A stretch of 42,778 bases of DNA, taken from positions 1-42,778 of the forward strand of contig CAJFNT010000010.1 in NCBI GenBank assembly GCA_904395315.1. Reading direction: 5' to 3'. Under the pieces are notes generated by a model. The model was not told the DNA's origin. It was given only the letters and a program-made list of their open reading frames with translations, and did not search any database. The position numbers were made by a program, and so were the translations under genes. Position 1 is the stretch's first letter. The number at the start of each line of letters is the position of its first letter. The DNA comes from an uncultured Clostridia bacterium (GTDB lineage Bacteria; Bacillota; Clostridia; UBA1381). Below, piece by piece: positions 1 through 42,778 of this stretch.

Positions 1-3000
1 GAGGTAGATCATTCCGCTTTCATTGTCATAGAATTCTCCCGCATAGCATATTGGATTCGAACTGAATCTGCTGCCGGGATCATATCCGTCCACAATCTCG
101 CCCCATGCGTTATATATAGCCGAAAAGCTTTTTGCGCCGCTTTCTGTTACTGCGTATACAATATCTCCATGAGCGTTTTTCATGTAGTAGGATGTCGTGC
201 CGCTTTGAGTGCGTGAAATATACCCATCCGCACCCATCACATTTATGGCATACGGCTGACCTTCCCGGCTCTCGTTAATAACATTTCCACCGTCATAATA
301 GTATGTTGTTGTAACATCAGGGCATATATCATAACTCATTGTTTTTGATGCCCGCAGACCGTCCGCATAGTAAGTATACGTTGCCGAGTAGCCATAGCTG
401 TCGGAATATGCGATAAGCTGACCAAAATCATTGTAAGTGTATGTTTCTTCCGAGCTTTGATACATTTCCGGATAGTCCGGATGATTGGAATGCTTTGATG
501 AGCTTATCAGGTCCCCATTAGCGTTATATGAATAATCGGTGTGCCAGTCTGATAATACAGAACCAACGGATGTTTCGCTGTATGCATTATTAACATCCGA
601 TTCAATAATGCGGTTGTTGGCATCATATTCATAAACCGCATCACTATCATAAGTTGATGAAGTTATATTTCCATGAGTGTCGTATTCATAATCGCTTCGA
701 TGAACGCCCGGAGCCCATTCTCTTGACAGCCTGTTTACGGTATCGTAGCTGTAATCGGTCGTTGTACTTCCCTGACCTACGATGTTGTCTATACGCTTTA
801 TAACGTTGCCTGAATTATCATATGTATATGTATGATTCGTATAAACTGATGAGCTTGCGGATGTGTTTTCCATATATGACACACGTCCCGCATAGTCGTA
901 TTCATATGAGGTCTCGATGCCGTTCGGTCCGGACGAGCCTTTTATGCTGCCGTTGTCATTATACGAATATGAAGTTGTCTTCTGCGCAGCTGAGCCGCTG
1001 TATTTCTCGGTGACAGAGGACATAAGCCCCCTGCTGTTATACGTGTAATTTGTTATATTTCCGAAGCAGTCGGTCATGCTGAGCAGATTCTTATTTGCAT
1101 CATAGCTTGTATATGATATCTTTTTGCCGTCAGGATACTCCTTTGACGCGAGTGTGCCGTCATCATTATACTCATACGTTATCGTGCCGGTCTCGTTGGC
1201 AGCTGTTATCATGTTTCCCATATCGTCATATGTATAGGTTATCTGACTGCTGCCCTTTGCCGTCTTTGTAAGGCGGTTCATGCTGTCATAAGTGTTATAC
1301 GTATATACATTGTTCTTATCTTTATATTCTGTAAGGTTGCCGGCGGGATCATATTTGTATTCTTCGGTGAAGCCCATGGGATCGGTCGTTTTTACGATCC
1401 TTCCCATAGTGTCATATTCACTGTAGGTGATCTGTCCGGCCTGATCGGTCTCGGTGATATTCCCTGCGGCATCATATGTGAATTTAGCTCCGTATTCTTC
1501 GCTGCCGCTTCCGCTGACCTGTGAGGTAGTGTTTCCGTTTATATCATACGTATATTCAGTCGGCCGGTTCTCGCCGTCCACAGTCTTTATAAGCCTGTCA
1601 AGATCGTCATATGTATTTGTCTCAGTTATAACAAGCTGAGCGTTTGTGGGAAGAGACGTTATGTTTTCCCAGTCGGTATCCGCGCCAATGCTTGAAAAAT
1701 TCTTTATGACCGCATTTTTATAGTTCCTCCCGCGGAGATCGGAATAGGATATGCTCGCTTTATTATCCTGATCGACAGTGATCACAGCAGAGCATTTTTG
1801 ACTACCGTCAAAGAAAACGTCATAGTAATATGTCCTTATCGGTTCAGATGATGTTTCGTTTACTATGGGATATATTGCTTTTGTTTGACGATTATATACG
1901 TCGTAGCTGAAATCGGTATAGTTTTTTTCTGCATCGGTTATCATTTCTATATTATTGAATGTGTCACGAGAATATTGGATCAAGTCCGAAAATTTGTTTT
2001 CAGTAGGGTTCTTTTCACTTACAGTTACAATATCGCCGTAACTGTTGAACCAGTACTGTAAACAATAGCCGTTTTCATATTCTACAGTCATAGGATTTGC
2101 GCTGTATGATATGTCAGAAGCGTATCCGCCGTAGTTTATATTTATTTCGGTTCCGTCCGGAAGAGTCTCTTTTGTGATATTTCCTCTTGCATCATATTCA
2201 TAATACGTTATATTTTCTTTACCATCTTTAACTGAAAGAATATTACCGTTATCGGGATCATAAGTGTATGTTTCGCTGAATGCAATATCATCTCCGTACA
2301 TTACATATTTCTCATATGGAAGACAAAAATCATTTGTGTAACGGTAATCATCAAGATATTCGATCATGTTATTCCCGGTGCGTATTGCTTTTGAGATCTG
2401 ACGGTGTTTTGAGTCGTATGAATATGTTGTCTTAGATAAAATATTTCCTGTATCAGGGTCTTCAGCATATTCAGCGGTTATATCACCGTAATTATTCCTT
2501 TCTGTATGGTATATGTACACACATTCGTTATTCCGTTCTGTTTCTGTTAATGTAAGATACCAGTTTGTATATTGATATGTAGTATCTTCATACAATGAAT
2601 TGTCAATATATGTTTTTATATTGGTTAATTGATCTTTCTCGTTGTATGTGTAATCTTCTTTGTATGTTATGTAATTACCTGATGAATTGTACGTTTTGAC
2701 CTCCTTGGAATCAGGGCAATGTTCATGGTTCCTTGAGAAAGATGTAACCTCTTTTTTCAGCAGAATATTTGTGTTATCTTCTTTTTTGTATGTACTAACG
2801 CTTTTTGAAGTGGGTGTAAATTCCGAAACTACTAATTTATTATTTTCAAATGTTTCAGTATATTTTGTATTTTCGGTTCTGGATGTTTCGCTTGGAAGAA
2901 GATAATCTCCCGATGAATATGCGTCATCATTCTTGTATTTACCTGTGACTCTTAATGTCCATGTGCGTGTGCTGGTATGGTCATATTTCTCTATTTCAGG

Positions 3001-4593
3001 TGAATATGTATATTGGTCACAATGTCCCGCTTCATTATATATTTCTGTAGGCACAACAAACACATAATAATCTGAGCCGCTGAAATAACTGCTGACGGGT
3101 CCTCTGTACGTTTCCATTTGATAATCGTCATATGTAAAATGAGCACATTCTAAAGTGGATCCGTTGCTGATTTTTTCTATGTATGATAGTACAGGACAAG
3201 TTCTGCTCCAGCTTATTGATGATTCACCGTATGCGAGAGTAATCAGAGTTTTATAGTATCTTATAATATTACCGCCTGGCAATATTATTTCGGTTCGGTC
3301 ATCATAGTATGCAACAATTATTTCCTTTCCTTCGGATTCTGCTTTTGTCAGATCTCCATTTGTATATGTGTAATTAATTATATTTCCGTATTTGTCTACA
3401 CTCTTATACAAAAGTCCGGCATTATCAAGATATTCCTTACTGCCATCAATATATGTAATAAGTATTTCACCGCCGCCGTTTGATTCTACTTCTACATCAT
3501 TATAATAATTATTTTTTACAGAGTTGCCGGAATACTTAATACTGCGACCGTCTTTTAGGTATATTATTCTTGATTCTCTTCGGGTAAGATTGAACCTCCA
3601 GCCTACTCCGAGAGCGGATTGCTTCAAAGAGGTTAAATTAGATATTACGCCGCCGTCCACATCTTCATATACATATCCTGCCCCCTTGGCCTCGGAAACA
3701 TCATATACAAGATCGAGAGACATGTATCCATTGCTCAGCGGAACTGATATATCATTGCGTACATATCTGAGATTGCCGCTTTTATCGTCTATATAGATGT
3801 TTGAACCTTCATTTTTATAATACTTAGGCGCGGTTATAGCCTGTGCCAGAACATCTTCTCTGTCGTCAGAAGCAGCTGCTATGGAATTAGGTCCTGAAAT
3901 ATCTTCCTCTTCTGGGAGAATATCATTGTCAGCATAGATATCCTGAACTTCACCGTATATATCGGACGAATCGTCAATGTCACGTACCGTTCCTCGGAAA
4001 ATGTTTTCGTCTATAGCTGTAAGCGGGTCGGGATCTTCGCACCGGCCTTCCGATACATTTCTCCGATACCGCATAAATGCGTTCATGACAGCTGTGGGCG
4101 AGTTATCCGCAAGCAATGCCTTTAACGCGTCTTTTTCATCGTTCGAAACGCGGTCATCGCGGAGGATACATATGAGCAGCTTGTATATCTCGTTGGATTC
4201 GGAATATGCCGTAATAACGTTTATCTCGTTTTCCGAAAATTCAGCGCTAAGTATCTCTTGCGCGGTTTCCGCTGGCTCAGAAACGTTTTGAGCATAATAT
4301 GTATTGAGTTTGTCGATCTCATTTTGGTTTCCTGTGATTATCTGAAAATAGGTGATGTAATAGTCTTCAAAAGTTTTTTCATCCGTGCCGTATATCTCTT
4401 CATCGGAAAAATATACATCCTCTGTATCCGAAATCAGCTTGTCCGGAACTTCCTCGGGATAAACGACGCCGGATCCTGCATCCTGTATGCTGCCGGAAAA
4501 ACTGAGAGCATCAGGTGAAACATCGGCGGCAAGCGCGCATATGTCAAAGCACATCAGCGCGGATAAAATGATAGAAATGACTTTCTTTTTCAT
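1..4593 (-). CDS. Secreted YD-repeat (Rhs-family) protein, C-terminus beyond window
   Basis: This open frame starts at an ATG (4593) preceded by a GGGGAGG ribosome site and runs without a stop to base 1, giving 1531 codons of an unfinished gene. It begins with a classical signal peptide (MKKK, hydrophobic core, ALAA cleavage region). About 250 residues of acidic, non-repetitive sequence follow. The rest is dense YD repeats (YTYDDMGN, YEYDANN, YKYDPAGN and similar), which fold into the beta-shell of Rhs/teneurin-like proteins. The last visible residues (GEFYDNESGMIYL) match the start of the conserved Rhs core, normally followed by RARYYDP and then a variable, often toxic, C-terminal tip. That tip and any immunity gene are outside the window. 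A Gram-positive, Sec-secreted form would be exported or wall-associated. The family call is firm; the role is inferred. Confidence 0.93.
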   Translation of the reverse strand, partial: MKKKVISIILSALMCFDICALAADVSPDALSFSGSIQDAGSGVVYPEEVPDKLISDTEDVYFSDEEIYGTDEKTFEDYYITYFQIITGNQNEIDKLNTYYAQNVSEPAETAQEILSAEFSENEINVITAYSESNEIYKLLICILRDDRVSNDEKDALKALLADNSPTAVMNAFMRYRRNVSEGRCEDPDPLTAIDENIFRGTVRDIDDSSDIYGEVQDIYADNDILPEEEDISGPNSIAAASDDREDVLAQAITAPKYYKNEGSNIYIDDKSGNLRYVRNDISVPLSNGYMSLDLVYDVSEAKGAGYVYEDVDGGVISNLTSLKQSALGVGWRFNLTRRESRIIYLKDGRSIKYSGNSVKNNYYNDVEVESNGGGEILITYIDGSKEYLDNAGLLYKSVDKYGNIINYTYTNGDLTKAESEGKEIIVAYYDDRTEIILPGGNIIRYYKTLITLAYGESSISWSRTCPVLSYIEKISNGSTLECAHFTYDDYQMETYRGPVSSYFSGSDYYVFVVPTEIYNEAGHCDQYTYSPEIEKYDHTSTRTWTLRVTGKYKNDDAYSSGDYLLPSETSRTENTKYTETFENNKLVVSEFTPTSKSVSTYKKEDNTNILLKKEVTSFSRNHEHCPDSKEVKTYNSSGNYITYKEDYTYNEKDQLTNIKTYIDNSLYEDTTYQYTNWYLTLTETERNNECVYIYHTERNNYGDITAEYAEDPDTGNILSKTTYSYDSKHRQISKAIRTGNNMIEYLDDYRYTNDFCLPYEKYVMYGDDIAFSETYTYDPDNGNILSVKDGKENITYYEYDARGNITKETLPDGTEININYGGYASDISYSANPMTVEYENGYCLQYWFNSYGDIVTVSEKNPTENKFSDLIQYSRDTFNNIEMITDAEKNYTDFSYDVYNRQTKAIYPIVNETSSEPIRTYYYDVFFDGSQKCSAVITVDQDNKASISYSDLRGRNYKNAVIKNFSSIGADTDWENITSLPTNAQLVITETNTYDDLDRLIKTVDGENRPTEYTYDINGNTTSQVSGSGSEEYGAKFTYDAAGNITETDQAGQITYSEYDTMGRIVKTTDPMGFTEEYKYDPAGNLTEYKDKNNVYTYNTYDSMNRLTKTAKGSSQITYTYDDMGNMITAANETGTITYEYNDDGTLASKEYPDGKKISYTSYDANKNLLSMTDCFGNITNYTYNSRGLMSSVTEKYSGSAAQKTTSYSYNDNGSIKGSSGPNGIETSYEYDYAGRVSYMENTSASSSVYTNHTYTYDNSGNVIKRIDNIVGQGSTTTDYSYDTVNRLSREWAPGVHRSDYEYDTHGNITSSTYDSDAVYEYDANNRIIESDVNNAYSETSVGSVLSDWHTDYSYNANGDLISSSKHSNHPDYPEMYQSSEETYTYNDFGQLIAYSDSYGYSATYTYYADGLRASKTMSYDICPDVTTTYYYDGGNVINESREGQPYAINVMGADGYISRTQSGTTSYYMKNAHGDIVYAVTESGAKSFSAIYNAWGEIVDGYDPGSRFSSNPICYAGEFYDNESGMIYL

Positions 4594-4647
4594 ATTCAAT
4601 TACCTCCCCCAAATTATGCAACCTAATTATGTATACCTTACAAATTT

Positions 4648-4676
4648 ATTCTAACATGAGAATAATAGCATGTCAA
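4648..4676 (-). promoter_or_regulatory. Sigma-A promoter of the YD-repeat gene
   Basis: On the minus strand TTGACA (4671-4676) and TAGAAT (4648-4653) are separated by exactly 17 bp, about 50 bp upstream of the start codon. Confidence 0.75.
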
Positions 4677-4801
4677 GTATGAATAAAATATTTATATAAT
4701 ATGAACATTTTGTTGTGCAGTTTTTTGTGCAAAAAGGCGGACGGCTTTTTTTATAAAAAATTTTCCTGTAATATCGGACGTTTATCGGAGCATAATAATA
4801 A

Positions 4802-4829
4802 TGCGTTACGGAGGAGATTCCGATAACGC
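4802..4829 (+). other. Hairpin in the leader of the DUF1540 gene
   Basis: GCGTTA and TAACGC arms enclose a smaller GGA/TCC stem and the purine-rich GGAGGAGA. No T-run follows, so it is not an intrinsic terminator. It could be part of the 5' untranslated region of the small gene at 4863. No function can be assigned. Confidence 0.35.
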
Positions 4830-4862
4830 GATTCCATTTCTATTGTTCGGGAGGAAACTCAA

Positions 4863-5033
4863 ATGAGCTGCAATTGTGATCCAAATAAGAGCATCAAGTG
4901 CACAGTGACACAGTGCAAGAATCACTGCAAGGACAGTGACTATTGCTCTTTGTCAAGTATCATGGTAGGAACGCACGAGTCAAATCCGACTATGATCGAG
5001 TGCACAGACTGTACTTCTTTTCAGCTGAAGTAA
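4863..5033 (+). CDS. DUF1540 domain mini-protein
   Basis: This is a 56-residue gene with an ATG preceded by GGGAGGA at good spacing. The protein carries the DUF1540 pattern: an N-terminal CxC, then IKCTVTQCKNHCKDSDYC, a VG.H.S segment and a final CTDCTSF. It has nine cysteines in 56 residues, so a small metal-bound or disulfide-stabilised fold is likely. DUF1540 proteins are common in Clostridia and Bacilli and have no settled function. The gene stands alone between divergent and convergent neighbours. The family call rests on the cysteine spacing; nothing in the context says what it does. Confidence 0.85.
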   Translation: MSCNCDPNKSIKCTVTQCKNHCKDSDYCSLSSIMVGTHESNPTMIECTDCTSFQLK

Positions 5034-5072
5034 ACGGAAAACGCAGAACGTCATTTTATCCGAAAATGACAG

Positions 5073-5096
5073 AAACGGACGGCAACTGCCGTCCGT
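5073..5096 (+). terminator. Perfect hairpin downstream of the DUF1540 gene
   Basis: A 10-bp perfect stem (AACGGACGGC / GCCGTCCGTT) with an AACT loop lies 40 bp after the stop codon. There is no T-run directly after it on the plus strand, so it may act as a 3' stabiliser or together with the next hairpin. Confidence 0.45.
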
Positions 5097-5101
5097 TACA
5101 T

Positions 5102-5149
5102 AAAAAGGGCAGGGGAGACGCCTTGGCAATGGCGCCGTCCTCTGCCTTT
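5102..5149 (-). terminator. Intrinsic terminator of kdgK
   Basis: On the minus strand, shortly after the kdgK stop, an imperfect GC-rich stem (AAAGGCAGAGGA with partner CCCCTGCCCTTT, GGCGCC in the apical part) is followed by a TTTTT run. Confidence 0.65.
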
Positions 5150-5164
5150 GTATATATTCGTTTA

Positions 5165-6196
5165 TTATCTCTGTACGCGGCCCGAACCGTCTCCGCCTGC
5201 GAGAGTCTCTACCTCTTCTCTTGTAACGAGGTTGAAATCTCCGGGGATCGTGTGCTTCAGAGCTGATGCCGCAACACCGAACTCAAGAGCTTCCTTGAAG
5301 TTCTTGCCGTCGAGGAAACCGCAGATCGTACCGCCGGCAAAGCTGTCTCCGCCGCCTACACGGTCAACGATCGGATGTACTCTGTATTCCTTTGAATGAT
5401 AGAACTCGTTATCCTCGCTTGAGTAGATGCATGCCGACCAGCCGTTATCCGAAGCCGACTTTGAAACTCTGAGCGATGAAATAACATACTTGAATCCGAA
5501 CTTGTCTACCATCTGCTTGAAGATGCTCTCATAGCCTGCAAGATTGAGCTCGCCGCTTGTAACATCTGTATTCTCCGGCTTGAAACCGAGCACCTTGTCC
5601 GCATCCTCTTCGTTTCCGATGCAAACATCAACATACTGCATAAGGTTTGACATTACCTTCTGAGCTTTTTCTGATGACCAAAGCTTCTTTCTGAAGTTGA
5701 GGTCACATGAAACGGTCACGCCGTGAGCCTTTGCAGCCTTGCACGCGAGCTCTGTAAGCTCTGCTGCCGCATCCGATACGGCGGGAGTTATGCCTGTGAA
5801 GTGGAACCAGTCAGCGCCCTCGAAGATCTCGTCAAAATTGAAATCGTCAGCTGTAGCTGTAGCGATCGACGAGTTTGCACGGTCATATGTAACGTTTGAA
5901 GGACGCATAGAGGCGCCTGTCTCGAGGAAGTAGATGCCGAGTCTGTCTCCGCCCTTTGCGATGTGCTTTGTCTCAACGCCGTACTTGCGAAGAGCAGCTA
6001 TAGCGCACTGGCCGATCGGGTTCTCGGGTACCTTTGAAACGAACTCTGCCTCGTGGCCGTAGTTAGCGAGCGATACCGCAACGTTAGCCTCGCCGCCGCC
6101 GTAGTTTATATCAAACTGTGTAGCCTGGATATACTTTTGGTTTCCGGGTGTGGACAATCTGAGCATGATCTCACCCATAGTAACAACTTTTGCCAT
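5165..6196 (-). CDS. kdgK: 2-keto-3-deoxygluconate kinase (PfkB family)
   Basis: KdgK phosphorylates 2-keto-3-deoxygluconate to KDPG with ATP in the cytoplasm, a late step of pectin/uronate catabolism. The 343-residue protein has the PfkB N-terminal signature (GGGEANVAVSLANYG, near residue 33) and the C-terminal nucleotide-binding signature RVGGGDSFAGG (near 280), whose aspartate is the catalytic base. The length is normal for the family. The gene follows eda in the same direction with a 66-bp gap, so kinase and aldolase together turn KDG into pyruvate and glyceraldehyde 3-phosphate. The start ATG has an AGGGGA ribosome site about 13 bp upstream. The KDG substrate is inferred from the eda neighbour; other PfkB sugar kinases look similar. 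Confidence 0.9.
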   Translation of the reverse strand: MAKVVTMGEIMLRLSTPGNQKYIQATQFDINYGGGEANVAVSLANYGHEAEFVSKVPENPIGQCAIAALRKYGVETKHIAKGGDRLGIYFLETGASMRPSNVTYDRANSSIATATADDFNFDEIFEGADWFHFTGITPAVSDAAAELTELACKAAKAHGVTVSCDLNFRKKLWSSEKAQKVMSNLMQYVDVCIGNEEDADKVLGFKPENTDVTSGELNLAGYESIFKQMVDKFGFKYVISSLRVSKSASDNGWSACIYSSEDNEFYHSKEYRVHPIVDRVGGGDSFAGGTICGFLDGKNFKEALEFGVAASALKHTIPGDFNLVTREEVETLAGGDGSGRVQR

Positions 6197-6262
6197 AATA
6201 AATTGATTTTCCCCTTTCGTATTGCGGGACGCTCATGTGCGCCGCCGCGCGTTTAAGTCTTA

Positions 6263-6919
6263 TTATTTAGCGATCTCTGCGCGCGCTGCCTTTATATTCT
6301 CAACGAACTTCTTGGCTGTTTCTGTAATTGCCGCATAGTCGCCTGTCTTTGCGCCCTTTGTGAGCGATGAGCCGGCTCCTACCGCAACCACGCCTGCCTT
6401 GATCCAGTCCGCAACGTTGTCAACGTCAACTCCGCCTGTAGGCATCATTTGAGCCTGCGGAAGCGGTCCCTTGATGTCCTTTATGATCTTAGGTCCGTAA
6501 AGGTCAGCAGGGAATATCTTGACGATGTCAGCGCCTGCCTCCATAGCTGTGATGACCTCAGTTATAGTAGCGCATCCCGGCATATACGGTACTCTGTATC
6601 TGTTGCAGAGCTTTGCAGTCTCGGCATTGAATGCCGGTGAAACGATGAAGTTAGCGCCGGCGAGAATAGCCGCTCTTGCCGTTTCCGGATCGAGGACTGT
6701 TCCTGCTCCGAGCATCATTTCTCCGTTCTTATATTTTTCAGCAAGCGCCGATATTACCTTGTCAGCGCCCGGAACCGTGAATGTGAGCTCAATGCCGGTG
6801 CAGCCGCCTGCAAGACAAGCATCGCAGATTTTTATGGCTTCATCTGCACTGTTCGCGCGTACGACCGCAACGATACCGCAGTCTGTAAGCTGCTGTAAAA
6901 CTTGTTCCTTCTTTATCAT
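6263..6919 (-). CDS. eda: KDPG/KHG aldolase (2-dehydro-3-deoxy-phosphogluconate aldolase)
   Basis: The enzyme cleaves KDPG to pyruvate and glyceraldehyde 3-phosphate. The 218-residue protein shows the class-I KDPG aldolase landmarks: VVRA with Arg21, the GIELTFTVP segment with catalytic Glu44, GAGTVLDPE, FIVSPAF, and ADIVKIFPA whose Lys134 would form the Schiff base. TGGV and GVGSSL-like motifs for phosphate binding follow. The ATG has a strong GGAGGAAT ribosome site. The gene is first in a two-gene unit with kdgK and has its own promoter overlapped by an inverted repeat, so substrate-controlled expression is likely. Confidence 0.94.
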   Translation of the reverse strand: MIKKEQVLQQLTDCGIVAVVRANSADEAIKICDACLAGGCTGIELTFTVPGADKVISALAEKYKNGEMMLGAGTVLDPETARAAILAGANFIVSPAFNAETAKLCNRYRVPYMPGCATITEVITAMEAGADIVKIFPADLYGPKIIKDIKGPLPQAQMMPTGGVDVDNVADWIKAGVVAVGAGSSLTKGAKTGDYAAITETAKKFVENIKAARAEIAK

Positions 6920-6952
6920 TGGAAATTCCTCCTTGCATATTAAACTAATATT

Positions 6953-6981
6953 ATTCTATCATATTTCACATGAATTTGCAA
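6953..6981 (-). promoter_or_regulatory. Promoter of eda-kdgK
   Basis: The minus strand has TTGCAA (6976-6981), a 17-bp spacer and TAGAAT (6953-6958), placing the start of transcription about 25 bp before the eda ATG. The -35 hexamer lies within one arm of an inverted repeat. Confidence 0.7.
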
Positions 6982-6993
6982 GTGATTGCAAAT
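6974..6993. promoter_or_regulatory. Operator-like inverted repeat overlapping the eda -35
   Basis: ATTTGCAA and TTGCAAAT form perfect 8-bp arms around a 4-bp centre. The repeat covers the eda -35 hexamer, the typical position for a repressor that blocks RNA polymerase. KDG catabolism is commonly controlled by LacI- or GntR-type regulators, but the protein that binds here is not in the window. Confidence 0.6.
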
Positions 6994-6998
6994 ATTTT

Positions 6999-8126
6999 TC
7001 AGCTCTTTTTTGCCGATTTTTTTGTATCAGGGTTTTTCCCAATCTGCAGTCCTGTTATATCCGCGTCAAAGTCCTCCGGTACATTTACAAGTCCTATGGA
7101 TTTTGAATGAGCTATTATGTCAGCATTGTCAGCGGTATCGCCGGGATCAGCGAACACAGGCTCTATGTTGATCTTTGTCTCGTCTATATGTTCGGAGAGA
7201 GGACCGTTTTGTCTGATCATTGCGTTGGAAAACATTTTTGCTATCAGAGTCCCGCCGATGTCATTGGTGTGTGTATAGTCGCGCTCATCGCCTTTGCAGC
7301 GGAAAAATTGCCATGACTTTACAGGGCCGGCCGCCTCCATATAATCGGTGGTCGCTTTCCATAGGTCGATAAATGCGGCTCCGTTCCGCTCGGCGGCGGC
7401 TTTTGCGGCGTTTCTGTAGCCTCCCAATAGGTTTTTGAGATGCCCGTCAGGCTCGAATATTATCCTGTTTATAGGGGAGCATACGATAGGTTCGGCTCCC
7501 TTCGATCTGGCTATGCCTATGAGTGTGTCAAGATTTTTACTGTAACCTCCGTCGGCTGCAAGCTCGGGCTTTTTCTGGTCATTATGACCAAACTCTATCA
7601 CCATGAGATCTCCCGGTCTTATCTTGTTTTCAAATGCCGTTAGATTTGACTCCATAAATTCGGCTGTGCATGATCCGGACTGCGCGTGATTTGAAACGGC
7701 AACGGTGTTTTTTGTGAGCATTGGGAATGCCTGCCCCCAGCCGCAGTACGTTTCAGACGGCACGAACGGATATTCCGCCGGCTGATCGGTCACTGTGGAG
7801 TCGCCGCAGATATATACTGTCGGGACATATACGGGAGACGCCGCCGCGGTCGCAGTGATATTTCCGTCACAGACTATCTGCAGCCGTATCCCGTCTGCCT
7901 CTCTCGGCTCGTCACCATAAAAATTCCTGCCGCAGACATTTACGATGAAAGTGAATGATCTCGTCTCGCCCGATCTTATCCTTTCGTCTCTTGCAAAAAA
8001 GCTTCTGTTCTGCGCGAATATGCAGAAGCATGTGTCGCTGTGCGCCTTTATATCGACTGTTACCTCGTAGTTTCCATCGGGGACCGCAAGAGAGATCTCA
8101 AGCGGTTCCTCGTTGTATGAATTCAT
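6999..8126 (-). CDS. SGNH/GDSL hydrolase, rhamnogalacturonan acetylesterase-like
   Basis: This 375-residue protein has two parts. Residues 1-100 form a beta-rich N-terminal domain (SLAVPDGNYEVTVDI start) typical of YesT/YesY-like rhamnogalacturonan acetylesterases. An SGNH esterase domain follows: GDSTVTD with nucleophile Ser110, a block II Gly near 151, GHND with Asn182, and a C-terminal DYTH segment supplying the Asp/His pair. It should remove acetyl groups from pectic oligosaccharides. There is no signal peptide, so it acts inside the cell on imported oligomers. Its ATG overlaps the fbp stop by 4 bp (ATGA), indicating translational coupling. Exact substrate is inferred from the family and the pectin context. 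Confidence 0.85.
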   Translation of the reverse strand: MNSYNEEPLEISLAVPDGNYEVTVDIKAHSDTCFCIFAQNRSFFARDERIRSGETRSFTFIVNVCGRNFYGDEPREADGIRLQIVCDGNITATAAASPVYVPTVYICGDSTVTDQPAEYPFVPSETYCGWGQAFPMLTKNTVAVSNHAQSGSCTAEFMESNLTAFENKIRPGDLMVIEFGHNDQKKPELAADGGYSKNLDTLIGIARSKGAEPIVCSPINRIIFEPDGHLKNLLGGYRNAAKAAAERNGAAFIDLWKATTDYMEAAGPVKSWQFFRCKGDERDYTHTNDIGGTLIAKMFSNAMIRQNGPLSEHIDETKINIEPVFADPGDTADNADIIAHSKSIGLVNVPEDFDADITGLQIGKNPDTKKSAKKS

Positions 8127-10078
8127 TTTATGATCCCCTTTCTGAACGCGTCAACGAGCGCTCTTAAATCATTTATTCTTCTTTGGATCTGTTTGCCTGT
8201 GTCTGTGTCCTCAACGAGCAGGCGGGCCGGAGCCATGTCTATTATGTCGAGAGACGAGTACATATCGTCATCTGTCGCTACTGTGTTTTTGACCGAGTCG
8301 AATGAGTCGTGGGCAGAAAGCAGCAGACCATGCGAGTTGAATATAAGCGTGTAGCCCGCTATGCCTGTCTGTTTTTGGTATGCTCTCGAAAGCCCGCCGT
8401 CTATGACCAAAAGCTTGCCGTCGGCTTTTACCGGGCTTTCTCCTTTTTTGATCTTTACCGGCACGTGACCGTTTATTATATGCGAGAATTTGTCCGGATC
8501 CACGCCGAACTCTTTTAAGATCTTTGAGCAGACAGATCTCTTTTCTATGTATTTGTAGTAAGGGTCTTTTATCTCTTTCCATGCCTCTTCATCGGCTATG
8601 AAATAACGTTCGAACGACGTCATCTTATTTTTGCCGTAGACAGGTGAGCCGACTCCGCACCAAAGATACCATAGAAAATCCTGACCGTACATAGTTTCGG
8701 GCTGACCCGCCTTGCCGAAGTAACCGACTCTTGCTATCTGCTCGGCGCGGTCGAGCAATTTCTTGCCGCTTACACGCTCGTGGTCTATCTCGTATTCGGC
8801 AAATTCTCCGTCCTCGGTCATCGGTATGCATCCGTGATAGAGCAAATTGTTGTTATAGACGAGATACATGCTGCCCTTAGCGTATATGAACCTTATGTGC
8901 TTTTGAAGTTTTTCAGAGTGCATGAACGATAGCTTGAGCGAATGCATAAGCTCCGCTTCCTCGTCAGTGAGTTTGTACGGATCTTTCGGATCTATAGTCG
9001 GGAAATTGGTGTCAAGCAGATCATATATCTTTCCATCGATGTTTATAGTTCCTTTTTCGTAATCTATCTTATCGAGCATAAGATGGTTCTCCATCATAAA
9101 CTCGGGATGATTCAGGATGATCTGTCCCTCAAGCTTGAAGCGTATGATAGATATAGCCTTATGGAGCTTTGCCCAGAATTCGACATCGTGCTGCGATATG
9201 TCCACGGAATTGGGGTTCCTCGGTATGAAACATGTGCATGGATCGTTGGTATATGTTTCAAGAGCGAAAACAGTCAACGGACGCAGGCTGATCCCGTAGC
9301 CGTCCTCGATACAGTCAAAATTGCAGTATTTGGTCGATATCGATATTACGTTGGCTATGCACGCGAGAGAGCCTGCCGCGGCTCCCATCCATTCGACGTC
9401 ATGGTTCCCCCATTGTATATCAACGCTGTGATAGTTTAGAAGTCTGTCCAGGATGATATCGGCGCGGGGGCCTCTGTCGAATATGTCCCCGATTATATGC
9501 AGACGGCCTATCGCAAGGTTCTGTATAAGATGCGCGATCTCCACGATGAACGCATCGGACTGCCCGAGATCCACTATTGAGCGGATACATTGGCTGTAAT
9601 AGCCTTCCTTGTCGGACCCGAAATCCGTGTCGGCGTGAAGCAGCTCGTCTATTATGTCGCCGAAGGTCCTCGGCAGCATCTCTCTTATATGCGCGCGCGT
9701 ATACTTTGACGCGACGAGACGGCACACATCGATGAGACGGTACAGCGTGATCTTGTACCAGTCATCTATATTGTCGACTTTCATCTTGATCATGTCAAGC
9801 TTCTGCTCAGGATAGTATATTAGCGTGGACAGTGTGTCGCGCTCTTTTTCCGACAGTGTGCGCGCGAATATAGTGTCTATCTTATCCTTTATTACGCCGG
9901 ACGCGTTTCGGAGTATATGCAGGAACGACTCGTATTCGCCGTGGATATCACTCATGAAATGCTCTGTGAGCTTCGGCAGCTTTTTGTGAGATTCAAGCGA
10001 TATTATCTTTGCGCATGCCGACTGTATTGTCGGATACTGTTCGGCTAAAAGCTGCAGATATTCGGTATTGTATTCCAT
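8123..10078 (-). CDS. fbp: Fructose-1,6-bisphosphatase class III
   Basis: The enzyme dephosphorylates fructose 1,6-bisphosphate in gluconeogenesis. The protein (651 residues from the chosen start) belongs to the Firmicutes-type class III family, with calcineurin-like metal motifs GDIFDRGPRAD and WGNHDVEWMGA and a later INGHVPVK. Length agrees with Bacillus Fbp (about 670). The frame is open 10 codons further up to an ATG at 10108, but the ribosome site AAGGGGGA lies inside that extension, 9-10 bp before the ATG at 10078, which I therefore prefer. Gluconeogenic capacity fits growth on sugar acids that enter at pyruvate and triose phosphate. The 4-bp overlap with the esterase gene is unusual for a housekeeping enzyme. 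Confidence 0.93.
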   Translation of the reverse strand: MEYNTEYLQLLAEQYPTIQSACAKIISLESHKKLPKLTEHFMSDIHGEYESFLHILRNASGVIKDKIDTIFARTLSEKERDTLSTLIYYPEQKLDMIKMKVDNIDDWYKITLYRLIDVCRLVASKYTRAHIREMLPRTFGDIIDELLHADTDFGSDKEGYYSQCIRSIVDLGQSDAFIVEIAHLIQNLAIGRLHIIGDIFDRGPRADIILDRLLNYHSVDIQWGNHDVEWMGAAAGSLACIANVISISTKYCNFDCIEDGYGISLRPLTVFALETYTNDPCTCFIPRNPNSVDISQHDVEFWAKLHKAISIIRFKLEGQIILNHPEFMMENHLMLDKIDYEKGTINIDGKIYDLLDTNFPTIDPKDPYKLTDEEAELMHSLKLSFMHSEKLQKHIRFIYAKGSMYLVYNNNLLYHGCIPMTEDGEFAEYEIDHERVSGKKLLDRAEQIARVGYFGKAGQPETMYGQDFLWYLWCGVGSPVYGKNKMTSFERYFIADEEAWKEIKDPYYKYIEKRSVCSKILKEFGVDPDKFSHIINGHVPVKIKKGESPVKADGKLLVIDGGLSRAYQKQTGIAGYTLIFNSHGLLLSAHDSFDSVKNTVATDDDMYSSLDIIDMAPARLLVEDTDTGKQIQRRINDLRALVDAFRKGIIK

Positions 10079-10141
10079 ATATAAAAGATCCCCCTTCCCT
10101 TGTGACATGTCTGCCGTATTCGGCGGCAGCGCATATCTATC

Positions 10142-10172
10142 ATTATATTGTAATTATACTACAAATAAGCAA
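10142..10172 (-). promoter_or_regulatory. Possible fbp promoter
   Basis: A TATAAT hexamer (10142-10147) lies about 64 bp upstream of the fbp ATG. The best -35 candidates (TTGCTT at 19 bp, GCTTAT at 17 bp) are weak matches. A second TATAAT-like element lies just upstream. Confidence 0.4.
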
Positions 10173-10210
10173 AAAAATAAAGCAGATATTAAAATTAATC
10201 TGCTTTATTT
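10169..10210 (-). terminator. Intrinsic terminator of the envelope glycopolymer operon
   Basis: After the DUF4330 stop, the minus strand has a perfect 13-bp stem (AAATAAAGCAGAT / ATCTGCTTTATTT) with a 10-nt loop, followed by a run of T residues. It separates the polymer operon from fbp. Confidence 0.85.
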
Positions 10211-10227
10211 ACAAATTGACCGTTAAA

Positions 10228-10719
10228 TTATTGCTCTGATAATTTTTCAACGCTTGTTATTGTTCCTGATGTATGGACGTATTTTGAGAATATCTCTGTT
10301 GTGCGTCCGACCGAAAGCTCGTTGGAGTCGGCGGTTATATAACTGTTGTCGGATTCCTTTCCGCGTGTTCTTATGGTCACATATGCGGTGTAACGCTCCG
10401 GCTGCTCCGCGAACACGATATGTCCGTCAGCGGTCGTGGACTGATATTCTGTGGGTTCAACAGTGACATCTGTTATCTCTCCAAGATCGAGAGTTGAGTT
10501 TTTGTCCGTGACCTTGCCCTTTTTCTCAAGAGCTGAGATGGTGAAATCTCTTACTGATTCTACTTTTACGATATATTCGAATTCCTCGTCAGATTTTACG
10601 GCGGTAGTCACACTGCTGCCGTAACGCACGGCTATGCCGACAACGACAGCCGCAAGAAGGATTATGACCAGGAGGTCGATAATATTGAATTTGCCCTTTA
10701 TATTTCCGTTCTTATCCAT
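10228..10719 (-). CDS. DUF4330 family membrane protein (second copy)
   Basis: This 163-residue protein starts with a short basic cytosolic stretch containing GKFNIIDLLVI, the DUF4330 hallmark. One transmembrane helix (about residues 13-31) follows, then an extracytoplasmic domain rich in beta-type segments. It is the last gene of the six-gene polymer operon, 25 bp after a paralogue. DUF4330 proteins have no established function. Their position beside glycosyltransferase, flippase and polymerase genes suggests an accessory role in polymer assembly or export at the membrane, which is inference. Confidence 0.8.
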   Translation of the reverse strand: MDKNGNIKGKFNIIDLLVIILLAAVVVGIAVRYGSSVTTAVKSDEEFEYIVKVESVRDFTISALEKKGKVTDKNSTLDLGEITDVTVEPTEYQSTTADGHIVFAEQPERYTAYVTIRTRGKESDNSYITADSNELSVGRTTEIFSKYVHTSGTITSVEKLSEQ

Positions 10720-10743
10720 TATTATTTTCTTCCTTTCCGCTGA

Positions 10744-11208
10744 TTATTCGTTGATCTCTACCACATAGCCGGTAGTCGCGTATCCTTTGCCGCGGAACGG
10801 GATATCCATCCCGACTTTTATCGGCGTGCTACCTACGGTTATAGCGTAGTCGTTTATCTCGCAGTTGACCTCTACAGTCGCGTAGATGTCATACTTTCCC
10901 TCTATCTCTTCTATTGCGTATGTTCCGTCAATGGAATTGTAGACCATTGCCTCTGCCGGTTCCGTTTTGATATCTTTGAGTATGCCGGAGTCTTTTTCGG
11001 TAAGGCTCAGTGTGATACTGTCGCCGATAGTCATAGCGTTTGTAAATTCCTCAGGCTGCCCGCTTATAAGTATCACCGCGTCAACGGTATCTTTTGTGCC
11101 GCTGCCGCCCGCGCTTCCTCCGAAAAACATATACGCTCCCGCGGCTGCGGCTGCTGCAACGACCACGATCACTGTATCGATCACAGTCCATCTTTTTTTA
11201 TCTGCCAT
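10744..11208 (-). CDS. DUF4330-like membrane protein (first copy)
   Basis: The 154-residue protein has the same plan as its downstream neighbour: a basic start (MADKKRWTVIDTVIVVV), one Ala-rich transmembrane segment (about residues 9-29), a Gly/Ser hinge, and a periplasm-facing domain with a CEINDYAITVG core matching the neighbour's YVTIRTRG and SNELSVG region. The two look like diverged tandem duplicates. It sits between a GT4 gene and the second DUF4330 gene, all on one strand with gaps of about 25 bp. Function is unknown; a paired role in the same envelope pathway is likely. Confidence 0.75.
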   Translation of the reverse strand: MADKKRWTVIDTVIVVVAAAAAAGAYMFFGGSAGGSGTKDTVDAVILISGQPEEFTNAMTIGDSITLSLTEKDSGILKDIKTEPAEAMVYNSIDGTYAIEEIEGKYDIYATVEVNCEINDYAITVGSTPIKVGMDIPFRGKGYATTGYVVEINE

Positions 11209-11233
11209 TTTTGATTCTCCTTCTCGATATGAA

Positions 11234-12355
11234 TTATATTAAACTAAGATACAGCTGTTCGGTGCTGCGGGTCATTGCCGCGGCTGTAAAGGTCTTTTTG
11301 AAGACCTCAATGCTGTTTTTCGACATCTTTTCGTAAAGCTCGTCATTGCCGAGCAGTTTTTTTATACCGGTCATGAGCGCTGCCGAGTTTTGCTTCGGGA
11401 CCACAAAACCGTTTACTCCATCGTGTATAACTCCGGGATTGCCTCCGAAGTCGGATACGACTGCCGGTACCCCGAGGCTCATGCCCTCAAGCAGAGCGAG
11501 ACTGGTAGCTTCGGTGCCGTACGATGCGTTTACCTGTATATCGGTTATATTCATGAGCTTGTCCACATCCGGGATGAAGCCGGTAAATACTATTTTGTTT
11601 TCACGACCGAGCATACGCACCTTTTCGCGGAGGTGTCTGTCACAGCTTCCTGTGCCGGCTATGAAGAACCGCGCATCTATACCCTCGCTCAAAAGCATGT
11701 CTGCCGCCTCGATGAAGTATTCATGTCCTTTCACCTCTTCGAGCCGGGCGACTATGGACACTACTTTTTCTCCGCTGCGGACGCCGAATCTGCCGCGGAG
11801 CGCATCCTTTTCCTTCGGGCTGGCAGGTGTCAGTCCCTCGACGCCGTTTAGGATGACTTTTATTTTATCCGCGTTTACGCCGGTGTCGGTAAGATTGTCT
11901 TTGGCAGCCTCCGCGACCGCGATGATGCCGTCGGAATAGTGGTTGTTCATGAGCCCGTTTATCTGCTTGCCCGGGAAGTGGGTGAGATATTTTGACGGCG
12001 GGAATACACTGTGACGAGTGTATACCACTTTCGCTCCCGCTTGTTTCGCGGCGATCCTTGCGGACATGCTTGCGTGGGTGTGTACGAGATCGGGTTTTTC
12101 GGTCTTGAAGATCTTTCTGAGCGAGCGGATCGATCTGAGATCAAGTGATTTTTCTGCGATCCCTTGGACCTCTATCACTTTTATGCCGAGTTTTTCGATA
12201 TGCGGTTTCAATAGACTGTTCGGCGGAAGTATGACCTTCACATCGAATACGTTGTAATCAAAATTCTCAAGCAGGGTTATAAGACATTTCCCCGCTCCGC
12301 CGATATTTGTGTCGGTGGATACCTCTATGATCTTCTTTTTTGAATCGTTTTGCAT
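11234..12355 (-). CDS. Family 4 glycosyltransferase
   Basis: A 373-residue GT-B fold enzyme that would move an activated sugar onto a lipid-linked acceptor at the inner membrane face. Visible features are the N-terminal STDTNIGGAGKCL glycine loop, the DLVHTHASMSA segment, the central ILNGVEG and SIVARLEEVKGHEYFIEAA motif at the start of the donor-binding domain, and a C-terminal E-x7-E equivalent (YGTEATSLALLEGMSLGVP). The ATG begins 6 bp after the stop of the polymerase gene, so the genes are co-transcribed. The sugar and linkage cannot be predicted. Confidence 0.9.
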   Translation of the reverse strand: MQNDSKKKIIEVSTDTNIGGAGKCLITLLENFDYNVFDVKVILPPNSLLKPHIEKLGIKVIEVQGIAEKSLDLRSIRSLRKIFKTEKPDLVHTHASMSARIAAKQAGAKVVYTRHSVFPPSKYLTHFPGKQINGLMNNHYSDGIIAVAEAAKDNLTDTGVNADKIKVILNGVEGLTPASPKEKDALRGRFGVRSGEKVVSIVARLEEVKGHEYFIEAADMLLSEGIDARFFIAGTGSCDRHLREKVRMLGRENKIVFTGFIPDVDKLMNITDIQVNASYGTEATSLALLEGMSLGVPAVVSDFGGNPGVIHDGVNGFVVPKQNSAALMTGIKKLLGNDELYEKMSKNSIEVFKKTFTAAAMTRSTEQLYLSLI

Positions 12356-12360
12356 ATTGT

Positions 12361-14256
12361 CTACTTGCTCCTTCCGTCATCGGAACACTTGCCCAAAACA
12401 TATTTAAAGCTTACAGCTATTCCTATTACCATGAAGAACACAGCCATAACTCTGTAATTATAGAATGTGTAATCAAAAAGGCTCTGGAACAGGAATCCGC
12501 ATGCTCCGGCGCCGAGCGCGAGAAGCATCGTTGAGCTCAATGATTTCTTCGGGCGTATTTTGTAAGTCCTGTGTGTTACGCGCAAAAACACAAATATCAC
12601 GGCTATGAATGATATCAGCGCCGGTATCCCGCCTTCGACAAGAAGCTGCAGGAAGGTATTGTGTGAATGCGGAGCGATTATCGCGTTGTATGAGAAGAAC
12701 GGGTATACCTGATTGAACGCGTCTTCCCCCATACCTATGCCGCCGAGAAGGTAGTGTCTCAGCATGCCTATAGCTCCCATCCAGATATAAACTCTGTATG
12801 ATGTGGAGGAGTCGTCCATGTTTCCTATGCTCGAGAGACGCTCAACGATCGTTTCGGGTATAACGAATGGAAGTATGCATAGCACGAGCGGTATGATAGC
12901 CCACCAGCGTCCATCATAGAACGTTATAAATATCGCTATAGATACCATGAATCCGAGCCAGCATCCACGCGACTGTGTGAGTATCAGGCAAACGAACATT
13001 AGGGCTGTGACTGCGAGATATACCCATTTAGAGAGAGAGCGTGTCTTGTCTTTAAGGAAGAACACAGCCGCTGGAGGTATAACAAGAAGCAGGTATTCTC
13101 CGAGCACATTGGGATTGGCGAGTGTTGAGAACACACGCATCGTCTCATCTTCAAACATCGTCTCGTCTATCCATGCGTTGGTGGTGGTCCAGCCGAAAAC
13201 GTACTGCATTACTCCGTAGAGCGCGACTATCGCTCCTGATATGACAAACACTCTTATCAGCCCGTAAAGCGCGTCACGTGTAGTAACGGTGTTTATTATG
13301 GCGAAATAGAACATGATGAACACAAAATACATGGCCCATACCGTCAGGCTTGACGATCGCGCAAATGAGAACACGCAGGAGATCAGCATTACGAAGAGGA
13401 ACAGCATAAGAGCGGCTCCCACACTGTCTCGTTTCCATTTAAAGCCTTTGCATGTCACGGATCTTATGATGAGCGATATGAGCGTCCAGATGCAAACTCC
13501 GGCGAGCGGCATCGACGAAAACGGGATGAGCGGCGCCACGAACACAGCGGCGTAAACTCCCGTTATCGGATATTGAAGAACGAGCAGCATGCCGAATAGA
13601 GCGAATGGGACCAAAAGCCCGTAAAGGGGCATTATACTCATTACCGTGCCTGTCAGCACGCCGGCTATCAGCGCGGAGAGAAGACGAAGCCGACCAAAAG
13701 TCATTTTCACGTTATAGAAACTGAAATCGATATTTTTCAAACCTGCGCACGCCTTACAGAAATCGACCACTTTTGAGCCGTTCAAAAAGCCTGTTATATT
13801 TATATTGATAAGCATCAAAAGCACGCCTATGAGCGATACCGCGAGTACGATAGTGCTCATACCTATACCCGACGCGGCGTGAAGAACATTGTACACTACT
13901 GACGCGGCAAGGAACATTATCCCCCAGAATCTTGTGTTCAGAGCCATGAAATTCTGGATATAAAGTCTGCCTGCTTCACAGACTGCGCTTGCTCTTATCT
14001 TATCAGACAGTGTGTCGCCGATCTTCCTTTGAACGAATTCAAGGAATGTGAACGGCGACATGGTTATTCTTGAAAATAAGCTGTTTTCAAAGCCCTTTCC
14101 CTCTTTTTCAAGAAGCGTCATTATCCGGCTGTTTTTCCAAGAGCGGCTGCATGCCGCGTTTATCCGAAGAATGATCGCCCAGAGCTTGCTTTGTGTAAAC
14201 TTGCCTACAAAGGCGTTTACAAACGATAAAACAGCAGAGATTATCAAACTGTTCAT
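12361..14256 (-). CDS. O-antigen ligase/polymerase-like (Wzy/WaaL) membrane protein
   Basis: This 631-residue integral membrane protein has about 12 or more hydrophobic helices and the Wzy_C landmarks: LTQSRGCWLGF, and the large external loop ending in APHSHNTFLQLLVEGGIPALI with its conserved histidine. It is expected to polymerise or ligate lipid-linked oligosaccharides outside the membrane. The first 110 residues form an unusual, relatively polar N-terminal extension before the main helix bundle. It stands between the MurJ-like flippase and a GT4 gene, the expected order for a flip-then-polymerise system. Polymerase versus ligase cannot be told apart from sequence alone. Confidence 0.85.
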   Translation of the reverse strand: MNSLIISAVLSFVNAFVGKFTQSKLWAIILRINAACSRSWKNSRIMTLLEKEGKGFENSLFSRITMSPFTFLEFVQRKIGDTLSDKIRASAVCEAGRLYIQNFMALNTRFWGIMFLAASVVYNVLHAASGIGMSTIVLAVSLIGVLLMLININITGFLNGSKVVDFCKACAGLKNIDFSFYNVKMTFGRLRLLSALIAGVLTGTVMSIMPLYGLLVPFALFGMLLVLQYPITGVYAAVFVAPLIPFSSMPLAGVCIWTLISLIIRSVTCKGFKWKRDSVGAALMLFLFVMLISCVFSFARSSSLTVWAMYFVFIMFYFAIINTVTTRDALYGLIRVFVISGAIVALYGVMQYVFGWTTTNAWIDETMFEDETMRVFSTLANPNVLGEYLLLVIPPAAVFFLKDKTRSLSKWVYLAVTALMFVCLILTQSRGCWLGFMVSIAIFITFYDGRWWAIIPLVLCILPFVIPETIVERLSSIGNMDDSSTSYRVYIWMGAIGMLRHYLLGGIGMGEDAFNQVYPFFSYNAIIAPHSHNTFLQLLVEGGIPALISFIAVIFVFLRVTHRTYKIRPKKSLSSTMLLALGAGACGFLFQSLFDYTFYNYRVMAVFFMVIGIAVSFKYVLGKCSDDGRSK

Positions 14257-14293
14257 ATTTATGCCTATTAACTCCTTTCAGAAAAAAGTGTGC

Positions 14294-14314
14294 GGCACCG
14301 CGTTTTGCGGAGCC
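14294..14314 (-). terminator. Weak hairpin between flippase and ligase genes
   Basis: GGCTCCGC / GCGGTGCC arms with one mismatch and an AAAA loop lie in the 77-bp gap. On the minus strand TTTTTT follows a few bases later. It could attenuate the distal half of the operon. Confidence 0.35.
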
Positions 14315-14333
14315 GGCTTATAAAATAAATGAC

Positions 14334-15899
14334 TCACCGCCTCAGCTTTTTGGGCAGAAGCGCCGTCACTTCATTGACTTTTAGTATTATCATCATGATC
14401 CCGTATATGATAACGCCTGTTGCGCCGCATATCAGGCATACCGCGATATTTCCTATGAATCCCTGCGCGATGCCGGATATCAGGCCGTATTCAAAGTATA
14501 CTGCCGCCGCCATTACCGCGGTGGCTATGATGACCTTTACGATCGTGACTGCGTCGCGCGGACCCAGAAGCCCCGGTATCTTTTTGAACAGCATAAATCC
14601 GTTCAGCAGCGCGTTCACAATGCTTCCGCAGGCGGCAGCCGCGGCAAGTCCGCCGGTGAGCTTCATCGGATCGTCTTTTATAAACTGATAGAACGCCAAA
14701 ACGAGTATGACATCAAAGATCATGCTTATGATCGAGGTTATCATCGGTGTAACGGATCTTTTCATTGAGAAGAACGACTTTGAGAGCACTTCGTTCAGCG
14801 CCAGGAATATCATGCCTATTGAATAGCAGGAGAGAGCGTTCGCCACAATCGCTGCCGAGGATGAATCCAGCTCGCCGTGCTCGTAGATTATCGATGTTAT
14901 CGGCTGCGCCAGTATCATTATACCCGCCATGAGCGGCGCTATTATGATGATAACGGCTTTGATAGACGAGGATATTAGCATTCCCGCTTCCTCTGTGTTC
15001 GAATGCGCGTTTGCCTTTGCGAGCTTAGGGAAGATAAGGTTCGTGACAACGAACGAAAACACTCCAGTTACTATCAGGTATAGTCTGTTTGCGTATTCGA
15101 GCGATGAATATGCGCCCTGCATATGAGAGGCGAATCTTGCGTTTATAAGCGTGTAAAGCGGCTGGACCCATGTGCTGACAAGCATTGGTATCGCAAGCAG
15201 GATCGCGTTCCATATATGCCTGTCGCGAAGATGAAAATTCGGTCTGTATCGGAATTTAAATTTCACGAGTGACGGTATCTGGACCAGTACCTGCAGTGAC
15301 CACGCTATTATCATCGTTACTGCAAGTCCCTTTACTCCGAATTTTTTGCCGAATGCCAGAAAGTATACTATTATAGCCAGATTCGATACAAGGCTTATTA
15401 TCGACGGTATGTTGTACTCACCGTACGATTGGAGTATGCCTACGAAAGAGAATGCTATACCCGTAAATATTATCATAGGAAACATGATCTGTGTGAGCTG
15501 CACAGCCAGATCATGTGTATCAACGTCAAAATTCGGCGCCATGAAGGATACGAGCTGTTCCGCAAAAAGGATGCCGAAAAGTGATATTATGATCGTTGCC
15601 AGTATTATCATAGTGATAAATTTATTGGCAAATACTGACGCTTTATCCTTGTTCTCTTTTGCAAGCACGTCATTGAATATCGGTATGAATGTAGCCGATA
15701 TTACCCCGCCTACCACAACGTCAAAAAGTGTTGTAGGCACCTTTGTCGCGAGCATGAATGCGTCGGCCTCTATACCGGTGCCAAAATATGCGCCTGTGAG
15801 CGAGTCACGGATCAGTCCGAGCGCCTTTGCGGCAAATGTTGCGAATGCCATGAATCCGGCTGTCAGGAGCATTTTTCTGCTGGTGTTATCGGTGTTCAA
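14334..15899 (-). CDS. murJ: MurJ/MviN-type lipid II flippase family protein
   Basis: This 521-residue MOP-superfamily protein has about 14 transmembrane segments. The MviN signature is clear from the start: ALGLIRDSLTGAYFGTGIEADAFMLATKVPTTLFDVVVGGVISATFIPIF. MurJ moves lipid II across the membrane, while paralogues inside polymer clusters move other undecaprenyl-linked oligosaccharides. The gene overlaps the GT4-CsaB stop by 4 bp (ATGA), so the two are translationally coupled. That location argues for a flippase dedicated to this polymer rather than the housekeeping MurJ, but the sequence alone does not decide. Confidence 0.9.
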   Translation of the reverse strand: MNTDNTSRKMLLTAGFMAFATFAAKALGLIRDSLTGAYFGTGIEADAFMLATKVPTTLFDVVVGGVISATFIPIFNDVLAKENKDKASVFANKFITMIILATIIISLFGILFAEQLVSFMAPNFDVDTHDLAVQLTQIMFPMIIFTGIAFSFVGILQSYGEYNIPSIISLVSNLAIIVYFLAFGKKFGVKGLAVTMIIAWSLQVLVQIPSLVKFKFRYRPNFHLRDRHIWNAILLAIPMLVSTWVQPLYTLINARFASHMQGAYSSLEYANRLYLIVTGVFSFVVTNLIFPKLAKANAHSNTEEAGMLISSSIKAVIIIIAPLMAGIMILAQPITSIIYEHGELDSSSAAIVANALSCYSIGMIFLALNEVLSKSFFSMKRSVTPMITSIISMIFDVILVLAFYQFIKDDPMKLTGGLAAAAACGSIVNALLNGFMLFKKIPGLLGPRDAVTIVKVIIATAVMAAAVYFEYGLISGIAQGFIGNIAVCLICGATGVIIYGIMMIILKVNEVTALLPKKLRR

Positions 15900-18127
15900 A
15901 TCGTTACACTTCCTTTTTCGTATAGTTCGGCTGCAAGTTTTCCGTTCAGAGCCGCTTTTTCCTTTAGCCGAGCATAGCTTTCCGAGAGCCGTTCTTTTAT
16001 TGAATCGTAATTGTCAAAGCAGTTGTCCATCATTGCTTTGACGGTCTCAAGACTGACATTGCTTATGTCGAGACAGAACTCCTGACCCGCGTAGTCCATG
16101 AAGCTTTTTATCTTCGGATCGTATGCGAGACCGATAAGAGGCACATTGCCGCATGTCGCGTATATAAGGGAATGCAGCCGCATCCCGAGACAAAGATCCG
16201 TCGCTGCTACCACCGATATCATTTCATGCACGTTCAGGCGCACATCGATAATGGAGGACTTTGACCGCATTTTGGACATTATGCTTCTTGATATTCCTTC
16301 GTCACGGTTAGCCTGCATCGGGATAAACACAGGATAGCATCCGTATTTTTCAGCGGCGTAGTCGCATGCGGCGGCGATCATATTCTCAAATTTCTGATCC
16401 GTGTCACGCGCGCGGCGTATTGAAACGCCGAGTATACGCTTTGCGTCATCCGGGATGCCGAATCCGCTGAGAAGCTTTCTTCCGAATGCCGGATCGGCTT
16501 GCGGCATACCGAACACAGGATCGGCTGTGACAGTTGTCTTGGGCTTTGAAACACCTATTTTTTCAAGAGCCGTCAGCGCGGCCGGATCACGCAGTGTTAT
16601 CAGATCCACTTTGTTAAGCGTTTTTTTCGAGCGCTGTATATTTGCCTTGCTCCTGAGCGGACCTATACCATTGGAGTAAAGCATCACTTTCACACCGCGT
16701 TTTACCGCTGATCTTATAACCGTCAGATAGTATATTAAAGACTGAGTGGAGGTGGAATCCTGTATCAGTGTGCCTCCTCCCGATATGAGCATACCGGCTT
16801 TTTTCATGTGTTTTATTATCCGGAACGGATTCAGACGGTTTATTGATTTTACTCTGTACTGGCGGATCGTTTCCTGAGGATTTGAAGAGAGCACCACTAT
16901 ATTCGGGCTCTCGATATTTTTCTTGAGATCGTTTATTATAGCCATCAAAAGCGCGTCGTCGCCGCTGTTTTTGAATCCGTAATAGCCTGATACCAGTATT
17001 TCATCGTTTTTGCTCAGTGCCCATTCATAGACCTTGACCGTATCTTCCGCCATCCTTGCCACGGAATAGTCGCGCTTTATTAGTTCTCTGCCGTACGCGG
17101 CGAGCGAGTCGCGTTCCTCGTCGGGGAGCAGGAAGAAATGTTCGATGTCTCTCAGCAGAAGCTCCGGCGTGCTGTCACCGCATCCGCGGCAGCAGAAATT
17201 CGTGTCTATGCCTATGTCGAGCTTGGACCGGTCAAAAAGACCGATATATCCCTCGTTGCCCGCGATTATCACAGGCTTGCGCGCCGCCATAGCCTCGAGC
17301 GCGGCGCGGCTCACGCCGATAAAAAGATCGGCGGGGGCGACAAGCTCGTTTATATCGGTCCTGGCTCCCGCGAGCATGACGCATTCCCGGCCAAGCTCGC
17401 TGTTGACCTTGTCAGCCATTGCTTTCACGTTACCGAAATCGTCTCCATCGCCGACGATAAGGACTTTCAGATCCGGCTCGTTTATTTTCGGCACGATGCT
17501 TATGAGCTGTTTCGCGACGAGGCTCCTGGACTCGTCCATGCGGCTCACGTAAACGATGACTGTGTCGTTTTCGGACAGCCCGAATTCGGCGCGGATCTTT
17601 GAGGCGTCGGTCTCCGGTGAGAAGCGGTGTGTGTCTATACCGTTTATGGTCACGCGTATGTCGCTTTCCGGGATCTTGTAATTGTCCATAAGATATGTTT
17701 TTATATCCTCGGAGACCGCCACGGTCTTTTCACCCCATTCGGTGATGTATTTGAGACCGTACTTTGTCGTGAATACCCAGTGCGCTGTTGTGACAAACGG
17801 AAATCCCATACGCTTGTGCAGCTTGCCGAGTATGAATGACGGGATACGCGCATGCGAATGCACGATATCTATTTTTTCATCGGTTATTATCTTTTTCAAA
17901 AGCTTGGCCGATCTTATCATATTGATCGGATTTTTATTCTGGAGCGGCACACAGTAATGCTTTATCCCTTCCGCTTCCAGCTCTTTTACATAAACGCCGC
18001 CGTTAGAGGTAACTATAGGGTTGAACCCTTTTCGTTTCAACTCCTTTGCAAGCTCCACGACGTGCGTCTCGGCTCCGCCGATATTCAGCTGCATAAGCGA
18101 CAGCAATATATTTAGATCTTTTTTCAA
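15896..18127 (-). CDS. csaB: GT4 glycosyltransferase fused to CsaB-type pyruvyl transferase
   Basis: The protein (743 residues from the chosen start) joins two enzymes. Residues about 1-370 are a GT4 glycosyltransferase (LNIGGAETHVVELAKEL, IDIVHSHARIPS, VTINGIDTHRFSP, SRAALEAMAARKPVI). Residues about 375-740 are a polysaccharide pyruvyl transferase (GYYGFKNSGDDALL, LISGGGTLIQDSTS, YSNGIGPLRS, TADPVFG, MRLHSLIYA, GLAYDPKI). CsaB adds a pyruvyl ketal to wall polysaccharide that holds SLH-domain proteins. I place the start at a TTG (18127) with AGGTGA 6 bp upstream. An upstream in-frame ATG near 18173 overlaps the -10 box and could not be translated from this promoter. It is the first gene of the operon. 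Confidence 0.88.
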   Translation of the reverse strand: MKKDLNILLSLMQLNIGGAETHVVELAKELKRKGFNPIVTSNGGVYVKELEAEGIKHYCVPLQNKNPINMIRSAKLLKKIITDEKIDIVHSHARIPSFILGKLHKRMGFPFVTTAHWVFTTKYGLKYITEWGEKTVAVSEDIKTYLMDNYKIPESDIRVTINGIDTHRFSPETDASKIRAEFGLSENDTVIVYVSRMDESRSLVAKQLISIVPKINEPDLKVLIVGDGDDFGNVKAMADKVNSELGRECVMLAGARTDINELVAPADLFIGVSRAALEAMAARKPVIIAGNEGYIGLFDRSKLDIGIDTNFCCRGCGDSTPELLLRDIEHFFLLPDEERDSLAAYGRELIKRDYSVARMAEDTVKVYEWALSKNDEILVSGYYGFKNSGDDALLMAIINDLKKNIESPNIVVLSSNPQETIRQYRVKSINRLNPFRIIKHMKKAGMLISGGGTLIQDSTSTQSLIYYLTVIRSAVKRGVKVMLYSNGIGPLRSKANIQRSKKTLNKVDLITLRDPAALTALEKIGVSKPKTTVTADPVFGMPQADPAFGRKLLSGFGIPDDAKRILGVSIRRARDTDQKFENMIAAACDYAAEKYGCYPVFIPMQANRDEGISRSIMSKMRSKSSIIDVRLNVHEMISVVAATDLCLGMRLHSLIYATCGNVPLIGLAYDPKIKSFMDYAGQEFCLDISNVSLETVKAMMDNCFDNYDSIKERLSESYARLKEKAALNGKLAAELYEKGSVTI

Positions 18128-18170
18128 GAAATCACCTGCAATTTCATTTATGGTATACTTATCTATTGTC

Positions 18171-18199
18171 ATTATAATAGATTTCGTCCCAATAATCAA
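18171..18199 (-). promoter_or_regulatory. Promoter of the envelope glycopolymer operon
   Basis: On the minus strand TTGATT (18194-18199), a 17-bp spacer and TATAAT (18171-18176). It predicts a start near 18164, which excludes the longer in-frame start codons of the GT4-CsaB gene. Confidence 0.8.
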
Positions 18200-18352
18200 G
18201 TGCGGCATGGTGTTTGTGATAAAAATGTAATAATGAAGTAATATATTAACAAAGTATGAATACATATAAATGTTTTTTTGCCGGGAAATGAGGAAAAATA
18301 ACCTGAGGTGAAATATTATATACTTAGTTTATGCAAATAGTGCGATAAGGTC

Positions 18353-18381
18353 TTGAAAAATAGGCAAAAAAGTGATAAAAT
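18353..18381 (+). promoter_or_regulatory. Promoter of aroC
   Basis: TTGAAA (18353-18358), a 17-bp spacer and TAAAAT (18376-18381), about 85 bp before the aroC ATG. It diverges from the polymer-operon promoter about 160 bp away. Confidence 0.75.
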
Positions 18382-18466
18382 GATAGCATTATAGGTATGC
18401 GTGAATGCTTTGAGATAATGATGAAACGGCAGCGACGCATTCAATTTGAAACGAAAGGATTTAATT

Positions 18467-19615
18467 ATGATCAGATATTTTACCGCAGGGGAGACACACG
18501 GAAAATGTCTCACTGTTATAATAGAGGGAGTGCCTTCAGGAGTAAGTATCAGTCTTGACAAGATAAACGCAAGTCTTGCGGAGCGTCAGAAGGGTCACGG
18601 CCGAGGCGGAAGGATGCTCATAGAAAAGGATACCGCGGAGATACTTTCGGGAGTCAGAGGCGGGATGTCTCTGGGAAGCCCGATAGCGATAAGGATAGAG
18701 AATCGTGACTGGAAGAACTGGGAAGATATCATGGGAACGGAAGAATCCAACGGAAAAAAGCGTGTCGAGTTCCCGAGACCCGGTCATGCCGATCTCACAG
18801 GCGGGATGAAGTACAATCACAGAGATCTGAGAAATGTTCTCGAAAGGGCGTCAGCGAGGGAGACTGCAGCAAGAGTCGCAGTCGGCGCTTTGGCAAAACA
18901 GATAGTGGAGCCTTTTGGGATAGAGTTTAAGAGCAGGGTAGTCTCGATAGGGGATGTGACTGATCCTTCGGATGTGAGCTCTCCCGGATTTTATGACAGA
19001 GTAATGGATTCTCCGGTCCGTTTCGGGGATGAGGAAGCGGCAAAGCAAGCAATGGAATATATAGACAAGGTAAAGGCGTCGGGCGAGAGCTGCGGAGGAA
19101 TTGTCGAGGTGCGTTCATTCGGAGTGCCGGCGGGACTCGGGAGCTATGTACAGTATGACAGAAAACTTGATGCGCGTCTGGCATTTGCTGCAATGAGCGT
19201 GCAGGCTATTAAAGGTGTGGAGATAGGTCTTGGGTTTGAGGCGGCAAGACTCAGCGGTTCCCATGCGCATGATGAGATATTTTACGAGAATGGTGAGTTC
19301 GTAAGGAAGACGAATAACGCCGGGGGTATAGAAGGCGGAATGTCGAACGGCGAGCCGATCATCCTCCGCGCGGCCATGAAGCCGATACCGACACAGTATA
19401 ATCCGCTGAGGACTGTCAGCATAGACGACAAGCGTCCGCATGAGGCGTCGGTGGAGAGATCGGACACGTGCGCGGTCCCTGCCTGCGCGATAGTTGTGGA
19501 GGCGGTAACCGCGTTCGAGATAGCGAACGCGTTCCTTGAGAAATTCGGCGGCGATTGCCTCGATGATATAAAGGCGTCGTATGAGGCGTATATGGACAGA
19601 ATAAAGCATTTCTGA
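18467..19615 (+). CDS. aroC: Chorismate synthase
   Basis: The enzyme converts EPSP to chorismate, the last shikimate-pathway step, using reduced FMN. The 382-residue protein begins MIRYFTAGETHGKCL, where GETHG is the first family signature. RQKGHGRGGRM, the RPGHADLTGGMKYNHRDLRNVLERASARETAARVA core and the late IDDKRPHEASVERSDTCAVPA signature with its catalytic Arg/Asp/His cluster follow. The ATG at 18467 has AAAGGA 7 bp upstream; the frame is open slightly further but without a ribosome site. No other shikimate gene is nearby. Confidence 0.96.
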   Translation: MIRYFTAGETHGKCLTVIIEGVPSGVSISLDKINASLAERQKGHGRGGRMLIEKDTAEILSGVRGGMSLGSPIAIRIENRDWKNWEDIMGTEESNGKKRVEFPRPGHADLTGGMKYNHRDLRNVLERASARETAARVAVGALAKQIVEPFGIEFKSRVVSIGDVTDPSDVSSPGFYDRVMDSPVRFGDEEAAKQAMEYIDKVKASGESCGGIVEVRSFGVPAGLGSYVQYDRKLDARLAFAAMSVQAIKGVEIGLGFEAARLSGSHAHDEIFYENGEFVRKTNNAGGIEGGMSNGEPIILRAAMKPIPTQYNPLRTVSIDDKRPHEASVERSDTCAVPACAIVVEAVTAFEIANAFLEKFGGDCLDDIKASYEAYMDRIKHF

Positions 19616-19690
19616 ATCTTACCCGACAGTGGGTACAAAATACCGGATCCGAGCGGTCCGGACTTGCGGACTTTATAATGCGGGAAGGCG

Positions 19691-20266
19691 GTGAGGCTTT
19701 TGACCGATCAAGAGATGGTTGCTCTGTGCAAAAAGGGTGATCGAGAAGCGTTCAATGCGTTGGTGACAAAATATCAGAAACAGGTATTCAATATAGCGTA
19801 CGGAATGCTTTCCGATTATGAGGACGCATCCGACGCGTCTCAGGAGGTATTTGTGAAAGTGTATCGATCAATAGCCTCATTTAAGGGACAGGCATCGTTT
19901 TCGACATGGCTTTACCGTATATGCTCAAATGTGTGCAACGATATGCTGCGGAAAAGACAGCGCCGTGTGATATCTGTGAGTATTGACAGCGATGATGACG
20001 AAAACCCTGCCATGCATCTGCCCTCGAACGAGCCTACGCCGGCCGAGATACTTGAGCAGACAGAGAGGCAGAAAGCGGTGCGAGAGGCTATAAACAGTCT
20101 GAGAAGGGAATACAGGGAGATAATCGTATATTCCGACATGGAACAGCTTTCTTATGAGGAGATATCAAAGATATTAAGGTGTCCGGTGGGAACGGTGAAG
20201 TCAAGACTTAACCGGGCGAGGAACAGCCTTAGGAAAAAATTATCCGAAAAACGGGAACTTTTTTGA
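19691..20266 (+). CDS. ECF-type RNA polymerase sigma factor (SigW-like)
   Basis: The 191-residue protein has the two-domain ECF layout. Region 2 includes DYEDASDASQEVFVKVYRSI and FSTWLYRICSNVCNDMLRKR (about residues 45-95). An acidic linker rich in Asp and Glu follows. Region 4 contains YEEISKILRCPVGTVKSRLNRARNSLRKKL (about 150-183). The start is either GTG at 19691 or TTG at 19700; the second fits the usual family N-terminus (TDQEMVALCKKGD) and gives more room for the upstream purine-rich site. The next gene encodes a zinc anti-sigma protein, so the pair probably senses envelope conditions. The target promoter is unknown. Confidence 0.92.
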   Translation: MRLLTDQEMVALCKKGDREAFNALVTKYQKQVFNIAYGMLSDYEDASDASQEVFVKVYRSIASFKGQASFSTWLYRICSNVCNDMLRKRQRRVISVSIDSDDDENPAMHLPSNEPTPAEILEQTERQKAVREAINSLRREYREIIVYSDMEQLSYEEISKILRCPVGTVKSRLNRARNSLRKKLSEKRELF

Positions 20267-20454
20267 TACTGAAGCGTCTAATATATTGATAAGCAAGATG
20301 GATATCTTGTGATGCAGATAAGAGATAAATAAGTGATTATAACAATTCTTTGCGGCTGTTCATGACCGCCGTAAAGAAGGTGATACTCTTAATAGCTTAC
20401 GGACGAACGCGTGTATTCCGCGGTTGTCCGAAAATCAGGGAAGGAGGGTGTGAA

Positions 20455-21678
20455 ATGGACTGCAGTGAGTTTTCGCGAATGCTTGACAGTTATGCGGATC
20501 TTGACAAGTTCCAGATCGCAGAGCTTGATATACATGCGGCTCAATGCGAAAAGTGCCGCGCAGAGCTGGAGTTTTTTAGGCTCATAACGAAAACCACAGC
20601 ATCTTTGGAAGCGCCGTCTCCCCCATCCGATCTGAAGGATAGGATAAATTCAGAAATAGATAAAATGCCGAAACAGAGTTTTATCAAGACCGTGACAGAT
20701 AATATCAAGGTCAATATCAGGCAGTATGCAACTTTGGCGGCATGTCTTGTGCTCGGGATAGTTGTAGGTGTGAACGGACAAATGATGAGCAGACGTATGT
20801 CCGGAGACGATAATGACGGTGTCATAAGACGTCAGACAATGGCATCCGACCGCGGGGAAGAGTCCGGGACGAACGATACGAGTGAAGGCGCGGTATCGGA
20901 CGGAGAGACTTCAGCTGCGGAAGGAGAAACTGACGCGCAGGCCGCGCAAAGCTCCGATACTAAAGCGCAAGGAGAAACGTCGGCTGTTTCCGGAAGGGGA
21001 GCGGTGTCTTCATCTGCCGGAGTTTCTGCATCCGCAAGGGATACGGCAGAGAGGGAGCCGGCGGCGGTTTCGGGAAACGGCTCAAATGCACGGAGCGTGT
21101 CAAACGTTTCGTCAAGAGGTTCACAGAGCACGGAAACTGCTTCGCAGCCGGTCGTTGATGGCGGCGCGGATACGAAAGCTGTTGAAAGCGTGGTCTCTGG
21201 GAATAGTGTCAGCCCGGCTCAGGAGAGCATACTACCGGTATCTGGAACGGAAGACGCAGCCGCGGAGCAACATGCTGCGGCAACAGATGTTTCAGAAGGG
21301 GATAACGGTTCCTATACCATACCTCACGATACATACCATATGCCGGAGCAGAATGGTAATGAAAATTCAGTCGCTTCATCAGAGAGCGGAGAGGTAGAGA
21401 ACTATTCGCTCGCTCAGTCTGAGGAGGACGAGTACGGTTATAACACAAAAGCTCGTGAGGAAAATCCGGACAGACTGGCAGTTTATTCGGATGACGCTGA
21501 AAGAGTGCTTACTATTTTGGGTGAGTTCCATGTCGAAAGCAGCAGTCTTGCAAGTAGCATGGCATCATCGGATTTTTACGCGTTTTTGAGCAGACTTGAT
21601 GCTGAAGGCATAGATTACAGTTATCAGGAGAGAGGCGGATCCGGTGATCATATCATATTCAGGATAGCGCTACTTTGA
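20455..21678 (+). CDS. Zinc-finger anti-sigma factor with long Ser/Thr/Ala-rich extracytoplasmic region
   Basis: I use the ATG at 20455 (AAGGAGGG 6 bp upstream), giving 407 residues. The N-terminus (MDCSEFSRMLDSYADLD) carries the ZAS motif, HAAQCEKC, which would bind zinc and clamp the sigma factor encoded just upstream. A single transmembrane segment (ATLAACLVLGIVVGV, about residues 90-105) follows. After it come about 220 residues of low-complexity Ser/Ala/Thr/Glu-rich sequence with many SG/SS/ET steps, then a compact conserved-looking C-terminal domain of about 70 residues (DRLAVYSDDAERVLTILGEF...). The layout suggests a membrane sensor with a long wall-spanning stalk. The sensory role is inferred; the pairing with the sigma gene is directly visible. 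Confidence 0.85.
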   Translation: MDCSEFSRMLDSYADLDKFQIAELDIHAAQCEKCRAELEFFRLITKTTASLEAPSPPSDLKDRINSEIDKMPKQSFIKTVTDNIKVNIRQYATLAACLVLGIVVGVNGQMMSRRMSGDDNDGVIRRQTMASDRGEESGTNDTSEGAVSDGETSAAEGETDAQAAQSSDTKAQGETSAVSGRGAVSSSAGVSASARDTAEREPAAVSGNGSNARSVSNVSSRGSQSTETASQPVVDGGADTKAVESVVSGNSVSPAQESILPVSGTEDAAAEQHAAATDVSEGDNGSYTIPHDTYHMPEQNGNENSVASSESGEVENYSLAQSEEDEYGYNTKAREENPDRLAVYSDDAERVLTILGEFHVESSSLASSMASSDFYAFLSRLDAEGIDYSYQERGGSGDHIIFRIALL

Positions 21679-21707
21679 ATGAGATAACGGGAGACGGAAA
21701 GACAAAT

Positions 21708-21750
21708 ACCGCTGTGCAGAGCAAAAGCGAGGCGCGGCGGTTTTTATTTA
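21708..21750 (+). terminator. Intrinsic terminator after the sigma/anti-sigma genes
   Basis: ACCGCTGTGC pairs with GCGCGGCGGT (two G-U pairs) around a 14-nt loop, followed by TTTTATTTA. The T-run ends within a few bases of the holB ribosome site. Confidence 0.7.
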
Positions 21751-21763
21751 TAAGGAGACGATA

Positions 21764-22732
21764 ATGTACGGTTATACGGTTTTTCACGAGGATATAATAA
21801 ACTCTTTGATAAGATCCGTCAGAGAGGGAAGAAGCGCGAACGCGTATATTTTTGAAGGTGATAAAAAACTGGGCGTAATGAATGCGGCAGAGCTTTTCGC
21901 AAAGACGCTGATGTGTCTTGAGCCTGATTCGGCCCCATGCGGCAGTTGCGGTCCGTGCGAGGAAATAGAAACAGGCGCTGATCCGGACATGATACGAATA
22001 GCTAAGCCGAAAGATAGGGCCAGCATCGGTATCGATATCGCGCGGGACGTAATAAATTCAGCTCTTACAAAGCCGATCTATTCTCGCCGGAAAGTGTTCC
22101 TGATAGAAAACGGGGACCTTATGACAGCGGAGGCGCAGAACTCTCTGCTGAAGATACTTGAAGAACCACCGGAATATGCTGTGTTTATAATAATCTGTGA
22201 AAGTGAGGATAATATCCTTGAGACGGTAAGATCAAGGGCTGTGACGATAGAATTTCCGCTGGTGGGCGATGACGTTGTGAAACGGTATATCAAGGAAAGG
22301 TATCCTGATGAGCCGAGAATGGATTTTATGGTAAAATATTGCGCGGGACTGCCTATGGCAGCGGACGATATCATAAATAATGAAGAAATTGAAACGGAGC
22401 GCGGGGACGCGGCGGAGCTTATGAAGCTTCTTGCCTCAAGAAATAAGACTGACGCATTTAAATTTGCGGATTATTTCGATAAACATAAGGATAATGCGGC
22501 TGTCATCTGTGATATGCTGATGATGTATCTTCGTGACGCGCTTGTGGAAAATCTATGTGGAGGGGGAATAATAAACACAGACAAGGGGGAAGAGATCCGC
22601 GCCGTCGCGACGGCGCGCTCCGCTTCGGAGCTTGCGGAGATATTGGATGAGGTGATAGTTATGAAAAAGATGATAGGAAGATATGTCAAAACATCGGCTG
22701 CTGCATTGCACGCTGCGCTCAGATGCAAATAA
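21764..22732 (+). CDS. holB: DNA polymerase III delta-prime subunit
   Basis: Part of the clamp loader that places the sliding clamp on primed DNA. The 322-residue protein has the delta-prime hallmarks: a P-loop position that has lost its lysine (EGDKKLGVMNAA), a zinc module (Cys47 region, CGSCGPCEE), and the SRC-like sensor region LENGDLMTAEAQNSLLKILEEPPEYAVFIIICESEDNILETVRSRA. Degenerate ATP binding is normal for this subunit. The ATG has AAGGAGA upstream. A terminator-like hairpin ends right before this ribosome site, leaving no room for a separate promoter, so expression should depend on read-through from the sigma genes or on an internal promoter. Confidence 0.9.
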   Translation: MYGYTVFHEDIINSLIRSVREGRSANAYIFEGDKKLGVMNAAELFAKTLMCLEPDSAPCGSCGPCEEIETGADPDMIRIAKPKDRASIGIDIARDVINSALTKPIYSRRKVFLIENGDLMTAEAQNSLLKILEEPPEYAVFIIICESEDNILETVRSRAVTIEFPLVGDDVVKRYIKERYPDEPRMDFMVKYCAGLPMAADDIINNEEIETERGDAAELMKLLASRNKTDAFKFADYFDKHKDNAAVICDMLMMYLRDALVENLCGGGIINTDKGEEIRAVATARSASELAEILDEVIVMKKMIGRYVKTSAAALHAALRCK

Positions 22733-22908
22733 AAAACCATTATATATATTATTCAATTAATATACAGGCAAATATAGTCGGAAATGTGGAATATTGATAT
22801 ATATTTATTACGATTTGGCAAAACACACAAAAACTTTGTCGGATTTTGTTATTAAATTAACTATTTTGTAGAATTTTGAAATATCGTAATTTAAAAAATA
22901 TTAAGCTA
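22733..22908. other. AT-rich spacer between holB and the abrB-like gene
   Basis: About 175 bp, very AT-rich, with no frame longer than a few codons behind a ribosome site and no clear terminator hairpin for holB. I see nothing else in it. Confidence 0.5.
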
Positions 22909-22937
22909 TTGACTTATGATGGTATTTCTGTTATAAT
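22909..22937 (+). promoter_or_regulatory. Promoter of the abrB-like gene
   Basis: TTGACT (22909-22914), a 17-bp spacer and TATAAT (22932-22937), about 40 bp before the start codon. Confidence 0.85.
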
Positions 22938-22976
22938 ATCAATAAGCGGTTAATCATGGAAAGGAGAGGACAAAAC

Positions 22977-23225
22977 ATGAAATCTACAGGAATCGTGAGA
23001 AAAGTCGACGAATTAGGAAGAATCGTTATACCGAAGGAACTCAGAAGAAAATTCGGTATTGATACGAAGGACGGCTTGGAAATATATGTTGAGGAAGATA
23101 AGATTATATTGAAGAAATATGAGCCTTCATGTATTTTCTGCCAGAATTCAGATGATATCTTTGAATTCCACGGCAAAAACATTTGTCCCGAGTGCGCAAA
23201 GGCTATAGGCGCTCGTGCAGAATAA
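22977..23225 (+). CDS. abrB: AbrB/SpoVT-type transition-state regulator with C-terminal zinc-finger-like tail
   Basis: An 82-residue DNA-binding protein. Residues 1-50 form the swapped-hairpin AbrB domain (MKSTGIVRKVDELGRIVIPKELRRKFGI, then KDGLEIYVEEDKIILKKYEP). The C-terminal 30 residues carry CIFC and CPEC pairs, a zinc-ribbon-like module common in clostridial homologues and different from the Bacillus AbrB multimerisation tail. The ATG at 22977 follows AAAGGAGAGG; an upstream in-frame ATG (22956) lies before the ribosome site. Such proteins repress post-exponential functions such as sporulation and biofilm genes. The gene is monocistronic, with its own promoter and terminator. Confidence 0.9.
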   Translation: MKSTGIVRKVDELGRIVIPKELRRKFGIDTKDGLEIYVEEDKIILKKYEPSCIFCQNSDDIFEFHGKNICPECAKAIGARAE

Positions 23226-23240
23226 TTCAAAAGGGATATA

Positions 23241-23269
23241 AAAAAACAGCCGGATACGGCTGTTTTTTT
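23241..23269. terminator. Bidirectional terminator between abrB-like and U32 genes
   Basis: AAAAAACAGCCG, a GATA loop and CGGCTGTTTTTTT give A- and T-runs on both sides of a short GC stem. The end overlaps the stop codon of the convergent U32 gene. Confidence 0.9.
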
Positions 23270-24494
23270 ATAGTCTTTTTTTTCTAAGCATTGCGCCCTC
23301 GCAAACGGGCATCGGCGCATCAATTGTGACTATCTGTTCGGCGTGAGGCGCCGAGGTTATGTGCTCGCCCTTTTCATCACGCATATTTTTCACGGAAGTT
23401 GTCAAAAACGGTCTCATAGGCTGCATTATCTCGATCTCGTCTCCTTCGAAGAACCTGTTGCGCTGGGTGACAGTCATTCTGCCTGATAGTGCATCGTATG
23501 CCTTTACTATGCCTATGAGCTCATAATCGCGTATATATGAGCTGGATTCATATACCTGCGCGTCCGCCCCGGGTCTTCCGAAATAGAATCCGGTCGTGTA
23601 AGGCCTGTGGCTGACTTTGCATAGTTCCTCGAGCTCGGAAGGATCAAATACGTAATTTTCCGGATCGCTGAGATATCTGTCGATCTCGCGGCGATATGCT
23701 CCCACCACTGTGGCCACGTAAAAAGAAGTCTTGACTCTGCCTTCTATTTTGAGGCTGGTTATGCCGCTGTTTATAAGTTCCGGTATATGCTCTATAGTGC
23801 ACAGATCTTTTGAGTTAAAAATGAAAGTGCCGCGGTTGTTTTCTTCGACATCGAAATATTCTCCGGGGCGTTTTTCCTCGACAAGAGAGTAATTCCACCG
23901 ACACGGATGCGCGCAGGCGCCGGCGTTCGAGTCTCTTCCGGTCATATAGTTTGAGAGCAGGCACCGTCCTGAGTATGAGATACACATCGCTCCGTGTATG
24001 AACGCCTCAAGTTCAAGATCAGACGGGAGCTTGTCTCGAAACTCTGATATTTCTTTAAAAGACATCTCTCTGCCGAGAACGACGCGCTTTGCTCCGAGCT
24101 TGTGCCACATAAGGGCCGAGCGGTAGTTTGTGTTGTTTGCCTGAGTGCTCACATGTATCGGAAGCTCCGGTGCTGTTGTATGTACTATATCGAACATGCC
24201 GAGATCCGATACGAGTATCCCGTCAAAACCGAGCGGACGTATCTCTTTGATATACGACTCGAAATCAGAAAGATCGTCGTTGTGCGGGATGATATTCGCG
24301 GTCAGGTATACGCGTTTGCCTCTTTCGTGGGCATATGCAAGCCCCTGACGCATATCCTCGATACTGAAATTTTCTGCCGCAACGCGCAGTGAAAAGGCGT
24401 CTCCGCCTATATACACCGCGTCGGCGCCGTAATCAATGGCTGTTTTTAGTTTTTCAAGGCTTCCTCCCGGAGCCAGCAATTCAGGTCTGTTCAT
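23268..24494 (-). CDS. U32 family protein, TrhP-like tRNA uridine hydroxylation protein
   Basis: The 408-residue protein starts RPELLAPGGSLEKLKTAIDYGADAVYIGG, the standard U32 opening. It contains the family signature FIHGAMCISYSGRCLLSNYMTGRDSNAGACAHPCRW (residues about 165-200), whose cysteines are conserved. Originally called collagenase-like peptidases, proteins of this size and pattern (Bacillus YrrO, E. coli YegQ) are now assigned to 5-hydroxyuridine formation in tRNA (TrhP). The C-terminal barrel-like region is present, so it appears full length. It follows the low-complexity protein gene by 40 bp and is probably co-transcribed with it. The tRNA role is inferred from the family. Confidence 0.85.
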   Translation of the reverse strand: MNRPELLAPGGSLEKLKTAIDYGADAVYIGGDAFSLRVAAENFSIEDMRQGLAYAHERGKRVYLTANIIPHNDDLSDFESYIKEIRPLGFDGILVSDLGMFDIVHTTAPELPIHVSTQANNTNYRSALMWHKLGAKRVVLGREMSFKEISEFRDKLPSDLELEAFIHGAMCISYSGRCLLSNYMTGRDSNAGACAHPCRWNYSLVEEKRPGEYFDVEENNRGTFIFNSKDLCTIEHIPELINSGITSLKIEGRVKTSFYVATVVGAYRREIDRYLSDPENYVFDPSELEELCKVSHRPYTTGFYFGRPGADAQVYESSSYIRDYELIGIVKAYDALSGRMTVTQRNRFFEGDEIEIMQPMRPFLTTSVKNMRDEKGEHITSAPHAEQIVTIDAPMPVCEGAMLRKKRL

Positions 24495-24533
24495 ATATAT
24501 AGATCAGTTCTCCTTTCATATTACGTTACACGC

Positions 24534-25118
24534 CTATATGAGGTTTATGCCGTACCCGAAAACGCGTATGAAACGTTCCGGCAGTTCAAACGGCGCCGGA
24601 AGAAGTTCGGATCTCCCGACCGCGGAGCCTATGGGATAACTTCCGCCGTATGAACCGGAATACGAGTAAGAAAGCGCGAAACTGTTTGAAAATGAGCCTC
24701 CGCGCCCGTGTTCGAATTCAAATTCGTATTCGTAGTAATGGCCTCCGCTGCCGCTCCCGAACGATCCGCTTGAAAAGTATCCGCTTCCGAATGAGCTGAT
24801 CAGGTAGTATCCGCTTCCCCGGGATCCGCTCCCGCCGGAGGCGGATAGAGCGGTAACTGACATAACGGTCATAGGCTCGTCAGAATCTATGGCGTACCGA
24901 GGATGAAAAACGGGCTCTATACCGTCAAATATCATGCCTTCCGCGGCAGCCGCTTCGCGCGAGCACAGCACATCGGCTTTTATGGGTCCAAGCCTTGAGA
25001 AAGAGGTGTCAGCACAGACCGGCAGCGTGTAGATCCCCGCGCAGAGGATTATATTTTTTTCTCCCTCTGTCAATGCCTTTTCGAGATCCTTTTGCCCGTA
25101 GACGATCTTGCCGTCCAT
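24534..25118 (-). CDS. Uncharacterised protein with Gly/Ser/Tyr/Phe low-complexity domain
   Basis: I do not recognise a named family. The protein (194 residues from ATG 25118, ribosome site GGAAGGAG) has an ordered N-terminal part of about 90 residues (MDGKIVYGQKDLEKALTEG, IILCAGIYTLPVCADT, IFDGIEPVFHPRYAID). About 75 residues of G/S/Y/F-rich sequence follow (SGYYLISSFGSGYFSSGS, YYEYEFEFEHGRGGSFSN, SYSYSGSYGGSYPIGS), then a short ordered tail (ELPERFIRVFGYGINLI). There is no signal peptide or membrane helix. It has its own promoter and precedes the U32 gene. The [G/S]Y[G/S] pattern resembles low-complexity domains that self-associate. A GTG at 25127 is in frame but lies within the ribosome site. 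Confidence 0.7.
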   Translation of the reverse strand: MDGKIVYGQKDLEKALTEGEKNIILCAGIYTLPVCADTSFSRLGPIKADVLCSREAAAAEGMIFDGIEPVFHPRYAIDSDEPMTVMSVTALSASGGSGSRGSGYYLISSFGSGYFSSGSFGSGSGGHYYEYEFEFEHGRGGSFSNSFALSYSYSGSYGGSYPIGSAVGRSELLPAPFELPERFIRVFGYGINLI

Positions 25119-25152
25119 ATAAATCACTCCTTCCCGCGGCGCGTAAGATCAT

Positions 25153-25164
25153 GTATGATCATAC
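25153..25164. other. 12-bp palindrome in the leader of the low-complexity gene
   Basis: GTATGATCATAC is perfectly self-complementary and sits in a cluster of further GATC/ATATC palindromic steps between promoter and start codon (25146-25183). It could be an operator or an RNA hairpin region. Confidence 0.35.
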
Positions 25165-25229
25165 GATGACCGATATGATATCGCTTATATAAATCGTTAA
25201 ACATTTCACATTATCGCATCCACATATTT

Positions 25230-25258
25230 ATTGTAACATATAAAATAGAAAAAGACAA
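25230..25258 (-). promoter_or_regulatory. Promoter of the low-complexity protein and U32 genes
   Basis: On the minus strand TTGTCT (25253-25258), a 17-bp spacer and TACAAT (25230-25235). The untranslated leader would be about 105 nt. Confidence 0.65.
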
Positions 25259-25289
25259 GCGATAATTGGGAATTAATCTTTATTTTTAA

Positions 25290-25348
25290 TAAAAAAAGCG
25301 GAGTTGTATCTATGATCGCAAAAGGCGTGTTTTTTCGTCATAAGCCGC
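25290..25348 (-). terminator. Probable terminator of hydF
   Basis: On the minus strand GCGG and CCGC arms enclose an inner ATGACG/CGATCAT stem, and a seven-T run follows the distal arm. The stem is imperfect. Confidence 0.45.
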
Positions 25349-25354
25349 GGGTTT

Positions 25355-26536
25355 TCAAAGCCCGAAAATATCTTTGCTTCGCTCAACTATCCCGTTTACG
25401 TATGCGAGGATTATTCCGTAGTTGCTTATCGGTATGTTTTTCCCTCGGCATATATCTATCCTGTTTTTTATTGCTCGTGAGTTGATCATGCAGCCGCCGC
25501 AGTGTATCACCATATCGTAACCGGAAATATCGTCCGGGAAGTCGTAACCGACACAGTAATCGAATTTAAGATCCTTGCCGGTCTTTTTTCTGAGAAGAGC
25601 CGGTATCTTTACTCTGCCTATATCCTCATGGGACACGTTGTGAGTGCATGCTTCCGCCATCAGTATCGTGCTTCCGTCCCTGAGGTCTTTCACAGCTTCC
25701 GCGCCGCGGATAAATTCTCTGAGATCGCCTTTCATGCCTGCCATCATTATTGAAAACGAGGTCAGCTTGATATTCTCGGGGACGATCTTTGAGACCGTGC
25801 CGAATACCTGAGAGTCGGTGACCACAAGATCCACAGACGGCAGCTCGGCGAGCGTGTCGGCAAGCTCCGTGTCACGCACGCATACAGCTTTCATGCCGTG
25901 ATCGAGGCAGTCGCGCAGAAACTGCACCTGCGGCAGTATCAGCCTGCCTTTGGGCGCTTCCGAGTCTATGGGGATGACGAGAACTATTGTTGAGCCGGAA
26001 GGCAGCAGCCCGCCTATCATAGTCTGTTCTTCCGAGCCAAGCTCCGACAATATATCCGAGAGACGTTTTTTCAACGCTTCTATCGAATCGTCATCATAGA
26101 CCGAGACGAATGCGGCGTCTGGGTATTTTGAAGATAGCTCGTCCTTGCACAGATCGGATTTGGTGAAAACGAGCAGATGCTTTATATGTTTTTTTTCGAA
26201 CATCCGCTTTGAAGCCTCGTAGTCGGTCTCGTTGAAGTGTGTGCTGTCGGCCGCGTACAGGGCAAAGTCGGTGCGCTCCAATATTTTTTCGGTCTTTTTG
26301 ATCCTTTCGGCTCCCATTTCGGTCGTATCGCCGAGCCCCGCGGTATCCGTAAGCGCGATCGGCCCGTAGGGGATGAGTTCCATGGCTTTGGTGACGGGAT
26401 CGGTCGTGGTGCCGTGCGTGTCTGCCACTATCATCATATCCTGACCTATGAGTTTATTGAAAAGCGCTGATTTACCGGCGTTTGTGTTACCGAAAATAGA
26501 CACGTGTGTCCTTGATGAAAGAGGTGTTTTTTCCAT
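25355..26536 (-). CDS. hydF: [FeFe]-hydrogenase maturation GTPase HydF
   Basis: HydF is the scaffold that carries the two-iron subcluster and delivers it to the hydrogenase HydA. The 393-residue protein has an N-terminal GTPase domain (GNTNAGKS at 16-23, DTHGTTTDP, DTAGLGD at 64-70, TKSD) and a C-terminal FeS domain with the diagnostic CxH-x45-HCxxC arrangement (Cys297, His299, His345, Cys346, Cys349). The length is as expected. The ATG has TAGGAGTGA upstream. HydE, HydG and HydA are not in the window, so this is a detached maturase gene. It implies hydrogen-evolving fermentation. Confidence 0.95.
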   Translation of the reverse strand: MEKTPLSSRTHVSIFGNTNAGKSALFNKLIGQDMMIVADTHGTTTDPVTKAMELIPYGPIALTDTAGLGDTTEMGAERIKKTEKILERTDFALYAADSTHFNETDYEASKRMFEKKHIKHLLVFTKSDLCKDELSSKYPDAAFVSVYDDDSIEALKKRLSDILSELGSEEQTMIGGLLPSGSTIVLVIPIDSEAPKGRLILPQVQFLRDCLDHGMKAVCVRDTELADTLAELPSVDLVVTDSQVFGTVSKIVPENIKLTSFSIMMAGMKGDLREFIRGAEAVKDLRDGSTILMAEACTHNVSHEDIGRVKIPALLRKKTGKDLKFDYCVGYDFPDDISGYDMVIHCGGCMINSRAIKNRIDICRGKNIPISNYGIILAYVNGIVERSKDIFGL

Positions 26537-26575
26537 TTGCTTATCACTCCTATATTTTATTATTTCAGGTGAACG

Positions 26576-26591
26576 CGAAACAGTTGTTTCG
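26576..26591. promoter_or_regulatory. Palindrome upstream of hydF
   Basis: CGAAAC and GTTTCG arms flank a 4-bp centre, about 40 bp before the hydF ATG. A possible operator; no strong promoter hexamers could be placed around it. Confidence 0.35.
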
Positions 26592-26620
26592 TGACCGTCT
26601 GTTATTTTTATCCGAACATC

Positions 26621-26674
26621 AAAACGGAGCCCTGGCGGTCCGCCGCGAAAGCTGCGCGTGTCCCGGGCTCCGTT
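26621..26674 (-). terminator. Terminator of the cohesin/stalk-domain gene
   Basis: On the minus strand AACGGAGCCC and GGGCTCCGTT form a perfect 10-bp stem around a long GC-rich loop, followed by TTTT. Confidence 0.6.
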
Positions 26675-26685
26675 GCCGATGCTGT

Positions 26686-27678
26686 TTATTGTCCTATTTT
26701 GAGCGGTGTCCTGTCTACGATTATATTCTGACCATCGTATATTATGTCCTGATTGTCATTGTTGTACATCAGGTACGATTCAAAGCCTCTCAAGGTATCG
26801 TAGTTGTTTCCGAATGCTATCTCGCCGCTCTCACCGTTGACGGATCTGAATGTTGCCTTTAAAACATGTCCGTCTGTTGTTCTTGCGGTGTCGCCGTATA
26901 TAGTTACGTACAATGCTTTTGTTCCAGTCATATAATCGGGGTTCTCCGCGTATACTGTTGCCTCTAACGGCTCGTTGTTATTATTCAGCAGCGTTCCCGA
27001 AACAAACTCAAACTTTGATTTGTCATAGTTGAAAGTAACTGTGATACCGCTCAGGAATGAGTTTGCGGGTGTGTTTGAAACATCCACATAGACGTCGAAT
27101 TCCTCTCCGGCGCTTATCGTTTCCGCATCCGTGGAAAGTGACATGGTCAGCATCTCGCTTTCTGCCGGCTTTGGAGTGGGCTGCGCGCCCTCAAGAAGGA
27201 TAGGTTCTCCGGATGTTATGTCCACTCTGTACGCGTCCTGATCCCATTCCACGCCGCAGTCGAATGCCTCGGATATCGCTCTCAGCGGTATCATTGTCCT
27301 GTCATTCATTATCTGCGCGGGCACCTCGAGGGTATATTCCGTCTTTTCGATCTCCATGATCGTTTTGTATGTATTTATCTGCATTATGTCGCTGTCGATG
27401 GTAAGTGTAACGACGCGCACACCCGTGTCGGAAGTGACCTTTACCGTACGAGCGTCGCTGTCCCATTCGACATCATATCCGAGACTTTCAAAAACGCCTC
27501 TCGCGGGAACAAGCGTTACGCCGTCGATTATCTTTGCGTTCTGATCCTGAAACATTATGAGACTGTCATTTACGTATACATCCGGTTCCGCGTTTGCTTT
27601 ATCCGCTGCGTTGACAGCGGCAGCCGGGACCGTCATAAGAGAAACGGCTGTAAAGAAGCCAATCAACTGTTTTTTCAT
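26686..27678 (-). CDS. Secreted copper-amine-oxidase-N (stalk) plus cohesin-like protein
   Basis: The 330-residue protein has a signal peptide (MKKQLIGFFTAVSLMTVPAAAVNAA). Residues about 33-160 show the copper-amine-oxidase-N ('stalk') domain with two repeats: VNDSLIMFQDQNAKIIDGVTLVPARGVFESLGYDVEWDSDARTV and NDRTMIPLRAISEAFDCGVEWDQD. A PTPKP linker follows, then a cohesin-type beta domain (about 172-320: SAGEEFDVYVDVSNTPANSFLSGITVTFNYDKSKFEFVSG and a late RGFESYLMYNN). Cohesins bind dockerins, so it may present a dockerin-bearing partner at the surface; no dockerin is visible in the window. It has its own promoter and terminator and lies downstream of the large secreted protein. Surface anchoring is inferred. 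Confidence 0.85.
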   Translation of the reverse strand: MKKQLIGFFTAVSLMTVPAAAVNAADKANAEPDVYVNDSLIMFQDQNAKIIDGVTLVPARGVFESLGYDVEWDSDARTVKVTSDTGVRVVTLTIDSDIMQINTYKTIMEIEKTEYTLEVPAQIMNDRTMIPLRAISEAFDCGVEWDQDAYRVDITSGEPILLEGAQPTPKPAESEMLTMSLSTDAETISAGEEFDVYVDVSNTPANSFLSGITVTFNYDKSKFEFVSGTLLNNNNEPLEATVYAENPDYMTGTKALYVTIYGDTARTTDGHVLKATFRSVNGESGEIAFGNNYDTLRGFESYLMYNNDNQDIIYDGQNIIVDRTPLKIGQ

Positions 27679-27745
27679 ATTTGTTTTATCCTTTCATGCT
27701 TATTCGGGGCATATCCATGCGCCGTGCAATATATGTGCTTATATA

Positions 27746-27774
27746 ATTATAACACACATTGAGCGCAAATACAA
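27746..27774 (-). promoter_or_regulatory. Promoter of the cohesin/stalk-domain gene
   Basis: Minus-strand TTGTAT (27769-27774), a 17-bp spacer and TATAAT (27746-27751). Confidence 0.7.
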
Positions 27775-27794
27775 GACGGAATTTAATAGCTTTT

Positions 27795-27837
27795 AAATAA
27801 AACATCGGACGGCTTGCCGATGTTTTGCCGTCCGATG
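27795..27837 (-). terminator. Terminator after the 65-aa peptide gene
   Basis: CATCGGACGGC and GCCGTCCGATG give a perfect 11-bp stem, followed on the minus strand by TTTTATTT. The stop codon of the peptide gene is 9 bp upstream. Confidence 0.88.
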
Positions 27838-27845
27838 CTATTGTT

Positions 27846-28043
27846 TTATTCCGTTTTGAACTCAAGCGCGTGCCGCACGTCAGTGTTGATCGTGGAGTCG
27901 ACGCCGGTGCCGAACATATATGTAGTGAGATTGTTTGCCGCGTATTGGGGTATTTTATTGGGCCCTGATGAGGTCACAGGGCTTGTGCCGATCGTCTCAT
28001 CGAACAGATGTATTTCCATATACGGTCTTATATATTTTTTCAT
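27846..28043 (-). CDS. 65-aa peptide coupled to the large secreted protein gene
   Basis: The ATG at 28043 has a near-perfect GGAGGTGAA ribosome site 6 bp upstream, which begins just after the stop of the preceding gene; the two genes are 16 bp apart and share a transcript. The product opens MKKYIRPYMEIHLFDE and continues with a Ser/Thr/Pro/Gly-rich stretch (TIGTSPVTSSGPN) and a polar tail. There is no signal peptide, helix of membrane length or cysteine. Openings of the type MKKY-x-x-P-x-x-E are familiar to me from unnamed small proteins of gut Firmicutes, but I cannot verify that here. Function is unknown. Ribosome site, coupling and terminator argue that it is real. Confidence 0.75.
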   Translation of the reverse strand: MKKYIRPYMEIHLFDETIGTSPVTSSGPNKIPQYAANNLTTYMFGTGVDSTINTDVRHALEFKTE

Positions 28044-28059
28044 ATTCTGTTCACCTCCG

Positions 28060-30678
28060 TTACTGTTCCGCGCTGCCGGCGTTATTGTATGAGTTGTCCT
28101 GGCTGTCCTCATATTCATTTTCTCTGTTTGAATGGATATTGTCCGTATCGTCTTCGCGTATATCCACAGAGTAAGTGGCGTTATCGTCAACGATCCTGAG
28201 TTCCGCGGAAGCGTTTGGGGCGTAGATGTTGTCTATAACTATGCCGTAATCTATATCACCGCCGCCGGAAAATATGGTTGTTTTTGGAAATGAATCGAGC
28301 AGGAGCAGCATCGCGCTGCCGCTGTCTTCGAAGCTTTCGACCTTGTATATGTTCCCTTTATTTACATCTACACTCTCAGAATCTTTAACAACAGCATTTC
28401 CAAGATTGAAATTCTTTTCTATATTGGCATTTCCACGGCTGAATGTGCCGCCGGTGCTGCCGTCATCTGCTTTAAGATAAAGAGCCGTATTTTCACCTTC
28501 GGGCTCCGGAATATTTATTACCCATAGAAAGTCATTTGATGGGAGCGCTGTGCCGGATTCGGTTTTTATACTTGCAACGAAGCCTGTGGATATGGTATTG
28601 CCGTAATTGATATCAGAATCCTCGCTGCTTCCGTAGCCTTGATTTTGTACAATTCCATTGGGAGTTTTTATGTGAGAGCTATCGAATGTTGTATCATCAG
28701 CATTAGTATCCTCACTTTCTTTCACGTATGAAAGATACGGTCCGCTGACCTCGCCGATAGGCAGGACTTCTATTGAGTAAGCATTACCGACAGGATAGAA
28801 GTAGTCGCTCCATATATCCAGCGCGGTGTATTGAGCATGATCGAAATTATACTTTAAGGCCCCGTTTGTGCTGTCTGTTCCTGTCGACGCGTTTACCTCG
28901 TCGCCTATTTGGGCGGGAGAGCCGTTATATGTGCCGTATGTTCCGTCTGTGTTGTCATTATTGTAGTATACGGTGTGCTTATCGCGGCTCCCGAACCAGT
29001 TGTTATTGTAGCTTATATTATTCATAAGCTCTATTTTTATACCGTTTGGCATACCCTCAACATCTATGAGAGGAAGATGCATTGAACCGTAAACGAAGTA
29101 TTCGCGTACTATGCTTGTGTATGTGCCGGGCGGAACTATATTGTTGTATGTGTCGCGTCCGTCCCATATAACTGTATACACAGCCTTGCCGTTTTCGGTC
29201 GTCTTATGACCGATAAGTGAAAGTATGTTAGCAGATTCGTTAGCTGTGGGATCAGTTGCCGTTTCCCATTCTCCGCTGCTGTTAAGTACCGGATTTAGGT
29301 TGCTGTCGAGCTTATATTTGCTGAAATCGAGTATAACAGCAAAATCATCCGGAAGATTTTCTTGGGAATCCAGCTCAAGTCTGAATGTTCCGCCGTAGCT
29401 TTCAGTACCGCCACCGAGACTGTTATCAGAGCCTGGGTTATTTGTGTTGGGCCCGTTGCCTGTATATGTAAGAGCTCTTTCTACTGCAATGCTGGAATCG
29501 CTCTCTATATCATTAGAATCTGTCAGTCTGTTTTTGCCGGTATATGCTTCAAGCGCTTCGCTTGATGGTACGTTAAAGAACAGCTTGTTATTTTTGTCCA
29601 CATTCGGATCGGTCGGGGTATAGTTTGCATATACCGTGCTCCCGTTTACCTTTGGAGGCAGTCCGACATTTGCCGTGTTTCCTTCACGACTGAAGAACGA
29701 GTGCATCAGCGGCTGCAGGTTGTTATAGTCCGGACTGTCGGTTTCTATGCTGTTTGTGTATGAGTTGCCGGGATCTATCAGAAAACCGCGCCGGTTCGAA
29801 TAGAATACAACACCGTAAGGCTGCATACCGTTGGTGTCAACCTTATATTGGAACCCATCGTCTGTCAAGACGTAGAAGGACGAGTAGATATTTGCTTCGT
29901 TATCACCTGTATTGAGGAACAGTACATCGTTCCATACGCGTCCGGTCTGCGGCTCGTTGTTATTATTATAAACGCTTATATCGAAAGCGGCTATAGTGCC
30001 GTTTCCTTCTTCAAGATTATTTTCTGTGCCAAGAAGTGACGCTTGGCTTACGTCTTCACTGCTGTAGTTTTTTGAGAGGAATCTGAACGCGTATGTGCCT
30101 GTCGTCGGGGCAGTGAAGCTGAGAGGTTTATAGCCGCCTGAATCACTTCCGTCAACGTTTGGTCCGGCAGTTTCCTGTGCAGTATTTGCAATATGTCCTT
30201 TGCCGTTGCCATCAATGCTGAACAGATATACAGTATTAGGATCGTCTAAGTTGGTATTAGGATCGATAACAGATACAGTTGTGGAATCGGGACTGTTTGG
30301 CATCCCGTCCGTGTCGGGGATCATTACCGCGACTCCGATTCCTTTCTCCGTATTGACATAGTCAGTGAAGCTTGCAGTTACTTCGTCCGGATCATCGGAG
30401 AATACCGCTTTTACAGAGGATTCGTCCTCAGCGTAGCAGCTTGAGCCAAAATATATGGTCTCTCCCTTTTGGGCATACACGTAAACTATATTTTTTCGGT
30501 GCATGCCGAGGTTTGTAGCGCTGTTCCATTCGAGGTACGGGCGGTATCCTTTCTTTTCTGCCGTGCTTATAAGATCTTTGCTTCCCTCGGCGGAGGCTGT
30601 CAGACCAAGACCGAGAAATATCACGGCAGATGCCATAACGGCAAAAAATGCCGTGTACTTTTTGCGTTTCATTGACAC
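28060..30678 (-). CDS. Large secreted surface protein, unrecognised family
   Basis: A protein of about 870 residues with a signal peptide (KRKKYTAFFAVMASAVIFLGLGLTASAEG). It is acidic and rich in Asn, Asp, Ser, Thr and Gly, with predicted beta structure throughout. Recognisable segments include an N-terminal KKGYRPYLEWNSATNLGM, the middle FTAPTTGTYAFRFLSKN (like a pre-peptidase/adhesin beta module), and DGRDTYNNIVPPGTYTSIVREYFVYG. No transmembrane anchor, LPxTG, SLH or dockerin is visible, and it ends in an Asn/Glu-rich tail. Start is either GTG 30678 (5 bp after AAGGAG) or ATG 30672. A strong promoter and a structured leader precede it. Probable exported adhesin or envelope component; no function can be assigned. 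Confidence 0.8.
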   Translation of the reverse strand: MSMKRKKYTAFFAVMASAVIFLGLGLTASAEGSKDLISTAEKKGYRPYLEWNSATNLGMHRKNIVYVYAQKGETIYFGSSCYAEDESSVKAVFSDDPDEVTASFTDYVNTEKGIGVAVMIPDTDGMPNSPDSTTVSVIDPNTNLDDPNTVYLFSIDGNGKGHIANTAQETAGPNVDGSDSGGYKPLSFTAPTTGTYAFRFLSKNYSSEDVSQASLLGTENNLEEGNGTIAAFDISVYNNNNEPQTGRVWNDVLFLNTGDNEANIYSSFYVLTDDGFQYKVDTNGMQPYGVVFYSNRRGFLIDPGNSYTNSIETDSPDYNNLQPLMHSFFSREGNTANVGLPPKVNGSTVYANYTPTDPNVDKNNKLFFNVPSSEALEAYTGKNRLTDSNDIESDSSIAVERALTYTGNGPNTNNPGSDNSLGGGTESYGGTFRLELDSQENLPDDFAVILDFSKYKLDSNLNPVLNSSGEWETATDPTANESANILSLIGHKTTENGKAVYTVIWDGRDTYNNIVPPGTYTSIVREYFVYGSMHLPLIDVEGMPNGIKIELMNNISYNNNWFGSRDKHTVYYNNDNTDGTYGTYNGSPAQIGDEVNASTGTDSTNGALKYNFDHAQYTALDIWSDYFYPVGNAYSIEVLPIGEVSGPYLSYVKESEDTNADDTTFDSSHIKTPNGIVQNQGYGSSEDSDINYGNTISTGFVASIKTESGTALPSNDFLWVINIPEPEGENTALYLKADDGSTGGTFSRGNANIEKNFNLGNAVVKDSESVDVNKGNIYKVESFEDSGSAMLLLLDSFPKTTIFSGGGDIDYGIVIDNIYAPNASAELRIVDDNATYSVDIREDDTDNIHSNRENEYEDSQDNSYNNAGSAEQ

Positions 30679-30706
30679 ACCATCTCCTTAAAATAAATTT
30701 TGGGGT

Positions 30707-30782
30707 GACCGCGAAACGAATATTCCGCGATCTGCTTAATAAAGGACTGAAATTGTCCCTTTAAATATCTCGATTTGAGATA
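30707..30782 (-). promoter_or_regulatory. Structured 5' leader of the large secreted protein gene
   Basis: Between promoter and start codon the transcript can form three hairpins in series: TATCTC/GAGATA (30766-30782), AAAGGGAC/GTCCTTT with one bulge (30741-30762), and GATCGCG/CGCGGTC with one G-U pair (30707-30732). No T-run follows the last, so attenuation by termination is not evident. Confidence 0.5.
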
Positions 30783-30820
30783 TTTTGCTGTATAAAAATC
30801 CTATAGTTGAATTTTACAAT

Positions 30821-30849
30821 ATTATAACATATAGGGGATGAGGCGTCAA
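30821..30849 (-). promoter_or_regulatory. Promoter of the large secreted protein gene
   Basis: Minus-strand TTGACG (30844-30849), a 17-bp spacer and TATAAT (30821-30826). Predicted leader about 135 nt. The remainder of this gene-free stretch up to 30944 is AT-rich and shows nothing else. Confidence 0.85.
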
Positions 30850-30944
30850 GTATTATTATAAAAAAAACCAATTCAGGAAGCGATTTTAGTAAAAACATAC
30901 AAATTTAAACGAAGAAAATATAAAAAACGTTCAATTTTATTATT

Positions 30945-30992
30945 GTAATAAAAATAAGGCCACCTGATTATAAAATATAACAGAATGGCCGG
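30945..30992 (-). terminator. Terminator after sleB and the 37-aa peptide
   Basis: On the minus strand GGCCA...CTG pairs with CAG...TGGCC around an AT-rich loop, followed by TTATTTTTATT. It begins 4-5 bp after the peptide stop codon. Confidence 0.65.
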
Positions 30993-30996
30993 TTTT

Positions 30997-31110
30997 TTAC
31001 TCATGAAAGTTTTTATTTTCGGTTGTGTTTTTCTTTTTTGATACAGTATCCGCGGCGGCTATCGCAATAAAAAGCGCGCCCAGTACGGATAAAACGATTA
31101 TTTTGACCAT
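30997..31110 (-). CDS. 37-aa single-helix membrane peptide downstream of sleB
   Basis: The ATG at 31110 follows AAAGGAAAA at normal spacing. The product is MVKIIVLSVLGALFIAIAAA followed by DTVSKKKNTTENKNFHE: one hydrophobic helix of about 17 residues and a short basic/polar tail. It lies 41 bp after the sleB stop, with a small GC hairpin (CCGCC/GGCGG) between, and directly before the terminator, so it shares the sleB transcript. In many spore formers sleB is followed by ypeB, which is needed for SleB assembly; no ypeB is seen here. A link to SleB is speculation. Confidence 0.6.
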   Translation of the reverse strand: MVKIIVLSVLGALFIAIAAADTVSKKKNTTENKNFHE

Positions 31111-31151
31111 ATTGTGCTTTTCCTTTCTATGTACCCGCCTCTAAGGGCGGT

Positions 31152-31805
31152 TTATTTGCAGAATACATGATTGCCTATCTGCGTCAGCACCGGTCTCGAC
31201 CATATCCAGCTGCTTGTCGCGGTAGCGGGATTGTAGTAATATACCGCGCCGCCTGTGGGATCCCATCCGTTTAAAGCGTCTCTTGCCGCGCTGTAGCAGC
31301 TGGATTCCATATTGGCGTTGATCTGACCGTCTGTCACAGCGGTGAAGGCCCCGTCCTGATATATGACTCCTGCGATAGTGTTCGGAAACGCCGGTGATCT
31401 GACTCTGTTCAACACCACTGCTCCCACTGCCACCTGACCAGTGTATGGTTCTCCTCGCGCCTCTCCGTTTATTATACGCGCGAGAAGATCTACATTGCTC
31501 TGATATGTTGATGATGACGATGAAGAAGTCGTGCTTCCGGTAGGCAGTCCTATTTTTGCGAGTGTGGCCGGACCGCAGATACCGTCGGCGGTGAGGCCGT
31601 GCTTGCGCTGGAACGACTTTACCGCTTCCGCTGTCCGAGTTCCGTATATGCCGTCTACCGTATATGAGTAATACCCCCACGATCTGAGGCGCGACTGGAT
31701 ATTCCGGACCTCGCTGCCGGTGGATCCTATCTTTGAAAGAGCCGAGGCTGTGCTGCCGCAGCATAGCACGGCGATCAGTGTTATGATCGTAAATAGCTTT
31801 TTCAT
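31152..31805 (-). CDS. sleB: Spore cortex-lytic enzyme SleB
   Basis: SleB is a lytic transglycosylase that opens the muramic-delta-lactam cortex during germination. The 217-residue protein has a signal peptide (to about residue 22) and one peptidoglycan-binding repeat (VRNIQSRLRSWGYYSYTVDGIYGTRTAEAVKSFQRKHGL, about 30-85). A Ser/Thr linker follows, then the catalytic Hydrolase_2 domain (LLARIINGEARGEPYTGQVAVGAVVLNRV with Glu115 as predicted catalytic acid, and a C-terminal YYNPATATSSW). The ATG has GGAGGTAATG upstream. Domain order and length match the family. In Bacillus it is made in the forespore under sigma-G; I could not identify a convincing sigma-G promoter here. Confidence 0.93.
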   Translation of the reverse strand: MKKLFTIITLIAVLCCGSTASALSKIGSTGSEVRNIQSRLRSWGYYSYTVDGIYGTRTAEAVKSFQRKHGLTADGICGPATLAKIGLPTGSTTSSSSSSTYQSNVDLLARIINGEARGEPYTGQVAVGAVVLNRVRSPAFPNTIAGVIYQDGAFTAVTDGQINANMESSCYSAARDALNGWDPTGGAVYYYNPATATSSWIWSRPVLTQIGNHVFCK

Positions 31806-31849
31806 ACATTACCTCCGAAATATGGATCAAGATTGAATGAAAGATCTCA

Positions 31850-31865
31850 GACATATCTATATGTC
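31850..31865. other. Palindrome upstream of sleB
   Basis: GACATAT and ATATGTC arms around a 2-bp centre, about 45 bp before the sleB ATG. It may form a hairpin in the leader or be a binding site. Confidence 0.35.
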
Positions 31866-31910
31866 CCGCGTTCGTTTTTATTGTTTCCATAAACGGAGAA
31901 ATAATACATG

Positions 31911-32165
31911 CTACCATTTAGGTCGGTGCGGATACGGGCAGCGCCCGTCGCGCAGAAGCGCGCGGACCTGCATGACGCAGCCGCATAATGAGCATGTGGA
32001 GCCGTACTCAAATTTTTCACAGGAACGGCATATTTCGAGCCGCTGTCTGTATTCGTCCGCATCGGCGAGCCTAATGCCTTTCATAGAGCGGATCTCACTT
32101 ACCATTTTTTCGATGTCCGCTTCTGAAAGGATGGTTTTTATCCCGCAGCGTTTACATTTTGCCAT
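31911..32165 (-). CDS. DUF6171 family zinc-ribbon-like protein
   Basis: An 84-residue cysteine-rich protein with CKRCG at the N-terminus and a later ICRSCEKFEYGSTCSLCGC core, ending MQVRALLRDGRCPYPHRPKW. The spacing matches the DUF6171 family as I recall it, with two zinc knuckles and a conserved KW end. Its ATG overlaps the arabinofuranosidase stop by one base (TAATG), so it is translated by coupling. No function is known; a metal-binding structural role is likely. Why it is coupled to a GH51 gene is unclear. Confidence 0.8.
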   Translation of the reverse strand: MAKCKRCGIKTILSEADIEKMVSEIRSMKGIRLADADEYRQRLEICRSCEKFEYGSTCSLCGCVMQVRALLRDGRCPYPHRPKW

Positions 32166-33628
32166 TATTTCAAGGTGAGCGAGATAACGCTCATTTTAGG
32201 CAGCTTAACGGTGACTGTTCTTCCGTTGATAGCCACGTCAAGCGGCTGGGGCGATACCTTGTCAGGGCAGTCAAAATCATTGTAGTCACACATATCGTCT
32301 GACGTCAGCGCTTCACCTGACGCTTCGGAATAATCCGCGTCAAGCTCTATTGAAAGCTCGCGGTCGCTGTCGAGTCTGGTGTTTGCGGCTGTCAGCGTGA
32401 GTATGCCGTCTTTTACAGACGCTGAAACGCTTACAGACGGGATGCTTTCCCCGTCGGCTTCATAGCTTTCACTGTCGTAGGCAATGTCCACTTTTTCGCT
32501 GTCCTGATGACCTTTCATCATTCTGAACAGGTGGTATGTGGGGGTAAGGACCATTTTTTCTCCCTCTGTAAGTATCATTGCCTGAAGAACGTTTACCATC
32601 TGCGCGATATTTGCCATTTGTACTCTGTCGCAGTACTCATGGAACATATGCAGTATCACCATTCCGGTAACAGCGTCGCGCATCGTGTTCTGCTGATACA
32701 AAAATCCCGGGTTCGTTCCGGGCATGCAGTCATACCAGTTTCCCCATTCATCGATTATCAGATCAACATTTCCGTCAGGATCGAAACAGTCCATTACGGC
32801 TATATGCTTTTTGAGCCTGTCTCTCATTCGCTCCACGTCGGCGAGATTCGAATACCATCCGGTCTCATCGAAGTTAAAGCTGCTTCCTTTGTTTTCCCAG
32901 TCGCCCTCATAGGTGTAGTTGTGCCACGATATGCCCTGCATGAACTGTCCCGCGTTTTTTAAAACTGTTTCCGTCCATTTTGTATCGCCGGCATTTGCGC
33001 CGCAGCCTATTTTATATATCGGCTCCTCACCGTAGTTTCTTATAAATGTGGAAAAACGTCTGTAGAGATCGCTGTAATACTCGGGGCGCATATTGCCTCC
33101 GCAGCCCCAGTTTTCATTGCCGACACCGAAATATTTTAGTTTGAACGGTTCTTCATGACCGTTTCTGCGTCTCTCGTTCGCAAGCGGAGAATCACCGTCG
33201 AATGTCATGTATTCTATCCAATCGCGCATTTCCTGCACTGTTCCGGAACCGACGTTCCCTGTTATGTAGGGCTCGCAGCCGAGCTGCGAGCAGAGCTCGA
33301 AGAATTCATGCGTCCCGAAATGGTTGTTTTCAACAACGCCTCCCCAGTTCGTGTTTACCATGTACGGGCGTTTATCTTTGTCGCCGATACCGTCCCGCCA
33401 GTGGTAGTCGTCTGCGAAACATCCTCCCGGCCATCTCAGTACCGGTATGTCGAGTTCTTTGAGAGCGTTGACAACATCGCAGCGCATACCGTTGATGTTG
33501 GGGATGCTGTCGCCCTCGACATATATTCCCTCGTAAATGCATCTTCCGAGATGCTCGGCAAACTGGCCGTAAATATTTTTGTTTATTTTTCCTGTTTTTC
33601 GCTTTGTATTTACTTTTATCTCTGTCAT
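32165..33628 (-). CDS. abfA: Intracellular alpha-L-arabinofuranosidase (GH51)
   Basis: The enzyme removes terminal alpha-L-arabinofuranosyl groups from arabinan or arabinoxylan oligosaccharides. The 487-residue protein begins with the GH51 pattern NKNIYGQFAEHLGRCIYEGI and contains LRWPGGCFADDYHWRDGIG. The GVGNENWGCGG acid/base motif has Glu172, and IDEWGNWY has nucleophile Glu293. A C-terminal beta domain ends the protein. There is no signal peptide, so substrates are imported first. Length is normal for the family. It is 49 bp downstream of the cysteine hydrolase gene and coupled to the DUF6171 gene. It supports the plant cell-wall diet suggested by the KDG and acetylesterase genes. Confidence 0.95.
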   Translation of the reverse strand: MTEIKVNTKRKTGKINKNIYGQFAEHLGRCIYEGIYVEGDSIPNINGMRCDVVNALKELDIPVLRWPGGCFADDYHWRDGIGDKDKRPYMVNTNWGGVVENNHFGTHEFFELCSQLGCEPYITGNVGSGTVQEMRDWIEYMTFDGDSPLANERRRNGHEEPFKLKYFGVGNENWGCGGNMRPEYYSDLYRRFSTFIRNYGEEPIYKIGCGANAGDTKWTETVLKNAGQFMQGISWHNYTYEGDWENKGSSFNFDETGWYSNLADVERMRDRLKKHIAVMDCFDPDGNVDLIIDEWGNWYDCMPGTNPGFLYQQNTMRDAVTGMVILHMFHEYCDRVQMANIAQMVNVLQAMILTEGEKMVLTPTYHLFRMMKGHQDSEKVDIAYDSESYEADGESIPSVSVSASVKDGILTLTAANTRLDSDRELSIELDADYSEASGEALTSDDMCDYNDFDCPDKVSPQPLDVAINGRTVTVKLPKMSVISLTLK

Positions 33629-33677
33629 GGTGTAACTCCTTCTATAATAATCAAGTATTTCCGCGTATGCTCCGCGG

Positions 33678-34190
33678 TCAAAGAACGGTGACTTGTATCC
33701 CTTTCAGCACGGCGAGCGCGGCGTCGTTGAGCGTTTGGTCTGATGACGCGGTACACCTGTGATCGACGATGATCTCCGCGTTCGGAAGCGCGGCGCGCGC
33801 GATGACCGCGTTTGATAGCACACATATGTTGGAGACAAGCCCGCACAGCTCTACTCTGTCATAACCGCCATTTCGGAGATATTCGCCGAGATCGAGCGAG
33901 CCGAAAGATGACTTTTCAAAACAGCGCGCTCCGGCAAGCTTTTCGGACGTTCGTCCGTAGTTTTTATGACCGTCGGTGCACTTTATGCAGTGCGGCACAG
34001 GCAGATTTCTGCCCTCGAGCGTATCCATGTATCCTTCTCCGTGCGTGTCGAGCGTGTAAACGACCTCGGAATCCTCATATTCGGATATTTTTTCGCATAT
34101 CGCCTCGTCTAACAGCTCAGCGCCGGGGAACCCGAGAGAGCCGTTTACAAAGTCGTTTTGATAGTCCACGACCACGAGTATTTTTTTCAT
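33678..34190 (-). CDS. Nicotinamidase/isochorismatase-family cysteine hydrolase
   Basis: The chosen ATG (34190) gives 170 residues starting MKKILVVVDYQNDFVNGSLG. The catalytic aspartate sits in VVDYQNDF, a DTHGEGY segment offers metal ligands, FEKSSFGS contains the expected lysine, and GLVSNICVLSNAVIARAALP holds the nucleophilic cysteine. This is the PncA-like arrangement, which converts nicotinamide to nicotinate for NAD salvage. The metal-site second histidine is less clear than in classical PncA, so another amide substrate is possible. It has its own promoter and may read through into abfA. The frame stays open 23 codons upstream but without a ribosome site. Confidence 0.85.
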   Translation of the reverse strand: MKKILVVVDYQNDFVNGSLGFPGAELLDEAICEKISEYEDSEVVYTLDTHGEGYMDTLEGRNLPVPHCIKCTDGHKNYGRTSEKLAGARCFEKSSFGSLDLGEYLRNGGYDRVELCGLVSNICVLSNAVIARAALPNAEIIVDHRCTASSDQTLNDAALAVLKGIQVTVL

Positions 34191-34227
34191 CGGATCACAA
34201 CCTTTCCAATACTGATCAGTTATCTCC

Positions 34228-34256
34228 ATTTTAGCATAGAAGAGCGCTGATGTAAA
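34228..34256 (-). promoter_or_regulatory. Promoter of the cysteine hydrolase gene
   Basis: Minus-strand TTTACA (34251-34256), a 17-bp spacer and TAAAAT (34228-34233). A 10-bp palindrome ACTGATCAGT (34211-34220) lies just downstream of the -10 box. Confidence 0.65.
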
Positions 34257-34289
34257 CATATTTTGATAAAAAATCTTTTTATTTTTGTA

Positions 34290-34318
34290 TTGACAGAACT
34301 TTGAGGATATGATATAAT
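34290..34318 (+). promoter_or_regulatory. Consensus promoter of eno
   Basis: TTGACA (34290-34295), a 17-bp spacer and TATAAT (34313-34318): a full consensus sigma-A promoter, about 140 bp upstream of the eno ATG. Confidence 0.92.
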
Positions 34319-34325
34319 TTTTTTG

Positions 34326-34347
34326 TTGGTTAGATATAACTAACCAA
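34326..34347. promoter_or_regulatory. Operator-like inverted repeat at the eno transcription start
   Basis: TTGGTTAG and CTAACCAA are perfect 8-bp arms around ATATAA. The repeat begins about 8 bp after the -10 box, so it covers +1 and could block initiation as DNA or form a 5' hairpin as RNA. No T-run follows. Confidence 0.55.
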
Positions 34348-34378
34348 ATTAAGCGATGACTTATTCGGGGATAAATAA

Positions 34379-35734
<1,356 letters not shown>

Positions 35735-35747
35735 AAGCGAAAAAATA

Positions 35748-35910
35748 GGGCTGTCACCTTCAGTGCAGAACGCTAAATAGCTTTATAAAGCCATTTAGCC
35801 ACGAGCGAAACGCACACTCGGAGTATGCACATACACCGATGTGTGCGTTTTGTCCGTTCTGCATCTAAAATCGAGCGGTCCCACGAAGTTCATTCTTAAT
35901 GCGACAGCCC
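35748..35910. repeat. 163-bp palindromic MITE-like element
   Basis: Ends are GGGCTGTC and GACAGCCC. Inside are further nested pairs: TGCAGAACG (35764-35772) with CGTTCTGCA (35855-35863), and AACGCACAC (35809-35817) with GTGTGCGTT (35841-35849), the latter enclosing CGG..TATG..CATA..CCG. A separate side hairpin, GCTAAATAGCTTT with AAAGCCATTTAGC, lies at 35772-35799. AAAAAA precedes and TTTTT follows the ends. There is no coding capacity. The structure suits a non-autonomous transposable element or a folded RNA that now also terminates eno transcription. No clear target-site duplication is visible. Confidence 0.65.
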
Positions 35911-35935
35911 GCTTTTTGCGCGGCAATTGATATGC

Positions 35936-35964
35936 TTGACATTGATCTTCCGTTGTATTATAAT
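35936..35964 (+). promoter_or_regulatory. Consensus promoter of the AraC-type regulator
   Basis: TTGACA (35936-35941), a 17-bp spacer and TATAAT (35959-35964), about 30 bp before the start codon and 26 bp after the palindromic element. Confidence 0.9.
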
Positions 35965-35996
35965 TATTGCATAATACATTAATGGAGTGAGCTTAA

Positions 35997-37049
35997 ATGT
36001 TCCGAACGGTTTTACATGATCCATCAAATGAAATATCAGATTGGCTGAGTGGCTGGGAGGGTTGGCGTAAGCTTGGCGATGTCAACTATTTAGGGATAAG
36101 GAGCGAGGCACAGCTCAGAAATATGATAATAGAGCATGAATGCGAGGTCATTCTCGCAGCGTCGGGCAGAGGCGGAGCCGACAGGTTTATCTGCAAGCTT
36201 GCGGCAGAGCATCCGGAGCTGCTGGTCATAGTGATAGGAACAAAAGAGGACTATGAGACGGTGCGGTCAGTATTTTTAGCTGGAGTATTTGACTATCTTA
36301 TATATGGCAGGCTTGAGAGCAGTCTGCTCGGCGCGCTGACACGCGTTTCAGAAAAAAGGTATGATGAATATTTTCGGGAGAAAATATATGATAAAGTAGC
36401 GCTGATCGCGCGGCATATATTCGATGGGGGCAATAATGTCGATAAGCTTGTGCATGATCTTGTGGACATGATATATGATGATTGGAATGATGATGTCGCG
36501 GCCCAGCAGGTGTTGGACAAGGTCAAGGAGGAATCCTATAAGCACTTTATCGGAAGAAAGCCATGGCTGGAAAAATTCATTTACTGCGGTGACTATATCC
36601 GTACCGTGGGATATGAGATAAGATCGCGTGACGAAGCGGAGAGCGAGCTGTGCCGCTATTACTCTGAGGTGGATGAGCTGTTCAAAAAGTATAATGTCAT
36701 AGATGTGAATAAGACTATATATACTATCGGAAAATGTGTTATAAGGAATGTGGACCGCAGGATAACGCTTGGTTCTGTTGCGGAAGAGGTGTTCCTGAAT
36801 AAAACATATGTTTCTCATGCCTTTAAGAAGATGACAGGCGTCAGCTTCAACGATTTTGTCATGGAGGTCAGGATCGACCGCGCAAAGGTGCTGCTCAGGC
36901 GCTCGGATATAAGCGTTAGCGCTGCTGCAGAGCTGCTGCATTTTTCAAACACCGGTTATTTCAGCGCTAAATTTAAGGAGCGGGTAGGCATGTCGCCGGC
37001 TGAGTACAGAAGATGGGCAGGGATAGAGCGGTATTCTGATCATACATAA
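35997..37049 (+). CDS. AraC-family regulator with degenerate receiver domain
   Basis: The 350-residue protein has an N-terminal receiver-like fold (about residues 25-120: VILAASGRGGADRF, LLVIVIGTKEDYETVRSVFLAGVFDYLIYG). The usual phosphorylated aspartate position reads Ala-Ala, so it should not be phosphorylated in the normal way. A helical linker (about 125-250) leads to an AraC-type double HTH at about 250-345 (ITLGSVAEEVFLNKTYVSHAFKKMTGVSFNDFVMEVRIDRAKVLLR and VSAAAELLHFSNTGYFSAKFKERVGMSPAEYRR). It resembles YesN-type regulators without a partner kinase in the window. The gene lies directly upstream of the amine/amino-acid operon with the same orientation, so it probably controls it. The ATG follows GGAGTGA. 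Confidence 0.88.
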   Translation: MFRTVLHDPSNEISDWLSGWEGWRKLGDVNYLGIRSEAQLRNMIIEHECEVILAASGRGGADRFICKLAAEHPELLVIVIGTKEDYETVRSVFLAGVFDYLIYGRLESSLLGALTRVSEKRYDEYFREKIYDKVALIARHIFDGGNNVDKLVHDLVDMIYDDWNDDVAAQQVLDKVKEESYKHFIGRKPWLEKFIYCGDYIRTVGYEIRSRDEAESELCRYYSEVDELFKKYNVIDVNKTIYTIGKCVIRNVDRRITLGSVAEEVFLNKTYVSHAFKKMTGVSFNDFVMEVRIDRAKVLLRRSDISVSAAAELLHFSNTGYFSAKFKERVGMSPAEYRRWAGIERYSDHT

Positions 37050-37126
37050 TGCAGAAATGTATGCAAATAATGGGTAAATAGCTGTTCGAAGTCAAATATT
37101 TTGATATATATCCTAAATATTTTGTG

Positions 37127-37155
37127 TTGCGAAGCTTTTATATGAGTGCTATAAT
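37127..37155 (+). promoter_or_regulatory. Promoter of the PLP-enzyme/kinase/permease operon
   Basis: TTGCGA (37127-37132), a 17-bp spacer and TATAAT (37150-37155). Transcription would start near 37162, a few bases before a strong hairpin. Confidence 0.75.
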
Positions 37156-37169
37156 ATAGCCATCAAAGC

Positions 37170-37217
37170 AAAGGAGCTAACCGTATCCGGAGGATGCGGA
37201 AGGCTCCTTTATTTTAT
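37170..37217 (+). terminator. Terminator-like hairpin at the 5' end of the operon leader
   Basis: AAAGGAGC pairs with GCTCCTTT, and inside it CCGTATCC pairs with GGATGCGG (one G-U) around a three-base loop; ATTTTAT follows. It begins about 8 nt after the predicted transcription start, so it may act as an attenuator. It may also simply terminate transcripts from the regulator gene. Confidence 0.6.
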
Positions 37218-37274
37218 GCAAGAAAAAGATCAGACTCTGACAATTCAGGCTTTGATATGAAAGGAGCAGTTATT

Positions 37275-38552
37275 ATGGGTGCAGCTGATATATTCAATAC
37301 TGTCACAAAGCAGGAGACCTTCAAAAAATCTATTAAATACTGGAACAGCGGAAAAACAAAGGAATGGCTGGATCTTGGCATTGATCTTCTGATAGGAAAA
37401 CGTGAGGGGTATTATTTTTGGGATATGGACGGCAAAAGGCTTATGGATGTACATATCAACGGCGGTACATACAGTCTTGGGCACAGAAATCCGGAGATCA
37501 TAGACGCGCTGACAGACGCGGTAAAATATGTGGACATAGGCAATCATCATTTTCCGTCACCGCTTAAGGCTGAGCTTGCAGAAACCGTTGTCAAGGCGTC
37601 TCCGGAGGGGATGCGGCATGTAATATACGGCTCATCCGGCGGCGAGGTCATAGACCTTGCAATCAAATGTGCGAGGAGCGCGACAGACCGGCTCAAGATA
37701 GTATGTGTGAACAACTGCTATCACGGGCATACCGGACTTGCAGTCGCGGCGGGAGAGCCTCGGTACTGTGATATATTCCATGCGGAGCGTCCGGGAGAAT
37801 TTTTAAAGGTGCCGTTCAATGATACAGAGGCAATGGAGCGCGTTTTTGAAGAAAATGACGATATAGCGGCCGTGCTGCTGGAAACTATCCCGGCGACCTA
37901 CGGATTTGTTATGCCGGAGACAGGATATCTTAAAAGAGTAAAGGAGCTTTGCGAGAAGCGCGGAGCATTATATATAGCGGATGAGGTGCAGACGGGACTG
38001 CTGCGCAGCGGAAAAATGTGGTGTATCGAGACATATGATGTAATTCCGGATATTATCGTTACATCAAAGGGATTTTCGGGAGGGATATATCCGATCTCCG
38101 CAGTAATTTTGAATGAAAAGGCATCGTATTGGATGACCAAGGACGGCAGCGCGCATATGGCTACTTTTGGCGGAAGCGAGCTGGGATGTGCCTGCGCTCT
38201 CAAGGTTTTTGAGATATTAAACCGCAGCGAAACGCAGGAAAATGTAAGATTTGTATCAGATTACCTGCGCAAGGGGCTGGAACGAATAAAAGCGGATAAC
38301 CCGGATACGTTCAAAGGAATTAGACAAAACGGACTTATTATGGGACTTGAATTCGCAGGTGATAACGGAGCTGTAGCGGTTATGCAGCATTTGTATAAAA
38401 ACGGAGTTTGGGCAATATATTCACAGCTTGATCCGAGCGTATTGCAGTTCAAGCCCGGAGTTCTTGTAACAAAGGAATACTGCGATGAATTGCTTGAGAA
38501 GCTTTCGGTGGGAATAGGAGAGGCGAAAGACGATATTCTTCGCGGTATATGA
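37275..38552 (+). CDS. Class-III PLP-dependent aminotransferase-family enzyme
   Basis: The ATG at 37275 (AAAGGAGC upstream) gives 425 residues. The fold-type I class-III landmarks are present: GYYFWDMDGKRLMDVHINGGTYSLGHRNPEI near the N-terminus, YGSSGGEVIDLAIKCAR (about 118-133), DEVQTGLLRSGKMW with Asp236 facing the PLP nitrogen, and TSKGFSGG with Lys265 as the Schiff-base lysine. Relatives are ornithine, acetylornithine and GABA aminotransferases, but also phospho-lyases acting on phosphoethanolamine or phosphohydroxylysine. The next gene is an APH-fold kinase, which makes the phospho-lyase option plausible. Substrate not determinable from sequence. Confidence 0.9.
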   Translation: MGAADIFNTVTKQETFKKSIKYWNSGKTKEWLDLGIDLLIGKREGYYFWDMDGKRLMDVHINGGTYSLGHRNPEIIDALTDAVKYVDIGNHHFPSPLKAELAETVVKASPEGMRHVIYGSSGGEVIDLAIKCARSATDRLKIVCVNNCYHGHTGLAVAAGEPRYCDIFHAERPGEFLKVPFNDTEAMERVFEENDDIAAVLLETIPATYGFVMPETGYLKRVKELCEKRGALYIADEVQTGLLRSGKMWCIETYDVIPDIIVTSKGFSGGIYPISAVILNEKASYWMTKDGSAHMATFGGSELGCACALKVFEILNRSETQENVRFVSDYLRKGLERIKADNPDTFKGIRQNGLIMGLEFAGDNGAVAVMQHLYKNGVWAIYSQLDPSVLQFKPGVLVTKEYCDELLEKLSVGIGEAKDDILRGI

Positions 38553-38570
38553 ATACATTAATATTATACG

Positions 38571-38615
38571 AGGATGTATATTTGTGAGAGATCACAGATG
38601 TACATCCTTTTTCAT
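38571..38615 (+). terminator. Hairpin with T-run between PLP enzyme and kinase genes
   Basis: AGGATGTA and TACATCCT are perfect 8-bp arms enclosing TGTGA/TCACA, followed by TTTTTCATTTT. It would reduce expression of kinase, permease, PII and SDR relative to the PLP enzyme. Confidence 0.75.
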
Positions 38616-38636
38616 TTTGGCAGGAGGCAGAGAAAT

Positions 38637-39629
38637 ATGGTTTTCAACAAGAGTTTTTTTGACGGGATCGCGTCAGATGCTTTAAAGAAATACGAATGGA
38701 GTGAGGATGTGTATGCTAAATTATTGGTACTCTCTGAGAATGCCACTTATATGGTCAGGAGCTGTAAAACTGATGAGGAAAAGGGAGTACTGCGTGTCAG
38801 TAGACCCGGATATCATACTCTTTCCGAATTGAACTCGGAAATGAACTGGCTCCGGCAGATCAATGATTACACGCCGCTCATAGTGGCGAACCCGCTGAAC
38901 GGTTCTGACGGAGAACCTATACAGCAGATAGAGGGCAGTGACGGAGAGGTTTATTATTGTATAATCTGTGAATATCTCGAAGGCAGTGAACCGGACGAGA
39001 GTGATCATTCAAAGCTCGTAACTGACTTTGAAATGCTGGGCGAAACGACTGCATATCTTCACCGCCAGGCATCGATCTGGAACGGAACAAGATCTATAGA
39101 CCGTATAGAATGGACATACGATAACATCATCGGCAAAACTGCTGCCTGGGGCAGATGGCAGGACTTTGAAGGGATGGATCCCGAGGCTCAGGAATGTCTT
39201 GAGGAGGTGTGCAAGATAATACAAAAGAGACTTAAAAGATACGGCAAAACACAGGATAACTGGGGGCTTATCCATGCGGATCTAAGATTGTCAAACATAC
39301 TTGTCGAGGGTGATATAGTAAAGGTTATCGATTTTGATGACTGCGGCTTCGGCTGGTATCTGCACGATCTGGCATCGGCCGTCAGCTTTATAGAGCACAA
39401 AGACATAGTGCCTGATCTGATAAACGCATGGCTTAGCGGATATAAAAAGGTCATGCCGTTTACCGACACGGATTTTGAGGAAATAGATACATTTATTATG
39501 ATGAGACGGCTCCAGCTTATGGCATGGCTTGCGAGTCACAGAGAATCCGGACCGGCTGCCGAGCTGTCGGATGGGTATCTTGACGGTACTATGTGGTTAG
39601 CGGAAAGGTATATAAGACTTTTCGGGTAA
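38637..39629 (+). CDS. APH/choline-kinase-fold small-molecule kinase
   Basis: The 330-residue protein (ATG 38637, AGGAGG upstream) has the phosphotransferase-family catalytic loop HADLRLSN (213-220) with the Brenner-type HxD...N and the metal-binding IDFDD (231-235). The N-lobe contains YMVRS...GVLRVSRPGYHTLSEL, where the nucleotide-binding strands fall. Family members phosphorylate small hydroxylated or amino compounds such as choline, homoserine, hydroxylysine or methylthioribose. Pairing with a class-III PLP enzyme recalls the human hydroxylysine kinase and phospho-lyase pair. An antibiotic-resistance role is less likely given the catabolic neighbours. Substrate is inferred only. Confidence 0.85.
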   Translation: MVFNKSFFDGIASDALKKYEWSEDVYAKLLVLSENATYMVRSCKTDEEKGVLRVSRPGYHTLSELNSEMNWLRQINDYTPLIVANPLNGSDGEPIQQIEGSDGEVYYCIICEYLEGSEPDESDHSKLVTDFEMLGETTAYLHRQASIWNGTRSIDRIEWTYDNIIGKTAAWGRWQDFEGMDPEAQECLEEVCKIIQKRLKRYGKTQDNWGLIHADLRLSNILVEGDIVKVIDFDDCGFGWYLHDLASAVSFIEHKDIVPDLINAWLSGYKKVMPFTDTDFEEIDTFIMMRRLQLMAWLASHRESGPAAELSDGYLDGTMWLAERYIRLFG

Positions 39630-39680
39630 AGAGAGTAAATATCCGCCTGTGACGGCGGTTGATAAAAGGAGTGATCATTT

Positions 39681-41117
39681 ATGGCAACAACAAGTTTAAG
39701 GAGAACAGCGGCGGAAGTACCGAAAAAGAACGCCCTGTCGAAATCAATGCGGCTGCTGTATGTGTATGCGTTGGCAACGGGCGCGATATTCACATTTATG
39801 TGCTATTGGGACGGTATATTTATGTCATATACCGGACCGGCAACATTTTTGGCATTCGGGCTTATGACGCTCATGATACTTCCGACTGCGTTTGTTTATG
39901 CTGAGTTTTCAACTATGCTTCCAAGCGCCGGATCTTGTCTTGTGTTCAATACAGTAGGACTTAACAAGCATATGGGCTTCTGGTCGGCGTGGCTTATAAT
40001 GTGCGCGTGGATAGCGGTACCTGCGGCGGGTGTTCTCGGGATTATCGATTGGATCAATTACCAGTTCGGACTGAACTGCACCGGTTGGGAGGCGGTAGGA
40101 GTAGGAGCTGTTATATTGGTTTTGTGGTTCATTCTAAGCATATATAAAAATGTCGTGGCCGGAAAGGTGCAGACATTTATGCTTTTTGCCGGGATAGGCG
40201 GTATAGCTGTATGCTCGCTTATGTTTTTCTTCAGCGGACATTGGAGCATATTGAATTTTTCGAATTTCTTTGCAAGCAGCAACAATGCGCTCTACGGCGG
40301 AAGCTTCGCGTCTACAGGCATTGCATGGATAGTGGGATGTTCGTTTATGATAACGCCTTATTTCGGATTTGAAACGGTCCCGGCAATGGTAGAGGAGGGC
40401 GATTTCCCGATAAAGGATCAGAAAAAAGCGATACTTGGTTCAGTGCTTACCTGCGGAGCTATATATGCGTTGTTTTATTTCGCATTGGCAGGCGCTATGC
40501 CATGGGCGGAGCTTACGAATAATGGCGACTGTCACCCGTTCATTTCATTTGAGGCTCTTGAATACTGCTTCGGTCCGAACATAGCGCTGTTTGTGTTTGT
40601 CATGGGTATCGTTGGCGTTGTGTTTCCGATAGGCACGTCTGTTCTCGGTTTCTGGTATTCGGGTGTGAGAATGATCTATGCGATGGGACGTCAGAATTTC
40701 CTGCCGAAGATATTTGCAAAGACGAACAAGTACAGCCAGCCGGTCATTCCGAGCGTTTTGATCCTTGTTGTATCGGTGGCGTTCCTTGCTATGCAGGAAA
40801 TACGTTCGTTTTTTGACCTTATGGCATTTGCGTGCGCTCTGTGTTACGTGATAACAACGGTCTCGTCGCTCGTTACGGATAAGAAACATCCTGACTGGGA
40901 GCGTCCTTACAAATGCTCAAAAATACTAAAGGCGCTTTCGCTTGTATTCATGGCGGTAATTGCCGTATTTTGTACTATAGGCATAGGCTCAACGACATGG
41001 ATAGGCTTTGCCGGATATATGGCTGTCGGTCTTGCGCTATGGCTTTTCATGATCATGTATGAATGGAAGCGGAAAAAGGTATGGATGAAGACACCGGAAG
41101 GAGATAAGGAATTCTAA
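39681..41117 (+). CDS. APC-superfamily amino acid/amine permease
   Basis: A 478-residue integral membrane transporter with about 12 transmembrane helices. The first helix region (LYVYALATGAIFTFMCYWDGIFMSYTGPATFLAF) and the following PTAFVYAEFSTMLPSAGSCLVFNTVGLNKHMGFWSAWLIMCAW match the APC consensus, including the break in helix 1 and the AE-x-x-x-x-P-x-x-G motif of helix 2. The helix 6 region is GCSFMITPYFGFETVPAMVEEGDFP. It imports an amino acid or amine by proton or sodium symport or exchange. The ATG follows AAGGAGTGA. The PII gene starts 14 bp downstream. Substrate unknown; the operon suggests a hydroxylated amine or amino acid. Confidence 0.9.
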   Translation: MATTSLRRTAAEVPKKNALSKSMRLLYVYALATGAIFTFMCYWDGIFMSYTGPATFLAFGLMTLMILPTAFVYAEFSTMLPSAGSCLVFNTVGLNKHMGFWSAWLIMCAWIAVPAAGVLGIIDWINYQFGLNCTGWEAVGVGAVILVLWFILSIYKNVVAGKVQTFMLFAGIGGIAVCSLMFFFSGHWSILNFSNFFASSNNALYGGSFASTGIAWIVGCSFMITPYFGFETVPAMVEEGDFPIKDQKKAILGSVLTCGAIYALFYFALAGAMPWAELTNNGDCHPFISFEALEYCFGPNIALFVFVMGIVGVVFPIGTSVLGFWYSGVRMIYAMGRQNFLPKIFAKTNKYSQPVIPSVLILVVSVAFLAMQEIRSFFDLMAFACALCYVITTVSSLVTDKKHPDWERPYKCSKILKALSLVFMAVIAVFCTIGIGSTTWIGFAGYMAVGLALWLFMIMYEWKRKKVWMKTPEGDKEF

Positions 41118-41131
41118 AGAAGGGAGAGCAT

Positions 41132-41473
41132 ATGAAGGAGATCGAATTTATAATAAAACCTGAAAAAATGGAAAATCTTAAACGTATACTTGATAATTGC
41201 GGCGCGCACGGAGTTATAGTCACATATCTTAGCGGTTACGGACACCAGAGAGGCGTAAGACAGGTGTACACCCGCAATGAGCCCAGCGGCGGAACGCTGC
41301 TTCCGAAGCTGTCGTTTAGAACAGTTGTACCGGACGGAGCGGTGGAAGAGATAGTGGCTAAGGTCGTTGAGGAATTGAACACGGGCAGCTTTGGCGACGG
41401 AAAGATATTTATACGCAATATTGAAGATGTGGTTCAGATACGCACAGGCATGCGCGGAGAAGAAGCGCTGTAA
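41132..41473 (+). CDS. PII-family signal protein linked to an APC permease
   Basis: The 113-residue protein follows the GlnB pattern from the first residue: MKEIEFIIKPEKMENLKRIL, then VTYLSGYGHQRG, LLPKLSFRTVVPD, and GSFGDGKIFIRNIEDVVQIRTGMRGEEAL, covering the ATP/2-oxoglutarate-binding signatures. The T-loop (about residues 37-56) reads QVYTRNEPSGGT. The tyrosine at the position uridylylated in E. coli GlnB (Tyr51) is missing and the loop is one residue longer. The protein should therefore respond to metabolites directly rather than by that modification. Classical PII genes sit beside amtB; here the partner 14 bp upstream is an APC permease, suggesting direct gating of that carrier. Confidence 0.88.
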   Translation: MKEIEFIIKPEKMENLKRILDNCGAHGVIVTYLSGYGHQRGVRQVYTRNEPSGGTLLPKLSFRTVVPDGAVEEIVAKVVEELNTGSFGDGKIFIRNIEDVVQIRTGMRGEEAL

Positions 41474-41500
41474 CGAGCCGAAATAAAAGGAGTGGATAAA

Positions 41501-42292
41501 ATGGGAAAGCTTGAAGGAAAAACGGCAATAATAACAGGAGCGTCAAAAGGGATAGGAGCCGGTATAGCGAGAGTGTTCGCTAAGCACGGAGCAAGGCTCG
41601 TGCTTGCGGCGCGGGGTGAAGCAGTCATAAGCTTGGCGGAGGAGCTGAAAAATGAAGGCTATGAGGCTATAGGGGTAATGACGGATGTCCGAGACAGGAG
41701 CAGCGTGGACGAGCTTGTAAAAACGGCGGTAAAGACCTTCGGAGGCATAGACGTATTGGTGAACAATGCGGGCGTGTGCCGGCTGGGCGGGTTCCTTTCC
41801 TCAGAGGATGCAGACCGCGATTATCATATAGATATAAATATAAAGGGCGTATGGAACGTAACAAGAGCCGCCGTTCCGTATATGGCGAAGCGCGGATACG
41901 GAAGGATAGTGGTCATGAGCTCGGTAACGGGCGATATGGTAGCGGATCCGGGCGAGGCTGCATATGCAACGACAAAGGCTGCGCTGATCGGATTTACAAA
42001 AGCGATGGCGCGTGAGCTTGCCGGGTCCGGGATAACTGTCAACGCTATATGTCCCGGCTATGTTTTGACCCCGCTTGTCAAGGGTATGGCGGAGCAGTCC
42101 TGCCCGGAGGATCCGCAGAGCGTGATAGAAGGAATAGCATCGGCGATCCCCTTGGGACGACTCGCAAGACCGGAGGAAATAGGAGAGCTGGCAGCGTTTT
42201 TGGGAAGCGATGAGTCAAGCTATATAACCGGCGCTCAGGTGGTCATAGACGGCGGAAGCACTTTGCCGGAAACTTTTACAATGGGGATTTAA
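41501..42292 (+). CDS. ucpA: UcpA-like short-chain dehydrogenase/reductase
   Basis: The 263-residue protein has the SDR landmarks TGASKGIG (NAD(P) binding, about 13-20), NNAG, a catalytic serine in SSVTGDMVADPGEAAYATTK with Tyr and Lys following, and a C-terminal SSYITGAQVVIDGG. Its length and long identical runs (VCRLG, DINIKGVWNVT, SSVTGDMVADPGE, GGSTLPE) match my memory of E. coli UcpA, whose physiological substrate is unclear. The ATG at 41501 is used because the upstream GTG (41492) overlaps the AAAGGAG ribosome site. In this operon it may reduce or oxidise the aldehyde released by the PLP enzyme; that is inference. Confidence 0.9.
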   Translation: MGKLEGKTAIITGASKGIGAGIARVFAKHGARLVLAARGEAVISLAEELKNEGYEAIGVMTDVRDRSSVDELVKTAVKTFGGIDVLVNNAGVCRLGGFLSSEDADRDYHIDINIKGVWNVTRAAVPYMAKRGYGRIVVMSSVTGDMVADPGEAAYATTKAALIGFTKAMARELAGSGITVNAICPGYVLTPLVKGMAEQSCPEDPQSVIEGIASAIPLGRLARPEEIGELAAFLGSDESSYITGAQVVIDGGSTLPETFTMGI

Positions 42293-42331
42293 AAGGCTAT
42301 TTACACTATATTATAAAACTTCTCTTATCAA

Positions 42332-42391
42332 ACACAAAATGAGCAGTCGTATTTTACGGGCCGCGCTAAAAAGCGGCGGCTCATTTTGTGT
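42332..42391. terminator. Long two-tier hairpin after the operon
   Basis: ACACAAAATGAGC and GCTCATTTTGTGT are perfect 13-bp arms, with an inner CCGC/GCGG stem. It lies 40 bp after the SDR stop, between convergent genes. The A/T tracts are inside the stem rather than after it, so it may be a bidirectional terminator or a 3'-end stabiliser. Confidence 0.6.
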
Positions 42392-42400
42392 GCAAAAGCA

Positions 42401-42432
42401 AAACGGACCGCAGAAGCGGTCCGCTTGATTTT
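42401..42432. terminator. Terminator of gap (and back-up for the SDR operon)
   Basis: CGGACCGC, an AGAA loop and GCGGTCCG form an 8-bp perfect stem (42404-42423). The minus strand continues TTTTGC and the plus strand CTTGATTTTT, so it can work in both directions. Confidence 0.75.
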
Positions 42433-42447
42433 TGATTCTGTTAAAAA

Positions 42448-42778
42448 TTAACCAAGCTCTGAGAAGTACTTGATCGTTCTAACCATCTGCGATGTGTATG
42501 AGTTCTCGTTGTCATACCACGAAACTACCTGTACCTCGTAAAGACCGTCGCCGATCTCCATAACCATTGTCTGAGTAGCATCGAAGAGTGAACCATATCT
42601 CATACCAACGATATCTGATGAAACGATCTCGTCCTCGTTGTAACCGAATGACTCGTTTGCAGCAGCCTTCATAGCGGCATTGATGCCTTCTTTTGTAACA
42701 TTGTCGCCCTTAACAACAGCTGTAAGGATAGTTGTTGAACCTGTCGGAGTCGGAACTCTCTGAGCTGAACCGATGAGC
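42448..42778 (-). CDS. gap: Glyceraldehyde-3-phosphate dehydrogenase, C-terminal part
   Basis: The last 109 codons of a gene whose start lies beyond the window. The visible protein runs from [72 protein letters not shown] to [23 protein letters not shown], the standard C-terminal catalytic-domain end of phosphorylating GAPDH (WYDNE-x-SY-x-x-x-x-V). The nucleophilic cysteine and NAD domain are off the edge. Codon choice is strongly biased (GTT, ATC, ACA, CTT), consistent with a highly expressed glycolytic gene, although the neighbouring eno is not adjacent in an operon. Confidence 0.95.

Follow-up and report, generated by a model that had tools for sequence, protein, structure and literature searches.

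A C-Terminal GYGxxLI Tail on a Low-Complexity Protein of Clostridia and Its Pairing With the DUF6734 Family

The window studied here, a stretch of 42,778 nucleotides from an uncultured Clostridia bacterium, encodes a 194-residue protein whose middle part is of low complexity. The most constant part of this protein family is the C-terminal GYG[ILVM][NDHE]LI-COOH, which terminates proteins having different N-terminal parts and linkers and is present or absent together with a protein of the DUF6734 family. From these sequence comparisons, we consider it probable that a DUF6734 enzyme and the 194-residue protein make up a two-component system, in which the latter acts as substrate or as carrier/adaptor. 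The tailed protein would be cytosolic, and its swappable N-terminal module would probably set its location or its binding target. The low-complexity middle, aromatic or not, would be a flexible spacer. DUF6734 would bind the tail VxGYG[I/L][N/D/H/E]LI-COOH and probably modify it, the invariant tyrosine being the likeliest residue. The enzyme would be supplied from another contig in the window's organism and by the next gene in most other genera. Such an enzyme-substrate pair looks so far undescribed. In gut clostridia, a nine-residue C-terminal tag predicts the presence of DUF6734 and would point to its substrate, so that the function of this domain family becomes directly testable. What began as an odd low-complexity protein thereby yields a clear hypothesis on an enzyme family so far unstudied.

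The Gene and Its Neighborhood

The gene occupies positions 24534-25118 of the minus strand, with its ATG at 25118. The original prediction had located the open reading frame correctly and left the strand unstated; the plus strand of the same positions is full of stop codons. An AAGGAG ribosome-binding site (25127-25132, minus strand), read from the sequence, lies 8 nucleotides before the ATG. Because the GTG at 25127 overlaps this site, it is a less likely start codon. Further upstream, a promoter-like site, TTGTCT-17-TACAAT with an extended TG (25230-25258, minus strand), was recognized as a consensus match only, and five promoter-like sites were found in the region of the gene where 2.0 are expected in shuffled sequences. 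The ribosome site is a good one, as announced. Inspection of the protein sequence by eye revealed no apparent signal peptide or membrane helix, in agreement with the cytosolic location proposed.

An orthologue (76% amino acid identity) belongs to Candidatus Ornithomonoglobus merdipullorum, the sole named relative found, whose genus name stems from chicken-gut metagenome work. Compared with this orthologue, each of the three segments (N-domain, low-complexity part, tail) has a pS of 0.70-0.88, close to saturation, and a pN of 0.12-0.15; the dN/dS ratio is about 0.09 for the N-domain and 0.05 for the tail. Thus, purifying selection acts on all three segments, the low-complexity one included, which excludes a coding accident. 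No credible match to the 194-residue protein was obtained in Pfam, NCBIfam, or PHROGs, and an AlphaFold prediction made from two sequences had a pLDDT of 27.

In the window, the gene stands between hydF (25355-26536, minus strand), which encodes the [FeFe]-hydrogenase maturation GTPase, and a gene of the peptidase U32 family (TrhP-like; 23268-24494, minus strand). The gap to the U32 gene is 39 nucleotides and no terminator-like site was found in it, so that the co-expression initially expected for these two genes is plausible in the window's genus. Even there, other neighbors occur in place of the hydF and U32 genes. Outside this genus, neither hydF nor the U32 gene adjoins the tail gene, the usual neighbors being a BrkB-type membrane protein and DUF6734, and a general co-function with U32 was rejected. 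Other genes of this region include one for a secreted-looking protein with copper-amine-oxidase-N and cohesin-like domains (26686-27678, just upstream of hydF), one beside it for an 872-residue protein with an export-signal-like start (28060-30678) and, near the U32 gene, one for an 89-residue AbrB/SpoVT-like transcription regulator with a cysteine-containing C-terminal end (22956-23225).

The C-Terminal Tail and Its Association With DUF6734

Aligned homologues show three zones: a conserved N-domain, a middle part conserved in composition only and a GYG[ILVM][NDHE]LI end. In the 194-residue protein, the tail is VFGYGINLI-COOH (residues 186-194; 24537-24563, minus strand). Among 50 distinct proteins read from their loci and differing in N-terminal part and linker, GYG and the final isoleucine are invariant (50/50). 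The fourth residue from the end is I, L, V, or M, the third is N, D, H, or E, and the second is L (once I); the ninth-last residue is V in 40 of these proteins. The parts preceding the tail vary widely. Three genomes of the window's genus (G011, G012, G015) encode forms of 57-69 residues devoid of the N-domain but carrying YEYEYEYEF and VLGYGINLI. Genomes of family f54 combine another N-terminal part with a GSGSGSGS linker and FGYGLELI or a near variant, and the tail protein of G348 has a helical N-domain followed by a Ser/Phe-rich linker.

Co-occurrence was surveyed with one genome per species, many of them incomplete metagenome assemblies. In the 70 genomes of the bacterial family, the exact tail pattern followed by a stop codon is found in 41 and DUF6734 in 42. 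Both are present in 39 genomes, neither in 26, and only one in 5 (Fisher p = 1.1e-13), while in the class sample outside the family 7 genomes have both and 365 neither (p = 1.5e-12); these p-values overstate the evidence because genomes are not independent samples. A reversed tail pattern, used as a control, gave 0 matches. Outside the family, two genomes have DUF6734 with a variant tail only, and the lone tail-only match (G360) was rejected as a 15-residue frame. Where DUF6734 is present and the exact pattern missing, a variant can stand directly upstream, as GYGLNLI in G027, GYGLELI in G208 and GYGLNII in G381. Finally, a tail gene without detected DUF6734 occurs in G003 and G060, and DUF6734 without a tail gene in G043 and G013. 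These four genomes are incomplete, and their discordance may thus reflect assembly gaps. After its initial detection within the family, the pairing was recovered in four further families, so that the later cases serve partly as a test. This recurrence in other families, with different N-terminal parts, is a stronger argument than the p-values.

Gene order points in the same direction. Most of the family's other genera have the succession BrkB-type membrane protein, tail protein, 280-residue DUF6734 protein. DUF6734 directly follows the tail gene at no fewer than 14 mapped loci of the family, and likewise in families f54, f59, f62, and f43. The tail stop codon and the DUF6734 start often overlap by 4 nucleotides or are separated by no more than a few tens of bases. 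The two genes are unlinked in the window's genus, DUF6734 being encoded in the window's genome at positions 9910-10743 of another contig (G000:C102:9910-10743).

The DUF6734 Family

All 16 diverse members that were aligned match the Pfam model of DUF6734 (PF20508; best E-value 1.6e-15), and the copy of the window's genome scores 36.8 bits against a Pfam cut-off of 27. Residues D105, D107, N158, Q199, H230, W232, and K235 are invariant in 16 of 16 members. D105 and D107 form a DTD-type motif, and the residue preceding Q199 is mostly E, replaced by D in viral copies. The resulting order of motifs (DxD, N, [D/E]Q, HxWxxK), matched by eye, is one that we take to resemble GT-A/GT8 enzymes such as glycogenin. 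Using hhalign, the DxD, N, and EQ motifs of DUF6734 and GT8 come in register over 92 columns, with a score no better than that of shuffled profiles. No signal was obtained against GT8 or GT32, in a comparison without power since the positive control, GT8 against GT32 (two GT-A families), failed as well. Sequence and profile searches of the PDB with DUF6734 gave no match, and no glycosyltransferase family appears among the weak Pfam matches collected over all members. AlphaFold predictions for two sequences from a viral contig had a pLDDT of 34. DUF6734 is mentioned in no paper of the literature searched. A tentative and rather speculative extension of the two-component reading is that DUF6734 might be a glycosyltransferase adding a sugar to the invariant tyrosine of the tail. 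The two proteins might then form a split, glycogenin-like priming pair, in which the acceptor, equipped with a low-complexity spacer and an exchangeable targeting domain, could be glycan-priming.

DUF6734 is also found in Bacteroidota, where it is about 23-26% identical to the clostridial-type protein and has extra domains; the adjoining peptides are devoid of a GYGxxLI end. On a plasmid of Hymenobacter sp. BRD128, a 64-residue GG-leader peptide directly precedes DUF6734, in a cluster containing a VKOR-type gene. This peptide is TIGR04149-like, in a match (E-value 2e-4) that scores below the cut-off. On a plasmid of Emticicia oligotrophica, DUF6734 is grouped with a lantibiotic dehydratase, VKOR, a small Cys-rich peptide, and TlpA. 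This association of DUF6734 with small ribosomal peptides, in a phylum other than that of the window, is an independent clue to what the enzyme may be. In these RiPP-like clusters of Bacteroidota plasmids (L187:4101-7554 and L200:1-9741), the extra domains are C-terminal. Searches of viral contigs returned a single contig with DUF6734 (IMGVR_UViG_3300042922_001482; L186:4001-5766), in which two tandem DUF6734 genes follow tail-fibre-like genes. A decayed, partial copy lies upstream (about 3780-3960), and no GYGxxLI partner was seen nearby.

Interchangeable N-Terminal Modules

The N-terminal domain of the 194-residue protein (about residues 1-80; 24879-25118, minus strand) reads IVYGQKDLEKAL..G...I.LCAGIYTLP......F.RLGP and is supported by profile matches; it could be an adaptor-like module. 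The consensus of the aligned homologues is IVFsQ.ELd.Ai..G...I.LCdn.F.lP......Y.aIG.v. By sequence search, homologues of the 194-residue protein were found in 28 of 199 related genomes, all within the same bacterial family. A profile of the N-domain (first 75-90 residues) matches in 36 of the 70 genomes of this family and gave essentially no matches outside it in the class-wide sample of 391 genomes. One match, in G263, contains an internal stop. A profile search of the PDB with the N-domain gave no match.

The N-domain is also found inside larger proteins, with E-values of 7e-11 to 4e-6 and, in pairwise comparison, 2e-8. A helical N-module is shared with such proteins too, a relation missed by plain BLAST that gives z values of 11-16 against shuffled sequences. 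The larger proteins are frames of 237-557 residues located beside a WYL-like regulator (L063:6114-9042, L065:6615-8213, L067:2065-2775). Devoid of a Pfam name, they carry the helical module, YFLDGRLQTWLEDRYYEDEAEAV..IFGVE, followed by the N-domain of the 194-residue protein. Tail proteins also exist that begin with either of these two modules alone. An adaptor role for the N-modules is supported by their presence in these larger proteins as well, beside the WYL-type regulator.

This modularity, together with the position of the tail, would also fit a role devoid of chemistry, in which the tail acts as a peptide for docking or anchoring, the tailed protein carrying its binding partner, DUF6734, to different places by means of the N-domain. 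Docking peptides are commonly placed at the exact C-terminus, as the tail is, and the N-modules are interchangeable, two of them being present in the larger proteins described above. However, the invariant residues of DUF6734 (DxD, N, Q, H, K) look catalytic, and its neighbors in Bacteroidota are RiPP enzymes and precursor peptides. We therefore regard docking without chemistry as possible, if on the unlikely side, and favor an enzyme acting on the tailed protein.

The Low-Complexity Linker

The linker of the 194-residue protein (residues 93-165; 24624-24842, minus strand) contains 21 S, 19 G, 10 Y, and 7 F in 73 residues (78% G/S/Y/F). The Gly/Ser/Tyr/Phe-rich domain originally described is thus real, and its SGYFSSGS, SYSYSGSYGG, and YEYEFEFE blocks are all present. 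The last of these (residues 129-136; 24711-24734, minus strand) recurs in many homologues, often as YEYEYEF, including the 57-69 residue mini-forms. The middle part of most family homologues has 59-76% G/S/T/Y/F and usually 12-31% aromatic residues, with a variable sequence and length; the anticipated conservation of composition rather than of sequence holds for most of them. Aromatic residues are mostly spaced by 4 positions (273 pairs, against 38 at 3 and 69 at 5). Across tail proteins, linkers range from about 10 to over 250 residues, and consist of long S/T-S-Y repeats, of pure GSGSGS, or of almost nothing. A homologue from the same genus (G010/L009) has a short linker with 3% aromatics, six tail-bearing partners of family f54 have non-aromatic GSGSGSGS linkers, and the partner in G021, 62 residues in total, has almost no linker. 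All these proteins retain the C-terminal GYGxxLI, and their genomes encode DUF6734. At the other extreme, a 390-residue homologue frame (L066:1919-3088) has a very long Gly/Ser/Tyr/Phe/Trp region, evidence that linkers of more than 200 residues are possible. In G008, a genome of the same genus, the tail protein is found at two contig ends (G008:C95:115-138 and G008:C118:4-27; L172), probably because the assembly broke at the repetitive linker.

The composition of the linker raises the possibility, which we consider doubtful, that DUF6734 modifies the linker itself, for instance with many O-linked groups on its Ser, Thr, and Tyr residues, the tail being only a recognition handle. Most members do have Ser/Thr/Tyr-rich linkers, and those of family f54 are still serine-rich; however, the 62-residue G021 partner and the short G010 form offer few acceptor residues outside the tail. 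A condensate scaffold, in which aromatic stickers in a Gly/Ser spacer would self-associate while the N-domain and the tail recruit clients including DUF6734, appears more improbable. In favor of it, composition is retained while sequence drifts in most homologues, the YEYEYEF patch survives in the mini-forms, and aromatics have the predominant spacing of 4 noted above. On the other hand, linker length varies over the whole range given above, and the G010, f54, and G021 proteins bear the tail with a non-aromatic or nearly absent linker. Condensates may form, but this is not the defining property, given that some tail-bearing relatives have no aromatics or no linker. The FUS-like reading first put forward is accordingly right about the aromatic/Gly-Ser composition and weakened as a statement of function, because homologues lacking the low-complexity region, named at the outset as evidence against it, exist. 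A last reading takes the protein for a structural one, secreted or of the spore coat, with an ordered, tyrosine-rich repeat. Repeats rich in Tyr and Gly do typify some structural proteins, but with no sign of a link to spores or a coat, no signal peptide seen, no coat-like family match, and an enzyme-like protein rather than a coat gene as constant partner, this reading is very improbable.

Comparison With Known Systems

The substrate or carrier role favored here can be compared with several known arrangements. GlyGly-CTERM/rhombosortase, PEP-CTERM/exosortase, and LPXTG/sortase combine a C-terminal tag with a dedicated enzyme (PMC3237569, PMC1569441). As in these systems, a short C-terminal homology is carried by otherwise unrelated proteins, and its presence or absence follows that of one enzyme family (39 genomes with both, 26 with neither, and 5 discordant of 70, the class sample being similar). 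CTERM-type tags are built of a motif, a membrane helix, and a basic cluster (PMC3237569), an architecture that the VxGYGxxLI-COOH tail does not have. Indeed, unlike CTERM and LPXTG tags, which are borne by exported proteins, often many per genome, the tail consists of 7-9 residues without helix, basic cluster, or signal peptide, occurs on one protein per genome, and has a soluble-looking partner, DUF6734.

As in RiPP precursor/enzyme pairs, a small gene in most lineages directly precedes that of a putative modifying enzyme, and DUF6734 itself occurs in such clusters in Hymenobacter and Emticicia. Unlike in RiPPs, the constant element of the clostridial pair is C-terminal and the N-terminus can be a folded domain. 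Moreover, neither a leader-like N-terminus nor a conserved peptidase or exporter neighbor, as a leader/core system with cleavage and export would have, was found at the clostridial loci.

The linker resembles the prion-like domains of the FUS family in its G/S spacers and Y/F residues. It differs from them in the predominant spacing of 4 between aromatics, in the YEYEFEFE patch, in its aromatic-free relatives, and in its conserved flanking parts. Most homologues retain its Y/F-rich G/S character; several relatives that bear the tail have lost it or carry GSGSGS instead.

Lastly, the motif order of DUF6734 (DxD, N, [D/E]Q, H...K) and the invariant tyrosine of the candidate acceptor recall glycogenin and the GT8/GT-A tyrosine glucosyltransferases, a GT8 resemblance confined to motif order. 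Unlike in glycogenin, acceptor and enzyme are separate proteins. According to a review (PMC8116748), prokaryotes have yielded no glycogenin homologue. If a sugar were indeed transferred to the tyrosine, the tail and DUF6734 would make up a tag system that is soluble and cytosolic, in contrast to the known sorting tags at C-termini, which are membrane-bound, and would be a bacterial counterpart, in logic, to glycogenin priming.
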